The notes under the pieces: generated by a model
What the model was told of the DNA's origin: nothing
The model's database searches: none
What the model saw: only the letters and a program-made list of their open reading frames with translations
Source of the DNA: Rhodobacter aestuarii
Lineage (GTDB): Bacteria > Pseudomonadota > Alphaproteobacteria > Rhodobacterales > Rhodobacteraceae
NCBI RefSeq assembly: GCF_900156655.1
Contig: NZ_FTOG01000004.1
Span: 186,001 to 250,000 of the forward strand
Direction: 5' to 3'
Length of the DNA: 64,000 nucleotides
Shown: positions 1 through 64,000 of the stretch, piece by piece
How positions within the stretch are numbered: the first letter of the stretch is position 1
How the letters are laid out: every line of letters starts with the position of its first letter
Program-made: the position numbers and the translations under genes

Positions 1-440
1 TTGAACAACAAGCGTCGCTCTTGTTCTTGCACCGTCAGAATTTCGACGTCTTCGGCCTGCCCAGATCGCGCCATCGCCGCGCGCCCGGCTTCGGACTGGA
101 AGAAGGTCTCGTAATTCTTCAGGGCAGTCTCAAGCGGAACGTCGGGCATGGGGCCGACGGTGGCGCTTAGGAGGGCGCGGTGCTTGGGTTGCGGTGCGCT
201 CCCATCTCGCGCAATCGCGGCGCAATTGCCCCAAAGAACAAAGGCTGCCTCGGCTCCGTCTTGCCGCGATTTCGGATCAACGCAATAGCCTTCAGGCGCG
301 GCAAGTGTCAGGCTGCCATCCAATACATTGGCGCGGCTGCTGACCTCGGCGGGTTTGATGATCGGTAGCGGCACCACGGCCACACAACCCGAAAGCGCCA
401 TTGTTCCCAGCGCCAATGCCCAAACCGATTTGCGTAACAT
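1..440 (-). CDS. Putative lipoprotein of unknown function (3' end outside window)
   Basis: The reading frame starts at an ATG at 440 and runs leftwards off the window without a stop, giving at least 146 residues. The N-terminus (MLRKSVWALALGTMALSGCV) is a type II signal peptide: a basic start, a hydrophobic run and the lipobox LSGC with Cys19 as the lipidated residue. A G-rich run (six G) just upstream of the ATG can serve as the ribosome binding site. The mature part has no motif I recognise; it contains two further Cys (in a GYCVDP and a GNCAAI context) and then a charged, Glu/Gln-rich stretch. It is transcribed away from the amino-sugar genes. The lipoprotein call is firm from the signal sequence; the role is unknown. 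Confidence 0.75.
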   Translation of the reverse strand, partial: MLRKSVWALALGTMALSGCVAVVPLPIIKPAEVSSRANVLDGSLTLAAPEGYCVDPKSRQDGAEAAFVLWGNCAAIARDGSAPQPKHRALLSATVGPMPDVPLETALKNYETFFQSEAGRAAMARSGQAEDVEILTVQEQERRLLF

Positions 441-581
441 CTGCCCCCCAGTGTTCGGGCAATCTCCTAACAATCTCGTTACCAAGATCGCAAGCCCGGA
501 TCGGGCAGCACGCGGATATTCGCCGTGTTTCGCCTTGCCCGGCTCCAAGCCGCGCGGCATCTTGCGGCAAACGGAGGGACG

Positions 582-1406
582 ATGATCTATCTGGGCATTG
601 ATGGCGGCGGCAGCGGATGCCGCGCGGTTTTGGCCGATGCGTCGGGTCAAGTTTTGGCGCGCGGCGAAGGTGGGCCTGCCAATATCGCCTCCGATTACAC
701 AACCGCTGCAGCGCGCTTAAAGGCTTTGGCGCTTGAGGTAATCGGGGATCATCCGGTGGCTCAGGTGCGCGCGGTTTTGGGCGTGGCCGGGGCAAACCTT
801 TCGGGCGCCGGGGGGCGCTTGGCGGCAGAACTGCCGTTTCGCGCCAAGGTGGTGCAAGACATTGCCACGTCGCTGCGCGGGGCGCTCGGTGAAGGTGATG
901 GGATCGTGGCGGCGATTGGCACGGGCTCTGTTTTTGCGCGGCAATTGCATGGCGAGGTGAAAGCGATCGGCGGCTGGGGCTTTCGGTTGGGCGATGAAGC
1001 GTCGGGCGCATGGATGGGGCGGCTAATGCTCAACCGCATCACCCGGATGCTGGATGGCTATACGCCGCTCACCCCTTTGGCCGAGACGGTGCTGGCGGAT
1101 CTGGGCGGCGGGCCGGGACTTGTGGCCTTTACGCTCAACAAAACGCCGGGGGATCATGCCCGCCTCGTTTATAAAATGGCGGCTGCGCTGGATGACCCGT
1201 TGACACAAGAGGTCATGGCAGAAACGCAGGCGGAACTGCGCCGTGCAATTGGCTTGTTGCAATGCGATCCGCCCTTGCCGGTTGTGTGGCAAGGCGGGCT
1301 CGGCCCCACGCTTGCGCTGCCCGATTGGCCTCGGGCCGAGCCTTTGGGGACGGCGGTCGATGGCGCGCTGGCCATGGCGATGGATGAAACGATATGGGCA
1401 GAGTGA
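582..1406 (+). CDS. BadF/BadG/BcrA/BcrD-type kinase, probable N-acetylglucosamine kinase
   Basis: The 274-residue protein belongs to the ASKHA-fold BadF/BadG family that includes N-acetylglucosamine kinases. The phosphate-1 loop is visible at the N-terminus (IYLGIDGGGSGCR, residues 2-14), a second glycine-rich segment is AAIGTGSVFA near residue 110, and a GGWGFRLGDEASGAW segment typical of this family follows near residue 130. I chose the ATG at 582 because it follows a GGAGG Shine-Dalgarno at 572-576 and puts the ATP-binding loop at the expected position; upstream codons add only non-conserved sequence. The gene overlaps nagA by 13 bases, which supports a joint role: phosphorylation of GlcNAc followed by deacetylation, as in peptidoglycan or chitin amino-sugar recycling. 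Substrate is inferred from the neighbour; glucosamine kinase is the main alternative. Confidence 0.85.
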   Translation: MIYLGIDGGGSGCRAVLADASGQVLARGEGGPANIASDYTTAAARLKALALEVIGDHPVAQVRAVLGVAGANLSGAGGRLAAELPFRAKVVQDIATSLRGALGEGDGIVAAIGTGSVFARQLHGEVKAIGGWGFRLGDEASGAWMGRLMLNRITRMLDGYTPLTPLAETVLADLGGGPGLVAFTLNKTPGDHARLVYKMAAALDDPLTQEVMAETQAELRRAIGLLQCDPPLPVVWQGGLGPTLALPDWPRAEPLGTAVDGALAMAMDETIWAE

Positions 1407-2545
1407 TCTTTACTGGCGCGCGGTTCTTTGACGGTGCAGCCTTTCATGAGGGCCAGGCGCTGGTGGTCTGCGATGGCCGGATCGAAGCGATCACACCCTT
1501 GGCGCAATGCCCTGAGGGAGAGCAGATCGCGCTCAAAGGCGGGGTTCTCGCGCCGGGCCTTGTGGACCTACAAGTGAACGGCGGCGGCGGGGTGATGCTG
1601 GGTGCGGGCGATGACCCGGTGCAAGAGATCGCCACGATTTGCACTGCCCATGCCGCCTTGGGGACGACCTCTGTTTTGCCCACGCTCATCACCACCTCTG
1701 CTGCTGAAACGCGCAAGGTCTTGGCGGCGGGCGTGGCGGCTGTGGGCCGTGTGCCGGGGTTCTTGGGGTTGCATCTTGAAGGCCCGCATTTGGACCCCAA
1801 GCGCCCCGGTTGCCATCCTGCCCAGCATATCCGCCCGATGGATCAAGACGACCTCGAAACACTCTGCGAAGCGCGCGCCGGTTTGCCCGCGCTGAAAATT
1901 ACTCTGGCTCCGGCTGCGGTGACGCCCGAGCAAATCGCCCGGCTGACCGAAGCGGGTGTTGTGGTGTTTCTGGGCCATGCCGAATGCAGCTTTGCGGAAG
2001 CGCAGGCTGCAAGCCAGGCAGGTGCGCGCGGGGTGACGCATCTTTTCAACGCAATGAGCCAGCTTGGCTCCCGCGAGCCCGGTCTCGTGGGCGCGGCGCT
2101 GAGCCTGCCCTTCGCTGTGGGGTTGATTGCCGACGGCATTCACGTCGCGCCGGAGACTGCAAAGCTGGCGCTGCAACTGGCCGGGGATCGGATCTTTCTT
2201 GTCACCGATGCGATGGCCGCCGCGGGCACTGATTTGGCGGCGTTCGATTTGGCCGGGCAGCGCATTTTGCGCGCCGATGGCGCCTTGCGCACCGAAAATG
2301 GCACGCTTGCTGGCGCAGACCTCAGCCTGCCGCAAGCTTTGCGGTTTTGCTTAGGCACTTTGGGTCTGCCGCCCGCGCAGGCGCTGGCGATGATGACCGC
2401 TCGCCCCGCGGATGTGATTGGGGCAAGGGCCGGGCGCATCGCCCCCGGCTATCCCGCCGATCTGTTGCATTTCACCGAAGATTGGCAGCTTGCCCGCATC
2501 TGGCAGGGTGGGGCCGAGCTTCAGGCAAAATCGCCGACCGCGTAG
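1394..2545 (+). CDS. nagA: N-acetylglucosamine-6-phosphate deacetylase
   Basis: NagA (383 residues, usual family length) removes acetate from GlcNAc-6-phosphate to give glucosamine-6-phosphate in the cytoplasm. The amidohydrolase fold shows as follows: the N-terminal APGLVDLQVNGGGG segment; the metal-binding Glu129 in HLEGPHL; His195 in LGHAEC and His216 in THLFNAM; and the catalytic Asp272 in VTDAMAAAG. The ATG at 1394 lies inside the end of the upstream kinase gene, so the two are translationally coupled. The 3' end runs 25 bases into the converging serB gene. There is no nagB in the window, so conversion to fructose-6-phosphate must be encoded elsewhere. Confidence 0.95.
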   Translation: MGRVIFTGARFFDGAAFHEGQALVVCDGRIEAITPLAQCPEGEQIALKGGVLAPGLVDLQVNGGGGVMLGAGDDPVQEIATICTAHAALGTTSVLPTLITTSAAETRKVLAAGVAAVGRVPGFLGLHLEGPHLDPKRPGCHPAQHIRPMDQDDLETLCEARAGLPALKITLAPAAVTPEQIARLTEAGVVVFLGHAECSFAEAQAASQAGARGVTHLFNAMSQLGSREPGLVGAALSLPFAVGLIADGIHVAPETAKLALQLAGDRIFLVTDAMAAAGTDLAAFDLAGQRILRADGALRTENGTLAGADLSLPQALRFCLGTLGLPPAQALAMMTARPADVIGARAGRIAPGYPADLLHFTEDWQLARIWQGGAELQAKSPTA

Positions 2546-3393
2546 CCCTGAATGTAAAGCAGCGCCGACAGGTCACCGTGGTTGATGCGAATATCGCACT
2601 GCGCCGCGACAGAGGGTTTGGCGTGCAGCGCCACGCCTGCGCCCGCCAGTTTCAACATGCCCAGATCGTTCGCGCCATCGCCCACCGCCATCACTTGTTC
2701 GGGGGCGAGGCCAAGCCGGGCAGTGATGTCATGGAAGGCCTGCACCTTCGCCTCGCGCCCCAAGATCGGCTTGACCGGAATGCCCGTCAGCGCGCCGTTT
2801 TCAATGCCAAGCACATTGGCGCGATGCTCCTCAAACCCGAGCGTTTCGGCGACATAGGCCGTAAAGGCGGTGAACCCGCCCGAGACCAGCGCGCAATAGG
2901 CGCCATTGGCCTTCATCGTGCGCAGCAGATCGTGCCCGCCCGGCATGAAGGTGATGCGCTCGGCAATCACCCGCGCGATCACGCTTTCCGGTAGCCCGGT
3001 CAAAAGCCCCAGCCGCTCGGTCAGCGCGCCTTCAAAGTCGAGCTCTCCATTCATCGCCCGCGCGGTGATTTCGCTTACCTGCGCGCCGACGCCCGCCACA
3101 TCGGCCAGCTCATCAATGCACTCTTGCTGGATCATCGTGCTGTCCATATCGGCCAGCAGCATCTGTTTGCGACGCCCGGCCTGCGGTTGCACGACAAGGT
3201 CGACACCCATGCCTTGAAGATCTTCCCACACTTGCCAGCGATTCTCGGGCACGCTTTCCAGCGCGAATTCCGCCGCAATACCGGGGGCGAGCCAGCGCAA
3301 CTCGCCGCCCCCCCAAGCATTGCGCAGCGACTCAACCGCAATGGCGGTCAGATCGGCAGCGGTGGGGTTGGCAAGCAAAGTGGCAATAAACAT
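2521..3393 (-). CDS. serB: Phosphoserine phosphatase
   Basis: SerB hydrolyses O-phosphoserine to serine, the last step of serine synthesis. The 290-residue protein has an N-terminal ACT-like region (about residues 1-75) and a C-terminal HAD phosphatase domain. Motif I is DMDSTMI with nucleophile Asp82 and acid/base Asp84; the later VSGGFTAF motif, the Lys in VKPILGREAK and the GDGANDLGML motif complete the site. It is transcribed divergently from serC-serA, so all three serine genes are grouped, and converges with nagA with a 25-base overlap of the 3' ends. Start at the ATG at 3393; no other start fits the family length better. Confidence 0.96.
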   Translation of the reverse strand: MFIATLLANPTAADLTAIAVESLRNAWGGGELRWLAPGIAAEFALESVPENRWQVWEDLQGMGVDLVVQPQAGRRKQMLLADMDSTMIQQECIDELADVAGVGAQVSEITARAMNGELDFEGALTERLGLLTGLPESVIARVIAERITFMPGGHDLLRTMKANGAYCALVSGGFTAFTAYVAETLGFEEHRANVLGIENGALTGIPVKPILGREAKVQAFHDITARLGLAPEQVMAVGDGANDLGMLKLAGAGVALHAKPSVAAQCDIRINHGDLSALLYIQGYAVGDFA

Positions 3394-3449
3394 GGGCTTT
3401 ATCCGGTCTGTTTCCGATAGTGGAATTCTGTGTCGCTTTTTGCGTCTGA

Positions 3450-3478
3450 TGCGACGCTTTAGCGGTATTTTCTATATT
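3450..3478 (+). promoter_or_regulatory. Candidate serC-serA promoter
   Basis: A TATATT hexamer at 3473-3478 lies 17 bases after TGCGAC at 3450-3455, a weak match to TTGACA. Transcription from here would begin near 3485 and give a leader of about 75 bases that covers the structured serC leader. The -10 is good and the -35 is poor, so this is a tentative call. Confidence 0.35.
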
Positions 3479-3485
3479 GTGCCAG

Positions 3486-3560
3486 TGCAGCGAAACCTAT
3501 ACCAGCGACGGCGGGACACCCCTCCCCAACGAGGGGCGTTTATCTGGAAGGATAGCACAG
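3486..3560 (+). ncRNA. serC leader RNA (cis-regulatory, sequesters the serC ribosome binding site)
   Basis: Two hairpins can be read directly. The first is CCCCTC at 3519-3524 paired with GAGGGG at 3531-3536 around a CCCAAC loop. The second is TATC at 3541-3544 paired with GATA at 3551-3554; its loop and 3' arm hold the serC Shine-Dalgarno GGAAGGA (3546-3552). The serC leader is an established alphaproteobacterial RNA family found before serC, whose last stem overlaps the ribosome binding site, and both position and layout match that description. The ligand or trigger of the family was not known to me. The 5' boundary is approximate; a covariance-model search would settle it. Confidence 0.65.
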
Positions 3561-4706
3561 ATGGCACAGACTGCTCCGGCCACGCGGCCGGCTAACCCGC
3601 GTTTTTCTTCGGGCCCCTGCACGAAGATCCCCGGTTACTCCCTCGACATGCTTGCTGATGCGCCGCTTGGTCGGTCGCACCGTGCCGCGATTGGCAAAGC
3701 CAAGCTGAAAGAGGCGATTGACCTCACCCGTGAAATTCTGGGCGTGCCTGCGGACTACCGCATCGGCATCGTTCCTGCCTCGGACACCGGCGCTGTTGAG
3801 ATGGCGCTCTGGTCGCTCCTTGGCGCCCGCAAAGCGACCATGTGCGCTTGGGAAAGCTTTGGCTCCGGCTGGGTCACCGATGTGGTGAAACAACTCAAGA
3901 TTGACGCCGAAGTGAAAGAAGCTGGCTACGGCGATATCGTCGATTTTGCCACCGTCGATTTTAACACCGATGTTGTGTTCACGTGGAACGGCACCACCTC
4001 GGGTGTGCGCGTGCCGAATGGCGACGCGATCCCGGCGGACCGCGAAGGCCTGACCATTTGCGACGCCACCTCGGCCGCTTTCGCGATGGACTTGCCGTGG
4101 GACAAACTCGATGTCACCACCTTCTCTTGGCAGAAGGTGCTGGGCGGTGAAGGTGGTCACGGTGTGCTGATCCTCAGCCCGCGCGCTGTGGAGCGCCTTG
4201 AAAGCTACGCCCCCGCATGGCCGCTGCCGAAAATCTTCCGCATGACCAAAGGCGGCAAGCTGATCGAAGGCATCTTCAAAGGTGAAACGATCAACACCCC
4301 CTCGATGCTTTGCGTCGAAGATTACCTTGTCTCGCTGAAATGGGCGCAAACCGTGGGCGGGCTGAAAGGCCTTGTCGACCGTGCCGCCGCCAATGCCAAA
4401 GTTGTCTGGGATTTCTGCGACGCCAATGACTGGATCGCGAACCTTGCGAATGATCCGGCGACGGCCTCGACCACCAGCGTTTGCGTGAAATTCACCGACG
4501 ACCGCATCAAAGACGGTGCTGCCTTTGCCAAAGCCGTGGCCAAACGGCTGGAAAAAGAAGGCGTTGCACTGGACATGGGCGCCTATCGCGATGCCCCGGC
4601 TGGTCTGCGTATCTGGTGCGGCTCGACGGTCGAGAAATCGGACGTTGAAGCGCTGATGCCGTGGGTTGCCTACGCTTTTGAAGCGGAAATCGCGGCGCAA
4701 GCCTGA
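3561..4706 (+). CDS. serC: Phosphoserine aminotransferase
   Basis: SerC transfers the amino group of glutamate to 3-phosphohydroxypyruvate, the second step of serine synthesis. The protein is a class V fold-type I PLP enzyme of 381 residues. The PLP lysine is Lys192 in [12 protein letters not shown], preceded by the [13 protein letters not shown] segment that carries the aspartate contacting the pyridine nitrogen. I chose the ATG at 3561 because it is preceded by GGAAGGA with good spacing and gives the start [20 protein letters not shown]; the in-frame codons upstream belong to the leader RNA. It is followed after 82 bases by serA. The sequence resembles the shorter-spaced SerC type seen in Rhodobacteraceae and methanogens rather than enterobacterial SerC; that sub-grouping is from memory. 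Confidence 0.95.
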
Positions 4707-4729
4707 TTTCACGCCTGATCTGTGAACGT

Positions 4730-4752
4730 GATGGGCGCATGCGGCGCCCATC
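4730..4752 (+). other. Intercistronic hairpin between serC and serA
   Basis: GATGGGCGC (4730-4738) pairs perfectly with GCGCCCATC (4744-4752) around a five-base loop. A T-run appears only some ten bases later (ATTTT, 4761-4765), so this is more likely a processing or stabilising element, or a leaky terminator, than a full stop. A 12-base palindrome CTGAATATTCAG (4766-4777) then runs into the serA Shine-Dalgarno AGGAG. Confidence 0.5.
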
Positions 4753-4788
4753 CTTCCCAAATTTTCTGAATATTCAGGAGCCCTAGAA

Positions 4789-6384
4789 ATGGCCCCCAAG
4801 GTTCTCATCTCCGACGCCCTCTCTGACGCCGCCGTTCAGATCTTCAAAGATCGCGGCATCGAGGTCGATTTCCAGCCGAAACTCGGCAAAGACAAAGAAA
4901 AACTGGCCGAGATCATCGGCAACTATGATGGTCTGGCGATCCGTTCGGCCACCAAAGCTACGGCTGCGTTGCTCGAAAAAGCCACCAACCTCAAAGTGAT
5001 CGGTCGCGCGGGTATCGGTGTCGACAACGTCGATAAAGAAGCCGCGTCGAAAAAGGGCATCATCGTGATGAACACGCCCTTCGGCAACATGATCACCACT
5101 GCCGAACATGCGATTGCGATGATGTTCGCCGTGGCACGCCAAATCCCCGAGGCTTCGGCTTCGACCCATGCGGGCAAATGGGAAAAGTCGAAATTCATGG
5201 GTGTCGAGCTGACCGGTAAAACGCTCGGCGTGATCGGCGCGGGCAACATTGGCGGGATTGTGTGCGACCGCGCCAAAGGCCTGAAAATGAAGGTCGTAGC
5301 CTATGACCCCTTCTTGGGCGAAGAAAAGGCGCAAAAAATGGGCGTCGAAAAGGTCGAACTGGAAGACCTGCTCAAGCGCGCCGATTTCATCACGCTGCAC
5401 GTGCCGCTGACCGACAGCACCCGTAACATCCTGAGCCGCGAAAACCTCGCCAAAACCAAACCCGGCGTGCGCATCATCAACTGCGCCCGTGGCGGTCTGG
5501 TCGATGAAGAGGCGCTGGCCGAAATGCTGAAATCGGGCCATGTCGCAGGCGCTGCCTTTGACGTGTTCTCGGTTGAACCGGCCACCGAAAACCCGCTTTT
5601 CAACCTGCCCAACGTGGTTTGCACCCCGCACCTTGGCGCCTCCACCTCGGAAGCCCAAGAAAACGTGGCGCTGCAAGTGGCCGAGCAAATGTCGAACTAC
5701 CTGCTCGACGGGGCTGTTGAAAATGCGCTCAACATGCCTTCGATGACCGCTGAAGAAGCGAAGGTCATGGGCCCCTGGGTGAAACTGGCCGAATACCTCG
5801 GTGCCTTCATCGGCCAAATGACCGATGAACCGATCAAAGCGATCAACATCACCTATGACGGCACCGCTTCGGGCATGAACCTCAAAGCGCTCGATTGCGC
5901 GGTGATCGCGGGCATCATGAGCCGCGCCAACCCCGATGTGAACATGGTCTCGGCCCCGGTGATCGCGAAGGAACGCGGCATCCAAATCTCGACCACGACG
6001 CAAGACAAATCGGGCGTGTTCGATGGCTACATCAAAGTGACCGTGGTCACCGATGAGCGCGAGCGGTCGATTGCGGGCACTTGCTTCTCGGATGGCAAAC
6101 CGCGCTTCATCCAGATCAAAGGCATCACCATCGACGCCGAGGTGGGGCAGCACATGCTCTACACCACCAACAAAGACGTGCCCGGCATCATCGGTACGCT
6201 CGGCACGATGCTTGGCAAGCACAAGGCCAACGTCGCGAACTTTACCCTTGGCCGCGCAGCGGCGGGTGGCGAAGCGATTGCCATTGCCTATCTTGATGAG
6301 GTGCTCGGGGCCGAGGCTGTGGCCGATTTGGAAGCCACCGGTCTCTTCCAGCAAGTGAAGCCGTTGGAATTTAATATCCGCTGA
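4789..6384 (+). CDS. serA: D-3-phosphoglycerate dehydrogenase
   Basis: SerA oxidises 3-phosphoglycerate to 3-phosphohydroxypyruvate with NAD, the committed step of serine synthesis. At 531 residues it is the long form, with a 2-hydroxyacid dehydrogenase core, an intervening allosteric substrate-binding (ASB) domain and a C-terminal ACT domain (HMLYTTNKDVPGIIGTLGTM, near residues 450-470). The NAD loop is GVIGAGNIGG near residue 145, the substrate Arg is in NCARGGLVDEEAL, and the catalytic His is in CTPHLGAST. AGGAG at 4776-4780 lies nine bases before the ATG. It follows serC in the same operon, and a terminator-like hairpin comes after it. Confidence 0.97.
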   Translation: MAPKVLISDALSDAAVQIFKDRGIEVDFQPKLGKDKEKLAEIIGNYDGLAIRSATKATAALLEKATNLKVIGRAGIGVDNVDKEAASKKGIIVMNTPFGNMITTAEHAIAMMFAVARQIPEASASTHAGKWEKSKFMGVELTGKTLGVIGAGNIGGIVCDRAKGLKMKVVAYDPFLGEEKAQKMGVEKVELEDLLKRADFITLHVPLTDSTRNILSRENLAKTKPGVRIINCARGGLVDEEALAEMLKSGHVAGAAFDVFSVEPATENPLFNLPNVVCTPHLGASTSEAQENVALQVAEQMSNYLLDGAVENALNMPSMTAEEAKVMGPWVKLAEYLGAFIGQMTDEPIKAINITYDGTASGMNLKALDCAVIAGIMSRANPDVNMVSAPVIAKERGIQISTTTQDKSGVFDGYIKVTVVTDERERSIAGTCFSDGKPRFIQIKGITIDAEVGQHMLYTTNKDVPGIIGTLGTMLGKHKANVANFTLGRAAAGGEAIAIAYLDEVLGAEAVADLEATGLFQQVKPLEFNIR

Positions 6385-6407
6385 GCTAGCTAACCTTAGG
6401 TAATCGG

Positions 6408-6433
6408 GGCCCTCCGCGACCGCGGGGGGCCTT
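6408..6433 (+). terminator. Terminator-like hairpin after serA
   Basis: GGCCCTCCGC (6408-6417) pairs with GCGGGGGGCC (6422-6431), with one G-U pair, around GACC. Only a short TTAT follows, so termination may be partial and the phosphatase gene at 6450 may be read through. Confidence 0.55.
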
Positions 6434-6449
6434 ATCCATTGGAGAGACT

Positions 6450-7208
6450 ATGCAGACTTACGCCATTGGCGACATTCACGGCCAATATGACCTGATGCTG
6501 CGCGCCTTCGAGATGATTGAAAAAGACCGCGCCCGCGATGGCGCGGCCGATAGCCCAGTGGTGGTGCTGGGCGATTTGTGTGATCGCGGCCCAAAATCGG
6601 CGCAGGTGATCGCGCATTTGTACGAGGCCCAAAGCCGGGGCGAAAACATTGTTGTGATCAAGGGCAACCATGACCGGATGTTTTCGACCTTTCTAGATGA
6701 TCCGTGGAAACGCGATCCGCGCCTGAGGCCCGAATATACTTGGCTGCACCCGCGCCTCGGTGGGCCGCAGACGTTGGCAAGCTATGGCATCCGCGAACCG
6801 GGCAATCGCCCCGTCGAGCAAGTGCATACCGAGGCACTTTGCGCCGTGCCGCCCGAGCATCGCATCTGGGCGCGAGAATTGCCCACCAGCTACACCCGCG
6901 ATGACGCTGTTTTTGTGCATGCGGGCATTCGCCCCGGCATCCCGCTGGAGGCGCAACAAGAAGATGATCTGGTGTGGATCCGGGGCGAGTTCCTGACCGA
7001 TACGCGCGACCATGGTGCGCTTATTGTGCATGGTCATACCGCGCTTGATGAATCCACCCATTATGGCAACCGGCTCAACCTAGATAGTTCTGCTGGCTAT
7101 GGTGGGCCGCTGTCCACCGCAGTGATCGAGGGGCGTAAAGCGTGGCTCTTGACCCCCGAAGGCCGCCAGCCGCTGGAACCCGTGCTGCTGGAGCCCATGG
7201 TTCGTTAA
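6450..7208 (+). CDS. PPP-family metallophosphoesterase (serine/threonine phosphatase or ApaH-like)
   Basis: The 252-residue protein carries the full PPP metallophosphatase signature: GDIHGQYD at residues 7-14, GDLCDRG, GNHDRM, VHAGIRPG and VHGHTAL. These residues bind two metal ions and the phosphate. Bacterial relatives act on phosphoproteins or on diadenosine polyphosphates; the sequence alone does not tell which. The length fits the bacterial stand-alone phosphatase group rather than ApaH (about 280). GGAGAG at 6441-6446 precedes the ATG by three bases, so the ribosome binding site is close to the start. It follows serA and is probably partly co-transcribed with it. Confidence 0.88.
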   Translation: MQTYAIGDIHGQYDLMLRAFEMIEKDRARDGAADSPVVVLGDLCDRGPKSAQVIAHLYEAQSRGENIVVIKGNHDRMFSTFLDDPWKRDPRLRPEYTWLHPRLGGPQTLASYGIREPGNRPVEQVHTEALCAVPPEHRIWARELPTSYTRDDAVFVHAGIRPGIPLEAQQEDDLVWIRGEFLTDTRDHGALIVHGHTALDESTHYGNRLNLDSSAGYGGPLSTAVIEGRKAWLLTPEGRQPLEPVLLEPMVR

Positions 7209-7253
7209 CCCTTTTCGACGATGCTGCGGCATCGACGATCAAAGGGCGTAACA

Positions 7254-7364
7254 ATGAAACATGGTAGCAAGCACAAGCTGGTCGGGCAGTGGGAAATGGT
7301 CGAGCCGAAGGGCAGCAACACGGGTCGGGCGCGCCTGTGTTTCATTTGGCGGTTCGCGGGCTAA
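7254..7364 (+). CDS. Possible 36-residue basic small protein
   Basis: An ATG at 7254 opens a 36-codon frame ending TAA at 7362-7364, reading MKHGSKHKLVGQWEMVEPKG at the start and ending FIWRFAG. It is Lys/Arg/Trp-rich and has no motif I know. A weak AGGG (7243-7246 region) could serve as a ribosome binding site. A small hairpin CGATGC/GCATCG lies at 7219-7234, between it and the phosphatase gene. It ends ten bases before the converging pbpC stop. It may be real or may be chance; conservation would decide. Confidence 0.3.
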   Translation: MKHGSKHKLVGQWEMVEPKGSNTGRARLCFIWRFAG

Positions 7365-7373
7365 GACGCTCGT

Positions 7374-9416
7374 CTAACGGCGCAGGATAACCTGCCGATG
7401 CGCGGCGCGGCCTTGCGCGTCGAGAACCGTTAGGCTCACGTAACCGGGGTTTGTCAGGTTCAGCACCGTTTCGCGCGTGCGTGAGCCCACAATCAGCGGC
7501 GCGCCGTTCACGAGCCATGTGAAGGGCGGTTGACCGCCACGCAGCTTGACCACCAGCCCTTGGCCCGCTGTTTCCACCTCGGCCCCATCGGGCGGGAAGG
7601 TGACTTCCGGCGCACCCGCCACCACCTCGGCAAAAGCGGCATCACGCGGGCGGAAGCGTTGTAACGGTTGCGGCAGTCGCGCATTGGGCAGCAATAGCGT
7701 AGCGGGCGGCGGCGGTGGTAAAGGCGCGCGTTCGGGCCCAACCCGGTCGAACATCTCAAACAGGATCGGCGCGGCAAGCTCGCCGCCAAAGGCGCCCGGC
7801 ACCGGCGTGCCATCGGCCCGCCCCATCCAAACGCCCGCCACATGGCGACCATCAAAACCCAAAGCCAGCGCATCACGGTGCCCATACGAAGTGCCGGTCT
7901 TATAGGCGATGCGATTTGGCGTGCCGCCCGGCGGCGGCGCGATACGCGACAAAATCTCGCTCACTTGCCACGCGGCCACGGCTCCGAACAACTGCCCATC
8001 CAGCGGATGTGCCCCACCCGCTTCGGCAGAAAGCTGCACCGGTTGGCCCAGACGGGCGAGCGCGGCATAGGCTTGCACAAGGTCTTCAAGACTGATCCCC
8101 AGCCCGCCCAAGCTGATCGCCAATCCGGGTGGCGCGCTCGTGGGCAGGGTGGGGGTCGCGCCTGCGCGGCGCAAAGTGGCCAAAAGCCGTTCGGGCCCCA
8201 AAGCCTCTGTCAGACTGACCACAGGAATATTGAGCGACAGCGTCAGCGCTTGGCGCACCGTCACGGTGCCGCGAAATTCACGGTCAAAGTTCTGCGGTCG
8301 CCACGGGCCAAAGGCAACGGGGCGGTCTTCGATCAGCGTTTCGGGATGGGCGAGGCCGTCATCAAAAGCCAGCGCATAGATAAACGGCTTGAGCGTAGAC
8401 CCCGGCGAACGCGGCGCTTGGGTCAGGTCGACAAACCCGGCGCGCGCGCTGTCTGTCCATTCTGCGCCGCCAACTTCGGCCAAAATCTCCCCGTTCTGAT
8501 GATCGGCCAAAAGCATCGCCACGGACACTTGCCCGACCTGCCCGCGCACCGCACGGCGGGCGAGTTTTTCCGCCGCGCGCTGCAGTTGCGGATCAATCGT
8601 TGTTTCGATCCGCGCGCCTTGGGGCGCACCGGCAAACAGCCGTGCGGTGAGATGTGGGGCGAGCGCCGGGAAATCGCGCCGCGCGGTTGGGATGGGTTCG
8701 GCCTTGGCCGCTGCGGCGCTGTCTTTGGCCAAAACACCTGCGGCAGCGAGCCGATCCAACACCCGGTCGCGCGCGGCTTTGGCCGCTTTCGGGTGGCGGT
8801 CCGGGCGGCGGCTTTCTGGCGATTGCGGCAGGGCGATCAAAAGCGCCGCTTGTGCGGGGGTAAGCCGCCGCGGCTCTTTGCCAAACCAAGACAAGGAGGC
8901 CGCCCGCAAGCCTTCAAGGTTGCCCCCATAGGGAGCGAGCCGCAGGTAAAGATCAAGAATTTGCTCCTTGCTCAGCCGCCGTTCGAGCGCCAGTGCCACC
9001 CGCGCCTGCCGTGCTTTGCCCGCCAGCGTGCCGGTGGGGCCATCTTCCAAAAGCCGCGCCACTTGCATCGTTAACGTTGAGGCCCCCGAAACGACTTTTT
9101 GATGCCAAAGCACCTGCGCCCCGGCGCGCAAAACCGCCCAAGGGTCCACGCCCGCATGCTGCCAAAACCGCCCATCTTCATAGGCGACAAGCTCTTGCAG
9201 ATAGGCGCAGTCCACCGGACCGGGGGCCAGCCTCCAGCGCCCATCGGCCACCGGAAAGGCACGCAACAGGCTGCCATCACGGGCCAGAACTTCAGTGCCG
9301 ACAGCGATGGTTAGGGGCGGCAAGTCGGTCGCCGCGATCCAGTCGTTAAACGCATCGCGGCCGCCCGCAGCCAGTGCAAGGGCAAGGGCGGCCGCAAAGA
9401 AAAGCCGTGGTCTCAC
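7374..9416 (-). CDS. pbpC: Penicillin-binding protein 1C (bifunctional transglycosylase/transpeptidase)
   Basis: PbpC is an inner-membrane class A penicillin-binding protein that polymerises glycan strands and cross-links peptides. The 680-residue protein has an N-terminal membrane anchor (residues 4-18, FFAAALALALAAG), a transglycosylase domain with the YEDGRFWQHAGVDP and SGASTLTMQVARL motifs, a transpeptidase domain with SPGSTLKP (Ser/Lys pair) and KTGTSYGHRDA, and a C-terminal domain of the PbpC type. The start is a GTG at 9416 that overlaps the TGA of the alpha-2-macroglobulin gene (GTGA), so the two are translationally coupled. The pbpC/alpha-2-macroglobulin pairing is well known in Gram-negative bacteria, where it is thought to protect and repair the cell envelope against attacking proteases. 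Confidence 0.95.
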   Translation of the reverse strand: MRPRLFFAAALALALAAGGRDAFNDWIAATDLPPLTIAVGTEVLARDGSLLRAFPVADGRWRLAPGPVDCAYLQELVAYEDGRFWQHAGVDPWAVLRAGAQVLWHQKVVSGASTLTMQVARLLEDGPTGTLAGKARQARVALALERRLSKEQILDLYLRLAPYGGNLEGLRAASLSWFGKEPRRLTPAQAALLIALPQSPESRRPDRHPKAAKAARDRVLDRLAAAGVLAKDSAAAAKAEPIPTARRDFPALAPHLTARLFAGAPQGARIETTIDPQLQRAAEKLARRAVRGQVGQVSVAMLLADHQNGEILAEVGGAEWTDSARAGFVDLTQAPRSPGSTLKPFIYALAFDDGLAHPETLIEDRPVAFGPWRPQNFDREFRGTVTVRQALTLSLNIPVVSLTEALGPERLLATLRRAGATPTLPTSAPPGLAISLGGLGISLEDLVQAYAALARLGQPVQLSAEAGGAHPLDGQLFGAVAAWQVSEILSRIAPPPGGTPNRIAYKTGTSYGHRDALALGFDGRHVAGVWMGRADGTPVPGAFGGELAAPILFEMFDRVGPERAPLPPPPPATLLLPNARLPQPLQRFRPRDAAFAEVVAGAPEVTFPPDGAEVETAGQGLVVKLRGGQPPFTWLVNGAPLIVGSRTRETVLNLTNPGYVSLTVLDAQGRAAHRQVILRR

Positions 9417-12400
9417 TCGATCCGCACCACCCCGGTGTCCCCATGCGCGCGCATCTCAGGGCGATACATATCTTCGACCGAGGGCGCGGGATGCAAGAAG
9501 GTGCCGGGCGACACCGCGCGGACGATATAGGCAAGCCGGAACGGTTGTTTCGACTGCCAATCCACCGCCGCCAAGAACTGGTCTTGCCGGAACTCGGTCA
9601 TCCGCGTGTCGGAGGTGGCTTCCAGCCAATCAAGTGCCGCCAGATCGCCGCCACTGATCAGGTTCGGGTTGTCGATCTCAAAACCTGCGGGCAGCGGATC
9701 AGAAACCATCAGCCGCGCTTCTTGATAGCCCTGCGGCGCAACTTCCAGAACCGTCACCAGCCGCGTGCCTTGCGCCACAAGCGCGGGGTCGGCGCGCTCC
9801 CCTTGCAGCGTGTAATAGCTACGGCTGATCGCCCAGCCATTGCCGCCTGCGGGTTCCGCCACTTCGGGCACACCCACCGTTGTCAGCGTCAGCGTGGCCG
9901 GGCGCGCCCCGGTATTGGCAATGGCAATCGAGCGGCCAGCGGTCTCCGCGTCAATCACCTTCACGAGCGGCCCCTCGGCGGGCAGACCATCAATTGTGAG
10001 CCCATCTGCGCCGGGGCGATCAATCAACGCATGGGCGGCCAGCAGCGTCCAAGTGGCTTCCTGCGTTGACAGCGTGCCGGTGTTGAGCCGCCCCATCAGC
10101 GAGGTGCCAACCGTGTCTAGGCTAACGGCATTGGACCCCGATTCGGAGGCCAGCGCCAGTACCGCCGCACTGTCGCGCAATTGGGTGCCATAGTCGTTGC
10201 GCCAACCGGGTTTTTCTTTGCCATAGTCACGGATCATCCGCGCGGCGCGGGCAAACATCGCATCGGCCCGCGTTTGATCCCCATAAGAGGCCAGCGCCGC
10301 GCCCAGTTGGGCCGCTGCCAAAGGCGTGCCGAAATCATCGCCCTTCACATCGGCATAATAGCGCAAATCACCGACGGCTGCCGCCCCTTCCCGCGCCAGC
10401 ACCATAAGTTGATAGGCCAGTTCCTGTCCGCCACCATTGGAGTTTGCGTCAAAATCTGGCGCGTAGTTGATTTGGTTGCGCAGATTATCGAGCGCGTTGC
10501 GGAAGGCGGTGTCGGGCACCGCATGGCCCGCTTTACGGGCTCGGCTCAGGAAGTCGGTCACATAGGCATCAAGCCAGCCATCGCCCGCATCGGCGCGCCA
10601 CAGGCCAAACGCGCCAGAGGCATCTTGATTGGTCAGCACCTTGCGAATGGCGGTATCAATCCGGTCTTGCAAATCCGCGGGCGAGGCCAGTTCCATCGCC
10701 TCAGCGACCGAGCTGAGGTAAAGCAGCGGCATCGCCTTGGAGGTCACCTGCTCGGTGCAGCCATAAGGGTAACGATCCAGCGCCGACAGTAGCGCGGGTG
10801 TGTTGAACTGCGCGAGCGGGCCAGAGGCGAGCGTGGCGCGCGCCGAACCGGGCAAGAATCCGGCAAAGACATTTGCGTCAAAGGTGAAGGTATTCCCTGC
10901 CGCAAGGTCAAACCGCGATTGCCGCGCGACCTCGGGGCTGAGGTTCTTCACCTCCACCTTCAGTACTTTTTCCAAAAGCTTGCCATCGGGGGTGGTGAGC
11001 GCCACGCGCACCTCTTGCACGCCTTCAATCATCGGCGCAGTCAGCGGCACCTCGATTTCGGCTTTGCCAAGGTCGGCCAAATCAATGCCCGAAGGCGCCG
11101 CGCCAAGGCCAAGCCCCATCGAACTCACATCAAGTCCCATCCGGCCCGAAGGCCCGGTGGCATGGACAATCTCAAGCAACAGGCGCGAGCGGTCCCCCGG
11201 CGCCAAGAAGCGCGGCAGCGAGGCGGTAACGACCACCGGATCGCGCACCAGCACATCTTTGCTGGCTTGCCCAACCCCGGTTTTGGACCAAACCAAGGCC
11301 GAAAGCCGTACCGTGCCATTGAAGGCGGGCATGTCAAAGCTCGTGTGAATCACCCCGTTTTCATCGGCCGTCAAAGCGCCCGAGAAATAGGCCACCAATT
11401 CCTCTGTCGGGGGCGGCGCCTGCATCGACATTTCGCGCGCGGCATCGCCGCCAGAGCGGATCACGCCTGCCTCGCCCGCGCGGCCATCAATCAGCCGCCC
11501 GTAAATATCGCGCAGGCCGACGCCCAGCCGACGTTGGCCAAAGTAATGCGCCTGCGGATCGGGCACTTTGAAGCCCGTCAGGTTCAAAATCCCCAAATCC
11601 ACGGCGGCAATTGTGGCATGCACGGTTTCACCCGGCGCGATCCCTTCGACCTTGAGCGCCACCGGCATGGGGGCGCGCGGGTCAGAGGCATCGGCCATAT
11701 CAAAGCTGGCCATCAGTGCCCGCAGCCCCGGATCGACCTTGGCATAGGCAAGCCCCATCGCGCGGTTCGGGGCGCGGGTGGGGGCCTCTTCAGCCAAGGG
11801 CCGAAGGACAGAGGCCGTGACATAGGCGCCTGCGCCCCATTCTGCGGTGACGGGGAGCGTGATTTTGTTCTCGCCCTCGGCCACTTCAACCGCCTCAAGC
11901 GAAATCACCCGGTTGGAGAGGACCGACACCAGCGCTACCCCTTTGGCAGGGGCAACCACCCGCAATTGCGCGGTGTCGCCCGCCTTATAAGCGGGTTGAT
12001 CCAAAGAGAGTTGCAACCGATCGGGGCTGGTCAGCACATCGGCAGGCGCATACCAGCCCGCATCGAAAGCGTAGCTTGCCACAACCTCATCATCGCCGGT
12101 TTCAATCACCAGCTCATATTGGCCCCAATCGACCTTGGCCGAAACGCTAAGCGGGTTGAGCGTGCCGGTGGTGGCACTGCCTTCGGCCACACGGGTGCGA
12201 TGCGTGATCGGCTCCCAGTTCCAGTAGCCATCCATCGCATACCATTGATACTGCGTCTCGACCCGGTTCACGACCCAGCGCACCGGAAGCGCCACGGGCT
12301 GCACCTTGTCATTGAGCGCGACAATCTCAAAGCCCGCCTCGGTGCCCTCGGCCACGGTATTCTCGCCAAACATCGGCTTGATCCCGACCACGGGTTTGGG

Positions 12401-14860
12401 CGGCATCACGAGCCGCGAAATGCTGCGCTCCACCGGGCGGCCCGAGCCCTCTTTCACGCGCAGCGTGAAGGTGGCTTGCAGCGGACGGCCTTGATCAAAG
12501 CCATATTCGGGGATTTCCGCCCAGATATCGGCATGGCCCCGGGCATCTGTTTCGCCGCTATCGAGCCCACCCCAAGAGGTTTCGGTGGGTTCGTCATGGC
12601 GGCCAAAGCGATAGCCGTCATAGCCGGGCACGGTTGCGGCAGCGCGCATCGTCAAATCGCCTTCGGTTTCCAGCGCGGCACCGGGTGCACCGAAGAGATA
12701 GCGCGCATCAAGCGCGATTTTGGGCAAATCACCGCCCGAGAGTACGCCCTCGGGCAAGGTCAGCGTGAAGTCGATCCGCTCGGGCAGGAAGTCTTCGACC
12801 AGCAGTTTTTTAGAGGTGAGCGGCGCGGCTTTCGGGTCGGCAAAGATATCCAACCGCCAGGTGCCGCGCGGCACCTCGGCCCCCAAATCCATCGCGACCA
12901 GATGCCCGCCATCGCCCACATCTTCGGCGAGAGAGCGAGCATATTCCACGCCATCGGGGCGCATCAGCACGGCGGTAAGCGGCAGGCCATTAAGTGCCGT
13001 GGCAGTGGAATCGCGCGCCAAAAGCGTGGCGTGGATGGTTTCGCCCACCCGGTAGGCACCCCGGTCTGTGGCCATGAAAACATCAATAGCCGGGGCAGGC
13101 GGCATGCCTTCGACCCCGCGATCCGAAAGGTCAAACTCGGCATCCGAAAGCGATAGGAAGGCCAGATCATCGCCGCGTGTCACCGAAAGCAGACCCGGCG
13201 CAGCATTGCCTTGGCCTGCCGCCAGTTCCGGGCCGAAATGGGCAAGCCCGGCAGCATCGGTCATGGCGGTGGCAATCACGCTGTTGCCTTTGGAAACCAG
13301 TTCCACCTTGGCACCATCCACGGCGGCGGCATCAGAAAGGCCACGCACCGCGACGGTAAGGCCATCCGCGCCGGAAAACGTCGTCATCCCCAGATCGGAA
13401 ATGGCAAACCATTGCGCGGCGGGCGGGCTTTCATATTCGTCGGCACCGGGTACCGCCGCCACCAATACATAAACCCCCGCGCCCAAGGCCCCGGTCACCT
13501 CTTGCACCGGCAGGCGGGTGGTCATGTCGCGGTTCACTTGCAGCTTCACATCTGCGGTGCCGCGCCAGACCTCTTCGGCCATCTCGCCCGCGAAATAGTC
13601 GAGCCCCCAACTGTCGAGCGACTGTGCAAAATAGCCATCGCGCATCGCCGCGATCAGGTTGCGGTCGGAAACGCGCAAGATTTTTAGGTCCAGATGCTCA
13701 AGGTTGACCGTTTGCACCGGCACGCCGGTATCGGCTCCGCGCGGCAGGATATAAGAACGCCCAGCAAAGCTTACGGCGGGCGAGCGGTCGCGCACATAGG
13801 CCGTGATCTCGACATCTTTGCCCAGCGTATCGCCGCGCGCATCGGGCAGGCCCTTGCGGAAGGTCAGCGAGATACGCTCACCATGCTCAATTCCGCTGAT
13901 GCAGATTTGGTTCGCCTCGGCTTCAACGCTGAGCCCCGCTTTGGGCAGTTGCACAAAGCTTGCGTAATCTACCCCGCTTTTCGCAAGGTTTTCTGAGAAA
14001 GTGGCGCAGATGCGCGGGCTGGCTTTGTCGGCCTCCACCTGATGCTCAGAGATCCGGAACCCGTATTTTCCCTCAGCCTTTTCCAATGCGGTCGCAATGT
14101 CTTGCCGGTTGGAAAGCGTGACTGCGAGCCTCAAAGCTCCCAGCATTTCCTTGGTGCGGCGCGCCTTTTCCAACGCGTCTGACATCACCAAAAGCGCTTG
14201 CGCTTGGCCCGCACTGTTGGGGGCACGTAGATAGCCGTTCACCGCTGCGGTCACTTGCTGCGACGCGGTCGCGCGGGTGTTGCTGAGCGCCAGTCCGATT
14301 GTGGCGTAATCCACCCACAAATCGGCGGAGTCATTCAGCACCAAAAGCGCGCCGGTAAGGGCTTGCACCCGTTCTCGGTCGTCGCGTTCGCGGGCGGCTT
14401 GCAACGCCTGCTGCAACTCGTTCGGCGAAGAGAAATTCGTCATATGGCGCCGCCCCATGGCATTGGCCATCTCGGTCGCAGCAGCGATTGTGCCCTCGCG
14501 CAGAAAGCCAAGATCGGCAGCACGAATCCGGGCGCGGGCTTCCGTCTCTTTGGCCGCTTTCACCACAACCCCGGAATAGGCACCCTGATAGGGCGTCATT
14601 CCGGTGATCTCTGTTTTGGGGAAGCACGAGTTGTTGCGCGCGTTAAAGGTGATCGCTTCACAGGCCGGGATTTGTAGACACGCCGCCTGACAGGCTTCCA
14701 ACGTGGTGTCGAACAATTGCGCCAAATCGCGCCCGCTCAGGTCCATCCCTTCTGCGATGGAGAGACGTTTTGCAGGGGTCAGCGGCCTATCTTGGGCGGC
14801 TACAGGCAGCGCGGCCATGAGAGAAAGCGAGAGGGCGAGCAAGGCTTTGGGCAAATGCAT
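9413..14860 (-). CDS. Bacterial alpha-2-macroglobulin (YfhM type) with N-terminal PAN domain
   Basis: This 1815-residue protein is a periplasmic alpha-2-macroglobulin, a protease trap. It has a type I signal peptide (MHLPKALLALSLSLMAALPVAAQ), then a PAN/apple-like Cys-rich segment (CQAACLQIPACEAITFNARN, residues about 53-72), a region of helices, a long run of macroglobulin beta-domains (about residues 300-1250), and the thioester motif CTEQ at Cys1368 within YPYGCTEQVTSKAMP, followed by the alpha-helical thioester domain. The thioester can trap an attacking protease covalently. I chose the ATG at 14860 because GGAGGAT precedes it and the signal peptide begins there. Unlike E. coli YfhM there is no lipobox, so the protein is predicted to be soluble in the periplasm. 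It is co-transcribed with pbpC and divergent from a hybrid kinase gene. Confidence 0.94.
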   Translation of the reverse strand: MHLPKALLALSLSLMAALPVAAQDRPLTPAKRLSIAEGMDLSGRDLAQLFDTTLEACQAACLQIPACEAITFNARNNSCFPKTEITGMTPYQGAYSGVVVKAAKETEARARIRAADLGFLREGTIAAATEMANAMGRRHMTNFSSPNELQQALQAARERDDRERVQALTGALLVLNDSADLWVDYATIGLALSNTRATASQQVTAAVNGYLRAPNSAGQAQALLVMSDALEKARRTKEMLGALRLAVTLSNRQDIATALEKAEGKYGFRISEHQVEADKASPRICATFSENLAKSGVDYASFVQLPKAGLSVEAEANQICISGIEHGERISLTFRKGLPDARGDTLGKDVEITAYVRDRSPAVSFAGRSYILPRGADTGVPVQTVNLEHLDLKILRVSDRNLIAAMRDGYFAQSLDSWGLDYFAGEMAEEVWRGTADVKLQVNRDMTTRLPVQEVTGALGAGVYVLVAAVPGADEYESPPAAQWFAISDLGMTTFSGADGLTVAVRGLSDAAAVDGAKVELVSKGNSVIATAMTDAAGLAHFGPELAAGQGNAAPGLLSVTRGDDLAFLSLSDAEFDLSDRGVEGMPPAPAIDVFMATDRGAYRVGETIHATLLARDSTATALNGLPLTAVLMRPDGVEYARSLAEDVGDGGHLVAMDLGAEVPRGTWRLDIFADPKAAPLTSKKLLVEDFLPERIDFTLTLPEGVLSGGDLPKIALDARYLFGAPGAALETEGDLTMRAAATVPGYDGYRFGRHDEPTETSWGGLDSGETDARGHADIWAEIPEYGFDQGRPLQATFTLRVKEGSGRPVERSISRLVMPPKPVVGIKPMFGENTVAEGTEAGFEIVALNDKVQPVALPVRWVVNRVETQYQWYAMDGYWNWEPITHRTRVAEGSATTGTLNPLSVSAKVDWGQYELVIETGDDEVVASYAFDAGWYAPADVLTSPDRLQLSLDQPAYKAGDTAQLRVVAPAKGVALVSVLSNRVISLEAVEVAEGENKITLPVTAEWGAGAYVTASVLRPLAEEAPTRAPNRAMGLAYAKVDPGLRALMASFDMADASDPRAPMPVALKVEGIAPGETVHATIAAVDLGILNLTGFKVPDPQAHYFGQRRLGVGLRDIYGRLIDGRAGEAGVIRSGGDAAREMSMQAPPPTEELVAYFSGALTADENGVIHTSFDMPAFNGTVRLSALVWSKTGVGQASKDVLVRDPVVVTASLPRFLAPGDRSRLLLEIVHATGPSGRMGLDVSSMGLGLGAAPSGIDLADLGKAEIEVPLTAPMIEGVQEVRVALTTPDGKLLEKVLKVEVKNLSPEVARQSRFDLAAGNTFTFDANVFAGFLPGSARATLASGPLAQFNTPALLSALDRYPYGCTEQVTSKAMPLLYLSSVAEAMELASPADLQDRIDTAIRKVLTNQDASGAFGLWRADAGDGWLDAYVTDFLSRARKAGHAVPDTAFRNALDNLRNQINYAPDFDANSNGGGQELAYQLMVLAREGAAAVGDLRYYADVKGDDFGTPLAAAQLGAALASYGDQTRADAMFARAARMIRDYGKEKPGWRNDYGTQLRDSAAVLALASESGSNAVSLDTVGTSLMGRLNTGTLSTQEATWTLLAAHALIDRPGADGLTIDGLPAEGPLVKVIDAETAGRSIAIANTGARPATLTLTTVGVPEVAEPAGGNGWAISRSYYTLQGERADPALVAQGTRLVTVLEVAPQGYQEARLMVSDPLPAGFEIDNPNLISGGDLAALDWLEATSDTRMTEFRQDQFLAAVDWQSKQPFRLAYIVRAVSPGTFLHPAPSVEDMYRPEMRAHGDTGVVRIE

Positions 14861-14959
14861 TTGATCCTCCGGACTGGATGCCAAGAGCGTCTCACGCAAA
14901 GGAATTTCGTTCAACGGTGAAGCTCACACCCCAACAACGTTAACTGCAAATTCACCCAA

Positions 14960-17230
14960 ATGGCCGAGTTTTGCCGGAAAGACTTTGAATGGGTGCCGGG
15001 CATGGAAGCCGCGTTGTCGGAAAAATTGGCGCAAGAACGTCGCGCGCGGTTGGCTGCAGAACGTCTGCTGGAGCAAAAGAAACGCGAACTTTTCGCCGCT
15101 AATCAAAAGCTTGCGCTGCATGCGCGGGCGCTTTCAGATCAGATCGTGAAGCAACGCCACGGGTTGCAAGTGGCCCTGACGGAGGCTGCCTCTCTCAAGG
15201 GGGAAAACCATCGTGTGCGCGGTGATCTGGAGCGCGCAGAATCGGTTGCGATGATCGCGCAGCGCCGTCTTTGGGACGCGCTTGAAACGATTCAGGACGG
15301 TTTTGCCGTTTATGACAGTGAGTTGCGGCTTGTTGTGGCGAACAAAGCCTATCTGTCTTTCTTTCATGGCGAGATCGCGGTGACGGCCGGCGTCACCTAC
15401 GATTCCGTGCTCAAGATCGTTGCCAATCATCAGATGATTGATATGGCGGGCCGTGACCCGCTTGATTGGCATCATGACATGATTGCCCGAATCAAACGCG
15501 AGCATATCGAGCCGATGGTGCTCAAGACCCGCGAGGGGCAGCATATCAAGATGATTGATCGGTGGAGCGACGACGGTGACCTTGTGTGCCTGTCGCAAAA
15601 CATCACCCCGATCATTGAGCGTGAGCGCGAATTGGAAGAGGCGCGCAATAAGGCCGAGGCAGCGAACCGCGCGAAATCCGCCTTCTTGGCGAATATGAGC
15701 CATGAAATCCGCACACCGATGAATGGCGTCGTGGGCATGGCCGAATTGCTTTACGAAACCGATCTGAACGAAGAACAGCAGCTTTACGCGGAAACGATCC
15801 GCTCTTCGGGCGAAGCGCTGCTGACGATCATCAACGACGTTCTGGATTATTCGAAGATCGAGGCGGAACGGCTGCGGCTATACCCCGAACAGTTCGATCT
15901 GGAGCGCTGCCTGCACGAGATCATGGTGCTGCTTCAACCCTCTGCCAAGGATAAGGGGATCAAGCTTCTGGTCGATTACGACCTGTTCTTGCCCACCCGC
16001 TTCATGGCGGACCCGGGGCGGATGCGGCAGATTTTGACCAACCTGATTGGCAATGCGGTGAAGTTCACCACCTCTGGTCATGTGCTAGCACGTGTCGTCG
16101 GTTTTGAGCGTGAAGACGATGCCTATGAGCTTCACGTCACCGTGGAAGATACCGGGATCGGTATTTCCGCCGACAACATCGACCATGTCTTCGGCGAGTT
16201 CAATCAGGTGGAAAGCACCTCGAACCGCCGGTTTGAGGGCACCGGGCTTGGCCTTGCGATCACCCGGCAGTTGGTGCTGCTGATGGGCGGTTCGGTTTGG
16301 GTGGACAGCAATCTGGGCGAGGGCTCGTGCTTTGGCTTTATCGTCACCTTGCCGCGCGCCGAACCTGCTGAACCCGTCGACCGACCGACCCCGCCCGTCA
16401 CCCTGCGCGCGGCGCTGGTGGTGGATGACCTTCTTGTGAACCGGGTCATTTTGGAACGCCAGCTTGAGACCTATGGGCTCGAAGTCACGCTGTGCCGCAC
16501 TGGGGCAGAAGCGCTCAACGTCATTGATGATGGCGGGCAGTTCGATGTGGTGCTGACCGACCATCACATGCCCGACCTTGACGGGATCGAGCTTTCCAAA
16601 CGCCTGCGCGCGATGGGGCATGAAACGCCGATTTTGCTGCTCACCTCTGACAATGCCGCGCTGGAGCAGGCAGAGGCGGATTGCAACCTTTTTGGCTGCC
16701 TCGAGAAGCCCGTGCTACGCTCCGATCTGTTCCGGATGCTGCAAAAAATCTCTGTCGGGCCCGAACCGGAGCCGCTGCCCGAACCTGAACCGCCGCCGCC
16801 CCCGCCGCCTGCGCCGGTGAAGCGGCAGATGCGGATCTTGGCCGCCGAGGATAACCGCACCAACCAATTGGTGTTCGGCAAGATGGTGAAGGATCTGGAT
16901 ATCGAGCTGCGCTTTGCGGGCAATGGTCGTGAGGCGGTAGAAGAATGGCGCAAATATAAGCCAGACCTGATCTTCATGGATATCTCGATGCCCGAAATGG
17001 ATGGGCGCGAGGCGACCCGCGCGATCCGGTCTGAGGAATTTGGCACCGGGGCGCATGTGCCGATTTGCGCGCTCACCGCCCATGCGATGGAGGGCGATAG
17101 CGACTCGATCTTTGAAGCGGGGCTCGACCATTATCTGACGAAGCCGCTCAAGAAGGCCGCGATCACGGACCGGATCAAGGCGCATCAACCCGAGGAAGCG
17201 CGCCCGGTGCTGCCGGAACCGGAAGAGTAA
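14960..17230 (+). CDS. Hybrid sensor histidine kinase with two receiver domains
   Basis: The 756-residue protein has no membrane segment and should be cytoplasmic. In order it holds an N-terminal coiled coil (about residues 15-95), a PAS domain (about 100-215), a HisKA dimerisation domain with phosphorylated His248 in NMSHEIRTPMNG, an HATPase domain with the N box (LIGNAVKFT), G1 (VEDTGIGI) and G2 (FEGTGLGLAI), a receiver domain with Asp534 (VVLTDHHMPDLDG), a Pro/Glu linker (about residues 595-620), and a second receiver domain with Asp674 (LIFMDISMPEMDG). No histidine phosphotransfer domain is present. It is divergent from the alpha-2-macroglobulin operon across 99 bases, and its stop codon abuts that of recQ. 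The signal it senses cannot be read from sequence. Confidence 0.94.
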   Translation: MAEFCRKDFEWVPGMEAALSEKLAQERRARLAAERLLEQKKRELFAANQKLALHARALSDQIVKQRHGLQVALTEAASLKGENHRVRGDLERAESVAMIAQRRLWDALETIQDGFAVYDSELRLVVANKAYLSFFHGEIAVTAGVTYDSVLKIVANHQMIDMAGRDPLDWHHDMIARIKREHIEPMVLKTREGQHIKMIDRWSDDGDLVCLSQNITPIIERERELEEARNKAEAANRAKSAFLANMSHEIRTPMNGVVGMAELLYETDLNEEQQLYAETIRSSGEALLTIINDVLDYSKIEAERLRLYPEQFDLERCLHEIMVLLQPSAKDKGIKLLVDYDLFLPTRFMADPGRMRQILTNLIGNAVKFTTSGHVLARVVGFEREDDAYELHVTVEDTGIGISADNIDHVFGEFNQVESTSNRRFEGTGLGLAITRQLVLLMGGSVWVDSNLGEGSCFGFIVTLPRAEPAEPVDRPTPPVTLRAALVVDDLLVNRVILERQLETYGLEVTLCRTGAEALNVIDDGGQFDVVLTDHHMPDLDGIELSKRLRAMGHETPILLLTSDNAALEQAEADCNLFGCLEKPVLRSDLFRMLQKISVGPEPEPLPEPEPPPPPPPAPVKRQMRILAAEDNRTNQLVFGKMVKDLDIELRFAGNGREAVEEWRKYKPDLIFMDISMPEMDGREATRAIRSEEFGTGAHVPICALTAHAMEGDSDSIFEAGLDHYLTKPLKKAAITDRIKAHQPEEARPVLPEPEE

Positions 17231-19297
17231 TCAGCGCTCTTCCGCGATAATCGCCAGAAACGCCTCGGCGAAGCGGTCCAATTTCGCTTCGCCCAATGCG
17301 CCGACCTTTTCCAGTTCCGCGCGGGTGCGGGGTTTCTTTTCGGCAATTCGGCGCAACACATTGGCCGGGCAGGTCAGGAACCGATCATAGCCATCAGACC
17401 CGCGGGCGAGGTCGCGCTGGGCGGCCTCAAGCGCATCATAAAGCGTGCCCGCCTCGCGCCCTGCCAATTTGCGCCGGGCCGGATGGACGGGCGTTGCGGC
17501 TTCGGCCCCGGCAATCACCTCCAAAAACGCAGCGCCATAGCTTTCGAGCTTTTTCGCGCCCACGCCGCTGATCCGTGCGAATTGGTCGAGCGTTTGCGGC
17601 CGGGTTTCGGCCATTTCAATCAAGGTGCGGTCGGGAAAGACCATATAGGCGGGCAGGCCAGCGGCCTCGGCCAAGGCGCGCCGCTTGGCCTTGAGTGCCG
17701 AAAGCAGCGGCGCATCCTCATCTGACACCAGCGCCTTGGGCACATGTTTTGCGCGCGCCTTGCGCACCAGATCGCGCCGCAACGTGATGCTTTCTTCACC
17801 GCGCAAGATCGGCCGGGCGCGCTCAGTCATCACCAATGCGCCATGCCGTGCGGTATCAGGGCGAATGAGGTCATACCCCTGCATTTGCCGAAACACCGCC
17901 TGCCATTGCGTGCGGCTCAGGTCTTTGCCCACGCCAAAAGTCGGCAGCTTGTCGTGCCCGCGCGCGGTGATCCGGTCATTGGTTTGGCCCAGCAAAATCT
18001 CGATCAGATGGCCCGCGCCGTAGCTTTCCTCCGTGCGCAGCGCGGCAGACAGCGCTTTGCGAACGGGTTCGGTGCCGTCAAACAGGTCTGGCGGCGTGTC
18101 GCACAGATCACAATTCCCGCACGGCTCGGAGCTTTCGCCGAAATAGGAGAGCAGCCTTTGGCGACGGCAGCCCGTGGCCTCTGCCAGCCCCAAAAGCGCA
18201 TTCAGCCGCCCGTGATCTGCCGCTTTACGCTCCGGCGGGGCCATGCCTTCGTCAATTTGTTGGCGACGAAAGCGGATGTCATCGGCGCCATAGAGCGTAA
18301 GCGTTTCGGCTGGCGCGCCATCGCGGCCCGCGCGGCCAATTTCTTGGTAATAGCCTTCGATCGACTTGGGCAAATCGGCATGGGCGACCCAGCGGATATC
18401 TGGCTTATCGACCCCCATGCCAAAGGCGACGGTGGCGACCACAATCAACCCGTCTTCGCGCTGAAAGCGGGCCTCGACTGCGCGGCGGTCTTCCGCCTCC
18501 ATGCCACCATGATAATGGCAGGCGGGGTGCCCTGCCTCTTGCAGCGCTTTCGCCAATTGTTCGGTCTTCGCGCGCGAGGCACAATATACAATGCCCGATT
18601 GCCCGCGCCTTGCAGCGGCAAAGTCGAGGATTTGCTTGCGTGGTTGGTCTTTGGGCTCAAAGACGAGCGAGATATTGGGCCGGTCAAACCCCCGCAGGAA
18701 CGTGGCCGGGGCCTGCCCATCAAACAGCCGCGTCACAATCTCAGCGCGGGTTTCTTCGTCTGCCGTGGCCGTAAACGCCGCCAAGGGTACATTCAGCGCG
18801 CGGCGCAGATCGCCAATGCGCAAATAATCGGGGCGGAAATCGTGGCCCCATTGGGACACGCAATGCGCCTCGTCCACCGCAATCAGCCGGGTCTTGGCGC
18901 GGCGCAAAAGGTTTTGCGTGCCAATGCCAGCGAGTCGCTCGGGCGCGATGTAAAGGAGCTTGAGGCGCCCTTCATCAATTGCAGCAAAGACCTCTTCGGT
19001 CTCTTCTTCGGTATTGCCAGAGGTGAGCGCGCCCGCCGCAACGCCCGCCTCACGCAGTGAGCGCACCTGATCGCGCATCAACGCAATGAGCGGCGAGATA
19101 ACGACCGTCAGCCCGTCTAGGCACAGCGCAGGCAGTTGGAAACACAAAGATTTCCCGCCGCCCGTCGGCATGATCGCCAAAGTGTTGCGCCCTGCCAGAA
19201 CCGCGCGCACGATCTCTTCCTGCCCCGGTCGAAAGGCATGGAATCCGAACACCGAGGCAAGCAATGCCTCGGGCGCACGCTCCGGCTGGTCGGGCAT
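17231..19297 (-). CDS. recQ: ATP-dependent DNA helicase RecQ
   Basis: RecQ is a 3'-5' DNA helicase for recombination and repair of stalled forks. The 688-residue protein has the helicase motifs MPTGGGKSLCFQLPAL (Walker A), VDEAHCVSQWGHDFRPDY (DEAH box and the RecQ aromatic loop) and QEIGRAGRDG (motif VI). A zinc-binding Cys cluster follows (EPCGNCDLCD), then a winged-helix region and an HRDC domain (near residues 520-600). The C-terminus carries a second helix-hairpin region resembling another HRDC-like unit (residues about 620-685), making the protein longer than E. coli RecQ (about 610). The start ATG at 19297 abuts the stop of yggT, so recQ is probably read from the same transcript. Confidence 0.97.
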   Translation of the reverse strand: MPDQPERAPEALLASVFGFHAFRPGQEEIVRAVLAGRNTLAIMPTGGGKSLCFQLPALCLDGLTVVISPLIALMRDQVRSLREAGVAAGALTSGNTEEETEEVFAAIDEGRLKLLYIAPERLAGIGTQNLLRRAKTRLIAVDEAHCVSQWGHDFRPDYLRIGDLRRALNVPLAAFTATADEETRAEIVTRLFDGQAPATFLRGFDRPNISLVFEPKDQPRKQILDFAAARRGQSGIVYCASRAKTEQLAKALQEAGHPACHYHGGMEAEDRRAVEARFQREDGLIVVATVAFGMGVDKPDIRWVAHADLPKSIEGYYQEIGRAGRDGAPAETLTLYGADDIRFRRQQIDEGMAPPERKAADHGRLNALLGLAEATGCRRQRLLSYFGESSEPCGNCDLCDTPPDLFDGTEPVRKALSAALRTEESYGAGHLIEILLGQTNDRITARGHDKLPTFGVGKDLSRTQWQAVFRQMQGYDLIRPDTARHGALVMTERARPILRGEESITLRRDLVRKARAKHVPKALVSDEDAPLLSALKAKRRALAEAAGLPAYMVFPDRTLIEMAETRPQTLDQFARISGVGAKKLESYGAAFLEVIAGAEAATPVHPARRKLAGREAGTLYDALEAAQRDLARGSDGYDRFLTCPANVLRRIAEKKPRTRAELEKVGALGEAKLDRFAEAFLAIIAEER

Positions 19298-19585
19298 TTA
19301 GATGCCCAAAAGCCGCTGGATGAAGATCAGGGCGATGATCACGATCATAGGCGTCAGATCAATGCCCTGCATCGGCGGCAAGATGCGCCGGATCGGGCCG
19401 TAAAACGGCTCAAGCGCGCGGGTCAGCAGATCCCACAGCTTGTAAACGAGCGGCTGGCGCATGTTCAGCACGTTGAAGCCAATCAGCCAGCTCATGATCA
19501 CATGGGCCAAAATGACGAACCACAGGATCTGGAACACCAGCGACAGCGCCACGAGCACGCTATAGGGCAGGAAGGAAGAAAGCAT
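19298..19585 (-). CDS. YggT family membrane protein
   Basis: This 95-residue protein has two clear membrane segments (about residues 8-32 and 76-93) and the family's central sequence LEPFYGPIRRILPPMQGIDLTPM, here read at about residues 60-83. I chose the ATG at 19585 because GGAGG lies six bases before it and the hydrophobic N-terminus begins there; longer frames extend into unrelated sequence that is antisense to the neighbouring gene. YggT proteins are poorly understood; links with osmotic stress and with cell division in cyanobacteria and plastids have been reported. It is immediately upstream of recQ (stop and start adjacent). Confidence 0.9.
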   Translation of the reverse strand: MLSSFLPYSVLVALSLVFQILWFVILAHVIMSWLIGFNVLNMRQPLVYKLWDLLTRALEPFYGPIRRILPPMQGIDLTPMIVIIALIFIQRLLGI

Positions 19586-19727
19586 CGGAAACCTCCGCAA
19601 AGTTAGCTGACAGGTAAGCGAGCCGCGCCCGTCTTGCAACTGTTGGACGTGGGGCATTTTCCGCAAGGGCATGGTTGACCGGGCTGCTGCGCTGCGGCAA
19701 GGGGGATATAGCTGAACGGAGGGGTTC

Positions 19728-20261
19728 ATGTATCCGATCATTCGTATGATGAAGGCGATCATCGGTTCGCGCGGAAAGCGCATGGATATTTTGGACCAGA
19801 TCACCACCACGCATCGGGCTTGGCCGTGGGATATTGACCCTTGGAAAGACCTCAACAACGGCCGGATCATCACGCTGTTTGATTTGGGCCGGATCGCACT
19901 TTCGGAACAAACCGGGCTGACAAAGGCCATGCTGCGCAACCGGTGGGGGATTGTGGTGGCGGGCAATACCACGCGCTACCGCAAGCGCATCACGATGCTG
20001 CAGCGGTTTGAAATGCGCACCCGTTGCTTGGGTTGGGACGCGCGCTTTTTCTACATGGAACAGGCGATGTGGCGGGGCGAGGAATGCTGCAACCACATTT
20101 TGATCCGGGGGGCCATAACGTCCAAAGCCGGGATCGTGCCGCCGCAACAGGTCGTGGAAGATATGGGGCACAAGGGCATGAGCCCCGAACTGCCCGCTTG
20201 GGTGCAGGCTTGGGCTGCCGCCGATCAACAGCGCCCATGGCCGCCCGAAATGCCGCGCTAA
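19728..20261 (+). CDS. Hotdog-fold acyl-CoA thioesterase, Them6-like (4HBT family)
   Basis: The 177-residue protein resembles the thioesterase-like group exemplified by mammalian Them6. The signature is the HotDog-helix segment WKDLNNGRIITLFDLGRI (residues 39-56), equivalent to the HxNNxRY segment of the 4HBT family, with the usual His replaced by Asp-Leu. Central strands follow (RYRKRITMLQRFEMRTR), then a short Pro/Trp-rich tail. It probably hydrolyses an acyl-CoA thioester in the cytoplasm; the substrate is unknown. The gene stands alone, divergent from yggT, with a weak ribosome binding site (GGAGGGG at 19717-19723). Confidence 0.75.
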   Translation: MYPIIRMMKAIIGSRGKRMDILDQITTTHRAWPWDIDPWKDLNNGRIITLFDLGRIALSEQTGLTKAMLRNRWGIVVAGNTTRYRKRITMLQRFEMRTRCLGWDARFFYMEQAMWRGEECCNHILIRGAITSKAGIVPPQQVVEDMGHKGMSPELPAWVQAWAAADQQRPWPPEMPR

Positions 20262-20335
20262 ATTCCACGGATAAGGTAAATCTTGCGCCACTGGCCGCTT
20301 TAGGGCTTTGATCTTGCCATCCGGGACAGGGGGGC

Positions 20336-21682
20336 ATGATGATCACGGACCGCAAGCGCATCTGGGGATGGTGGTTCTTTGACTGGGCGAGCCAGCCCTA
20401 CAACACACTGCTGATCACCTTCATTTTTGCCCCTTTCATGAAGGTGCTTTTGGGTGATGGCACCACCGCGCAAACGGTGTGGGGCTATGGCGTTGGGGCG
20501 GCTGGGCTGATCATCGCGCTGGCCTCGCCCTTCCTTGGTGCGATTGCCGACCGAACCGGGCGACGGCTCCCCTTCGTGTGGCTTTTTTCGCTCATGTATG
20601 TGCTGGGCGCGGCGGGGTTGTGGTTTGCCATTCCCGGTGATTTCAGCCTGATCTTGATTATGTTGTCCTTTGCGATTGGCATGATCGGGATGGAATTTGC
20701 CACCGCCTTCACCAATGCGATGCTGCCAGATCTCGCGGGGCGCGAAAATATCGGCAAGGTTTCGGGGTCGGGCTGGGCCTTTGGCTACGTTGGCGGGCTC
20801 TTGTGCCTGATCATTATGCTTACCTTGCTGCAAGCCAATCCAGAGACGGGCAAGACCCTGATCGGGCTTAAACCTATCCTTGGGCTGGATGTAGCCACGC
20901 GTGAAGATACCCGCGTTGTCGGCCCGCTGACCGCGCTTTGGTATGCGGTTTTCATGATCCCGTTTTTCCTATGGGTGCGCGAGCCGCGCCATGCGGGCGC
21001 GGTGCCGGTGGCGCAAGCCACCCGCGAAGCTTGGCCAGAGCTGCGCGAGACGCTTTCGCATCTGCCGAAAAAGCCGAGCCTCTTTGCGTATCTGGCGGCA
21101 TCAATGTTTTATCGCGATGGGCTCAATGGCATCTACACCTTTGGCGGCATCTATGCGGCGGGGGTGCTCAATTGGTCGATCACGCAGATCGGCATTTTTG
21201 GCATTTTGACGCTGATCACCGGGTCTTTGTTCGCTTGGCTTGGCGGGCGTGCGGATGATCGCTTCGGCCCAAAATCGGTGATCGTCTTCAACCTTTTGAT
21301 GCTCACGGCGGTGGTGATTGGTGTGGTGATGATCTCGCGCGACAGCGTCTTTGGTATTGCGGTGCCTGCTGAAAGCAGCTTGCCCGATATCGCCTTTTTC
21401 ATCTTGGGTGGGTTGATTGGCGCAGGCGGAGGGGCTTTGCAATCGGCCTCCCGCACGATGATGGTGCGCCAGTCCGACCCAGAGAAGATGACCGAATGCT
21501 TCGGCCTTTATGCGCTGACCGGCAAGGCCACGGCGTTCATTGCGCCGATCTCAATTGGGGTGGTGACGGGAATGACTGGCAGCCAATCCGCCGGGATCAC
21601 GCCGATCATCGTGCTTTTCGTTTTGGGGCTGATCCTGCTAGACTTCGTAAAAAGCGCGGGGGACGATACCCGCAACAGTTGA
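20336..21682 (+). CDS. UMF1-type MFS transporter
   Basis: The 448-residue protein has about twelve membrane segments and matches the UMF1 (Atg22-like) group of the major facilitator superfamily. Recognisable features are the N-terminal WGWWFFDWASQPYNTLLITF segment, the loop motif LGAIADRTGRRLP between the second and third membrane segments, and its counterpart GGRADDRFGPK in the C-terminal half. The substrate is unknown; proteins of this group have been proposed to export small solutes such as amino acids. Two ATGs in a row (20336 and 20339) could start it; GGGG before them is the ribosome binding site. mepA follows after 11 bases, so the two are probably co-transcribed. Confidence 0.88.
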   Translation: MMITDRKRIWGWWFFDWASQPYNTLLITFIFAPFMKVLLGDGTTAQTVWGYGVGAAGLIIALASPFLGAIADRTGRRLPFVWLFSLMYVLGAAGLWFAIPGDFSLILIMLSFAIGMIGMEFATAFTNAMLPDLAGRENIGKVSGSGWAFGYVGGLLCLIIMLTLLQANPETGKTLIGLKPILGLDVATREDTRVVGPLTALWYAVFMIPFFLWVREPRHAGAVPVAQATREAWPELRETLSHLPKKPSLFAYLAASMFYRDGLNGIYTFGGIYAAGVLNWSITQIGIFGILTLITGSLFAWLGGRADDRFGPKSVIVFNLLMLTAVVIGVVMISRDSVFGIAVPAESSLPDIAFFILGGLIGAGGGALQSASRTMMVRQSDPEKMTECFGLYALTGKATAFIAPISIGVVTGMTGSQSAGITPIIVLFVLGLILLDFVKSAGDDTRNS

Positions 21683-21693
21683 GAGGAGCCCAG

Positions 21694-22602
21694 ATGAGAC
21701 CCCTACGCCTGTTTGCCGCCCTGACCCTATTGGCGCTGACCATCACCCCGCTGCAAGCCGAGCCTTTGGCACGTACACTTTTTGGCTCTAAATCCATGCC
21801 CGCGCAGGGGGCTTCTGAGCCGATTGGCACTTATGCACGGGGCTGCGCGTCGGGGCTGCTGCAATTGCCCGAAACCGGGCCGACGTGGCAAGCGATGCGG
21901 TTGAGCCGTAATCGAAACTGGGGCCAGCCAGAGACGATTGCCTTCATTCAAGACCTGTCCGCCTATGCCGCCACTTTGCCCGGTTGGCAGGGGCTTTACG
22001 TCGGCGACATCAGCCAGCCGCGTGGTGGGCCAATGACCGGCGGGCATGCGAGCCACCAGATCGGGTTGGATGTTGATATCTGGATGTTGCCGCCCAAATC
22101 GCTGCGGTTGAGCCGCGGGCAGCGCGAAAATATCTCGTCCATCTCGATCCGCACCGAAGACCAAACCCGCGTGAACGGCAATTGGACCCCGGCGCATATG
22201 GCGCTTTTGAGGGCGGCGGCTTCGGACCCGCGGGTGGATCGCATCTTCGTTGCGGCGGCTGCCAAGATTGCGATGTGCAATCAAGCTACTCGGGCTGATA
22301 AAGCTTGGTTGCAGAAGATCCGGCCGTTTTACGGTCATAACGTTCATTTCCATGTTCGGCTCAAATGCCCTCCGGGTTCGCGTTTGTGCGAAACGCAAAA
22401 GCCCACCGTTCGGCAGCTTTCAAATGGCGGTGATGGCTGTGACGAAACACTGAATTGGTGGGTGACGGATATGCTCAACCCGCCTAAACCCACGGGCAAG
22501 CCCGCGAAACCGGCCAAGCCTCAGCCGGTGAAGAAAAGCGCGAAAACCTATGTGATGTCGGATTTGCCTGCCCAATGCCGCACCGTTCTTGCCGCGCCCT
22601 GA
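21694..22602 (+). CDS. mepA: Penicillin-insensitive murein endopeptidase
   Basis: MepA is a periplasmic zinc metallopeptidase (LAS/M74 family) that cleaves D-Ala-meso-DAP cross-links in peptidoglycan. The 302-residue protein starts with a signal peptide (MRPLRLFAALTLLALTITPLQA). Zinc and catalytic motifs are GGHASHQIGLDVDIWM (residues about 114-129) and VHFHVRLKCP (residues about 218-227). Extra Cys residues (CASG, CNQA, CPPGSRLC, DGCD) likely form disulfides, as in E. coli MepA. The C-terminus is a Lys/Pro-rich tail. The ATG at 21694 follows GAGGAG and starts the signal peptide; longer frames run back into the transporter gene. It overlaps the next gene by 28 bases. Confidence 0.93.
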   Translation: MRPLRLFAALTLLALTITPLQAEPLARTLFGSKSMPAQGASEPIGTYARGCASGLLQLPETGPTWQAMRLSRNRNWGQPETIAFIQDLSAYAATLPGWQGLYVGDISQPRGGPMTGGHASHQIGLDVDIWMLPPKSLRLSRGQRENISSISIRTEDQTRVNGNWTPAHMALLRAAASDPRVDRIFVAAAAKIAMCNQATRADKAWLQKIRPFYGHNVHFHVRLKCPPGSRLCETQKPTVRQLSNGGDGCDETLNWWVTDMLNPPKPTGKPAKPAKPQPVKKSAKTYVMSDLPAQCRTVLAAP

Positions 22603-23468
22603 TCGCGGCCTTCGCCCTTGCCTTGGGCGCTTGCGCGGCAACCGCGCAAGATAAAGCGAGCTTTCTGCAAAGCTATGAATGGACCCGACCTGAAAAGGCC
22701 TTTGGGGGCTTTTCGGCGCTCGAATTGGCAGAGGATGGGCGCGGCTTCATTGCCCTTTCCGACCGTGCCACGCTGTGGCGCGGGCAGCTTGCGCGCGATG
22801 CGTCAGGGCAAATCGTCGGTGTGCAGACCGCTGGCCCCGTCGTTTTGCATGACAGTCTTGGTCGGGCGTTGCGTGATCATACGGGCGACTCCGAAGGTTT
22901 GGCGGTTACCAAAGGTGGCGTGCTTTATATCTCGTTTGAGGGTTTGGCCCGGGTTAGCGTGTTCCCAACGGATGCTGGGCCTGCGGGGCTTTTACCCCGG
23001 CCTGAGGCGTTTCGGTTCTTCCCAAGGAACGGCGCGCTAGAGGCCCTAGCTGTCGCAGCGGATGGCACGCTTTATACCCTGCCGGAAGAGGTGCCGGGGA
23101 GCGTGGGCGTAACCCCGATCTGGCGGTATCGAAGCGGGCTTTGGAGCCAGCCCTTTGCCATTTCGCGTGATGGAGATTGGAAGCCGGTGGGCGCCGATTT
23201 CGGCCCCGATGGTCGTTTCTATCTGTTGGAGCGTGATTTTCGCGGCCTTTTTGGGTTTGCCTCGCGGGTGCGGGTGTTTGACATTACGGGCGACAAAATC
23301 TCCGCTGGTGAGGTTCTGTTGCAAAGCGCGGCGGGCCAGTTTGACAATCTCGAGGGGCTGGCGGTCTGGCGTGATGCCAAGGGGGCGATCCGGCTCACGA
23401 TGATCTCGGATGACAATTTCTTGCCGATCCAGCGCACCGAAATTGTCGAATACAGCGTTAATCGCTGA
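22575..23468 (+). CDS. Secreted esterase-like/phytase-like beta-propeller protein
   Basis: The 297-residue protein matches the esterase-like activity of phytase family. It has a signal sequence (MPHRSCRALIAAFALALGACAATAQ), which ends in LGAC and might be a lipoprotein signal with Cys20, although the LGAC box is atypical. The mature protein has repeated beta-propeller blades, with family segments FGGFSALELAEDGRGFIALS, GDSEGLAV, LEALAV, ADFGPDGRFYLLER and NLEGLAVWRD. Relatives hydrolyse phosphoesters, but many are uncharacterised, so the reaction is uncertain. The start overlaps the mepA end by 28 bases, which implies coupling, and both products act in the envelope. Confidence 0.82.
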   Translation: MPHRSCRALIAAFALALGACAATAQDKASFLQSYEWTRPEKAFGGFSALELAEDGRGFIALSDRATLWRGQLARDASGQIVGVQTAGPVVLHDSLGRALRDHTGDSEGLAVTKGGVLYISFEGLARVSVFPTDAGPAGLLPRPEAFRFFPRNGALEALAVAADGTLYTLPEEVPGSVGVTPIWRYRSGLWSQPFAISRDGDWKPVGADFGPDGRFYLLERDFRGLFGFASRVRVFDITGDKISAGEVLLQSAAGQFDNLEGLAVWRDAKGAIRLTMISDDNFLPIQRTEIVEYSVNR

Positions 23469-23488
23469 TGTTTTGCTTGACCGATGCC

Positions 23489-23528
23489 GGGCGCGGGCGT
23501 ATCCGCGCCCCGTCCGCATGGTGCGGAC
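23489..23528 (+). other. Two perfect hairpins in tandem before the queuosine-precursor transporter
   Basis: GGGCGCGG (23489-23496) pairs with CCGCGCCC (23503-23510), and GTCCGCA (23512-23518) pairs with TGCGGAC (23522-23528). A competing stem GGAC/GTCC (23525-23535) would break the second. There is no T-run, so a simple terminator is unlikely; a structured leader or a transcript-end stabiliser is possible. I see no match to the preQ1-I consensus. Confidence 0.5.
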
Positions 23529-23564
23529 CATGTCCCCGCTACCATGTAAAAACGGTGATCCAAT

Positions 23565-24185
23565 ATGCGCTACCTGCCCGGCATTCTTGCCATGGCCGCC
23601 ATTGTGGTGGCCTCTAACATCCTCGTGCAGCATCTTTACGGCCAATGGCTGACGCTCGGGGCTTTCACCTATCCCTTCGCCTTTCTGGTCACCGACCTGA
23701 CGAACCGTCTGCAAGGCGCGCGCGCCGCGCGGCTGGTTGTGGTCTCGGGCTTTGTCGTCGGTGTGATTTGTTCGCTGATTGGCTCGCAAATCATGGGCGA
23801 GTTCGGTCCGCTGGTGAGCTTCCGCGTCGCTTTGGCCTCTGGTCTGGCCTTCCTCACGGCGCAACTCACTGATGTGTCGATCTTTAACCGCCTGCGCGCG
23901 CGCGGCGGCTGGTGGAAAGCGCCGCTCGCCTCGACTTTGGTTGGCTCGAGCCTCGACACGGTGATCTTCTTCACCATCGCCTTCGCCGCGCAATTGACCT
24001 TCCTTGAGCCGGCCAATGATGTGGCTTGGGCTAATGAAATCCTGCCGCTTTTGGGGCTTGGACCCGCGCTGCCGCTCTGGGTGTCGCTCGCGCTGGCCGA
24101 TTGGTGCGTAAAAATTGCGCTTGCGGTCGTCGCGCTGGTGCCTTTCCGGGCATTTATTTGGCGTGTCACGCCACGGTTAGCGTAA
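23565..24185 (+). CDS. Queuosine precursor transporter (YhhQ/VUT family)
   Basis: This 206-residue membrane protein matches the COG1738 vitamin-uptake-like family, whose E. coli member YhhQ imports the queuosine precursors preQ0 and preQ1. About six membrane segments are visible. Diagnostic segments are AAIVVASNILVQHL at the N-terminus, FTYPFAFLVTDLTNR (residues 27-41), LTAQLTDVSIFNRLR (residues about 97-111) and SSLDTVIFFTIAF (residues about 126-138). The gene is preceded by a 96-base gap with two strong hairpins and followed by the unusual leader region before xseB. Function as a precursor importer is inferred from the family. Confidence 0.9.
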   Translation: MRYLPGILAMAAIVVASNILVQHLYGQWLTLGAFTYPFAFLVTDLTNRLQGARAARLVVVSGFVVGVICSLIGSQIMGEFGPLVSFRVALASGLAFLTAQLTDVSIFNRLRARGGWWKAPLASTLVGSSLDTVIFFTIAFAAQLTFLEPANDVAWANEILPLLGLGPALPLWVSLALADWCVKIALAVVALVPFRAFIWRVTPRLA

Positions 24186-24239
24186 TTTTACTTGTCATAC
24201 ACCAAATCTGTGCCACCCTTTCCTTATCGGCAACGCATT

Positions 24240-24256
24240 GAAAGGAGGTGGTCCAG
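24240..24256 (+). promoter_or_regulatory. Exceptionally long Shine-Dalgarno (complement of the 16S 3' tail)
   Basis: The bases GAAAGGAGGTGGTCCAG match the reverse complement of the conserved 16S rRNA 3' end (GAAAGGAGGTGATCCAG) at 16 of 17 positions. The one difference, G for A, still allows a G-U pair. The core GGAGG lies seven bases before the GTG of the mini-ORF. Ordinary genes in this window show 4-7 base matches. Confidence 0.75.
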
Positions 24257-24312
24257 TGTCTAGAGTGATATTGGAGAGAGGTGTCGGGACAGTTATGGGG
24301 GCCGAGGCCTGA
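24256..24312 (+). CDS. 18-residue mini-ORF, candidate leader peptide
   Basis: A GTG start at 24256 and a TGA at 24310-24312 enclose the peptide VSRVILERGVGTVMGAEA. It is preceded by the strongest ribosome binding site in the window. Its codons are odd for this genome: AGA twice, ATA, ACA, TCT, TTG and GTT are all used in only 18 codons, while neighbouring genes overwhelmingly use G/C-ending codons. This could mean that the RNA sequence itself is under constraint, or that translation speed matters, as in an attenuator leader peptide. It has no known motif. It could instead be only a ribosome-docking RNA with no useful product. Confidence 0.5.
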   Translation: MSRVILERGVGTVMGAEA

Positions 24313-24393
24313 GGGCAGACCCAAAGGTTTCATCCATAGCTGGGACGGAGGATCTGATCCAGACCCTAACCGGACCATCTCCGTAGATCTCGG

Positions 24394-24427
24394 GGGTCGC
24401 AGGGAAATCCCGCGACCCTTTCTCTTT
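24394..24427 (+). terminator. Intrinsic terminator 1 (after the mini-ORF)
   Basis: GGGTCGC (24394-24400) pairs with GCGACCC (24412-24418), extended inwards by GGG/CCC across one bulged A with an AAAT loop, and followed by TTTCTCTTT (24419-24427). Upstream GACCC copies can compete for its 5' arm. Confidence 0.75.
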
Positions 24428-24443
24428 GCGACTTATCGACCGA

Positions 24444-24467
24444 GGGGGCTTTTCAGGCCCCCTTTTT
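24444..24467 (+). terminator. Intrinsic terminator 2
   Basis: GGGGGC (24444-24449) pairs with GCCCCC (24457-24462) around TTTTCAG and is followed directly by TTTTT. It is a textbook intrinsic terminator placed 63 bases before the xseB start, so xseB-ispA-dxs needs either a promoter within 24468-24520 or read-through. Confidence 0.85.
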
Positions 24468-24529
24468 GCTGTCTGGGGCTGGATTCGGGCGCCGCGCCGT
24501 GGCACTCCGAGAGGGTCTTGGAGGGGCCG

Positions 24530-24772
24530 ATGGCGGAAATCGAAATTGCAGACATGACGTTTGAGCAGGCGATGGCCGCGCTTGAACAGGTGGTCAATCA
24601 GCTAGAACGCGGCGAAGTGGCGCTGGATCAGTCGATCCGGCTCTCGGAACGTGGGGCATTGCTCAAGGAGCGCTGCGCGGAGCTGCTTAAGGAAGCCGAG
24701 GAGCGGGTCGAAAAGATCACCCTTGGCGAAGGCGGGGTGCCCAAAGGCACGCAACCGGTGGAAGGTCTGTAA
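24530..24772 (+). CDS. xseB: Exodeoxyribonuclease VII small subunit
   Basis: XseB (80 residues, usual length) joins XseA to form exonuclease VII, which degrades single-stranded DNA. The protein is a helical hairpin with the family segments MTFEQAMAALEQVVNQLERG (residues 9-28) and LDQSIRLSERGALLKERCAE (residues 32-51). The ATG at 24530 follows GGAGGGG (24520-24526), but with only three bases between; the conserved start MAEIEIADMTFEQ supports it. The stop overlaps the ispA start by one base. The order xseB-ispA-dxs is widely conserved in Proteobacteria. Confidence 0.95.
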   Translation: MAEIEIADMTFEQAMAALEQVVNQLERGEVALDQSIRLSERGALLKERCAELLKEAEERVEKITLGEGGVPKGTQPVEGL

Positions 24773-25638
24773 TGTTCGATCAACGTCTGAAGGAAGTGCA
24801 AGACGCGGTGGAAACCGCGATGCAAGCGACCATTGCCGCGTTTCCGCAAAGCGATCTGCGCGATGCCATGGCCTATGCTGCGCAAGGCGGCAAGCGGCTG
24901 CGTGCATTTTTGGTGCTGGAATCGGCCCGCATTCATGGGCTGAGCGATGACCAAGCCATGCCCGCCGCGCTCGCGATTGAGGCATTGCATGCCTATTCGC
25001 TCGTCCATGATGACATGCCCTGCATGGATGATGATGACCTGCGTCGCGGCCAGCCCACGGTGCACCGCAAATGGGATGAGGCGACCGCCGTTTTGGTCGG
25101 CGATGCGCTGCAAACGATGGCGTTTGAACTTTGTGCCGAACCGGTGCTGGGCGATGCGGAACATCGCATTGCGCTGGTGAAAGCTTTGGCCGAGGGTTCG
25201 GGCGCGGCAGGCATGGTCTACGGCCAAGCGCTCGACATTGCCGCGGAAACGGCTGCAGCGCCGCTTTCGCTCGACGACATTATCAAACTGCAAGCGGGCA
25301 AAACCGGGGCGTTGATTTCCTTTGCCGCGCAGGCGGGGGCTATTTTGGCGGGGGCCGACCGGGCGCCGCTTGCGGCCTATGCGAAAGCGCTCGGCCTTGC
25401 CTTTCAGATCGCGGACGACATCTTGGACGTGGAAGGCAGCGAGGAAGCGGCAGGAAAACGCCTTGGCAAAGATGCCGATGCGGGCAAGGCGACCTTCGTT
25501 TCCCACCTTGGCTTGGCGGGCGCAAAAGCGCGCGCGGCTGAATTGGTTGCCGAAGCCGTTGCGGCGCTGGAGCCCTACGGCCCCGCCGCTGAACCCCTGC
25601 GCGATGCCGCGCGTTTCGTGATCGCCCGTGATAAGTAA
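24772..25638 (+). CDS. ispA: Polyprenyl (farnesyl/geranyl) diphosphate synthase
   Basis: IspA (288 residues) condenses isopentenyl diphosphate with allylic diphosphates to make farnesyl diphosphate, the precursor of quinones, undecaprenol and, in phototrophs, carotenoids. Both Asp-rich metal motifs are present: VHDDMPCMDDDDLRRGQPTV (residues about 80-99) and FQIADDILDVEGSEE (residues about 209-223). The two residues between the Asp pairs of the first motif fit the bacterial type II short-chain synthases. The N-terminal GGKRLRAFLVL motif binds isopentenyl diphosphate. Its start overlaps the xseB stop, and dxs follows six bases after its stop. Confidence 0.94.
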   Translation: MFDQRLKEVQDAVETAMQATIAAFPQSDLRDAMAYAAQGGKRLRAFLVLESARIHGLSDDQAMPAALAIEALHAYSLVHDDMPCMDDDDLRRGQPTVHRKWDEATAVLVGDALQTMAFELCAEPVLGDAEHRIALVKALAEGSGAAGMVYGQALDIAAETAAAPLSLDDIIKLQAGKTGALISFAAQAGAILAGADRAPLAAYAKALGLAFQIADDILDVEGSEEAAGKRLGKDADAGKATFVSHLGLAGAKARAAELVAEAVAALEPYGPAAEPLRDAARFVIARDK

Positions 25639-25644
25639 AGACCG

Positions 25645-27555
25645 ATGAGCCAACCGCCAATCACCCCCGTTCTTGATAAGGTCCGCTTGCCGTCGGATCT
25701 CAAATCCCTTTCTGATCGTGATCTGCAACGCTTGGCCGATGAGCTGCGGGCCGAGACCATTTCCGCGGTCTCGGAGACCGGGGGGCACCTTGGGGCCGGG
25801 CTGGGCGTGGTGGAACTGACGGTTGCCCTGCATGCCGTCTTTGATTGCCCGCGCGACAAGATCATTTGGGATGTGGGTCACCAATGCTACCCGCATAAGA
25901 TCCTGACCGGGCGGCGCGACCGTATTCGCACCCTGCGCACTAAGGGCGGGCTGTCGGGTTTCACCAAGCGGTCTGAGAGCCCCTATGACGCGTTTGGGGC
26001 AGGGCATAGCTCAACCTCCATCTCGGCGGCGACGGGCTTCACCATGGCGCGCGAACTGGGTTCGGAATGCGGCGATGCGATTGCCATCATTGGCGATGGC
26101 GCGCTGACGGGGGGGATGGCGTTCGAGGCGCTCAACCACGCGGGCCATCTGGGCAAGCGGATGTTTGTGGTGCTCAACGACAATGAAATGTCGATCGCAC
26201 CGCCGGTGGGGGCGTTGTCGTCTTATCTGACCCGGCTTTATTCCGAAGCGCCGATGCAAGACCTGCGCGCCGTGGCCAAAGGGGCTGTCAGCCTGTTGCC
26301 CGAACCCTTCCAAGAGGGTGCACGCCGGGCCAAGGAAATGCTCAAAGGCATGGCCGTGGGCGGCACGCTTTTTGAAGAGCTGAACTTCTCATATGTCGGG
26401 CCGGTCGATGGGCACGACCTTGATACGCTCTTGCATCTGTTCCGCAGCCTCAAGACCCGCGCCACCGGGCCGGTGCTGATCCATGCGGTGACGAAAAAGG
26501 GCAAGGGCTATGCGCCCGCCGAAAACCGCCCCGACCGAGGCCATGCCACCGCGCGCTTTGACGTGCAAACCGGCGCGCAGCACAAATCGCCCTCCAATGC
26601 GCCGAACTACACCAAGGTCTTTGCCGAGAGCCTGATCGACGAGGCGTCGCGCGATGAAAAGATCGTCGCCGTGACGGCGGCCATGCCCGAAGGCACGGGG
26701 CTCAACCTCTTTGCCGAGCGGTTCCCGCGCCGCTGCTTTGATGTGGGCATCGCCGAACAGCATGGCGTGACCTTCTCGGCCGGTTTGGCCGCAGGCGGTA
26801 TGAAGCCGTTTTGCGCGATCTATTCGACCTTCTTGCAGCGCGGCTATGACCAGATCGTGCATGATGTGGCGATCCAACGCCTGCCGGTGCGCTTTGCCAT
26901 CGACCGGGCGGGGCTCGTGGGCGCGGATGGCGCGACCCATGCGGGCAGCTATGACATTGCCTTTATGGCGAACCTGCCGGGCATGGTGGTGATGGCCGCC
27001 GCTGATGAGGCTGAGCTTGTGCATATGGTCGCCACGGCGGCCGCGCATGACGAGGGGCCGATTGCCTTCCGTTATCCGCGCGGCGAGGGGATGGGCGTCG
27101 ATATGCCCGCCCAAGGCGTGCCGCTTGAAATTGGCAAAGGCCGGATCGTGGCCGAAGGCGCGCGGGTGGCAATTTTGTCTTTTGGTACGCGTTTGGCCGA
27201 AGTGCTGAAAGCGCGCGAGGCTTTGGCCGCACGCGGGATGGCGCCGACCGTGGCTGACGCGCGCTTTGCCAAGCCGCTTGATACCGATCTGATCTTGCAA
27301 TTGGTGGCCGAGCATGAGGCGCTGATTTGCATCGAAGAAGGCGCCGTGGGCGGCTTTGGCAGCCATGTCGCACAGTTCCTGAGCGAGCAAGGCGTCTTTG
27401 ATCAGGGCTACAAGTTCCGCTCGATGGTGCTGCCCGATACGTTCATCGACCATGCGAATCCGGCGGATATGTATGCCTCGGCCAAGATGAACGCCGAGGA
27501 TATCGAGGCAAAGGTGCTTGAGGTCTTGGGCGTCGCGGTTGCGAAACGCGCCTGA
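25645..27555 (+). CDS. dxs: 1-deoxy-D-xylulose-5-phosphate synthase
   Basis: Dxs makes DXP from pyruvate and glyceraldehyde-3-phosphate, the entry step of the MEP isoprenoid pathway. The 636-residue protein has the thiamine diphosphate domain with the [18 protein letters not shown] motif, a central pyrimidine-binding domain with [12 protein letters not shown] (catalytic Glu), and a C-terminal transketolase-like domain ending in the FADARFAKP-like segment ([11 protein letters not shown]) and the [12 protein letters not shown] segment. It is the last gene of xseB-ispA-dxs. ispH, the last enzyme of the same pathway, is also in this window at 56727. Confidence 0.97.
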
Positions 27556-27569
27556 TCTGCACACAAAGG

Positions 27570-27716
27570 GACGCGCCCGAACCTTGGGTGGGCGCGTCGC
27601 TCCGCCGGGCATGAGCGCTTTATCGGGTAAGTCCTCCATCGTTTTCGCGATGCGCGACATCCCAATGCGCCCTCCCGGGGGAAGGGTCGGGCGCGGCCCG
27701 GGCTGGTCGCCCGGGC
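27570..27716. terminator. Two strong hairpins between dxs and the converging gene
   Basis: GACGCGCCC (27570-27578) pairs with GGGCGCGTC (27590-27598), and GCCCGGGC (27696-27703) pairs with GCCCGGGC (27709-27716). Both stems are perfect and neither has a T-run on either strand. They lie in the gap between two converging genes and probably help end transcripts from both sides. Confidence 0.45.
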
Positions 27717-27738
27717 GATTGCTCTGTTTGGCTGGCGC

Positions 27739-28647
27739 TTAACCCTGCACCGCGTCCAAAATGTAGCGCGCGGTCATCAGGTCCAGATGCGCCCCGCCGC
27801 CATTTTTGCACAGCGTGATTTCCTCGGCGCTTTGGCGGGCAAAGGTGCCAAAGCCTAGGTCGTAGTAATCCGCAACAATCTCCGTTTCAGCCAGCACGCC
27901 GCGCGCGATAGGGTCGCGGAATTCGCCGATGTGATGCACCGTTGTCGCGCGGGCATCGCAAAAAATCCGCGCGCGTTTTAGCGCCACATCATCTGCCTCG
28001 CGCATATCGGGGCGGAAGGCACCGATCAGGTCAACATGGGTGCCCGATTGTAGCCAGTCACCACGCAGCCACGGCTCTTTCGCCATTGTCGTGCCCGCCA
28101 CAATCTCGGCCTGTCCCAGCGCGGTTTCCAAATCCATCTCGACCGCTGCGCCCATGCGGTCGGCCAAAGCCTCGGCACCGGCTGGTGAGCGGTTCCAGAT
28201 CGTGAAAGACGCTTCCGGGAAGGCTGCACGATAGGCCGAAATCATTGAGGCTGCGACATTGCCCGCGCCGCAAATCAGGATGTTGCGCGCCTCGGGCCGG
28301 GCAAGGCGACGCGCGGCCAACAGGCTGTCGCCCGCCGTTTTCCATTTGGTGACCAGACCAAAATCCAGCACTGCATCCAACAGCCCGGTTTGATTGTTCA
28401 TCAGCATCACGCCGCCGTTCACTGTGGCAAGGTCTGGCGCATTGCCGGGCACGATGGTCGCGGCTTTCACCAACATGCCCAGCCCGTCAATCACGGCAGA
28501 GCGGGTCAACAGCGTGTCTTTGCCACGATAAAGGAAGCTATCGGCCACCTCTGGGCGGGGCAGGGCGTGGCCCGCCGCCAAAGCATCGGTGAGCGCGATC
28601 CAGTCCAGTTTTGCTTCGGCCTCGGGGCCGATCATTGCGGGCGTCAT
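27739..28647 (-). CDS. Ornithine cyclodeaminase/mu-crystallin family protein
   Basis: The 302-residue protein has the fold of ornithine cyclodeaminase, alanine dehydrogenase (archaeal type) and mu-crystallin. It shows the dinucleotide-binding motif NILICGAGNVAASMI (residues about 122-136), the substrate region with Lys in TKWKTAGDSLLAARRLA (residues 99-115), and the HVDLIGAFRPDMREADD segment typical of the family. It is an NAD(P)-dependent oxidoreductase acting on a small amino or imino acid; which one is not evident. It is the last gene of an overlapping set (AEC transporter, HAD phosphatase, this gene), with a four-base overlap with the HAD gene. Confidence 0.87.
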   Translation of the reverse strand: MTPAMIGPEAEAKLDWIALTDALAAGHALPRPEVADSFLYRGKDTLLTRSAVIDGLGMLVKAATIVPGNAPDLATVNGGVMLMNNQTGLLDAVLDFGLVTKWKTAGDSLLAARRLARPEARNILICGAGNVAASMISAYRAAFPEASFTIWNRSPAGAEALADRMGAAVEMDLETALGQAEIVAGTTMAKEPWLRGDWLQSGTHVDLIGAFRPDMREADDVALKRARIFCDARATTVHHIGEFRDPIARGVLAETEIVADYYDLGFGTFARQSAEEITLCKNGGGAHLDLMTARYILDAVQG

Positions 28648-29261
28648 GCGGCTTCCTCTGCGGTCAATAAGCCCTCGGCCACGAGCCGGTCGGCCCAGCC
28701 TTGGGGATGTTCAAAAAGATGGGTTTTCCAGCCGCGTGCGGCGGCGGCGTCAATATTTTCTGGCCTGTCATCCGCGAAAAGCAGATCCGGTCCCGCAAGA
28801 CCTGTTTCTTGCTCCAAGAGCGCGTAAAAGCGCGGGTCGGGTTTGATCAGCCCATGATGGGCAGAGACAAACAGTCGATCAAAGTTGCGCAAATAGGGGT
28901 AGGCGTCGCAGGCGATTTCAAAGGTCTCGCGCCCAAAGTTTGAAAGCGCGAAAACCGGCACGCCCTTGGCCTTCAGCGCCGCCAAAAGCCGGGCTGAATG
29001 CGGGATGCCGGGGCTTGCCATCGTCAGCCATTCATCATGCCACAGCATGATCGCCTCGGCCCAATCTGGGCGGGCTTTGGCGAGCGCCTCCACCGTTTCG
29101 CGGAACGGTGCGCCAAGGTCGATTTGCTCGTTATGCTCATGGATGCCGCTATTGGCAAAAAAAGCCGCCGCGCGCTCGGCCCCGAGGTGGGCTTCATAAA
29201 ACGGTTCCGGGTTCCATTCGATCAGCACTTTGCCGATGTCGAACACAACAGCTTTGGTCAT
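28644..29261 (-). CDS. HAD-superfamily phosphatase (YihX-like subgroup)
   Basis: The 205-residue protein is a HAD-IA hydrolase. Motif I is VFDIGKVLIEW, in which the second Asp of the usual DxD is replaced by Gly, as in the YihX group (DLGNV), whose E. coli member dephosphorylates glucose-1-phosphate. Later motifs are ALSNFG (residues about 107-112), the Lys in GLIKPDPRFY and the acidic LFADDRPENI. I placed the start at the ATG at 29261, which overlaps the start-side neighbour by four bases and begins the strand leading into motif I; an ATG twelve bases upstream is an alternative. The enzyme's substrate is unknown. Confidence 0.87.
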   Translation of the reverse strand: MTKAVVFDIGKVLIEWNPEPFYEAHLGAERAAAFFANSGIHEHNEQIDLGAPFRETVEALAKARPDWAEAIMLWHDEWLTMASPGIPHSARLLAALKAKGVPVFALSNFGRETFEIACDAYPYLRNFDRLFVSAHHGLIKPDPRFYALLEQETGLAGPDLLFADDRPENIDAAAARGWKTHLFEHPQGWADRLVAEGLLTAEEAA

Positions 29262-30175
29262 TGGTGCACCCATGCGATGACGGCGGGAATGGTGAGAATG
29301 CTCACGGCAGTAGAAAAGAGGATCGCCGAAGACACGCGCTGCGGGGCAACGCTGAAATGTGCGGCCAGAATATAGACATTGCCCGCCACCGGGAGGGCGG
29401 CGGCGGCAATCATCACCCCCGCGGCAAAGGGTTCGACCGGGAAGATCAGCAGCGCCGCAATGGCGACGGCAAGGGGATGCAGGAACAGCTTCGCGGCGGA
29501 GAGCCAAAGCGCCGGCCCCACCTTTTCGGCACTGCGCCCGGCAAGCGAGGCGCCAATGGCAAACAGCGCGCCGGGCGTGGCGGCTGCGCCTAAAAGTTTG
29601 GTGAATTCATCCAGCGGGCCGGGCATCGGCAGATGCAAAAGCGCCCAAGCGAGCCCCGCCACCATCGAAACGATCATCGGGTTCTTCACCAGCCCCAGCG
29701 CCAGCGGCGCAAAGGCCACCCGGCCGTGGCGGGCATAGGTGATGATCAGCGTGATCAGGGTTGAAAAGACAATCATATCGGCGGCCAGCACCATCAGCAC
29801 CGGGCCTGCGGCCTTGGGGCCAAGCAAAACCACCAGCATCGGCACGCCCAAAAAGCCGGTGTTGCCGGTCATCGTGGTGTGCGCCTCCATTGCCGCCTCG
29901 GCCAAGGGGCGGGTGCGGGCTTTGGCGACGATAAAGCCGATGATCCACACCAAGAAAGAGCCGGTCAGATAGGCGGCAAAAAAGGCGGGATCGAAAAGTT
30001 CCTCAAGCGGCAGCGTGGCGGTAAACCGAAACAGCATCGCCGAAAGCGCGAAGTAAAAGACGAACTTCGTCAGCCATGCCGTCGCCTCTGCCGGGAAAAA
30101 GCGCAGTTGCCCTGCGCCCCAGCCCAGCCCGATCAGGCCAAAGAACGGCAATGTCTTGAGGAAGATTTCCCACAT
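29258..30175 (-). CDS. AEC family (auxin efflux carrier) permease
   Basis: The 305-residue protein has about ten membrane segments and the two-lobed pattern of the auxin-efflux-carrier family, whose bacterial members move organic acids such as malate or malonate. Family features are GWGAGQLRFFP near the N-terminus, NTGFLGVPMLVVLLGPKA (residues about 96-113), KNPMIVSMVAGLAWAL (residues about 163-178) and PVAGNVYILAAHF near the C-terminus. It starts 39 bases after the mbfA stop and overlaps the HAD gene by four bases, so mbfA may share its transcript. The substrate is unknown. Confidence 0.9.
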   Translation of the reverse strand: MWEIFLKTLPFFGLIGLGWGAGQLRFFPAEATAWLTKFVFYFALSAMLFRFTATLPLEELFDPAFFAAYLTGSFLVWIIGFIVAKARTRPLAEAAMEAHTTMTGNTGFLGVPMLVVLLGPKAAGPVLMVLAADMIVFSTLITLIITYARHGRVAFAPLALGLVKNPMIVSMVAGLAWALLHLPMPGPLDEFTKLLGAAATPGALFAIGASLAGRSAEKVGPALWLSAAKLFLHPLAVAIAALLIFPVEPFAAGVMIAAAALPVAGNVYILAAHFSVAPQRVSSAILFSTAVSILTIPAVIAWVHQ

Positions 30176-30214
30176 GCGCCAGCGCTAGCATGCGCCAAGC
30201 GCCAGCACCATCCC

Positions 30215-31192
30215 CTAGCCTGCGCCGATCAGCGCGCCCGCCGCAAAGACCAAGGCGCCGCCAATCACCACCTGCGTGACGGCGCGCAAGATCGGCGTTT
30301 CCATATATTTGTTCTGGATCCACGCAATCGCCCAAAGCTCGACGAACACGATGATCATCGCGATGGTGGTCGCGGTCCAGAAATCGGGGATCAAATAGGG
30401 CAGGGCGTGGCCCAAACCGCCCACCGTCGTCATGATGCCAGAGGCAAGGCCGCGTTTGAGCGGGGAGCCGCGACCGGAGATCACGCCATCATCATGCGCG
30501 GCTTCGGTAAAGCCCATCGAGATGCCTGCACCTACCGCCGCGGCAAGACCGACCAACAGAGTGGTTTTGGTGTCTTGCGTGGCAAAGGCGGTGGCGAAGA
30601 TCGGGGCAAGGGTGGAGACAGAGCCATCCATCAACCCCGCCAGCCCCGGCTGCACCCATGTCAGCACAAATTGCCGATGCGCGGCTTGGTCTTCCTCGGA
30701 CTTGGTGTCGTCATCGAGGTTTTCTTCCATCAGCGCTGCGGCATGTTTTTCGTGGCCGAGTTCCGCAGCGGCAAGATCGCCGAGAAGCTTGCGCGTATCG
30801 GCATCGGTGGTTTGCTGGGCGGCGCGGGTGTAGAAAGCGCCTGCCGTGCGCTCCATATCCTCAGCCTCGGCACGGATCGCTTCAAGCGACAGGTTCGCGG
30901 CCAGCCAGACGGGTTTGCGATTGTAAAAGCCCGCCACGTGTTCGCGGCGAATGAGGGGAATCACCTGACCAAAGCGCGCGGCATGACGGTCGATCAGCAT
31001 CCTGCGGTGGCCGTCTTCCTCCTCCGCCATGCCCTCAAACACCGCTGCCGTGCCCGGATAGTCTTCGCGCAGGCGCTCCGCAAAGCTGCGATAGATCCGC
31101 GCGTCATCTTCTTCTGAAGAAATCGCAAGCGCGAGAATCTCTTGTTCGGACAGGTCTTTGAAGCGGCGGCGAGAGGCAATTCCGGGGAGCAT
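30215..31192 (-). CDS. mbfA: MbfA: ferritin-like domain fused to a VIT1/CCC1-type iron transporter
   Basis: The 325-residue protein fuses an N-terminal ferritin/rubrerythrin-like domain (residues about 10-165), with metal-binding segments SSEEDDARIYRSF, MAEEEDGHRRML and AELGHEKHAAAL, to a C-terminal VIT1-like membrane domain (residues about 180-325) with the segments QPGLAGLMDGSVSTLAPIFA and AAVGAGISMGFTEAAHDDG. This architecture is that of MbfA, the membrane-bound ferritin shown in Bradyrhizobium and Agrobacterium to export iron and protect against iron and peroxide stress. In those bacteria Irr represses the gene, and an Irr-type box overlaps the promoter here. The AEC, HAD and cyclodeaminase genes follow. 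Confidence 0.95.
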   Translation of the reverse strand: MLPGIASRRRFKDLSEQEILALAISSEEDDARIYRSFAERLREDYPGTAAVFEGMAEEEDGHRRMLIDRHAARFGQVIPLIRREHVAGFYNRKPVWLAANLSLEAIRAEAEDMERTAGAFYTRAAQQTTDADTRKLLGDLAAAELGHEKHAAALMEENLDDDTKSEEDQAAHRQFVLTWVQPGLAGLMDGSVSTLAPIFATAFATQDTKTTLLVGLAAAVGAGISMGFTEAAHDDGVISGRGSPLKRGLASGIMTTVGGLGHALPYLIPDFWTATTIAMIIVFVELWAIAWIQNKYMETPILRAVTQVVIGGALVFAAGALIGAG

Positions 31193-31205
31193 GGCGTCAT
31201 CCTGG

Positions 31206-31246
31206 TTAGAATTGTTCTAAAGTAGCGGCATTCCCGGAGCATACAA
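31206..31246 (-). promoter_or_regulatory. mbfA promoter with Irr-type iron control element
   Basis: On the minus strand a -35 TTGTAT (31246-31241) and a -10 TACTTT (31224-31219) are 16 bases apart. The sequence TTTAGAACAATTCTAA, a perfect TTAGAA-N3-TTCTAA palindrome at 31206-31220, overlaps the end of the -10 and the start site. It matches the known ICE motif bound by Irr in alphaproteobacteria, and a site over the start of transcription fits repression under low iron. Confidence 0.8.
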
Positions 31247-31256
31247 CCGAATAATG

Positions 31257-31332
31257 TGAACTATCTAGTTCATTTTCATCTTGAAAAAGTGAACCGATGA
31301 GTTCATATAGATCATGTGAACCAAGTGGTTCA
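31257..31332 (+). promoter_or_regulatory. Array of three GTGAAC-N6-GTTCA operator-like palindromes
   Basis: Three 16-base dyads TGAAC-N6-GTTCA lie at 31257-31272, 31290-31305 and 31317-31332, each preceded by G. The first is extended to TGAACTA-TC-TAGTTCA. Start-to-start distances are 33 and 27 bases. The middle copy fills the spacer of the predicted small-peptide promoter, the first lies just upstream of its -35, and the third lies near the start site. Three copies this alike in 76 bases cannot be chance in GC-rich DNA. The dyad looks like a site for a dimeric helix-turn-helix repressor; I cannot name the regulator. Confidence 0.85.
31281..31311 (+). promoter_or_regulatory. Candidate promoter of the small secreted peptide gene
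   Basis: TTGAAA at 31281-31286 and CATATA at 31304-31309 are separated by 17 bases; TATAGA at 31306-31311 is an alternative -10 with 19 bases. The middle operator palindrome occupies the spacer. Confidence 0.5.
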
Positions 31333-31348
31333 GAAAAGGAGATCCACG

Positions 31349-31507
31349 ATGAAACGCCTCATTATCGGCCTTGTGGTTGCCACGATGACCGCTTCTGCCG
31401 CTGTTGCGGGGGGGTGGAGCTTTGATATGCCGCGGCTCGACTTCCCGGGTTCCGGCTCGCAAGTCACCCAAGGGTGCAACCATCTGACGCAGAAGTGCAC
31501 GCACTAA
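31349..31507 (+). CDS. Small secreted peptide with two cysteines
   Basis: The 52-residue product begins with a clear signal peptide (MKRLIIGLVVATMTASAAVA) that predicts a mature exported peptide of about 32 residues. The mature part is GGWSFDMPRLDFPG followed by SGSQVTQGCNHLTQKCTH; its two Cys are six residues apart near the C-terminus and could form a disulfide or, with the His residues, bind metal. AAAGGAGAT (31336-31344) is a strong ribosome binding site, so the ATG at 31349 is preferred to the upstream in-frame start, which lies inside the operator array. I recognise no family. It is divergent from mbfA, ends before a strong hairpin, and seems to be a single-gene transcript under tight control. 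Confidence 0.7.
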   Translation: MKRLIIGLVVATMTASAAVAGGWSFDMPRLDFPGSGSQVTQGCNHLTQKCTH

Positions 31508-31521
31508 CCTGCCTATTTGCG

Positions 31522-31549
31522 CGGCGCCGTGCCCCTGTGGCAACGGCGC
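31522..31549 (+). terminator. Terminator-like hairpin after the small peptide gene
   Basis: GGCGCCGT (31522-31529) pairs with ACGGCGCC (31542-31549), and the loop can pair further (GCC with GGC). It begins 15 bases after the stop codon. No T-run follows. Confidence 0.5.
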
Positions 31550-31621
31550 CAATGCGCGAAACATTGACCCTGCTGCGCCTGCGGCCTACCCATTGGGTCT
31601 GAAAACCGGATGGGGGACAGT

Positions 31622-32230
31622 ATGACCGAGCCGCGCGACGCGTTGATTGTCATCGACATTCAGAATGACTTCTGCCCCGGTGGCGCTTTGGCTGTTGCGG
31701 GGGGCGATGAAATTCTGCCGCAGGTCAATGCGATGATGGGCCAATTCCCGGTGCGGGTGCTGACGCAAGATTGGCACCCGGAAAACCATTCCTCTTTTGC
31801 CGCCAATCACCAAGGCGCGGAGCCGTTTTCTGAAATTGATATGCCCTACGGCAAGCAGACGCTGTGGCCGGTGCATTGTGTGCAGGGCTCGGAAGGGGCT
31901 GACTTTCATACGGCGCTGGATGTGGAGCGGGCCGATCTGATCTTGCGCAAAGGCTTTCGCGCGCCGATCGACAGCTATTCTGCCTTCTTTGAAAACGACC
32001 ATGAAACGCAAACCGGGCTTGCGGGCTATTTGCGCGACCGAGGCGTGACGCGGCTGACCTTTGTAGGCTTGGCGCTCGATTATTGCGTGGCGTGGTCGGC
32101 GATGGATGCGGCGAAGCTTGGCTTTGAGGTGCGCGTTTTGGAAAGCGCCTGTCGCGCGATTGATTTGAACGGTTCGCTGGATGCGGCGCGTGCAGCGATG
32201 CTGGCCGCTGGCGTGACCTTGGAAGCCTAA
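31622..32230 (+). CDS. pncA: Nicotinamidase/pyrazinamidase
   Basis: PncA hydrolyses nicotinamide to nicotinate in NAD salvage. The 202-residue cysteine hydrolase shows the catalytic Asp in IVIDIQNDFCPGGALAV, the metal site Asp/His/His in TQDWHPENHSSFAANH, the catalytic Lys in LILRKGF, and the nucleophile Cys in GLALDYCVAWSAMDA. I chose the ATG at 31622 (MTEPRDALIVID) with GGGGGA just upstream; a start twelve bases earlier is possible. Only three bases separate it from pncB, which uses its product. Confidence 0.95.
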   Translation: MTEPRDALIVIDIQNDFCPGGALAVAGGDEILPQVNAMMGQFPVRVLTQDWHPENHSSFAANHQGAEPFSEIDMPYGKQTLWPVHCVQGSEGADFHTALDVERADLILRKGFRAPIDSYSAFFENDHETQTGLAGYLRDRGVTRLTFVGLALDYCVAWSAMDAAKLGFEVRVLESACRAIDLNGSLDAARAAMLAAGVTLEA

Positions 32231-32233
32231 GAC

Positions 32234-33541
32234 ATGGTCGATATCGCCACCCGCGTTTACAATCACCGCTGGCAGATTGACCCGATTGTGCGGTCTTTGC
32301 TGGATACCGACTTTTACAAGCTGCTGATGTGCCAGTCGGTCTATCGCAATAACCGCGATACGCAGGTAACGTTTTCGCTGATCAACCGCACCAAATCGAT
32401 CCGGCTGGCGGATTTGATTGATGAGGGCGAGTTGCGCGAGCAGTTGGACTATGCGCGCGGGCTGCGGCTTAGCCGGGGCGAAAGCACTTGGCTGCGCGGC
32501 AATACCTTTTACGGCAAGCGGCAGATGTTCCGCTCTGACTTCATGGAATGGTTCGAGACCTTCCAATTACCGCCCTATCATCTGGAAAAGCGCGACGGCC
32601 AATACGAACTCACCTTTGAGGGCAATTGGCCCGAGGTGATGATGTGGGAAATTCCGGCGCTGGCGATCTTGATGGAGCTGCGTTCGCGCGCGGTGCTGCG
32701 CGAGATGAAGCGGTTTGAACTGCAAGTGCTTTATGCGCGCGGCATGACTCGCGTGTGGGAAAAGATCGAGCGGCTCAAGCGCATCGACGGGCTCAAGATC
32801 GCCGATTTCGGCACCCGTCGGCGGCATGGGTTTTTGTGGCAAGATTGGTGCGTGCAGGCGATGGTCGAGGGCTTGGGCGAAGCCTCTCAAGGCGGGGCGT
32901 TCACCGGCACCTCGAATTGTCTGATTGCGATGCGGCGCGACCTAGAGGCCGTGGGCACCAACGCCCATGAATTGCCGATGGTAATGGCGGCTCTGGCCGA
33001 TAGCGATGCCGAGTTGCGCGATGCGCCCTATAAGGTGCTTGAAAACTGGCATGAAGAGCATGATGGCAATCTGCGCATCATCTTGCCCGACACCTATGGC
33101 ACCAAGGGGTTCTTGGAGCGCGCCCCCGATTGGCTGGCGGCGTGGACCGGCATTCGCATCGATTCTGGCAACCCGTTTGAAAGCGCGGAAACGGCGATCA
33201 ACTGGTGGAAGGCGCGTGGAGAAGACCCCACGCAAAAGCTGGTGATTTTTTCTGACGGACTTGATGTGGCGCAGATCGAAGAATTGCACGCACGGTTCAA
33301 AGGCCGGGTGAAGGTCAGCTTCGGCTGGGGCACGCTGTTGACGAATGATTTCCGCGACCTTGTGCCCGGCGATGCTTTGGGGCCGTTTAGCCTTGTGTGC
33401 AAAGCGGTGGCGGCGAATGGCCGGCCCACGGTCAAACTGTCCGACAACCCAGAAAAAGCCACTGGCCCGGCGGGCGAGATTTCGCGCTACCGCCGGGTGT
33501 TTGAGGTGGGCGCGCAAGAGCGCATGGACGTGCTGGTTTAA
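32234..33541 (+). CDS. pncB: Nicotinate phosphoribosyltransferase
   Basis: PncB converts nicotinate and PRPP to nicotinate mononucleotide. The 435-residue length and sequence fit the PncB group: [16 protein letters not shown] near the N-terminus, the His that is phosphorylated in [15 protein letters not shown] (residues about 190-204), the GTSNCLIAM segment, and the phosphate-binding part near [13 protein letters not shown]. It is in an operon with pncA. Its last four bases overlap the stop of the converging phosphate transporter gene. Confidence 0.95.
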
Positions 33542-35034
33542 CCGGCCAGCGCGTTTAGCATCAGGAACAACAGCCCCGACAATAGCGCCGAGGCGGGCAC
33601 GGTAATCACCCAAGCCGCGGCGACGGTGGTCATATGTGCACGGCGCACCAGCAAACGGCGCGAGCGTTCCTCGGGCGGGACCGGTTTGCCCTTTTGCAGG
33701 CCAAGCATCCGCGAGCGGCGTTCGGAGTGCCATTCCCGGTAGAAGCCCACACCAAAGACGCCACCAACGGCGATATGGGTGGATGATACCGGCAGGCCCA
33801 GCCAAGAGGCGACAATCACCGTGATGGCGGCAGAAAGCGCCACACAAAAAGCGCGCATGGCGTTCAGCTTGGTGATCTCGGACCCCACAAGCTGGATCAG
33901 GCGCGGCCCAAACAGCATCAGCCCGACCGAGATCCCAAGCGCCCCCACAACCATCACCCAAAGCGGCACGGTGACGTTGTCGGCCAATTCGCCCGCTTCA
34001 ACCGCATGCACAATTGCGGCCAGCGGCCCCACGGCATTGGCGACATCATTCGCACCATGCGCAAAGGAGAGAAGCGCCGCCGAAACCACAAGCGGCAGCG
34101 TGAAGAGCTTCTTGAGCGACTTTTTGCGGTTTTCCATATCGCGCGATTGGCGGCGCACCAGCGGCACCGCAAGCGCCCATGCCGCAAGGCCGAGCACAAG
34201 GCCGATCATCACCGCGCTAAACGGCTCGACATGGATGATGCGTTTCAGCCCCTTGATCGCCAGATAGGTCGCAAAAGCGCCCGTCATGATCCCAATAAGG
34301 CCCGGCACCCAGCGGCGCGCGGCGGCGATTTTGTCTTCAACATAAATCACCTTGGCCTTGATCAGCGCCAAGAAGGCGGCTGCAATCAGCCCTCCCATCA
34401 CCGGTGAAATGACCCAGCTTGCCGCGATCTTGCCGATGGCCCCCCAATTCACGGCGGCAAAGCCCGCTGCGGCAATTCCGGCGCCGACAACGCCGCCAAC
34501 GATGGAGTGGGTGGTGGAAACCGGTGCCCCCATCCATGTTGCGAGGTGCAACCAAAGCGCCGATGCCAAAAGCGCCGACATCATCGCCCAAACGAAATGC
34601 GCGGCATCGGGCACCGCATCGGGGGCCAAAATCCCGGTCGAGACGGTTTTGACCACATCGCCGCCCGCCAAAAGCGCGCCCGAGGTTTCAAAGATCGCGG
34701 CGATCAGCAACGCGCCGCCAAGCGTCAGCGCATTGGCCCCCACCGCCGGACCCATGTTGTTGGCCACATCGTTCGCGCCGATGTTAAGCGCCATATAGGC
34801 GCCAATCGCTGCCGCCCCGATCACGATCCACGCGCCCGGCTGTGCGCCCATCAAAACGCCCGCCGCCAGTGCCGCCAGCACGATGAAGGCGATCGACAGC
34901 CCCGGCGCCACAAGCGGCTTGGCAACAAACTGCGCGGCTTCCTCGATCCGACCGATCCGCTTGAGATCTTTGTCGAGGGTTTTCCACTGATTGATGGGAG
35001 GTGTGGTCACGGTTGCGGTCCCCGAACGACCCAT
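33538..35034 (-). CDS. PiT-family inorganic phosphate transporter
   Basis: The 498-residue membrane protein carries the PiT signature twice, once in each half: [17 protein letters not shown] near residue 85 and [17 protein letters not shown] near residue 335. About ten to twelve membrane segments are visible with a large cytoplasmic region between the halves ([14 protein letters not shown]). It is a low-affinity phosphate:cation symporter; arsenate or sulfate permeases of the same fold are less likely. The ATG at 35034 has no good ribosome binding site, and a GTG near 35010 could be the true start. No PhoU-like partner gene is adjacent. Confidence 0.92.
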
Positions 35035-35120
35035 CTGGCCGCGCGTTACCGGGCCGTCAGGATTCTGTTACATTCGGGCCGGGGGCCTAAACTGTTTGCG
35101 CCTTTAATTCAACGCCGCAT

Positions 35121-35579
35121 TCACGAGAGCGTGCGCAAAAGCAGCTTCAAATCTTTTTCCTGAACCCGTTTGGCCGCCGCTTTTGGGGTAACCCATTTGC
35201 GTTTGCGCCGCCCGGCTTCGGGATATTTGTCTTCAAGCTCTTCAACATCAACAATAAAGCAAAGCACTTGGCAGCGCTGATCGAGGCCGGTCTTGCGCAC
35301 CTTGGTGTAGACATAATTGCCGACGGGTTCGTGCTTGACGGTGCCCTTCACGCCCGCTTCTTCCCAAGCTTCACGCAGCGCCGCCTCGGCCAAGGTCTTG
35401 CCGCGCATCGGCCAGCCCTTCGGGACGATCCAGCGCCCGGTATCCAGCGAGGATACCAACAGCACCTCAACATCTTTCGTAGTCTCGGCATCGGGCCTGC
35501 GCAGGCAGAGCGCCGCGACTTGCAAAGCGTCTGGCTTCTTGCCCATGAGGGTGCCGAGAAAGTGCGGCATCTCCATCAT
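35121..35579 (-). CDS. Nudix hydrolase (DIPP-like)
   Basis: The 152-residue protein has the Nudix box GKTLAEAALREAWEEAGV (residues about 66-83), with all catalytic Glu residues. The sequence WIVPKGWPMRGKTLAEAA before it matches Nudix enzymes that act on diphosphoinositol polyphosphates, diadenosine polyphosphates or similar. I chose the ATG at 35579 because it forms an ATGA overlap with the stop of the kinase gene; a longer start fifteen bases upstream is possible. It ends the arfB/aminotransferase/kinase operon. Confidence 0.88.
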   Translation of the reverse strand: MMEMPHFLGTLMGKKPDALQVAALCLRRPDAETTKDVEVLLVSSLDTGRWIVPKGWPMRGKTLAEAALREAWEEAGVKGTVKHEPVGNYVYTKVRKTGLDQRCQVLCFIVDVEELEDKYPEAGRRKRKWVTPKAAAKRVQEKDLKLLLRTLS

Positions 35580-36550
35580 GCGACTCCTTCCCAAGGAGCC
35601 GCATCCTTGAGCAGCAGCCGGGCAAGTTCAACCGCGCGGCGAGCATAGCTGCGTTGCCGCTTTGGGTCTTGGGCGGCGCGGGTGACCACCCAGCCCGCAG
35701 AGCTAAATGCCCTAAGGGAAAGGAAAAGTGGCAGGAGTTCGAGCTGGTCATCGGGTAATGCGCGGTGTTTGCGGTATCCCGCGACAAGTCGTCGCGCATG
35801 CTCCCCAAGAAGCGGATCCCCCCAGCTTTGGATCAAAACCGTCGCCAAGTCATAAAGCCGCCAGCCCGGCCCGCAGTCGTCAAAATCAATGAGCCTAAGC
35901 TTGCCTGCCTCGACCATCACATTCGAGCGCAGCACGTCAGCATGGATCGGGCCATAATCGGTGGCGCGGGGCAGCATCAGCGCTGCCTTCTCGCGGGCCT
36001 GTTGAAGAAGGGTAGATTCCTCCGCGCTTAGCGTTGGGTTCTCCCAAAACGGCCCGAGCCGGGGTGCAGGGCCCAAAAGCGCGTCTTGATCCCAGGCTGC
36101 ACGGGGGAAGGGCGAGGGGCAAGCGCCCGCATCGGCTGCATTGTGTAGATGCGCCAAAAGTGCGCCCAAATCCTCGGCCCGTTCCAAAACGGCGGAGCCT
36201 TCAAGTTTTTCATCTGCCGCACCGAGCGGTTTGCCCGAAATCCAGCGCAGGCAAGAGGCCGTCATCCCCTGCACTTGCGCGACCCATGCTCCGCTGGCGG
36301 CGGGCAGCGGCTCCACCACAGCCACGCCTGCATCTGCAAGCTTTGCGCACCACGCCAGTTCACAGGCAATTGCCGCCGGGTCTTGGTAGCCGGGGCGGTG
36401 TAGCCGCAAAGCGAGTTTCGCGCCCGAACCATGCACGGTGGCAAAGACGATATTTTCAGACCGCCAAACCATTTGCAGCGGCGCGCCTTGGCACAGCCAA
36501 GCGCGCTGCGCAGCCCCGGCCAGTTCATAGGCTTTGGCGTCATCCATCAT
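35576..36550 (-). CDS. APH-family small-molecule kinase
   Basis: The 324-residue protein belongs to the aminoglycoside phosphotransferase/homoserine kinase II superfamily. Visible are the ATP-binding Lys region (GAKLALRLHRPGY), the catalytic loop YGPIHADVLRSNVM (residues about 199-212; the HGDxxxxN pattern with Ala for Gly) and the metal-binding LIDFDDCGPGW (residues about 219-229). It overlaps the class III aminotransferase gene by four bases. That pairing recalls kinases and phospho-lyases acting in sequence on hydroxylysine or ethanolamine. The substrate is inference; antibiotic resistance is unlikely given the context. Confidence 0.85.
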   Translation of the reverse strand: MMDDAKAYELAGAAQRAWLCQGAPLQMVWRSENIVFATVHGSGAKLALRLHRPGYQDPAAIACELAWCAKLADAGVAVVEPLPAASGAWVAQVQGMTASCLRWISGKPLGAADEKLEGSAVLERAEDLGALLAHLHNAADAGACPSPFPRAAWDQDALLGPAPRLGPFWENPTLSAEESTLLQQAREKAALMLPRATDYGPIHADVLRSNVMVEAGKLRLIDFDDCGPGWRLYDLATVLIQSWGDPLLGEHARRLVAGYRKHRALPDDQLELLPLFLSLRAFSSAGWVVTRAAQDPKRQRSYARRAVELARLLLKDAAPWEGVA

Positions 36551-37809
36551 GCGGGCATCTCTTGCAGTATATCTTTGAGGGTTGTTGCCAGCATCTGCGC
36601 ATTTTCACGCGAAAACGGCAGCGGCGGGCGCATTTTCAAAATGTGCTGGGCGCGTCCAACGCGGCCCAAAAGGATGCCTCTATCCTTCGCGGCTTCCACG
36701 ACGCGGCCACAAAAGGCGCCATCGGGCAGGCCATCGCGTGCAAATTCAATCGCGAAGAATAGGCCCAAGCCGCGCACATCGGCAATCAACGGGTGACGCA
36801 ACTCTAGCAAAAGCCCCAGCGCATAGGCGCCAACGGCTTCGGCGTTTTCCACCAGACCTTCGTCTTCGATCACATCCAAAACCGCATTGGCGGCGGCACA
36901 AGAAACGGGGTTGCCCGCGAAGGTGTTGAAATAGCCAAAAGCATTGCGGAAGGCCGCCATCACATCGGGCCGGGCCACGACGGCTGCCACCGGGTGCCCA
37001 TTGCCCATCGGCTTGCCCAAGGTCACAAGATCGGGCGCAAAGCCCAAAAGCTCATGCCCCCACCAATGGCTGCCCAAGCGGCCAAAACCGGGCTGCACCT
37101 CATCACACAAAATCAGCCCGCCTGCGCGTTTCACAACGTTGACCGTAGCATCCAGAAACCCCGGTGCGAGCCCCGGCATCCCTTCATTGGCAAAGATCGG
37201 GCAGAGCATCAGACCGGCAAAGCCGTGGCCTGCTTGCTCTAGCTCTTCAATCGCCTGGGCCACATTCGCGGCAAAAGCCTTTGCCTGCGCCTTTGGGCTG
37301 CCGCCCAAGGGCGCGAGGCTATCGGGCGCGGGCACGCGGCGGATATGAGGCGGGTAGCCGCCAATCGGCGGGCGGCGGGTGGACAGATGTGCCACCGCCG
37401 TCGTGTTGCCGTGATAGGTGTTGTCGGTGGCGATCAAACCCGTCTTTCCTGTCACCGCCTGCGCCATGCGCAAAGCCACGTCATTCGCCTCAGACCCCGT
37501 GCAGGTCATCAGCATTTGGCTTAGCCCGTGGTCAAACTTGGCCACCAGCCGCTCGCCGTAATCAAGAATGCCTTCATGCAGATAGCGGCTGTGCGTGTTC
37601 AGTTGCGCGGCTTGGTGCGCGATCGCCTCAACCACGCGCGGATGACAATGCCCCAAATGTGCAACATTGTTATAACAATCGAGGTAGCGCCGTCCCTTGG
37701 CATCATAAAGCCAAACACCTTCGCCGCGCACAATATGCACGGGGTCATCATAGAAGGTGGGCACATTCGGGCCCAAAAGCGCTTCACGCCGCGCGATTAG
37801 ATCAGTCAT
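36547..37809 (-). CDS. Class III PLP enzyme (aminotransferase or phospho-lyase)
   Basis: The 420-residue protein has class III aminotransferase hallmarks: DCYNNVAHLGHCHPRVVEA near residue 50, TGSEANDVALRMAQ (residues about 105-118), LILCDEVQPGFGR and the PLP Lys in LVTLGKPMGNGHP (near residue 265). The sequence resembles the AGXT2-like group, whose members include ethanolamine-phosphate and phosphohydroxylysine phospho-lyases; a plain aminotransferase is the alternative. I placed the start at the ATG at 37809 (MTDLIARREALLGPN), which overlaps the end of arfB by eight bases; the longer frame only reads arfB antisense-free tail sequence. The adjacent kinase could make its phosphorylated substrate. 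Confidence 0.9.
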   Translation of the reverse strand: MTDLIARREALLGPNVPTFYDDPVHIVRGEGVWLYDAKGRRYLDCYNNVAHLGHCHPRVVEAIAHQAAQLNTHSRYLHEGILDYGERLVAKFDHGLSQMLMTCTGSEANDVALRMAQAVTGKTGLIATDNTYHGNTTAVAHLSTRRPPIGGYPPHIRRVPAPDSLAPLGGSPKAQAKAFAANVAQAIEELEQAGHGFAGLMLCPIFANEGMPGLAPGFLDATVNVVKRAGGLILCDEVQPGFGRLGSHWWGHELLGFAPDLVTLGKPMGNGHPVAAVVARPDVMAAFRNAFGYFNTFAGNPVSCAAANAVLDVIEDEGLVENAEAVGAYALGLLLELRHPLIADVRGLGLFFAIEFARDGLPDGAFCGRVVEAAKDRGILLGRVGRAQHILKMRPPLPFSRENAQMLATTLKDILQEMPA

Positions 37810-38224
37810 CTTCGCCCACTTTCCCGCGCAGGGATTTAACCTCGCCGCGGATGGATTTTGCCGCCAAGCGGCGGCGCTGGCTGCCCTTGGTGGGCTTGGT
37901 GGCAATGCGGCGCTTTGGGGCCACCAGCGCGGCCCGGATCATCTCGGCCAGCCGCTCGCGGGCCAGTTCGCGGTTGCGCGTTTGCGAGCGGGTCTCTTCT
38001 GCCCGGATCACAATCGCCCCATCCAAGGTCCATTTCCGCCCGGCAATCCGCTTGAGGCGCGCTTTGACCGCAGGCGTTAGATGCGGGCTGCGCTCTGCCT
38101 CAAAGCGCAGTTCCACCGCTGTCGACACCTTGTTGACGTTTTGCCCGCCGGGCCCTTGGGCGCGGGTGAAGCTTTCTGAAAGCTCCCAATCGGCAAGTGC
38201 CAAATTATCGTTGATCCAAAGCAT
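37802..38224 (-). CDS. arfB: Alternative ribosome-rescue peptidyl-tRNA hydrolase ArfB (YaeJ)
   Basis: ArfB frees ribosomes stalled at the end of broken mRNAs by hydrolysing the peptidyl-tRNA. The 140-residue protein has the GGQ motif in RAQGPGGQNVNKVSTAVELR (residues 21-40) and the positively charged C-terminal tail (RRIATKPTKGSQRRRLAAKS) that enters the mRNA channel. It is the first gene of an overlapping four-gene operon whose other members are metabolic. Confidence 0.95.
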   Translation of the reverse strand: MLWINDNLALADWELSESFTRAQGPGGQNVNKVSTAVELRFEAERSPHLTPAVKARLKRIAGRKWTLDGAIVIRAEETRSQTRNRELARERLAEMIRAALVAPKRRIATKPTKGSQRRRLAAKSIRGEVKSLRGKVGEDD

Positions 38225-38287
38225 GCGCAGACCCTAGCGGGCGCGGCAGAAAACGAAAGCGCTTTCGGCAGGAAATTTGCTGTGATC

Positions 38288-40300
38288 TCAGAGCATCGCG
38301 CCAAGTCGGGTGCCTTGGTCGATGGCGCGCTTGGCATCCAACTCGCCCGCGATATCGGCCCCGCCAATCACATGCGCCGCGATCCCTTGCGCCTTGAGGC
38401 TATCGGCCAAGCTGCGCTGGCTTTCTTGGCCCGCGCAAAGCACCACCGTTTCGGCTGCGATCAAGGTAGGGTTTTCACGCGCTTCCCCAAAGGTGATGTG
38501 CAGACCTTCGGGTGTGATACGCTCGTAATTCACCCCGCCCAACATCTTCACCCCTTTCGCGTTCAGCGCGGCGCGGTGAATCCAGCCCGTGGTTTTGCCC
38601 AAGCGGCGACCGGGCTTTTCGGGCTTGCGCTGCAAAAGCGTCACCTGCCGCGTGGGCGGACTTGGCGCGGGTTTAGCAAGGCCGCCGGGGGTTTGCGCCG
38701 GATCGCCCACGCCCCATTCGCGCGCCCAGTCTTCGGGGTGGAGGGTTGGACTTTCGCTCACGGTCAGGAATTCGGCAACGTCAAAGCCAATACCGCCCGC
38801 ACCCACCACTGCAACGCGCGGCCCAGCTTCGGCGCGCCCGCTCAATAGATCAGCGTAGCTCACGGCTAATGCTTCGCCTTCAATGCCGGGGCTGCGGGGG
38901 GCAACGCCCGTGGCAATCACCACCTCGTCAAACTCGCCCAAATTGCGCACTGTCGCCTCGGTGCTGAGCCGCAGGCTCACGCCCGTTTTTTTCAGCATGG
39001 TGGCGAACCAGTCGGTGAGGCCGTGAAACTCCTCTTTCCCCGGAATGGTGCGGGCAAGGCAAAGCTGCCCGCCAATCTCGGCACCTTTTTCAAAAAGCTT
39101 CACCGCATGGCCCCGCTCGGCCAAGGTGATCGCGCAGGCCATGCCCGCTGGCCCCGCGCCCACCACGGCGATGCGTTTGGGGTTTTCCGCCGGTGCCAGA
39201 ACCAGTTCGGTTTCATGCGCGGCGCGCGGGTTCACAAGACAGGTGGAGATTTTGCCCGAGAAAGTATGATCAAGGCAGGCTTGGTTGCAACCAATACAGG
39301 GGGCGATTTCCGCCGCGCGGCCGGTAGCGGCCTTGGCCACAAAATCGGGGTCCGCCAAGAAGGGCCGCGCAAGGCTGACCATATCCGCCTTTCCCTCGGC
39401 CAAGATGCCCTCGGCCACCTCCGGCGTGTTGATCCGGTTGGAGGTGATGACGGGGATCCCCACCTCGGGCCGCAAACGCCCCGTCAGCCATGCAAAGGCC
39501 GCGCGCGGGACAGAGGTGGCAATCGTCGGCACGCGCGCCTCATGCCAGCCGATCCCGGTGTTGAGCATCGTGGCGCCCGCCCCCTCAATCGCTTTGGCCA
39601 GCGTCACCACCTCGTCCCAAGTTGAGCCGTCGGGAATGAGATCAATCAGAGAGATACGAAAGATCACGATGAAATCTTGGCCCACCGCCGCGCGGACGCG
39701 TTTCATCACCTTAACGGGCAGGCGCATCCGGTTTTCATACGGTCCACCCCAGTCATCGGTGCGGCGGTTCACATGGCGCACAAGGAATTGATTGAGGAAA
39801 TACCCCTCTGACCCCATCACCTCGACCCCGTCATAGCCCGCCTCGCGGGCGCGCGCCGCGGCGGTGGCGATGTCAGTGATTTGCTTTTCAATCCCCGCTG
39901 CATCCAGCTCTTTTGGCGGAAAGGGCGAGATGGGGGATTTGACCGCGCTGGCCGAGACGCATTCTGGCCCATAGGCATAGCGCCCGGCATGCAAGATTTG
40001 CATCGCGATCCGCCCGCCCGCGTCATGCACCCGGTCTGTGACCATCCGGTGATTGGCCATGTCTTCAGGCGTGAACAGCCCCGCCGCGCCGGGAAAGACC
40101 CCGCCTTCGCGATTGGGGGCCATGCCGCCCGTCACCATCAGCCCAACACCGCCGCGCGCGCGGGTGGCATAAAATTCGGCCACCCGGTTCCAATCTCCGG
40201 TTTCTTCAAGATTGGTATGCATCGATCCCATCAGCACACGGTTGGGCAACACCACATGCCCCAAATCAAGCGGGCTTAGCAGATGCGGATACTGGCTCAT
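38288..40300 (-). CDS. fadH: NADPH-dependent 2,4-dienoyl-CoA reductase
   Basis: FadH reduces 2,4-dienoyl-CoA during oxidation of unsaturated fatty acids. The 670-residue protein has an N-terminal old-yellow-enzyme FMN barrel (residues 1-340, with the PFPPKELDAAGI and GSEGYFLNQFLVRHVNRR segments), the 4Fe-4S cluster motif CIGCNQACLD (plus a further Cys in STCLVNP), an FAD motif VVGAGPAGMACAITLAERG and an NADPH motif VVGAGGIGFDVAEFL. GGGAGG precedes the ATG at 40300. It is divergent from a LysR-type regulator gene, which may control it. Confidence 0.95.
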   Translation of the reverse strand: MSQYPHLLSPLDLGHVVLPNRVLMGSMHTNLEETGDWNRVAEFYATRARGGVGLMVTGGMAPNREGGVFPGAAGLFTPEDMANHRMVTDRVHDAGGRIAMQILHAGRYAYGPECVSASAVKSPISPFPPKELDAAGIEKQITDIATAAARAREAGYDGVEVMGSEGYFLNQFLVRHVNRRTDDWGGPYENRMRLPVKVMKRVRAAVGQDFIVIFRISLIDLIPDGSTWDEVVTLAKAIEGAGATMLNTGIGWHEARVPTIATSVPRAAFAWLTGRLRPEVGIPVITSNRINTPEVAEGILAEGKADMVSLARPFLADPDFVAKAATGRAAEIAPCIGCNQACLDHTFSGKISTCLVNPRAAHETELVLAPAENPKRIAVVGAGPAGMACAITLAERGHAVKLFEKGAEIGGQLCLARTIPGKEEFHGLTDWFATMLKKTGVSLRLSTEATVRNLGEFDEVVIATGVAPRSPGIEGEALAVSYADLLSGRAEAGPRVAVVGAGGIGFDVAEFLTVSESPTLHPEDWAREWGVGDPAQTPGGLAKPAPSPPTRQVTLLQRKPEKPGRRLGKTTGWIHRAALNAKGVKMLGGVNYERITPEGLHITFGEARENPTLIAAETVVLCAGQESQRSLADSLKAQGIAAHVIGGADIAGELDAKRAIDQGTRLGAML

Positions 40301-40406
40301 GATGTCCTCCCTTTGGGTCAGATTAGCCAGATGGCCTGCGCTGTCACGCCCAACGCCGCGTCATGGCGGGTAAGTTGCGGAAATGAGAGGCGGATCGGGC
40401 AAAACT

Positions 40407-40417
40407 AACCTTAGGTT
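40407..40417. promoter_or_regulatory. Candidate operator between fadH and the LysR gene
   Basis: AACC-TTA-GGTT is an 11-base dyad with further flanking symmetry (TAACCTTAGGTTTA), in the 252-base divergent gap. LysR regulators usually bind T-N11-A dyads between their own gene and a divergent target. The dyad is short and the link is an inference. Confidence 0.3.
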
Positions 40418-40552
40418 TACCAAGGCAACAATCGTTTCCATGCCTTAACCGAACCCCGCAATTTCCCCGGTATTGTCCTTGGTGTGTCCCATTTGCGCCC
40501 GATTTGAGGGTGAAAGCTTTTGAGAACAGGAAACATTGCCGATGGATAACCG

Positions 40553-41458
40553 ATGGACCGCCTGACCGAAATGGAAGCCTTTGCCACTGTTGTGGATCAG
40601 GGTGGCTTTACTGATGCTGCGAAGAAAATGGGTATCTCGAAATCTGCGGTGTCAAAGCATGTTTCCGCGCTGGAGGCGCGGCTTGGCGCGCGGCTTTTGA
40701 ACCGTACCACGCGGCGCGTGTCGCCCACCGAGATTGGCCTCGCCTATTATGACCGCGCCCGACGTGTGCTCAACGACGCGGGGGAGGCCGATGCGCTTGT
40801 GACCTCCATGCAGGTCGCGCCCTCGGGGCTGTTACGGATTTCGGTGGCAACTGATTTTGGGGTCAACTTGCTCTCGCCCGTGCTTGGGGATTTCTTACAA
40901 GAATATCCCGAGATCACTGTGAATATGGTGCTCAATAACCGCTATGTGGAGCTGATTTCCGAAGGCTTTGATATGGCGATCCGGGTTGGCGAGTTGGAAG
41001 ACAGCACGCTTCGCGCTCGAAAGCTGACGGAAACCGCCAAGCGGATGATCGCGGCCCCCGGCTATTTTGAGAAATACGGTCGCCCGACAAAGATCGACGA
41101 TCTGAACGAACACAAGCTTTTGCATTATTCGAACCAGTCGAATGGCAATGTTTGGAAGATCACCGCGCCTTCGGGCGAGCGGCGGCAGGTGCGTTCTGCC
41201 GGTTGGCTGACGGTGAACGATGGGCAATCGCTGCTGCATGCCGCGATCGCGGGGCTGGGCATCGCCTATCTGCCCTCGTTCCTTTACGCCGAGGCGATGC
41301 AGCAAGGTTTGGTGGAAGAGGCCATGCCCGATCTGCCAATGGAAACGCTTGGCATCTATGCGGTTTACCCGCCGGGCCGGTTCACGCAGCCCAAAGTGCG
41401 CGCTTTCATTGATTTTCTGGCACAGACCTTCAACGACAAAGGTCCTGACAACTGGTGA
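40553..41458 (+). CDS. LysR-family transcriptional regulator
   Basis: The 301-residue protein has an N-terminal winged helix-turn-helix (MDRLTEMEAFATVVDQGGFTDAAKKMGISKSAVSKHVSALEARLGARLLNRTTRRVSPTE, read in segments over residues 1-60) and a substrate-binding C-terminal domain. The sequence TRRVSPTEIGLAYYDRA and the LRISVATDFGVNLLSPVL linker fit the large LysR subgroup near CrgA/DmlR. The effector is unknown. It is divergent from fadH and may regulate that gene or itself. No obvious Shine-Dalgarno precedes the ATG (AACCG), although AGGAAAC is 23 bases upstream. Confidence 0.9.
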   Translation: MDRLTEMEAFATVVDQGGFTDAAKKMGISKSAVSKHVSALEARLGARLLNRTTRRVSPTEIGLAYYDRARRVLNDAGEADALVTSMQVAPSGLLRISVATDFGVNLLSPVLGDFLQEYPEITVNMVLNNRYVELISEGFDMAIRVGELEDSTLRARKLTETAKRMIAAPGYFEKYGRPTKIDDLNEHKLLHYSNQSNGNVWKITAPSGERRQVRSAGWLTVNDGQSLLHAAIAGLGIAYLPSFLYAEAMQQGLVEEAMPDLPMETLGIYAVYPPGRFTQPKVRAFIDFLAQTFNDKGPDNW

Positions 41459-41488
41459 GTTTTCGCGGCGCCTCTCCGCCCGGCGCTG

Positions 41489-42427
41489 TTACTTGGGGGT
41501 CGAGGCCAATACGGCTTCGACCCTTCTGTTTTGCTCGCGCCCCTCTGGGGTCAGGTTCGACGCACGCGGGGCAAGCCAGCCCGCGCCTTCGGCGCTCAGT
41601 TGTGCGGGGCTAACCCCATGCACCGAAATCAGCCGTTGCCGCACAGCTTCGGCGCGACGTTTTGAAAGCGCGATATTGCCCGCAAGCGAGCCGGAATTGT
41701 CCGTGTGCCCAACCAGCGCGACGCGCGCATCGGGGTGAATCGCCAGATAATCGGCCAGCGAAGCGAGCGTTTCGTAGTTTTTATTGCCGAGCGCAGCCGC
41801 CCCGCTTTCAAAGACCAGATCATCCAGCGGGACCGCGCCTTCGGCCTCAAGCAAGGTGCCAAGATCGCTGGTCTGTTCCGCTTGTGGCTGCGGGGAGGGT
41901 TGTGGTGCGGCCAAGGGCGTTGCCGGCACCGGTGCGGCCACTTCCTGCAAGGTGAAATTGGTCAGATGCACGAACCCGGACTCCGAGGAGCGGGAGACCG
42001 TTAGTGCCAACCAATCATCGCCCCGGCGCGCGGCCAAATAGCGAAAATCGCCCAAATCGACATGCATTTCGGGTTCGGGCAACAGATCGAGCGCGTAGCG
42101 GAAATCAAAGCCGCCGCAGGCATCCGTCTCGCATTCATAGACCACGGCATAGCCTGCCGCTTCGATCTGTGCGCGCAGGGGCGCAAAGATCTGAAGCGAG
42201 GTTTCTTGATTGCCGCGCAACCGCCAAGCCCGATCGGTGCGGCTGCCCTCAAGATGCTGGCTTGCAAGCGTAGCTTCCTGCCAAGGCCCGATGCGCATTT
42301 CATAAGAGGTTCCGGCGGCGGCGCGCTCAGCGGAAACCATCGCGCCTTGTGGCAAGGTGAGTTGCAATGGCGCGGCCACCGCAGGCGCTGCAAGGCAAAT
42401 CAGGGGCAGGGCGAGCCAGCGTTTCAT
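41489..42427 (-). CDS. OmpA-family envelope protein
   Basis: The 312-residue protein has a signal peptide (MKRWLALPLICLAAPAVA), an N-terminal region of about 170 residues with no known motif, a Pro/Gln-rich linker (residues about 168-190), and a C-terminal OmpA-like peptidoglycan-binding domain. The latter shows the segments LADYLAIHPDARVALVGHTD (residues about 230-249), NIALSKRRAEAVRQ and REQNRRVEAVL, including the Asp and Arg that bind diaminopimelate. It overlaps the GNAT gene by four bases. It probably ties a periplasmic or outer-membrane function to the cell wall. Confidence 0.9.
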   Translation of the reverse strand: MKRWLALPLICLAAPAVAAPLQLTLPQGAMVSAERAAAGTSYEMRIGPWQEATLASQHLEGSRTDRAWRLRGNQETSLQIFAPLRAQIEAAGYAVVYECETDACGGFDFRYALDLLPEPEMHVDLGDFRYLAARRGDDWLALTVSRSSESGFVHLTNFTLQEVAAPVPATPLAAPQPSPQPQAEQTSDLGTLLEAEGAVPLDDLVFESGAAALGNKNYETLASLADYLAIHPDARVALVGHTDNSGSLAGNIALSKRRAEAVRQRLISVHGVSPAQLSAEGAGWLAPRASNLTPEGREQNRRVEAVLASTPK

Positions 42428-43134
42428 GCGGTGACCTCGCGGCGGTAATGGTAGGAACAGGTTTCAGCCATGCCCAAGGCACGGTAGAGCGCATTGGCGG
42501 GCGCATTGGCGCGGGTCACGACAAGCGCGAGCGTTTCGGCCCCTTGTTCGGCGGCCCAACGGGTGGCCTCGGCCATCATGGCGCGGGCAAGGCCGTGGCG
42601 GCGGAAGCTCGGCAGAACCGAAAGCGCGTGCACCATTGCGACGCCTTCATGGATCGCAACGAACCCTGCCCCAGCGGCGCGGTCTTGCTTGCGGCCCAGC
42701 ACAACCGCTTTAGGGCCGGTTGCCCGCGCCATTACCGCTTGGCGTTCTGGGCCGATGCTGGTTTCGTCCCATACCTCGCGCGCAATTGCCAAGGGGGGCC
42801 AATGGGCAAAGGCGGTGACGGGTGGCACGTCTTGCGGCAATTGCGCGATGGGGACGGTATAGATCACCACCGGGTCAAAAAGCTCATAGCACCGTGCCTC
42901 TAGGGCCGCATCCAGCGCAGTATCTTCAGGGCGCAGCATGAATTTGGGTTGCTGGCCAAGGGCGCGGTGCGCAGCCTCCGCCGCCGCGATATCGGCTTGA
43001 TCAAACGCTCCCTCTAGGCTCGCGCAGCTGACCCGCGATCCGCCACCCAACCCTTCGCGGATCACGAACCCCCCAACCCGGCGGGTGGAGGCCGCGGGCC
43101 AAGTGGCATCTATGACCGCGAAAAAATCGGTCAT
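42424..43134 (-). CDS. GNAT-family N-acetyltransferase
   Basis: The 236-residue protein has a GNAT domain in its C-terminal half: strand beta-4 with GAGFVAIHEGVAMVHALSVL and the acetyl-CoA loop SFRRHGLARAMMAEATRWA (residues about 175-193), then LALVVTRANAPANALYRALG. The N-terminal half is divergent. The acceptor is unknown. It lies between cinA-like and OmpA-like genes with four-base overlaps at both ends, so the three form one operon. Confidence 0.88.
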   Translation of the reverse strand: MTDFFAVIDATWPAASTRRVGGFVIREGLGGGSRVSCASLEGAFDQADIAAAEAAHRALGQQPKFMLRPEDTALDAALEARCYELFDPVVIYTVPIAQLPQDVPPVTAFAHWPPLAIAREVWDETSIGPERQAVMARATGPKAVVLGRKQDRAAGAGFVAIHEGVAMVHALSVLPSFRRHGLARAMMAEATRWAAEQGAETLALVVTRANAPANALYRALGMAETCSYHYRREVTA

Positions 43135-43859
43135 TGCCCCTCCGGGAACATGGCTTGCAGCGCGGTATAGGCCGCTGCGAGCGCGGCTTCATCAGTGGCG
43201 CGGGCCACAAGATTGGTGCCGTAACGGCCATCGGTCACGAAAGGGTAGGAGCCGAAAGAGACCTCTGGGTGATCTGCCGCCAGTTGCCGTAACTCATCTG
43301 CAATGGCGGCTTCGGCCACCATCAATTGCCAGTTGCGGCTGATCAGCGGCTTGCCACCCGCGAGGCGCGGCACCAGCCCCGCCACCATCGCTTGGAAGAT
43401 ATTAGGCACCCCCGCCATCACATGGCAGTTTTCCACGCTAAAGCCTGGTGCGCCGGAAACGGGGTTGTCGATCAACGCCGCGCCATCGGGAATGCGCGCC
43501 ATGCGCAAACGCGCCTCGGTAAATTCCACCCCGCGCGCGGCATAATGCGCGGCCAAAATCGCGCGCGCATCTTCGCGCACGCCGATGTGCCTGCCAAAAG
43601 CCTCCGCCACTGCATCGGCGGTGATGTCATCATGCGTTGGCCCAATCCCCCCTGAAGTGAACAGATGATCATGCGCGCCCGCCAATTCGCGCACGGCGGC
43701 GATGATCGTGGGCGCATCGTCCGAAATCACCCGGATCTGGCGCAGGTCGATGCCGTGTTGCACCAGCACCCCCGCGAGGTGATGGGCGTTCCCTTCTCGG
43801 GTGCGCCCGGTCAGGATTTCATCGCCGATGATCAAAATAGCTGCGGTCGGGTTGGGCAT
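43131..43859 (-). CDS. CinA-like molybdopterin-binding domain protein
   Basis: The 242-residue protein matches the N-terminal MoCF domain of CinA (competence/damage-inducible protein A): AILIIGDEILTGRTREGNAHHLAGVL at residues 7-32 (read in parts), ISDDAPTI, and the glycine-rich LFTSGGIGPTHDDITADAVA near residue 65. It lacks the C-terminal nicotinamide mononucleotide deamidase domain of full CinA. Relatives may hydrolyse ADP-ribose-type substrates or act in cofactor metabolism; the activity is not certain. It is the first gene of the cinA-GNAT-ompA operon and divergent from map. Confidence 0.88.
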   Translation of the reverse strand: MPNPTAAILIIGDEILTGRTREGNAHHLAGVLVQHGIDLRQIRVISDDAPTIIAAVRELAGAHDHLFTSGGIGPTHDDITADAVAEAFGRHIGVREDARAILAAHYAARGVEFTEARLRMARIPDGAALIDNPVSGAPGFSVENCHVMAGVPNIFQAMVAGLVPRLAGGKPLISRNWQLMVAEAAIADELRQLAADHPEVSFGSYPFVTDGRYGTNLVARATDEAALAAAYTALQAMFPEGQ

Positions 43860-43971
43860 GTGATCTCTCCTCGCGCATCGGTATAAGCGGCTGCGACGTT
43901 GCGGAAAAGCCCGGCTCTGGCCAAGCGGCGCGATTGTGACTATCTAGGGCCCACGAAGCAGGAGATGTGCA

Positions 43972-44781
43972 GTGACTGACGCCCAAGGACGCGTGACCAA
44001 AGACGGTATCCGGATTTACGATGTGGCGGAATATGAGGGGATGCAGGCGGCGGGCCATGTGGCGGCGCGCATCCTTGATGAAGTGGCGCCCTTGGTGGTG
44101 CCCGGCGCGACCACGGCCGTTCTGGATGATTTCGTGCGCAACCGGGTGGAAGAACTGGGCGCGACCTCGGCGACAATCGGCTATCGCGGCTATAAGCACG
44201 CGTCCTGCATTTCGGTGAACCATGTGGTGTGCCACGGCATTCCCGGCCCGAAAATCCTGAAAGACGGCGACATTCTCAACATTGACGTGACGGTGATTTT
44301 GGATGGCTGGTTTGGCGACACTTCGCGGATGTATGTGGCGGGCAACCTGTCGCGCAAAGCGGAACGCCTGATCCAAGTCACCCATGACGCGCTGATGATC
44401 GGCATTGAGCAAGTGAAGCCCGGCAATACCTTTGGCGATATTGGCTTTGCGATTCAGCGCTATGTCGAAGCGCAGCGGATGAGCGTGGTGCGTGATTTCT
44501 GTGGCCACGGCGTGGGCCGCGTGTTCCACGCCCCGCCGAACGTGCTGCACTATGGCCGCAAAGGTGCGGGCGCGGTGCTTGAAGAGGGCATGATCTTCAC
44601 CATCGAGCCGATGGTGAATCTTGGTCGCCCCGAAACCAAAGTGCTATCGGATGATTGGACGGCGGTGACCCGCGATAAATCGCTGTCGGCCCAGTTTGAG
44701 CATTCGGTGGGCGTGACCGCCGACGGCGTGGAGATTTTCACCCTGTCTCCGGCGGATCGGTTCCACCCGACCTGGGGCTAA
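43972..44781 (+). CDS. map: Methionine aminopeptidase, type I
   Basis: Map removes the initiator methionine from new proteins. The 269-residue protein has the five metal ligands of the pita-bread fold: Asp in LNIDVTVILDGWFGDTSRMY (two), His in CGHGVGRVFH, Glu in FTIEPMVNLG and Glu in QFEHSVGV. The start is a GTG at 43972 with AGGAG eight bases upstream; no ATG fits. The gene is monocistronic and divergent from cinA. Confidence 0.96.
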   Translation: MTDAQGRVTKDGIRIYDVAEYEGMQAAGHVAARILDEVAPLVVPGATTAVLDDFVRNRVEELGATSATIGYRGYKHASCISVNHVVCHGIPGPKILKDGDILNIDVTVILDGWFGDTSRMYVAGNLSRKAERLIQVTHDALMIGIEQVKPGNTFGDIGFAIQRYVEAQRMSVVRDFCGHGVGRVFHAPPNVLHYGRKGAGAVLEEGMIFTIEPMVNLGRPETKVLSDDWTAVTRDKSLSAQFEHSVGVTADGVEIFTLSPADRFHPTWG

Positions 44782-44844
44782 GATTGCGGGCTAAATTCGC
44801 CCCAAAGCGTTGAAAGTTAAACGGGCCGGGGCGATTGCTCCGGC

Positions 44845-46065
44845 TCAGTCGTATTTGCGCTGATCGTCGATCACCTTGCCATCATTGGGCAGGCTGCCCG
44901 GCGCGACAAGCTCGATCTTGCCCTTCAGCTTCAGCGCCTCAACCACGCCTGCTGCGTAACGCTCCGGCTCGCAGGTTTCGGTCTCAACCTGCACCGTCAT
45001 CGCATCCATCTCGCCTTCGCGCGTGGCAATGACGCGGGCGCGTTTGACTTCTGGGTGGGCGGCGACAAAGGCGGCCACTTGTTCGGGGCGCACGAACATG
45101 CCCTTGATCTTGGTGGTTTGATCGGCGCGGCCCATCCAGCCTTTGATCCGCATATTGGTACGCCCGCAGGGCGAGACGCCAGGCAAAACCGCGCTCAAAT
45201 CGCCGGTGGCAAAACGAATGAGCGGATAGCCTGGGTTGAGCGAGGTCACGACCACTTCGCCCACCTCTCCGGGTGCGACCGGGTCGCCTGTGCCGGGACG
45301 AACGATTTCAACAATCACGCCCTCATCGACAATCATCCCCTCCATCGCCGGGCTTTCATAGGCGATATTGCCCAGATCGGCGGTGGCATAGCATTGCAGG
45401 CAGGAAATGCCGCGCTCGGCATATTCTGCGCGCAGGCTGGGAAAGAGCGCGCCCCCCCCGACCGCCGCGCGGGTGATGGCCAACTGCTCGCCCATCTCGG
45501 CGGCTTTATCCAAGATCACCTTCAGATAGTCGGGCGTGCCCGCATAAACCGTGGTGCCCACATCAACCGCCGCGCGCACCTGTAACTCGGTCTGCCCGGT
45601 GCCTGCGGGCAACACCGCCGCACCCACGGCCCGCGCGCCGGATTCAAAGATCATCCCTGCGGGGGTGAGGTGATAGCCAAAGCAGTTTTGCACGATGTCG
45701 CCCTTGCCCACGCCCGCAGCATGCAAGAACCGCCCCATGCGCCACCAATCGGCGCTGGTGTCGCCGGGTTCGTAAATCGGACCGGGGCTCTGGAAGATAT
45801 GCGCAAAGGCATGGGCGGGCTTGGTTGTCATGCCGCCAAAGGGTGCTGCCGATTTTTGCGCTGCGCCAAGGTCTGACTTGCGCAGCACGGGCAGGGTGGC
45901 GAGCGCCTCAAGGCTGGTGATCTGCGCCGCCTCAACTGCGCCCAGATGCGCTGCGAGACCGGGTGCCGTGAGCGCGCGCGAAACCGCTAACGGCAGCGCC
46001 TGCGCCAAGGCCGCCGCACGGGCATCAGCAGAGCGGGTTTCCAGATCGTCATAGTAACGGCTCAT
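44845..46065 (-). CDS. Phenylacetate-CoA ligase-family (PaaK-like) adenylating enzyme
   Basis: The 406-residue protein aligns with the PaaK family of acyl-adenylate-forming enzymes. Family parts are LRKSDLGAAQ near residue 75, the CYATADLGNIAYE segment, EVVVTSLNPGYPLIRFATGDLSAV (read in parts near residue 275), GRADQTTKIKGMFVRPEQV and the C-terminal Lys in NDGKVIDDQRKYD. The usual phosphate-binding loop SSGTTGKP is not present; in its place is IFQSPGPIYEPG (residues about 97-108), so ATP handling may differ. I chose the ATG at 46065 (MSRYYDDLE) with AAAGG upstream. It is the last gene of a transporter cluster whose first gene encodes another acyl-CoA ligase. Its substrate is unknown; an aromatic acid taken up by that transporter is plausible. 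Confidence 0.85.
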   Translation of the reverse strand: MSRYYDDLETRSADARAAALAQALPLAVSRALTAPGLAAHLGAVEAAQITSLEALATLPVLRKSDLGAAQKSAAPFGGMTTKPAHAFAHIFQSPGPIYEPGDTSADWWRMGRFLHAAGVGKGDIVQNCFGYHLTPAGMIFESGARAVGAAVLPAGTGQTELQVRAAVDVGTTVYAGTPDYLKVILDKAAEMGEQLAITRAAVGGGALFPSLRAEYAERGISCLQCYATADLGNIAYESPAMEGMIVDEGVIVEIVRPGTGDPVAPGEVGEVVVTSLNPGYPLIRFATGDLSAVLPGVSPCGRTNMRIKGWMGRADQTTKIKGMFVRPEQVAAFVAAHPEVKRARVIATREGEMDAMTVQVETETCEPERYAAGVVEALKLKGKIELVAPGSLPNDGKVIDDQRKYD

Positions 46066-46143
46066 GGGGGGACCTTTCGCTGCGGTCAGGGGGTTTCTGC
46101 GCTGCAAAATGCTGCGCAGCAATTTAATGTATACAGAGGGTTA

Positions 46144-46971
46144 TCAGGCCAGCCAGCGCTTGCGGCGGCGGTAGCTGCGCACGTCGCGGAAGCTTTTACG
46201 GCCATCATCGGACATGCCCAGATAGAACTCTTTCACATCCGGGTTTTCGCGCAATTGTTTGGCGGGGCCATCCATCACCACGCGACCACTTTCCAAGATA
46301 TAGCCGTAATGTGCATAGCGCAGCGCGACGTTGGTGTTTTGCTCGGCCAACAGGAAGGTCACGCCTTCACCCTCGTTCACGGCTTTGACGATCTCAAAGA
46401 TCTGTTCCACCAATTGCGGAGCAAGGCCCATTGAGGGTTCATCCAGCAAAATCGTTTCGGGCCGCGACATCAGCGCCCGGCCCATCGCCACCATCTGTTG
46501 CTCGCCGCCGGAAGTATAACCCGCTTGGGATTTGCGGCGCTCTTTCAGGCGGGGGAAATAGCTATAGACCATTTCGAGGTCTTTCATCACCTCGGCGCGG
46601 CCATCTGTGCGGGTATAGGCGCCCGTGAGCAGGTTTTCTTCGACCGTGAGGTGCTCAAAACAATGCCGCCCCTCCATCACCTGAATCACGCCTTTGCGCA
46701 CCAGATCGGCGGGAGACATATCTTGCACCCGCTCGCCGCGGTAGACGATGGCGCCTTTCGTGACCTCGCCTCGTTCAGAGCGCAGAAGGTTCGAGATCGC
46801 CTTAAGGGTCGTTGTCTTGCCTGCGCCATTGCCGCCCAAAAGCGCGGTGATGCCACCTTTCGGCACCGATAGGCTGACGCCTTTCAGAACCAAGATCACG
46901 TGGTTGTAGATCACCTCGATATTGTTCACTTCCAAAAGCGTATCGGCTTCGGTCTTGGCGGCGTCGAGCAT
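46144..46971 (-). CDS. livF: Branched-chain-type ABC transporter ATP-binding protein LivF
   Basis: The 275-residue ATPase powers the transporter encoded by livH and livM. It has Walker A LLGGNGAGKTTTLKAI, the signature YTSGGEQQMVAMGRALMSRP and Walker B TILLDEPSMGLAP, followed by the LivF-type C-terminus. The ATG at 46971 follows AGGGAGA; an upstream in-frame extension is not conserved-looking. It lies 58 bases after the binding-protein gene, with a strong hairpin between them. The C-terminal 25 residues (KSFRDVRSYRRRKRWLA) are unusually basic and are typical of this cluster's LivF in my memory of Rhodobacteraceae. Confidence 0.93.
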   Translation of the reverse strand: MLDAAKTEADTLLEVNNIEVIYNHVILVLKGVSLSVPKGGITALLGGNGAGKTTTLKAISNLLRSERGEVTKGAIVYRGERVQDMSPADLVRKGVIQVMEGRHCFEHLTVEENLLTGAYTRTDGRAEVMKDLEMVYSYFPRLKERRKSQAGYTSGGEQQMVAMGRALMSRPETILLDEPSMGLAPQLVEQIFEIVKAVNEGEGVTFLLAEQNTNVALRYAHYGYILESGRVVMDGPAKQLRENPDVKEFYLGMSDDGRKSFRDVRSYRRRKRWLA

Positions 46972-46990
46972 GGCAGTCTCCCTATGCGGA

Positions 46991-47014
46991 GCCCCCGGCC
47001 CGTAAGCCGGGGGC
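46991..47014 (-). other. Strong intercistronic hairpin after the binding-protein gene
   Basis: GCCCCCGGC (46991-46999) pairs with GCCGGGGGC (47006-47014) around a six-base loop, between the substrate-binding protein stop and livF. No T-run follows on the minus strand. Such hairpins often protect the upstream message so that binding protein is made in excess over the ATPase. Confidence 0.6.
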
Positions 47015-47029
47015 ATTGGCGTGAGTGGC

Positions 47030-48316
47030 TTAGTTGCAGCGGGGCGTGATGCCCGATTCTGCCGCGAAGGCCGCCGAATCTTCGGCAATCAACGGGTCCA
47101 GAACGTCGGCGTCAGAGGTGATCCAGTCAGAGACCGCGCTCCATTTCTTGGTGCTCGAATCCCATTGCAAGATCATCGCCGAGCCGGGGCCGCCGTGGTC
47201 GGCGCAGGTGGCGTGGATTTCCTGCGCGAAGCCCGGCAGGCCCAGTTCCGTCAGGCGTTCTTGCGTGAGGTTAAGGTTTTCAAACCCTTCGCGCACCTCT
47301 TCCGGGGTCACCGCCGAATGGCCCGCCATTTCTTGCGCGGTGCGGATCGCTTCCGAGATGATCATCGCCGCATACATGCCGCGCGAGTAAAGCACGTTGC
47401 CAAGGTTATCGCCCGCGCCCGCCGCTTTGCCGGGGTCGAAGACATATTGCTTCAGGTCGGCATAGATCGGGAATTCGTCACCGACGCCGTGGAAGCTGAT
47501 CGACTTATAGCCCATCGCTTTGTCGCCCGCGGGGCCAACGTCGTTTTCAGAACCCGACCACCAGACACCGATGAAGTTTTCCATCGGGAAGCGGATGTTG
47601 ACGGCTTCTTGGATCGCGACTTGGTTCATCACGCCCCAGCCCCACATCAGCACGTAATCGGGCTTGTCGCGGCGGATTTGCAGCCACTGCGATTTTTGCT
47701 CTTGGCCCGGCGGGTCAACCGGCAGCAGGCTCAGTTCGAAACCGTGTTTCTTGGCCAGTTCCTCGAGCGTGCGGATCGGTTCTTTGCCATAGGCCGAGTT
47801 GTGATAGACGAGCGCGATTTTCTTGCCCGAAAGATCGCCGCCGCTTTGATCGAGCAGGTATTTCACCGCGACCGAAGCGCCATCCCAATAGTTGGCCGGG
47901 TAGTTGAAGACCCATTCAAACACAGAGCCATTCGCCGCCGAGGTGCGCCCGTAGCCGGGGGTGTAAAGCACATGGTGGTCAGCAGTGACTTTGGGGATCA
48001 GCTGGTAGGTGATCCCGGTCGAAAGCGGGTTATAGGCAAGCGCCGCTTGGCCCTTGGTGCCCTCATAGCATTCGACACCTTTTTCGGTGTTATAGGCGGT
48101 TTCGCATTCGGGCACCGCGACCATCTCGCCGCCAATGCCGCCATCGCGCTCATTAAGCAGCGTGAAGTAATCGGCAAAGCCATCGGCATAAGGGATGCCG
48201 TTGGCTGCATAAGACCCGGTGCGGTAGCTCAGGTTCGGCACCGTCAGATCCGCCAATGCGGGGGCCGCGGTGGCCACAAGGGCCGCAGCCGCGAGTGCAG
48301 CAAAGCTCTTTTTCAT
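47030..48316 (-). CDS. Periplasmic substrate-binding protein of a branched-chain-type ABC transporter
   Basis: The 428-residue protein has a signal peptide (MKKSFAALAAAALVATAAPALA) and the type I periplasmic-binding fold of the LivJ/LivK group: GIPYADGFADYFTLLNERDGGIGG near residue 40, TADHHVLYTPGYGRTSAANG near residue 110 and KIALVYHNSAYGKEP near residue 165. The ligand is not evident; in this family it may be amino acids, aromatic acids or other carboxylates. The neighbouring ligases suggest a carboxylic acid. GGGAGGAAG precedes the ATG. It is longer than LivK (about 370). Confidence 0.92.
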   Translation of the reverse strand: MKKSFAALAAAALVATAAPALADLTVPNLSYRTGSYAANGIPYADGFADYFTLLNERDGGIGGEMVAVPECETAYNTEKGVECYEGTKGQAALAYNPLSTGITYQLIPKVTADHHVLYTPGYGRTSAANGSVFEWVFNYPANYWDGASVAVKYLLDQSGGDLSGKKIALVYHNSAYGKEPIRTLEELAKKHGFELSLLPVDPPGQEQKSQWLQIRRDKPDYVLMWGWGVMNQVAIQEAVNIRFPMENFIGVWWSGSENDVGPAGDKAMGYKSISFHGVGDEFPIYADLKQYVFDPGKAAGAGDNLGNVLYSRGMYAAMIISEAIRTAQEMAGHSAVTPEEVREGFENLNLTQERLTELGLPGFAQEIHATCADHGGPGSAMILQWDSSTKKWSAVSDWITSDADVLDPLIAEDSAAFAAESGITPRCN

Positions 48317-48380
48317 ACGTTCTTCCTCCCAGTGACGTATTGTTCTTGTCAGCCGGTTGCCCGGGTCTTGCGCCGGCCCC

Positions 48381-49457
48381 TCAGTGCGGGAAGGGCCAGA
48401 GTCTCAGTTTTTCTTTGGCGATGCGCCACAGCTGGGCGAGCCCATGCGGTTCGACGATCAAGAAGATCACGATCAAGGCGCCAACGATCATCAGTTCCAG
48501 ATGCGCGGCCACATCGGTGGGCCAGCCCAAGGCCCCCACAAGCACGTTCTTGAGGAATACCGGCAGAAGCACCAGAAATGCCGCCCCGGCAAAGGAGCCA
48601 AAGATCGAGCCCAAGCCGCCGATGATCACCATGAAGAGCACCAAGAACGACTTGTTGATGCCGAAGGATTCGCCCACTTCCGCCGCGCCAAGGTAGACGG
48701 AGAACAACAGCGCCCCGGCGATGCCGATGAAAAAGGATGAGACCGCAAAGGCTGTGACCTTGGCCGAAAGCGGGTTCACGCCAATGATCTCTGCGGCGAT
48801 GTCCATGTCACGAATGGCCATCCATTTGCGCCCCACGGTGCCGCGTGTCAGGTTGCGCGCCATCAGGGCAACGAGCGTGAGGATCACAAGGCAAAACAGA
48901 TATTTCGCGACGGCTGAGGTTTGCGCCCCGGTGATGTAGATGCCAAACATCGTGCGGTCCGGCGCGGTGATCTGGCCCGAGGCTGAGTAGTTGTAAAACC
49001 ACGGCACTTTGTTGAAGAGCCAGACCAAGAAGAACTGCGCGGCAAGCGTCGCCACGGCCAGATAGAACCCCTTAATCCGCAGGCTCGGCAGACCAAAAAG
49101 CACGCCCACAAAGGCCGTCACGCCGCCCGCCAAAATGACATGGAAGAAGAACGGCACTTCGGGAAAGGTGGTCATCAGCTTGTAGACCGCATAGGCGCCC
49201 ACCGCCATGAAACCGCCGGTGCCCAAGCTCACCTGTCCGGCATAGCCCACCAGAATGTTGAGCCCAATCGCCGCGATTGCATAGATCAGGAAGGGCACGA
49301 AGACCGCATTCGCCCAATAGTCATCAATGAAGAAGGGCACCACGGCATAGGCAACGATCAACGCTGCGAAATAGCCCATACGGTCCAGCCGGATCGGAAA
49401 GGTCTGACTGTCGGCCCGGTAGCTTGTCTTGAAATCACCTGCTTCGCGGTAAAACAT
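48381..49457 (-). CDS. livM: Branched-chain-type ABC transporter permease LivM
   Basis: The 358-residue inner-membrane protein has about eight to ten membrane segments and the LivM hallmarks LNILVGYAGQVSLGTGGFMAVGAY (read in parts, near residue 60) and GRKWMAIRDMDIAAEIIGVN near residue 215, which contacts the ATPase. I chose the ATG at 49457 (MFYREAGDFKTSYRAD) after GGGGGAGAGG; the longer frame has no family support. It pairs with LivH to form the channel. Confidence 0.94.
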   Translation of the reverse strand: MFYREAGDFKTSYRADSQTFPIRLDRMGYFAALIVAYAVVPFFIDDYWANAVFVPFLIYAIAAIGLNILVGYAGQVSLGTGGFMAVGAYAVYKLMTTFPEVPFFFHVILAGGVTAFVGVLFGLPSLRIKGFYLAVATLAAQFFLVWLFNKVPWFYNYSASGQITAPDRTMFGIYITGAQTSAVAKYLFCLVILTLVALMARNLTRGTVGRKWMAIRDMDIAAEIIGVNPLSAKVTAFAVSSFFIGIAGALLFSVYLGAAEVGESFGINKSFLVLFMVIIGGLGSIFGSFAGAAFLVLLPVFLKNVLVGALGWPTDVAAHLELMIVGALIVIFLIVEPHGLAQLWRIAKEKLRLWPFPH

Positions 49458-49506
49458 CAGCCTCTCCCCCGTTTTGTGACACGGGGAAGGGCCGATGCGC
49501 TCCCCG

Positions 49507-49692
49507 TCAGCAGCCGCGCTTGATCCGCATCCAGGACCAGATCCCGGCTCCGGCGCCCATGGCGGCAAACATGATGTTGATGGTTCTTATCAGCGCCGGT
49601 TCTTCCGGCGGGGCGGCGAGGGCGATCCAACCAAATGTCAGGGCCGCCAGCCAGCCGATGGTGAAGGCGATGGAACAGGTTTTCAGCGTCAT
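49507..49692 (-). CDS. Small two-segment membrane protein within the transporter cluster
   Basis: This 61-residue protein has two membrane segments: residues about 8-27 (AFTIGWLAALTFGWIALAA) and about 36-55 (INIMFAAMGAGAGIWSWMRI), ending in a basic RIKRGC. The first segment ends at APPEEP, a short periplasmic or cytoplasmic turn. It lies between livM and livH in the same direction, so it is probably expressed with the permease. I recognise no named family. A role as an accessory subunit of the transporter is a guess from position alone. Confidence 0.65.
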   Translation of the reverse strand: MTLKTCSIAFTIGWLAALTFGWIALAAPPEEPALIRTINIMFAAMGAGAGIWSWMRIKRGC

Positions 49693-49716
49693 TGCGAAGA
49701 GGCCTCCCTACCTCTT

Positions 49717-49741
49717 GCGCAGCCACGATATGAGGCTGCGC
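49717..49741 (-). other. Hairpin between livH and the small membrane protein gene
   Basis: GCGCAGCC (49717-49724) pairs with GGCTGCGC (49734-49741) around nine bases. It lies in the 165-base gap after livH, which otherwise shows nothing recognisable. Confidence 0.45.
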
Positions 49742-49857
49742 GTGATGCAACCTTCCTTTCGTGCGCGCCGCCTCTCCCTGACGGGGCGCAGGTTTGACAG
49801 GATGTCGCAGCCCGGCCCAGCAATCAACTGGTTTTTCAACTTGCGCGTGCAGCATCG

Positions 49858-50844
49858 TCACACCCTCTCGATGATCTTCTCGCCGAACAGGCCCTGTGGC
49901 CGGAACACGAGGAAGATCAGCGCCAGCACATAGGCGAACCAGTTCTCGGTCGCGCCGCCAATCAGCGGGCCAATCCAGAACTCAAAAAGCTTCTCGCCCA
50001 TGCCGATGATCAGCCCGCCCACAATGGCGCCCGGGATCGAGGTGAAGCCGCCGAGCATCAGCACCGGCAGTGCCTTGAGCGCAATGAGCGAAAGCGAGAA
50101 TTGCACGCCCGATTTGGAGCCCCACATGATGCCTGCCACCAGCGCCACAAAGCCCGCGATGGACCACACCAAGATCCAGATGAAGCGCAGCGAAATGCCA
50201 ACAGAAAGCGCGGCTTGGTGGTCATCGGCCACAGCACGCAGCGCGCGGCCCTGCTTGGAATATTGGCTGAAGATCGTCAGCGCGGTCACCAAAAGCACGG
50301 CGACAAGCGTGGCCACAAGATCGAGATTGTCGATAAAGAAGCCGTAGCCGAACAGGTCGCCCGTTACGGTTTCAATCGTTTCGTTGATCCCCTGCGGCAG
50401 GCCGACATCAAGCGTTTTGATATCGGCGCCCCACATCACATCGCCAAAGCCTTCAAGGAAATAGGCGAGCCCGATGGTGGCCATGAAAAGGATGATCGGC
50501 GCTTGGTTCACAAGGTGTTTGAGCACCAATTTCTCGATGATGATTGCCATGATCACCATCACCCCGGCCGTCAGCAAAATTGCCAAAAGCGCAGGCACTT
50601 GCCACGGGAAGCTTTCCAGATGGCCGCCGGTCATGGCGTTGATCAGATGCGCAAACGGCACTTGGCCTTTTTGAATGCCGACGAGCGTGAGCGCAGCGAA
50701 AAGAGCCAGCACCCCTTGGGCATAGTTGAACACGCCAGAAGATTTGTAGATCAGCACGAACCCAAGCGCGACGAGCGAATACATCACCCCGGTCATCAAC
50801 CCATTCAGCGCCGTTTCGGTCGCGTAAAGCAGCTGGTCAGTCAT
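49858..50844 (-). CDS. livH: Branched-chain-type ABC transporter permease LivH
   Basis: The 328-residue inner-membrane protein has about eight membrane segments and LivH hallmarks: GLMTGVMYSLVALGFVLIYKSSGVFNYAQG (read in parts, residues about 14-43), QGRALRAVADDHQAALSVGI (ATPase-contact loop) and LPVLMLGGFTSIPGAIVGGLIIG near the C-terminus. Its start overlaps the livG stop by eight bases. It works with LivM, LivG, LivF and the binding protein. Confidence 0.95.
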   Translation of the reverse strand: MTDQLLYATETALNGLMTGVMYSLVALGFVLIYKSSGVFNYAQGVLALFAALTLVGIQKGQVPFAHLINAMTGGHLESFPWQVPALLAILLTAGVMVIMAIIIEKLVLKHLVNQAPIILFMATIGLAYFLEGFGDVMWGADIKTLDVGLPQGINETIETVTGDLFGYGFFIDNLDLVATLVAVLLVTALTIFSQYSKQGRALRAVADDHQAALSVGISLRFIWILVWSIAGFVALVAGIMWGSKSGVQFSLSLIALKALPVLMLGGFTSIPGAIVGGLIIGMGEKLFEFWIGPLIGGATENWFAYVLALIFLVFRPQGLFGEKIIERV

Positions 50845-51655
50845 GGGCCACCCCCAGATAGGCGTCGATCACGTCTTGGTTGTTGCGCACTTCATCGGGC
50901 GGGCCGTCGCCAATTTTGCGGCCGTAATCCATCACCACCACGCGGTCGGACAAATCCATCACCACGCCCATATCGTGTTCGATCAAAACTGTGGTGGTGC
51001 CAAACTCGTCGTTCACATCGAGAATAAAGCGGCACATGTCCTCTTTTTCTTCGACGTTCATGCCCGCCATCGGCTCGTCCAAAAGCAAGATCTTGGGTTC
51101 TGCGGCCAAGGCGCGGGCGAGTTCCACACGCTTCTTGAGGCCATAGGGCAGGCGGCCCACTGGCGTTTTCCGAATGTTCTGAATTTCAAGGAAGTCGATG
51201 ATCTTTTCAACTTTTTCGCGGTGCTCATTTTCTTCCGCCGCTGCGCTGCCCCACCACATCGCTTGGCTGAGCAGGCCCGATTTCATCAGCGTCAGCCGCC
51301 CGGTCATGATGTTGTCGAGCACGGACATGCCGTCGAAAAGTGCAATGTTTTGGAAGGTGCGGGCAATGCCGAGCCTGGCCACCTGATAGGGGCGCATCGC
51401 GGGGCGTTTTTGGCCGTGAAACCAAACCTCGCCCTCGGTCGGCACATAAAAGCCAGAGATCACATTAAGCATCGAGCTTTTGCCCGCGCCGTTCGGGCCG
51501 ATGATGGCGCGAATTTCGCCCTCGCGGATGTCAAAGGAGATGTCTTTGATCGCCACAACGCCGCCAAAGCGCAGGGTGATGTTTTTCAACTCCATCAACA
51601 CGCCGCCGATCTGGCGACCATCGGGGGTGGTGTAGCCTTCGACCATATCCTTCAT
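50837..51655 (-). CDS. livG: Branched-chain-type ABC transporter ATP-binding protein LivG
   Basis: The 272-residue ATPase has Walker A IIGPNGAGKSSMLNVI, the signature-equivalent region RLPYGLKKRVELARALAAEP (LPYG in place of LSGG, as is common in LivG), Walker B ILLLDEPMAGMN and the switch His in LIEHDMGVVM. The start ATG at 51655 overlaps the acyl-CoA ligase stop (ATGA), which shows coupling of uptake and activation genes. Confidence 0.95.
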   Translation of the reverse strand: MKDMVEGYTTPDGRQIGGVLMELKNITLRFGGVVAIKDISFDIREGEIRAIIGPNGAGKSSMLNVISGFYVPTEGEVWFHGQKRPAMRPYQVARLGIARTFQNIALFDGMSVLDNIMTGRLTLMKSGLLSQAMWWGSAAAEENEHREKVEKIIDFLEIQNIRKTPVGRLPYGLKKRVELARALAAEPKILLLDEPMAGMNVEEKEDMCRFILDVNDEFGTTTVLIEHDMGVVMDLSDRVVVMDYGRKIGDGPPDEVRNNQDVIDAYLGVAHD

Positions 51656-53817
51656 TCCGCAGCCTCCCGGTGAGCGTGCGCCTCGGGCGCAACGGTGGCG
51701 TCTTCAATCCGCAAAGTGGCTTTGATCGCCCCTTTGCGCCCGTCTTCGTAGGTGACCTCGGTCTCGGTGTAGATGCTGGTTGAGCCGTCATAGAGCGCGC
51801 CAATCAAATCGGCGAATTTCTCGGCAATCACGTTGCGGCGCACCTTACGGGTCCGGGTCATTTCGCCGTCATCGGCATCCAACTCTTTGTGCAGCACCAA
51901 GAAGCGGTGGATTTGGCAGCCCGACAGCATCGGGTCTTGGGCCACGCTCGCATTCACCTCGTTGATATGCTCGCGGATCATTTCATAGACGCGCGGATGC
52001 CCCGCCAATTCCTGATAGCTGGCATAGGCGATGTTGTTCCGCTCGGCCCAGTTTCCCACCGCCGTCAGGTCAATGTTGATAAAGGCGGTGCAGCGGTCAC
52101 GGTCCGCGCCAAAGACCACGGCCTCAAGGATGTTGGGGTAGAACTTGAGCTTGTTTTCCACATATTTGGGCGCAAACAGCCGACCATCAGCCATTTTGCC
52201 CACGTCTTTGGCGCGGTCGATGATGCGCAGATGTCCGGTGCCTTCTTCAAAAAAGCCCGCGTCACCCGTCGCCACCCAGCCTTCGGCATCTTTGGTCGAG
52301 GCCGTGCTTTCTGGGTTGTTGTAATATTCCACAAAGGTGCCGGGGCTGCGGTAGAACACCTCGCCATTCTCGGCAATTTTTACCTCAACGCCGGGGCTTG
52401 GCACGCCCACCGTATCGGCGCGCACTTGCCCATCGGGTTGCTGGGTGATGAAGACAGAGGCTTCGGTCTGCCCGTAAAGCTGCTTTAGGTTGATGCCGAG
52501 CGAGCGGTAAAACTCAAAAATCTCCGGCCCGATCGCCTCGCCCGCGGTATAGGCCACGCGAATCCGGCTTAGCCCCAGCGTATTTTTCAGCGGCGCGTAA
52601 ATCGTCACATCGCCGGTGCGATAGTTGAAGTAATCGCGCAAAGGTTGCGGGTAGATGTTGAGCAAAGGCCCTTTGGCTTTGAAATATTTGCGATGCTCCA
52701 TCGGGTGGCGCAGCCGCACAATGGCGAGCCGCACCGCGTTTTCCACCATCGTTTCAAAGGCAAACCCGATCCCCATCGAGAAGCGATAGGCCCAACGGAA
52801 ACGCCGCCGCAATGTGGGCTTGGAGCGTTTCACCCGATAGCGCGGCATCCCGAATTCTTCGCCGGTGCCTTTGGCATATTCCATGAAATGCTTGAACAGC
52901 CCGTGCTTGAGATCGCCCGCATCTTCCATGCGGATCATTACATTGGTCAGCATGGTTTCAAAAATGCGCGGCGGGGCAAAGAAATAGGTCGGCCCGATCT
53001 CGCGCAGGTCGGTCATCATCGTTTCGGGGCTTTCGGGGCAGTTGACGCAAAAGCCCGCCACCATCGCTTGGCCGATGGAGAAGATGAAATCGCCCACCCA
53101 TGCCATCGGCAGATAGGCAAGCACATCTTCATCGGGGCCAAGGTGGTCAAAGGCGGCGGAGTTCTTCGCCGTTTCGATGATATTGCGGTTGGAAAGCACC
53201 ACGCCTTTGGGCTTGCCGGTGGTACCAGAGGTGTAAAGCATCACGCAGGTGCTGTCGTAATTCAGCTCGGCCACGCGCTTTTCGATCTCGCCCTCATAGC
53301 GGAAATGGCCCGCTTTGCCCTCGGCGATAATGTCATCAAGCGCATTCATGCGGGAATGGTCGTATTTCCGCATCCCGCGCTTGTCGGTATACATAACGTG
53401 CTGAATGTGGTGGATGCGGTCTTCGACCTCGACGACCTTATCGACCTGTTCTTGATCGCCGCAAACCACGAACCGCGCGCCGCAATGCTCCAGCACATAG
53501 GCCATCTCTTCGGCCACGGCGTCTTGATAAAGCGGCACTGGCACCGCGCCACACATTTGCGCGGCCACCATGGCCCAGTAGTGCGCCGGGCGGTTGCGGC
53601 CGATGATGGCGATGTGATCGCCCCGTTCCACGCCAAGGCTCAAAAAGCCCATCGCCATGGCCCGGATTTCATCGGCCGCTTCCGCCCAAGTCCAGCTTTG
53701 CCAGATGCCGAATTCCTTTTCGCGGTAGGCCGGACGGGACCCGAACCTTTCGACGTTGCGCGCCAATAGCGCAGGAATCGACTGCGCGGATTGCTCCGCA
53801 GCACCATGATCTGCCAT
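51652..53817 (-). CDS. Long-chain-type acyl-CoA synthetase (AMP-dependent)
   Basis: The 721-residue enzyme activates a carboxylic acid to its CoA thioester through an acyl-adenylate. Motifs are the phosphate loop YTSGTTGKPKGVVLSN (near residue 190), the QLYGQTEASV segment, the GWVATGDAGFFEEGTGHLRI hinge region and the FAPKYVENKL region near the C-terminal domain. I chose the ATG at 53817 (MADHGAAEQSAQ), directly after GGGAGG; a longer frame reads into the divergent promoter region. It is the first gene of the liv operon, so the imported substrate is probably a carboxylic acid. The length matches long-chain acyl-CoA ligases of the liv-linked kind, although fatty acids are not usual Liv substrates. 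Confidence 0.92.
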   Translation of the reverse strand: MADHGAAEQSAQSIPALLARNVERFGSRPAYREKEFGIWQSWTWAEAADEIRAMAMGFLSLGVERGDHIAIIGRNRPAHYWAMVAAQMCGAVPVPLYQDAVAEEMAYVLEHCGARFVVCGDQEQVDKVVEVEDRIHHIQHVMYTDKRGMRKYDHSRMNALDDIIAEGKAGHFRYEGEIEKRVAELNYDSTCVMLYTSGTTGKPKGVVLSNRNIIETAKNSAAFDHLGPDEDVLAYLPMAWVGDFIFSIGQAMVAGFCVNCPESPETMMTDLREIGPTYFFAPPRIFETMLTNVMIRMEDAGDLKHGLFKHFMEYAKGTGEEFGMPRYRVKRSKPTLRRRFRWAYRFSMGIGFAFETMVENAVRLAIVRLRHPMEHRKYFKAKGPLLNIYPQPLRDYFNYRTGDVTIYAPLKNTLGLSRIRVAYTAGEAIGPEIFEFYRSLGINLKQLYGQTEASVFITQQPDGQVRADTVGVPSPGVEVKIAENGEVFYRSPGTFVEYYNNPESTASTKDAEGWVATGDAGFFEEGTGHLRIIDRAKDVGKMADGRLFAPKYVENKLKFYPNILEAVVFGADRDRCTAFINIDLTAVGNWAERNNIAYASYQELAGHPRVYEMIREHINEVNASVAQDPMLSGCQIHRFLVLHKELDADDGEMTRTRKVRRNVIAEKFADLIGALYDGSTSIYTETEVTYEDGRKGAIKATLRIEDATVAPEAHAHREAAE

Positions 53818-54005
53818 TTTTCCTCCCTCGCGCCGCTGAACCGGCGTCTGACCGGATGGCTCTCCCCTTCCATCCGGCATGGGGGGAGGTTCGGGGTTAA
53901 AGTTTTCGGGACTTTTGCCCAATCCTTACGAATTCTTACCGCGCGGCGGAGGGACTTTGCGCCGCGCTCGCAAGGTGCTAGCGATGGGGCGGGGAGGCGT
54001 GGGGT

Positions 54006-55910
54006 ATGAGTGAGGATGCACGCGCAAGGCTGACACAAGCCGGGTTGAACCTAATTGGTCAGGCCTTGTCTATTTTTGACAATGATTTGCGGCTGGCGGT
54101 CTCTAACCGGCAGTATCAGGTGATGTTCGATTTGCCCGAACATCTGACGCGGCCGGGGACCACCTTTGCCGATACGATCCGTTGGCTTGCGGAACGTGGC
54201 GAATATGGCGAGGTGGATGATCTCGACACTTGGGTCGCGACGCGGGTGGAGCAGGCGCGAATCTTTGCGCCCCATTACATGGAACGCACCCGAGCCAATG
54301 GGCGCACCATCGCGGTGGAGGGCGCGCCCTTGGCCGAGGGCGGCTGGATCACCGTCTACACCGACATCACCGGGATTAAGCGGCAAGAAATGCTTTTGCG
54401 GGCCCGCTCCGAGGAACTCTCGGAGCAGGTCTTGGAAAATGCCGAACAACTCGCGGCGGCAAACCGCGAATTGGCGGCGACCAATGCCGCTTTGGAAGAG
54501 GCGCAGCATGAGTTGATGCAAACCGCCGCGCGGATTCGGCAGGTGACTGAAATGATGCCCGCGCATATCGCGCATATGGGGGCGGATTTCGTCTATACCT
54601 TTTCAAACCGGCGACTGAGCGCGGTGATGCCGGGTTCACTTGATAAGCCCGAGGGTTGCCCGGCAGAGGAGGTTTTGGGGGGCGAAACTTTCCGCCGTAT
54701 TTTGCCCGGCTTTACCAAGGCTTTGGCGGGTGAGGCGAATGTGCTGGAGATCACGCATGACCCGTCTGGGCGGCGCATCCGCATTGCGCTGACGCCCGAC
54801 CGGGATGCTGCGGGCGCGGTTTGCGGGGTCTATATTCTTTCGACCGATGTGACCGAGGAAACGCAGGCGCGCGCGGCGCTTGCGCAAAGTGCCAAGCGCG
54901 AATTGGCGGCACAAATCACCTCGGGCATGGCACATGATTTTGCCAATTTGCTGACCATTATCTTGGGGCTGCAAGGGCGGCTTTTGCGCACCAAGGGCAT
55001 GCCGTCTGAGGCTTTGGGCGCGGTGCGGGCCACGCTGTCTGCCGCGCGCCGGGGGGGCACACTTTTGGACCGGATCGCCGCAATTTCCGGCAAACGCGCG
55101 CTACGCCCGCAAGCGGTGAACCTGCCCGCGTTGGTGGCCGATCTGGTGGCGATGGCGGCCCCGACTTTGGGTGACCGGGTCGCGATTTCTCTGGATGTCG
55201 ACGGGCTTGCCGCACCGATCTTGCTCGACCCCGGCCCGTTACAAGACAGCTTGCTGAACCTGCTTTTAAACGCACGCGATGCGATGGGGCCACGGGGCGG
55301 CGCGATCCGCATTGCTGCGCATCCGGTGCAAGATACTTGGATCGAGCTTTCCGTCACCGATACCGGGCCGGGGTTTAGCCCCGAGGCGCTGACCCGCGCG
55401 CTCGACCCGTTCTTCACCACCAAAGGGGGGGAGGGGTCTGGGCTCGGTCTCTCGATGGTCTATGACCAGACGAAATTGGCGGGCGGCACCGTGCGAGTGG
55501 AAAATTGCGAACCCGGTGCTTGCGTGACCTTGCGGCTGCCGTTGCGCCCGGTGGAAACGGCGCTGGCGCCGACGCTCGTTCTATTGGTTGAAGATGATGC
55601 CGATATCCGCACCTCGGTGCGCGAGATGCTGCGCGAATTGGGGCACACGGTGTTAGAGGCCGCGAGCGCGCCCGAGGCCGAGGCGCTGAGCAGCTTGCCC
55701 GAAATTGGCATGGTCCTTTCAGATATTCAGCTGCCCGGAGAAGAAACCGGGGTCGATCTGGCGCATCGGCTTGGGGATCGTATTCCGGTCGCGCTGATGA
55801 CCTCGCTCCCGCCGGGGGATCGTCTGCGTGCCGCCGCGCCGTGCCCGGTGCTGCAAAAACCCTTTGTTGCGGCAGAGCTTGCCGCGCTCATCGCTGGAGT
55901 GCGCCAATGA
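54006..55910 (+). CDS. PAS-domain hybrid sensor histidine kinase with C-terminal receiver
   Basis: The 634-residue protein has no membrane segment. It has an N-terminal PAS domain (residues about 10-125, with LSIFDNDLRLAVSNRQYQ), a coiled coil (about 130-180), a second PAS domain (about 185-285), a histidine-phosphorylation segment with His310 in SGMAHDFANLLTII, an HATPase domain (NLLLNARDAMG; VTDTGPGFSPEAL; GSGLGLSMVYD) and a receiver domain (LVLLVEDDADIRTS with Asp573 in VLSDIQLPGE). It is divergent from the liv operon across 188 bases, and its last four bases overlap the response-regulator gene. It most likely phosphorylates that regulator. The signal is unknown; the liv operon is a possible target by position. 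Confidence 0.92.
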   Translation: MSEDARARLTQAGLNLIGQALSIFDNDLRLAVSNRQYQVMFDLPEHLTRPGTTFADTIRWLAERGEYGEVDDLDTWVATRVEQARIFAPHYMERTRANGRTIAVEGAPLAEGGWITVYTDITGIKRQEMLLRARSEELSEQVLENAEQLAAANRELAATNAALEEAQHELMQTAARIRQVTEMMPAHIAHMGADFVYTFSNRRLSAVMPGSLDKPEGCPAEEVLGGETFRRILPGFTKALAGEANVLEITHDPSGRRIRIALTPDRDAAGAVCGVYILSTDVTEETQARAALAQSAKRELAAQITSGMAHDFANLLTIILGLQGRLLRTKGMPSEALGAVRATLSAARRGGTLLDRIAAISGKRALRPQAVNLPALVADLVAMAAPTLGDRVAISLDVDGLAAPILLDPGPLQDSLLNLLLNARDAMGPRGGAIRIAAHPVQDTWIELSVTDTGPGFSPEALTRALDPFFTTKGGEGSGLGLSMVYDQTKLAGGTVRVENCEPGACVTLRLPLRPVETALAPTLVLLVEDDADIRTSVREMLRELGHTVLEAASAPEAEALSSLPEIGMVLSDIQLPGEETGVDLAHRLGDRIPVALMTSLPPGDRLRAAAPCPVLQKPFVAAELAALIAGVRQ

Positions 55911-56626
55911 ATGCCCCCAACACGAACGCCCCGCATGTTGCGATTTTGGATGATGAGCCGGAAATCCGCCGAATGCTGGTGGATGCGCTCGAAGAATCGG
56001 GGTTTCGCACCACCGCCTATGGTCGCGCGACCGAATTTGAAGCGGGGCTAAAGCGCGCCCAGCCTGATGTCTGCTTGGTCGACCTTGGTCTGCCAGATCG
56101 GGACGGGCTCGCGCTGGTGCATCGGCTCGCGCTCGAATCGGGCGCGGCGATCATCATCATTTCCGGGCGCGCACAGGTGCAGGACCGGGTGACGGGGCTC
56201 GAACTGGGGGCCGATGACTACATCATCAAACCCTTCGACCCCGCCGAGGTGGTCGCCCGGATCCGTGCACGTCTGCGCAAACCGCGGCCCGATGCCGCGG
56301 CCCCGGCGCAAGTGGCTTATTTTGCGGGCTGGAAAGCCTCGTTTGAGCGGTATGTGCTGATCAATGCCGAGGGCGTTGAAACCCCCTTTTCCCATGCGGA
56401 AGGGGAGGTGTTGCGTCTGTTCCTTGAAAGCCCGAACCGGCTGATTTCGCGCGCGCAGATGCAAGAAACCTTGGGGGGCGCGGCGGGCGAAAGCTTTGAC
56501 CGGGCGATGGATGTGCGCATTTCGCGGTTGCGCACAAAACTGTGCGAAGACCCCAAAAATCCCCGGTTGATCAAAACAATCTACGGCGCGGGCTATATTT
56601 TCTTGGGCGATGTGCGGTGGGAATAG
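55907..56626 (+). CDS. OmpR-type response regulator
   Basis: The 239-residue protein has a receiver domain (residues about 10-125) with acidic pair DDE at residues 17-19, phosphorylated Asp59 in CLVDLGLPDRDG, and Lys in DDYIIKPFDPAE. A winged-helix DNA-binding domain follows (about 145-235, ending MDVRISRLRTKLCEDPKNPR and TIYGAGYIFL), characteristic of OmpR/PhoB proteins. I chose the ATG at 55907, which overlaps the kinase stop (ATGA). With the kinase it forms a complete two-component pathway. Confidence 0.95.
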   Translation: MNAPNTNAPHVAILDDEPEIRRMLVDALEESGFRTTAYGRATEFEAGLKRAQPDVCLVDLGLPDRDGLALVHRLALESGAAIIIISGRAQVQDRVTGLELGADDYIIKPFDPAEVVARIRARLRKPRPDAAAPAQVAYFAGWKASFERYVLINAEGVETPFSHAEGEVLRLFLESPNRLISRAQMQETLGGAAGESFDRAMDVRISRLRTKLCEDPKNPRLIKTIYGAGYIFLGDVRWE

Positions 56627-56726
56627 CCTGCGAACTGGCCCCGCGCCCAATGGACGCCGCGACAGGGGCGCACTTTACGCCGCGGCCTTGGGCGATTAAC
56701 TCTTGGGGGCAAAGACGGAGCGCATC

Positions 56727-57674
56727 ATGAAACCTGCCCTTACCCTTTACCTCGCCGCCCCGCGCGGCTTCTGCGCGGGCGTGGACCGGGCCGTGAAAAT
56801 TGTCGAGATGTCGCTCGAGAAATGGGGCGCGCCGGTCTATGTGCGCCACGAGATCGTGCACAACAAATACGTCGTCGATACTTTGCGCGACAAAGGCGCT
56901 GTTTTCGTTGAGGAACTTGACGAATGCCCGGTGGATCGCCCGGTGATCTTTTCCGCCCATGGCGTGCCGAAATCGGTGCCCGCCGAGGCCGAGCGGCGCA
57001 ATATGATTTATGTCGATGCGACCTGCCCGCTGGTGAGCAAGGTCCATCTTGAGGCCGAACGCCATGCCGAGGAAGGTCTTCAGATCATCATGATTGGCCA
57101 CACGGGCCACCCGGAGGTGATCGGCACGATGGGGCAATTGCCCGAAGGCGAAGTGCTTTTGGTGGAAACCGCTGCCGATGTTGCAACGCTGGAAGTGCGC
57201 GACCCGGAGAAAATCGCCTGGATCACCCAAACCACGCTGTCTGTCGATGACACGGCTGAGGTTGTCGCCGCGCTCAAGGCGCGTTTCCCGACCCTTGTCG
57301 GCCCCGGCAAAGACGACATCTGCTACGCCACCACCAACCGCCAAGCGGCGGTGAAGGCCGTTGCGCCGCAGGTCGAGGCGCTTTTGGTGATTGGTGCGCC
57401 GAATTCGTCAAACTCCAAGCGCTTGGTCGAAGTGGGCCGCAACGCGGGTTGCGCCGTTTCGCACCTGATCGAACGCGCCACCGATATTCCGTGGGAGGCG
57501 CTTGAGGGGCTTGAAAAGGTCGGCTTGACCGCCGGGGCCTCTGCCCCCGATGCGCTGATCGAAGAAGTTCTGAACGCGTTCAAAGATCATTTTGATCTGA
57601 CGGTGGAAACCGTTGAAACCGCGAAAGAGCGCATCGAATTCAAGACCCCGCGGATCTTCCGCCACGACGCCTAA
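56727..57674 (+). CDS. ispH: 4-hydroxy-3-methylbut-2-enyl diphosphate reductase
   Basis: IspH makes isopentenyl and dimethylallyl diphosphate in the last step of the MEP pathway. The 315-residue protein has the three cluster-binding Cys in [13 protein letters not shown] (residues about 8-20), [12 protein letters not shown] and [11 protein letters not shown], and the catalytic Glu in [11 protein letters not shown]-type context. I chose the ATG at 56727 ([14 protein letters not shown]) with GGAG seven bases upstream. Its stop overlaps the rnhA start by one base, so the two are co-transcribed. dxs and ispA of the same pathway are 29 kb away. Confidence 0.96.
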
Positions 57675-58135
57675 TGCCAGACCTTTTTGCTTGGACGGAC
57701 GGCGCCTGCTCGGGTAATCCGGGGCCGGGGGGCTGGGGCGTTTTGATGCGCGCCATGGATGGCGAAACCGTGGTGAAAGAGCGTGAGCTTTCGGGCGGCG
57801 AGCCTGACACCACCAACAACCGCATGGAGTTGATGGCGGCGATTTCCGCGCTTGAGGCGCTGACGCGTGCAACTGCGATCACCATCACGACAGACTCGGC
57901 TTACGTGAAAAACGGCGTGCAAAGCTGGATTCACGGCTGGAAGCGGAACGGCTGGCGCACCGCTGACAAAAAGCCGGTGAAAAACGTGGACCTGTGGCAG
58001 CGGTTGGACGCGGCGCAAGCGCGCCACGAGGTGACGTGGAAATGGATCAAGGGCCATGCGGGCCATGCCGAAAACGAACGCGCCGATGAATTGGCGCGCG
58101 CGGGCATGGCCCCTTACAAGCCGCCAAAATCCTAA
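57674..58135 (+). CDS. rnhA: Ribonuclease HI
   Basis: RNase HI cuts RNA in RNA-DNA hybrids. The 153-residue protein has the catalytic residues in [16 protein letters not shown] (Asp9), [10 protein letters not shown] (Glu), [11 protein letters not shown] (Asp) and the C-terminal [15 protein letters not shown] (His and Asp). It starts one base inside the ispH stop. Its stop converges on lrgB with a four-base overlap. Confidence 0.97.
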
Positions 58136-58848
58136 AGGAACAGGTGCAGCACCAAGGGCGCCATGAATGCGGTCAGGACCGCGTTCAGCCCCATGCCGAT
58201 CGAGGCAAAGGCCCCCGCCGTGTCATGCACCTGAAAGGCGCGTGCAGTGCCAATGCCATGCGCGGCGACCCCGGTTGCAAAGCCACGCGCGCGCCAGTCT
58301 CTCAGGCCAAGCGCGTTGAGCATGGGCGTCACGAACACGGCGCCAATCATCCCGGTGAGCAGCACCAAAACCGCCGTAAGCGTGGGTTGGCCACCCAAGG
58401 CCTCGGAAATGCCAATGGCCACCGGGGCGGTTGCGGATTTTGGCGCAAGCGATGCCAGCAGCATGTCATCGGCGCCCAAAAGCTTGGCGATGGCAAGTGC
58501 GGAGGCCACAGCCGTAAACGACCCGGCCACCAAGGCGACAAGGATGGGCACCAAGGCTTTGCGAATGGCTTTTAGGTTTGCTTGCAGTGGGATCGCCAAG
58601 CAGACCGTTGCCGGGCCAAGCATGAAGTGAACGAATTGCGCCCCTTCAAAGTAATCCGCGTAAGCGGTGCCGGTCGAAATCAGCAAGGTCGCCAGCAAGA
58701 TCACCGCAATGACCACTGGGTTTGCCAAAGGGTTGCGGCGAGACAACTGAAAAAGGCGGTCGCCCGCCCAATAGGCCAGCAAGGTGGCGGTGAGCCACAA
58801 AAGCGGTTGCGACGTCAGATAAGACCAGATCAGCGCGGCATCAGTCAT
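58132..58848 (-). CDS. lrgB: LrgB-family membrane protein
   Basis: The 238-residue protein has about six to eight membrane segments. Family segments are [20 protein letters not shown] near residue 75, [20 protein letters not shown] near residue 135 and [22 protein letters not shown] near residue 190. LrgB partners LrgA; the pair has been linked to cell lysis control in Gram-positives and to pyruvate uptake or export in Bacillus and Streptococcus. I chose the ATG at 58848, overlapping the end of lrgA by eight bases. Confidence 0.93.
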
Positions 58849-59197
58849 CGGACACGCTCCCCACCAGTTTGGCAGCCAAGCTGAAGGCGATGGCCCCCAC
58901 CACGATGGCCAGAAGCGTCGAGACCACCAGCGCGATTGCCAGTGCCGGTCCATGCGCCATCAGCGTGGGCATATGTGCCACCACGCCAACGCCCGCGGGC
59001 ACGAACAAAAGCGACAGATGCGCCAAAAGTCCCTGCGCCACCGGGCGGATCAAATCGCGCAGCTTCTCGCTGGCCGAGATTGCGACCACCATGCCGAGCA
59101 TCCCGAGCACCGGGCCCGGCAGCGGCAGGTGCAACCCGCGCGAGATCACTTCACCCACGAGTTGAAAGACAAATATGATCGATAAAGCAGGAACCAT
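58841..59197 (-). CDS. lrgA: LrgA/CidA-family membrane protein
   Basis: The 118-residue protein has four membrane segments and family features QLVGEVISRGLHLPLPGPVLGMLGM (read in parts, residues about 12-36) and LLFVPAGVGVVAHMPTL (residues about 63-79). It is the first gene of lrgAB. A perfect 22-base palindrome lies 52 bases upstream of its start and probably controls the operon. Confidence 0.93.
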   Translation of the reverse strand: MVPALSIIFVFQLVGEVISRGLHLPLPGPVLGMLGMVVAISASEKLRDLIRPVAQGLLAHLSLLFVPAGVGVVAHMPTLMAHGPALAIALVVSTLLAIVVGAIAFSLAAKLVGSVSDD

Positions 59198-59249
59198 GGC
59201 GCATCTCCGTCTTTTGGACGCAAACAGCTACAGGCTTCCGCAGGGGAAG

Positions 59250-59271
59250 CACAAGATAGCGCTATCTTGTG
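59250..59271. promoter_or_regulatory. Perfect 22-bp palindrome upstream of lrgAB
   Basis: CACAAGATAGC at 59250-59260 is followed directly by its exact reverse complement at 59261-59271. There is no loop, so it is a DNA operator rather than an RNA hairpin. The centre AGCGCT with a central CG is like the operators of LacI/GalR-family regulators. It lies between divergent lrgA (52 bases away) and smc (111 bases away); lrgA is the nearer target. Confidence 0.75.
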
Positions 59272-59321
59272 GATAAGGGGCGCGTCTTCCGGGTCACGGT
59301 CCTATTCAACGGGAGGTGGCG

Positions 59322-59453
59322 TTGACAGGGCCTGCGCCAACCCCGAAACTGCGCGCCCTGCGACCCGGAATCGGACCCTATCTTGCGTTTCTCTCGTCTG
59401 CGCCTGAACGGCTTCAAAAGCTTTGTCGACCCCACCGACCTTGTCATCCATGA
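59322..59453 (+). CDS. Possible 43-codon leader ORF overlapping the smc start
   Basis: A TTG at 59322 preceded by GGGAGG (59311-59316) opens a frame that ends TGA at 59451-59453, out of frame with smc and 71 bases into it. The peptide (LTGPAPTPKLRALRPGIGPY at the start) has no known motif. The same bases contain TTGACA at 59322-59327, which may instead be a -35 element, with GAAACT at 59345-59350 as a weak -10. Either reading is uncertain. Confidence 0.2.
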   Translation: MTGPAPTPKLRALRPGIGPYLAFLSSAPERLQKLCRPHRPCHP

Positions 59454-62400
59454 CGGGCTGACGGGGGTTGTCGGGCCAAATGGCTGCGGCAAGTCGAACT
59501 TGCTTGAGGCGCTGCGTTGGGTGATGGGCGAAAACCGTCCCAGCGCGATGCGTGGCGGCGGTATGGAAGATGTGATCTTTGCGGGGGCCGCCACCCGCCC
59601 CGCGCGCCATTTCGCGGAAGTGTCGCTCTCGATTGATAACAGCGAGCGGCTTGCGCCTTCGGGGTTCAACGACAGCGACACGCTTGAGATCGTGCGCCGC
59701 ATCACCCGCGATGCGGGCTCGGCCTACAAGGTCAACACCAAGGATGTCCGCGCGCGCGATGTGCAGATGCTGTTTGCCGATGCTTCGACGGGCGCGCATA
59801 GCCCGGCACTGGTGCGGCAAGGCCAAATCTCTGAACTGATCAACGCCAAGCCCAAGGCGCGGCGGCGGATTTTGGAAGAGGCAGCGGGGATCTCGGGCCT
59901 GTATCAGCGCCGCCATGAGGCAGAGTTGAAGCTCAACGGGGCCGAGCAAAACCTTGCCCGCGTCGATGATGTGCTTGAACAATTGGGCACCCAATTGGCA
60001 GCACTTGCTCGCCAAGCGCGCCAAGCCGCGCGCTATCGGGCGATTGGCGAGGAACTACGCCGCGCCGAAGGTTCGCTTTTGTATCGCCGTTGGCGCGAGG
60101 CGGATTTGGCGCGGCTCGAGGCCGAGGATTTGGTGCGCAATGCGCTGATGGCGGCCTCAAAGGCGGAACTTGCCGCGCGCGCCGCCGCCAAGGCGCGGGC
60201 CGAAAAAGAGGAAGCGCTGCCGCCCCTGCGCGAGGAAGAGGCCGTCGCGGGGGCTATTTTGCAACGGCTCAGCCTGCAACGCGATGCGCTGAGCGATGCC
60301 GAGGCGCAAGCCCAAGCGCGGATTGAGAGCTTGAAGGGTCGCATCGCCCAGCTTGATCGCGATATGGAACGCGAAAGCGGGCTCAATCGCGATGCAGGCG
60401 AAACCATCGCCCGACTTGAGTGGGAATTGGGCCAGTTGGCCAAAGCCGCCGAAGGGCATGAAGATAAGCTGGAAGCCGCCGCCGAAGCCTCGGCCGAGGC
60501 AGCGGCGGTCTTGGCCGAGCGCGAAGCGCAGTTGAGCGAGCAGACGGAAGATGTGGCCCGGCTCGCGGCTCGCCATGGGTCGGCGCAGCGGCTGGTGAGT
60601 GATGGCCGCGCCACGGTGGCAAAAGCGGAGGCCGAGGCCGAACGGGCAGAGGCTGCCGGGGAAGAGGCGGAAGCGGCGCTGGCGCGCGCCGAAGAGGTGT
60701 TTGAGGCCGCGCAATCCGCGCAAGAGGAAGCGCAAGATCAAGCCGAAGCCGCGGAAGAGGCGCTGGCCGCCGCCGATGAAGCCCGCACCGAGGTGCAAGC
60801 GCGCGAAAGTGCAGCGCGGGCGGCTTGGTCCGAGGCGGAAGGCGAGGCTGGGGCGCTGCGGGCTGAGGTCGCCGCGCTCGCGCGTTTGGTGGAACGCGAG
60901 GCTGCAACCGGGCATCAGCTTTTGGACCGGGTAAAGGTCAAAAGCGGTTATGAGGCCGCGCTGGGCGCGGCCTTGGCCGATGATCTGCGCGCCCCCGAGG
61001 TTGAAGCAGCCGCGCGTTCCGGCTGGGCCGTGTTGCCGGATTACGCCACTTTGCAGCTTTTGCCCGCGGGCGTGGAGCCGCTGTCACGCCATGTGGAGGT
61101 GCCCGCGGTTTTGGCGCGCCGGATCGCGCAAATTGGCTTGGTTGCCGATGCCGCCGAGGGGGCGCGGCTGCAAGAGAAGCTAGCTCCCGGTCAGCGGCTT
61201 GTGTCGATGGCGGGGGATTTGTGGCGTTGGGATGGGTTCCGCGCCGGGGCGGAAGATGCGCCCACCGCCGCGGCTTTGCGCTTGCGCCAACTCAACCGTT
61301 TGGTGGAACTCAAGCGCGATCTTGAAGAGGTGGCGGCCAAAGCCGAAGGCGCGCGCCAAGCGCATGAGATGCTGGCCCGCGCTTTGGCAGATGCCTCAGC
61401 GGCGGACGCCCGTGCGCGTGAGGCACGCCGCACGGCCGATACGCGACTGGCCGAGGCAGGCCGGGCTTTGAGCCGGGCCGAGGCGGATCGCTCGATCCTT
61501 GGCGGCAAGCTGGAGGCCGCGCGCTTGGCGGCGAAACGCTACAGTGATGAGGCGGGCACCGCGCGGCTCGCACTGGCCGAGGCCGAGGCGCAATTGGCCG
61601 CGCTGCCCGACCTAGATGCCGCGCGGGGCGCGGTGGAGGCGATCAAGCTCACCGTCGAAGCCGCGCGGGTGACGATGATGACCCGTCGCTCGGCCCATGA
61701 TGAAATCCGCCGTGAGGGCGAGGCGCGCTTGCGCCGCCGCCAAGAGGTGACAAAAGAAATCTCGGGCTGGAAGCATCGTCTCGAAACGGCTGAGAAACGC
61801 TCTGCCGAACTGGCCGCGCGGCGCGAAGAAGCGGTGGGCGAACTTGAAGACGCCGCCGAAGTGCCCGAGGAACTCGCCGCGAAACGCGAGGAATTAAACG
61901 ACGCGATCGACGCGGCAGAGGAACGCCGCGCCACTGCCGCCGATCGTTTGGCCGAGGCCGAAACCGCCGCGCGCGATGCCCAGATGGCCGAGCGCGATGC
62001 CGAGCGCTTGGCGGGCGAGGCGCGTGAAGCCAAGGCCCGTGCCGAAGCGCGCCTTGATGGCGCGCGCGAAACGCTTGCCCATGCCGCCGAGCGGATCACC
62101 GAGGCGACCGACCTGACCCCGCAAGCGCTTTTGGACACGCTTGAAACCGACCCGGAACAGATGCCTTCGTCTGAGCATTTGGAAACTGAGGTCGCACGGC
62201 TGAAGCGCGCGCGCGAGGCCTTGGGCGCGGTCAACCTGCGCGCCGAAGAAGATGCCCGCGAGGTGCAGGAAGAACATGATACGCTTGCCAAGGAAAAGAC
62301 CGATCTGGAAGAGGCGATCCGCAAGCTGCGCTCGGGCATTTCGGGGCTGAACCGCGAGGGGCGTGAACGGCTTCTGACCGCCTTTGAGCAGGTCAATGAA

Positions 62401-62841
62401 AGTTTCCGCACGCTTTTTACCCATCTGTTTGGGGGTGGCGCGGCGAGCTTGCAGCTGGTGGAAAGCGATGACCCGCTCGAAGCCGGGCTAGAGATCATGT
62501 GCCAGCCGCCGGGCAAGAAACTCTCGACGCTGAGCCTGTTATCGGGGGGCGAGCAAACACTGACCGCGATGGCGCTGATCTTTGCGGTGTTCTTGGCGAA
62601 TCCCGCGCCGATCTGCGTGCTTGATGAGGTCGACGCACCATTGGACGACGCGAACGTTACACGTTTTTGTGACCTGCTTGATGAGATGACCCGGCGCACA
62701 GATACGCGGTTTTTGATCATCACGCACCACGCGGTCACGATGAGCCGGATGGACCGTCTTTTCGGTGTTACCATGCAAGAGCAAGGTGTGAGCCAACTTG
62801 TTTCGGTCGATCTCAAGCGCGCCGAGCAACTGGTCGCTTGA
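59383..62841 (+). CDS. smc: Chromosome segregation protein SMC
   Basis: SMC is the ATPase core of the condensin that organises and separates chromosomes, working with ScpA and ScpB. The 1152-residue protein has Walker A VVGPNGCGKSNLLEALRW (residues about 27-44), two long coiled coils (about 165-500 and 660-1000, rich in Ala and Glu), a hinge domain (about 505-640), the signature LLSGGEQTLTAMALIFA and Walker B PICVLDEVDAPLDD near the C-terminus. The start is a TTG at 59383; it gives MRFSRLRLNGFKSFVDPT, the conserved SMC N-terminus, and no ATG or GTG fits. There is no good Shine-Dalgarno (CGGA at most). Confidence 0.96.
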   Translation: MRFSRLRLNGFKSFVDPTDLVIHDGLTGVVGPNGCGKSNLLEALRWVMGENRPSAMRGGGMEDVIFAGAATRPARHFAEVSLSIDNSERLAPSGFNDSDTLEIVRRITRDAGSAYKVNTKDVRARDVQMLFADASTGAHSPALVRQGQISELINAKPKARRRILEEAAGISGLYQRRHEAELKLNGAEQNLARVDDVLEQLGTQLAALARQARQAARYRAIGEELRRAEGSLLYRRWREADLARLEAEDLVRNALMAASKAELAARAAAKARAEKEEALPPLREEEAVAGAILQRLSLQRDALSDAEAQAQARIESLKGRIAQLDRDMERESGLNRDAGETIARLEWELGQLAKAAEGHEDKLEAAAEASAEAAAVLAEREAQLSEQTEDVARLAARHGSAQRLVSDGRATVAKAEAEAERAEAAGEEAEAALARAEEVFEAAQSAQEEAQDQAEAAEEALAAADEARTEVQARESAARAAWSEAEGEAGALRAEVAALARLVEREAATGHQLLDRVKVKSGYEAALGAALADDLRAPEVEAAARSGWAVLPDYATLQLLPAGVEPLSRHVEVPAVLARRIAQIGLVADAAEGARLQEKLAPGQRLVSMAGDLWRWDGFRAGAEDAPTAAALRLRQLNRLVELKRDLEEVAAKAEGARQAHEMLARALADASAADARAREARRTADTRLAEAGRALSRAEADRSILGGKLEAARLAAKRYSDEAGTARLALAEAEAQLAALPDLDAARGAVEAIKLTVEAARVTMMTRRSAHDEIRREGEARLRRRQEVTKEISGWKHRLETAEKRSAELAARREEAVGELEDAAEVPEELAAKREELNDAIDAAEERRATAADRLAEAETAARDAQMAERDAERLAGEAREAKARAEARLDGARETLAHAAERITEATDLTPQALLDTLETDPEQMPSSEHLETEVARLKRAREALGAVNLRAEEDAREVQEEHDTLAKEKTDLEEAIRKLRSGISGLNREGRERLLTAFEQVNESFRTLFTHLFGGGAASLQLVESDDPLEAGLEIMCQPPGKKLSTLSLLSGGEQTLTAMALIFAVFLANPAPICVLDEVDAPLDDANVTRFCDLLDEMTRRTDTRFLIITHHAVTMSRMDRLFGVTMQEQGVSQLVSVDLKRAEQLVA

Positions 62842-62894
62842 TCTGGCCAAACGGGATTTGTGCGCCTAAGGTACCAAAAAACATGGAGGTTCGC

Positions 62895-63359
62895 ATGAAA
62901 CATTACTCGTTCGTCGGGGCGGTTGCCCTTGCCGCACTTGTCGGTGCCACCCCGGTCCAGTCGCAGGTTGTTGGCGACCCGGACGTGATCCGCAGTTTCA
63001 TGGAATCCTATGGTCTGCAGGTTTCGCGCGATACGGACAATTCTGGCGATCCGCGCCTGTCGAGCCGGATCGAAGGCACGAACTTCAAGGTCTACTTCTA
63101 CGGCTGCAACAAAGGGCGCTGCGACTCGATCCAGTTCTCTGCGGGCTTTGATCTGCGCGACCCGATGAGCGCGTGGAAGATCAACGAATGGAACCGCAAG
63201 AAACGGTTCGGTAAAGCCTATCTCGACGACGAGGGTGACCCCTACGTTGAATATGACATCAACCTCGATTTCGACGGCTGCGGCGGGCGCAATTTCGATG
63301 ACACCATCGATCTGTGGCGCGTGGTGTTGGGCGAGTTCAAAGACTTCATCGACTGGTAA
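62895..63359 (+). CDS. YbjN-domain secreted protein
   Basis: The 154-residue protein has a signal peptide (MKHYSFVGAVALAALVGATPVQSQ) and a YbjN-type domain: DPDVIRSFMESYGLQVSRDT, NFKVYFYGCNKGRCDSIQFS (a Cys pair likely to form a disulfide) and DPMSAWKINEWNRKKRFGKA. YbjN proteins resemble type III secretion chaperones in fold; their function in the periplasm is not known. I chose the ATG at 62895, five bases after GGAGG; an ATG at 62883 is an alternative but would place GGAGG inside the gene. Confidence 0.85.
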   Translation: MKHYSFVGAVALAALVGATPVQSQVVGDPDVIRSFMESYGLQVSRDTDNSGDPRLSSRIEGTNFKVYFYGCNKGRCDSIQFSAGFDLRDPMSAWKINEWNRKKRFGKAYLDDEGDPYVEYDINLDFDGCGGRNFDDTIDLWRVVLGEFKDFIDW

Positions 63360-63371
63360 ACAGAGGACACT

Positions 63372-63833
63372 ATGACTTCCGCAATTGAAGCGCGTCTGAG
63401 CGCGCTGAACATCACCCTTCCCGATGCCCCGATGCCCGCGGCGAACTACGTGCCGTTTGTGCGCACCGGCAACCAGCTTTTCGTGTCTGGTCAAATTGCG
63501 GCGGGGCCGGATGGGCTGATCACCGGCAAGCTTGGCGCCGATCTGGGCGTGGAAGAGGGCGCGGCGGCAGCTCGTCGTTGCGGGCTGGCGCTGCTTGCGC
63601 AAGCGCGTGCGGCGCTCGGTGATCTTGATAAGGTCAAGCGGGTCGTGAAGCTTGTGGGCTTTGTGAACTCGACCGCAGATTTCACTGACCAGCCCAAAGT
63701 GGTGAACGGTTGTTCCGATCTGATGGTGGAAGTCTTTGGCGACGCCGGGCGCCATGCGCGTTCGGCTGTTTCGGCGGCCTCGCTGCCGATGGGCGTTTCG
63801 GTGGAAATCGAAGCGATCTTCGAGGTCGAATGA
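63372..63833 (+). CDS. RidA/YER057c/UK114 family protein
   Basis: The 153-residue protein is of the longer RidA subgroup often seen in alphaproteobacteria. RidA enzymes hydrolyse reactive enamine/imine intermediates such as 2-aminoacrylate. Features are NYVPFVRTGNQLFVSGQIA (residues about 24-42), KRVVKLVGFVNSTADF (residues about 86-101) and HARSAVSAASLPMGVSVEIEAIFE at the C-terminus, including the Arg that binds the carboxylate. GAGGACACT precedes the ATG. It overlaps the downstream phosphodiesterase gene by four bases if that starts at 63830. Confidence 0.92.
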   Translation: MTSAIEARLSALNITLPDAPMPAANYVPFVRTGNQLFVSGQIAAGPDGLITGKLGADLGVEEGAAAARRCGLALLAQARAALGDLDKVKRVVKLVGFVNSTADFTDQPKVVNGCSDLMVEVFGDAGRHARSAVSAASLPMGVSVEIEAIFEVE

Positions 63834-64000
63834 TGGGTTTGCCCGAGGCGTTTTTCGCACACCCGATCGCGCATCGGGCTTACCATGACCTTGCTGCGGG
63901 GCGGCCCGAAAACAGCCGTGCCGCAGTGCGGGCCGCTGTCGCTGCCGGATATGGCATCGAGATTGACCTGCAACCTTCGGCCGATGGCGTGCCGATGGTG
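63830..64000 (+). CDS. Glycerophosphodiester phosphodiesterase (5' part; runs off the window)
   Basis: Two ATGs (63830 and 63833) can start this frame, which has no stop before the window ends (56-57 residues seen). It matches the GDPD family: the catalytic His in PIAHRAYHDLAAGRPENS (residues about 10-27), the metal-binding Glu-Asn in RPENS and the Glu-x-Asp pair in GIEIDLQPSADGVPMV. The enzyme releases glycerol-3-phosphate from deacylated phospholipids. The start overlaps the ridA stop (ATGATG/TGA), so it shares its transcript. Confidence 0.88.
   Translation, partial: MMGLPEAFFAHPIAHRAYHDLAAGRPENSRAAVRAAVAAGYGIEIDLQPSADGVPMV

Follow-up and report, generated by a model that had tools for sequence, protein, structure and literature searches.

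The stretch of DNA analysed here, which we call the window, comprises 64,000 nucleotides of the Rhodobacter aestuarii contig NZ_FTOG01000004.1. Its forward strand carries, in this order, a short open reading frame (ORF), a set of RNA stems, two intrinsic terminators and the genes xseB, ispA and dxs. We read the region from about 24228 to 24427 as a self-contained, single-copy RNA gene, with a promoter-like block, a Shine-Dalgarno (SD) sequence, an 18-codon ORF, a structured part and a terminator. All of these features, listed below with their positions in the window, lie on the + strand.

The promoter-like block (24192-24219) is conserved upstream of the SD in the Rhodobacteraceae-type loci. 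It contains a -35-like box, which reads TTGTCA in the window and, in many of the relatives, TTGACA; the spacer holds CACCAAATCTGTG (24200-24212), a partial palindrome. A promoter consensus scan of the window did not pick the block, and its promoter role is one that we infer from the sequence. The palindrome reads CACAAAATCTGTG in many relatives and lies between the -35-like box and the RNA start; it is conserved in the Rhodobacteraceae and could be a regulator site.

The extended SD, GAAAGGAGGTGGTCCA (24240-24255), is the complement of the 3' tail of 16S rRNA with one G:U pair. It is followed by the mini-ORF VSRVILERGVGTVMGAEA (24256-24312), whose 18 codons run from a GTG at 24256 to a TGA at 24310-24312. 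An earlier note on this DNA had described an 18-codon ORF with a very strong ribosome binding site, and this description was borne out. Among purine-rich 16-mers of both strands, the SD is the strongest 16S-tail complement in the window, with -27.9 kcal/mol compared with -20.5 kcal/mol at the next distinct place. Rhodobacteraceae 16S rRNA ends in CTGGATCACCTCCTTTC, as read in two genomes (G141 and G045). A pattern for the 16S tail had no match in the assembly of the R. aestuarii genome itself and three matches in 21 genomes, all of them on the strand opposite to the element. The form GAAAGGAGGUGRUCCAG complements the whole 16S tail, the variable R pairing with U either way, and the complementarity spans 15 to 17 nt.

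The RNA gene would end at the intrinsic terminator GGGTCGC..GCGACCC-TTTCTCTTT (24394-24427; 98.8% paired), which a simple terminator scan did not pick and which was found in the RNA fold. The second terminator (24442-24467, with a stem at 24442-24464 and a T run) lies 63 bases upstream of xseB and is apparently local, outside the conserved unit. Folding of 24240-24480 gave -105.1 kcal/mol (z -2.50, 2 of 200 shuffles as good). The RNA also contains GACCC at 24318-24322 and again at 24362-24366, as well as a conserved stretch, AGAGAGGUGUCGGGACAG. Elsewhere in the window, a serC leader (RF00517) at 3509-3560 with 73.7 bits is the sole Rfam match above its gathering score.

Distribution and gene neighbourhood

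BLAST with positions 24200-24530 gave matches in 229 of 295 genomes of the same family at E<=0.01, and the conserved core consisted of the SD and the first codons. At E<=0.01, a covariance model built from 54 Rhodobacteraceae-type sequences (R1) had a match in 94 of 100 genomes of the family, and 89 of these matches were full-length, at E<=4.4e-7 (rows counted by hand); many further R1 rows in the family genomes were short matches of 20 to 31 bits. The exact SD block with the start codon occurred once in 73 of the 100 family genomes and twice in none, and the reversed control occurred in none. A search for paralogues in the R. aestuarii genome gave, beside the element, short chance-level matches alone. 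Beyond the family, the exact pattern was present in 71 of 385 genomes of the class and in 48 of 299 genomes of the phylum, that is, in 48 of the 86 belonging to the class and in 0 of the 213 others (rows again counted by hand); the scan with the named pattern is a sample, of at least 120 stretches. Two loci, L121 and L126, have no SD match within three changes. A plasmid search with locus L300 matched solely a flanking gene of Mesorhizobium plasmids.

The gene yhhQ lies upstream of the element in 116 of 129 Rhodobacteraceae-type loci; 10 of the remaining 13 have at least 500 bases of upstream sequence, and yhhQ is absent from them. Downstream, xseB and ispA were found in 7 of the 129 loci, the stretch examined having a median length of about 1.7 kb. 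Outside the Rhodobacteraceae type, in a comparison that relied on mechanical ORF picking and chose some antisense ORFs, the neighbours, the downstream gene and its strand vary and are shared among close relatives alone, so that we rejected synteny as a clue to function there. In 40 Rhodobacteraceae loci, the first same-strand gene downstream of the element is a member of one cluster with the motif GPGGQNVNKV, which we take to be ArfB-like, and several of these genes begin soon after the terminator.

The promoter-like block and the terminator thus belong to the element itself, and control of xseB-ispA-dxs in cis is improbable as the function for which it is conserved. The earlier note had considered an attenuator of these genes and, as another possibility, an independent small RNA. 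The attenuator, in which ribosomes on the mini-ORF would control termination ahead of xseB-ispA-dxs, would fit the order of ORF, stems, terminators and xseB and the 63 bases between the second terminator and that gene, but we consider it highly improbable, given that xseB and ispA follow in so few loci, that the downstream gene and strand vary across the class, and that its proposed GACCC:GGGTC antiterminator showed no covariation, whereas the terminator arms covary with each other. Both GACCC sites are present as the note had claimed. Pairing with GGGTC was 73.3% for the site at 24318-24322, equal to the shuffle mean of 73.3, and 71.1% for the site at 24362-24366, compared with a shuffle mean of 70.0 and with 44 of 500 shuffles as high. 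The idea of an independent small RNA gained support from a conserved unit without linkage to downstream genes, and the element appears to be a stand-alone small RNA gene of about 190 to 200 nt, untied to what follows it. Read-through into xseB may still occur in the R. aestuarii genome itself.

Reading frame and RNA structure

An ORF of 14 to 35 codons was present in 252 of 256 distinct members, with exactly 18 codons in 123, many of the 256 having come from a search pattern in which the start and bases 1 and 2 of codon 2 are fixed. The 90 Rhodobacteraceae loci found by BLAST were selected without an ORF criterion, and in 85 of them codon 19 is a stop (TGA in 48, TAG in 19, TAA in 18, and TGG never). 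An earlier stop is present in 1 of these loci in the frame of the ORF, and in 72 and 62 of them in the other two frames. A larger, length-filtered set had a stop at codon 19 in 121 of 128 sequences, and an earlier one in 2, 93 and 81 sequences in the three frames. When the triplet after the SD was read without restriction, it was GTG in all 88 BLAST-found loci with the exact block (2 of the 90 are without it); the loci found with a covariance model gave GTG 11, ATG 10 and TTG 2 times in the 23 with the exact block (5 of 28 are without it).

The per-site ratio of non-synonymous to synonymous change was 0.82, and the peptides of different clades have little in common beyond MS, which is partly imposed by the search pattern. 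This comparison shows that the start codon, the frame and the position of the stop are kept, and that the peptide appears hardly constrained. The exchange of stop codons, together with a frame that is kept while the peptide drifts, suggests that what selection maintains is the act of translation and the place where it stops, more than the peptide that is made. We infer that the mini-ORF is translated. An independent, conserved RNA with a translated ORF is very probable, and the 18-aa peptide itself is probably incidental. Counting against translation, the intergenic ncRNAs of Caulobacter are described in PMC4117421 as untranslated, with two exceptions.

The kept frame and stop and the strong SD would also suit a small mRNA that functions through its peptide, be it a trans-acting leader peptide or a small peptide with a binding role. 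The 23-aa SEP1 of S. meliloti has the top translation efficiency among 54 high-confidence sORFs, as stated in PMC10117765, and members from genus g571 encode 23-aa peptides, the same length as SEP1. SEP1 might be a member of this family, but its pI, reported as 4.18 (PMC10117765), may not fit. The ratio of 0.82 weakens a peptide function, as does the scarcity of residues shared between clades beyond MS. The TWIVAS codons of the Caulobacter type coincide with a copy of the 16S tail inside the RNA (see below), so that their conservation can be an effect of the RNA. We regard a functional peptide as quite unlikely.

Pairing was counted in two alignments. A1 holds 54 aligned of 60 diverse picks from 114 Rhodobacteraceae-type sequences with a good terminator, and A2 holds 31 aligned of 50 diverse picks from 75 Caulobacter-like sequences with a good terminator; both omit long or very divergent sequences, and the pairing percentages are those of the alignable core. 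The named structure of 41 pairs was 92.1% paired in A1, compared with 44 to 54% when partners were slid, and 22 pairs changed on both sides, compared with 14.1 in shuffled data; 0 of 500 shuffles reached any of the measures.

The start-codon hairpin (24252-24275), formed by UCCAGUGU and AUAUUGGA with the loop CUAGAGUG, had 97.9% of its cells paired in A1, and a hairpin at this place was also predicted by a single-sequence fold of the window. Immediately 3' of the stop codon lies a small hairpin, GGG-CAGA-CCC (24313-24322; 96.3% paired), which takes the form GGG-CARN-CCC in A1, with an outer pair that is GC in 28 and AU in 14 of the 54 sequences. Stem P3, formed by 24290-24298 and 24334-24342, was 80.2 and 73.0% paired in A1, and 8 of its 10 pairs changed on both sides, as did 8 of the 9 pairs of the terminator at 24394-24427. 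P1 joins the loop of the start hairpin (24263-24266) with a strand just ahead of the terminator (24388-24391; 88.9% paired). It has four pairs in A1, three of them with two-sided changes, and the helix is short in the window itself.

The 16S tail is repeated inside the RNA by the mimic GGACCAUCUCC (24372-24382), which can pair with the SD at 24244-24254. In A1, the SD core and CAUCUCC (24376-24382) were paired in 97.9% of cells. The SD side of this helix is almost invariant in the Rhodobacteraceae and two-sided changes are absent there; most changes on the 3' side are C/U or A/G, and pairing is kept. The long hairpin that the earlier note had drawn at 24345-24384 did not hold up, because its 5' arm enters columns that are mostly gaps in relatives and CATCTCC in its 3' half has the SD as an alternative partner in that same 97.9% of cells.

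The whole structure of A2 was 87.4% paired, compared with 34 to 52% when slid. Here the SD pairs with the 16S-tail-like CUGGAUC..GCCUC inside the ORF (82.8 and 83.7%), and P1 joins codons 3 to 5 with GACAAUG before the terminator (7 pairs, 88.0%). These two helices cross, so that they form a pseudoknot or exclude each other.

Across types, P1 had an energy of -7.0 kcal/mol with its own partner compared with -4.2 kcal/mol with swapped partners, and the own partner was better in 89% of 270 members. P1 was unsupported in the Bradyrhizobium-like MSFT type (4 loci; own -2.6, swapped -3.5). A Bradyrhizobium-like clade (L204, L239, L241, L264 and others) has a 14-codon ORF, mostly ending in KRCHLAGIAR, and its CUCGCUGG can pair with the downstream CCAGCGAG. 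Outside the Rhodobacteraceae, the energy of SD-mimic pairing was only modestly below that of shuffles, with a mean z of -0.8 to -1.3 compared with -1.9 within the family. The base before the start codon matched the mimic in 37 of 64 loci, where the shuffle mean was 27.2 and the maximum of 2000 shuffles was 35, in a test that ignored phylogeny and left out loci with ORFs over 45 codons; 40 further loci did not bear this covariation out (29 had a base other than A; 11 of these held the motif, and 5 of the 11 matched, counted by hand). Taken together, the pairing counts in A1 and A2 support rather than prove the structure, because the structures were drawn from the same sequences and kinship alone can exceed such shuffles.

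The earlier note had expected its reading to fail if the ORF, stems and terminators were not conserved in related genomes. Conservation was in fact found for the frame and the stop of the ORF, for several stems and for the first terminator. Both terminators of the note are present in the sequence, but no counterpart of the second one was seen, by eye, in the same-genus relative L010.

Relation to the CC2171 family

The earlier note knew of no described leader at this position. This is correct at the Rfam gathering threshold, at which no RF01867 is reported for the element, but a permissive scan placed RF01867 (CC2171, a Caulobacter sRNA), model positions 1-159, at 24232-24418 of the window with 28.7 bits (E 2.2e-4 in a 411-base search). 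The match is full-length and collinear, from a 5' AAC box to the terminator, and 8 of 8 tested relatives match RF01867 at the same place. The gathering score of 75 bits was not reached by the window (28.7) or by these 8 Rhodobacteraceae relatives (30.8 to 43.2). It was passed by 6 of 15 loci from other orders, belonging to Rhizobium, Methylobacterium, Pseudolabrys, Bosea, Sphingomonas and Falsiroseomonas. RF01867 was found in 26 of 142 genomes of the class, 5 of them over the cut-off.

Of the initiation block GAAAGGAGGUGAUCCAGUGUCU of RF01867, the window has 21 of 22 bases, and the one change, A to G, still pairs with the U of 16S rRNA. RF01867, which Rfam types as 'Gene; sRNA', has in common with the element the block GAAAGGAGGUGRUCCAGUGUCU, a rho-independent end, and a helix that joins the first codons to the sequence ahead of the terminator. 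Its consensus reads as a 22-codon ORF, although this was read by hand from a consensus and is not a gene. The two differ in that the mimic of the window lies 3' of the stop codon, whereas that of CC2171 lies inside the ORF, and in the peptide. Among the open-access PubMed Central papers searched, none was found to describe an ORF, a mimic of the 16S tail or a function of CC2171, which is a line in a table of the Rfam 15 paper. One family member has been reported to be transcribed, namely MH_s33 of Mesorhizobium huakuii, annotated RF01867 and listed as a 215-nt RNA-seq product in a table of PMC5596092.

Reciprocally, R1 gave 31 whole-model matches at E<=0.01 on 40 chosen loci of other groups. 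The E-values of R1 are loose, off-target matches reaching E 0.00075, and 25 of the 40 loci score higher than any off-target match, the highest of which has 18.4 bits. No R1 match was obtained with the seven SD-only controls, which were two 16S loci and five viral contigs. The viral contigs (L326, L331, L332, L329 and L333), which served as such controls, have the same extended SD and other ORFs, of 58 codons in three of them. A covariance model of the Caulobacter type (R2) matched 20 of 20 sources, the window and 19 Rhodobacteraceae-type loci, with 29.6 to 58.7 bits over about 185 to 200 nt; on the SD-only controls it gave 12.4 to 24.1 bits over 29 to 49 nt. The window itself scored 29.6 bits, slightly above these controls. 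R2 also matched 47 of 190 genomes of the class at E<=1e-4, three of the matches spanning merely 31 to 44 nt, little beyond the SD. Because the window scores low with both models (28.7 bits with RF01867 and 29.6 with R2), its relation to CC2171 rests on its relatives (30 to 59 bits) and on the reciprocal search.

Small ORFs with a strong SD and a terminator might instead have arisen by convergence in different orders, and would then not form one family with CC2171. The R2 score of the window, close to the SD-only controls, is what convergence would lead one to expect, and so are the overlap of off-target R1 matches with the weakest R1 matches and a sequence between SD and terminator that differs by clade. 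Convergence is difficult, however, to reconcile with R1 placing 25 of 40 other-group loci, and 0 of 7 SD-only controls, above every off-target match, with a P1 helix common to most types, with one copy per genome, and with a pattern found in 48 of 86 genomes of the class and 0 of 213 others. We therefore consider convergence unlikely. The element is probably a divergent relative of the CC2171 RNA found across the Alphaproteobacteria, and its homology to RF01867 is likely but not certain.

Several unusual loci were seen during these searches. Genome G306 has two differing copies, L106 and L125 (MSHCHALNAAS.. and MSHGSAKGSV..), both matched by RF01867 and R2. Three Azospirillum loci (L221, L257 and L272) as well as L131, L296 and L297 have the same initiation block, R2 matches of 184 to 283 nt and an ORF of 55 to 59 codons whose product resembles a small secreted protein. 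Three metagenome-assembled genomes, two labelled Gemmatimonadota and one Nitrospinota (L166, L186 and L244; R2 30.3 to 32.7 bits), also have the block together with a short ORF, which may reflect contamination or mislabelling.

A possible ribosome-gated small RNA

Our preferred reading, which we hold as a whole with moderate confidence, is that of a ribosome-gated, trans-acting small RNA with a translated mini-ORF. The nascent RNA would offer its SD to the 30S subunit, and the mini-ORF would be translated above all before the 3' mimic is made. Once the mimic is transcribed, the SD could close by pairing with it. Binding of a ribosome or 30S subunit and SD-mimic pairing would be mutually exclusive, a bound ribosome separating the SD from the mimic, and the availability of 30S would determine which fold the RNA takes. 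Action in trans is the weaker part of this proposal: the ribosome-bound form might free the CC[AC][UC]CUCC strand as an anti-SD-like seed, or it might simply hold the 30S subunit. Candidate outputs would be the freed anti-SD-like strand, 30S retention and RNA stability.

The RNA might also titrate or block the 16S anti-SD constitutively and in this way damp SD-dependent initiation, translation of the ORF being a side effect. Complementarity to the 16S tail over 15 to 17 nt and a single copy per genome, where the element is found, are consistent with such a role, but the conserved stop codon and frame would be left unexplained and a sealed SD would work against titration. We give a titrator a low probability.

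Within the ribosome-gated reading, we suggest only tentatively that many Alphaproteobacteria keep one RNA with both halves of the SD:anti-SD pair, a perfect SD for the whole 16S tail and a copy of this tail, as a direct sensor of free 30S subunits or of ribosomes with an exposed 16S tail. In such a sensor, the SD would be contested between free 30S and the internal copy, the ORF would be translated for its effect on the fold and not for its peptide, and the signal would be the altered fold or the released anti-SD-like strand.

The extended-SD control of rpsU in Flavobacterium, as described in PMC9976891, resembles this arrangement in that a single gene of each genome senses ribosomes through an unusually strong SD, which pairs extensively with the 16S tail; for the element, the likeness in the single SD refers to the exact SD block with its start codon. 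There, rpsU encodes the ribosomal protein bS21, and SDs are otherwise kept from being recognized (PMC9976891). The element, in contrast, has a drifting mini-peptide, a terminated small RNA and an internal copy of the 16S tail, and its product is not a ribosomal protein. A small RNA with a translated short ORF is also known from rnTrpL/peTrpL of S. meliloti (as presented in PMC10117765) and from Pos19 of R. sphaeroides (as presented in PMC5036791), and the likeness is one of description. For rnTrpL/peTrpL a functional peptide and regulation in trans are described, and the passages devoted to it in PMC10117765 do not mention complementarity to the whole 16S tail. The CCUCC-motif sRNAs SmelA075 and SmelA099, and RS0680a of R. 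sphaeroides, similarly have an anti-SD sequence through which pairing with SDs in trans would be possible, as set out in PMC3927594. In those sRNAs CCUCCUCCC lies in several hairpin loops (PMC3927594), whereas the single CC[AC][UC]CUCC strand of the element can pair with its own SD.

These comparisons connect CC2171 with most Rhodobacteraceae of the sample and with members from many further families of the Alphaproteobacteria. They also reveal a short ORF whose frame and stop are conserved, and a ribosome site that a copy of the 16S tail can close. If ribosome gating is true, the RNA would report on the supply of ribosomes in a class in which, to take Caulobacter, an SD is used by only about a quarter of genes (24.6% of CDSs; PMC4117421).
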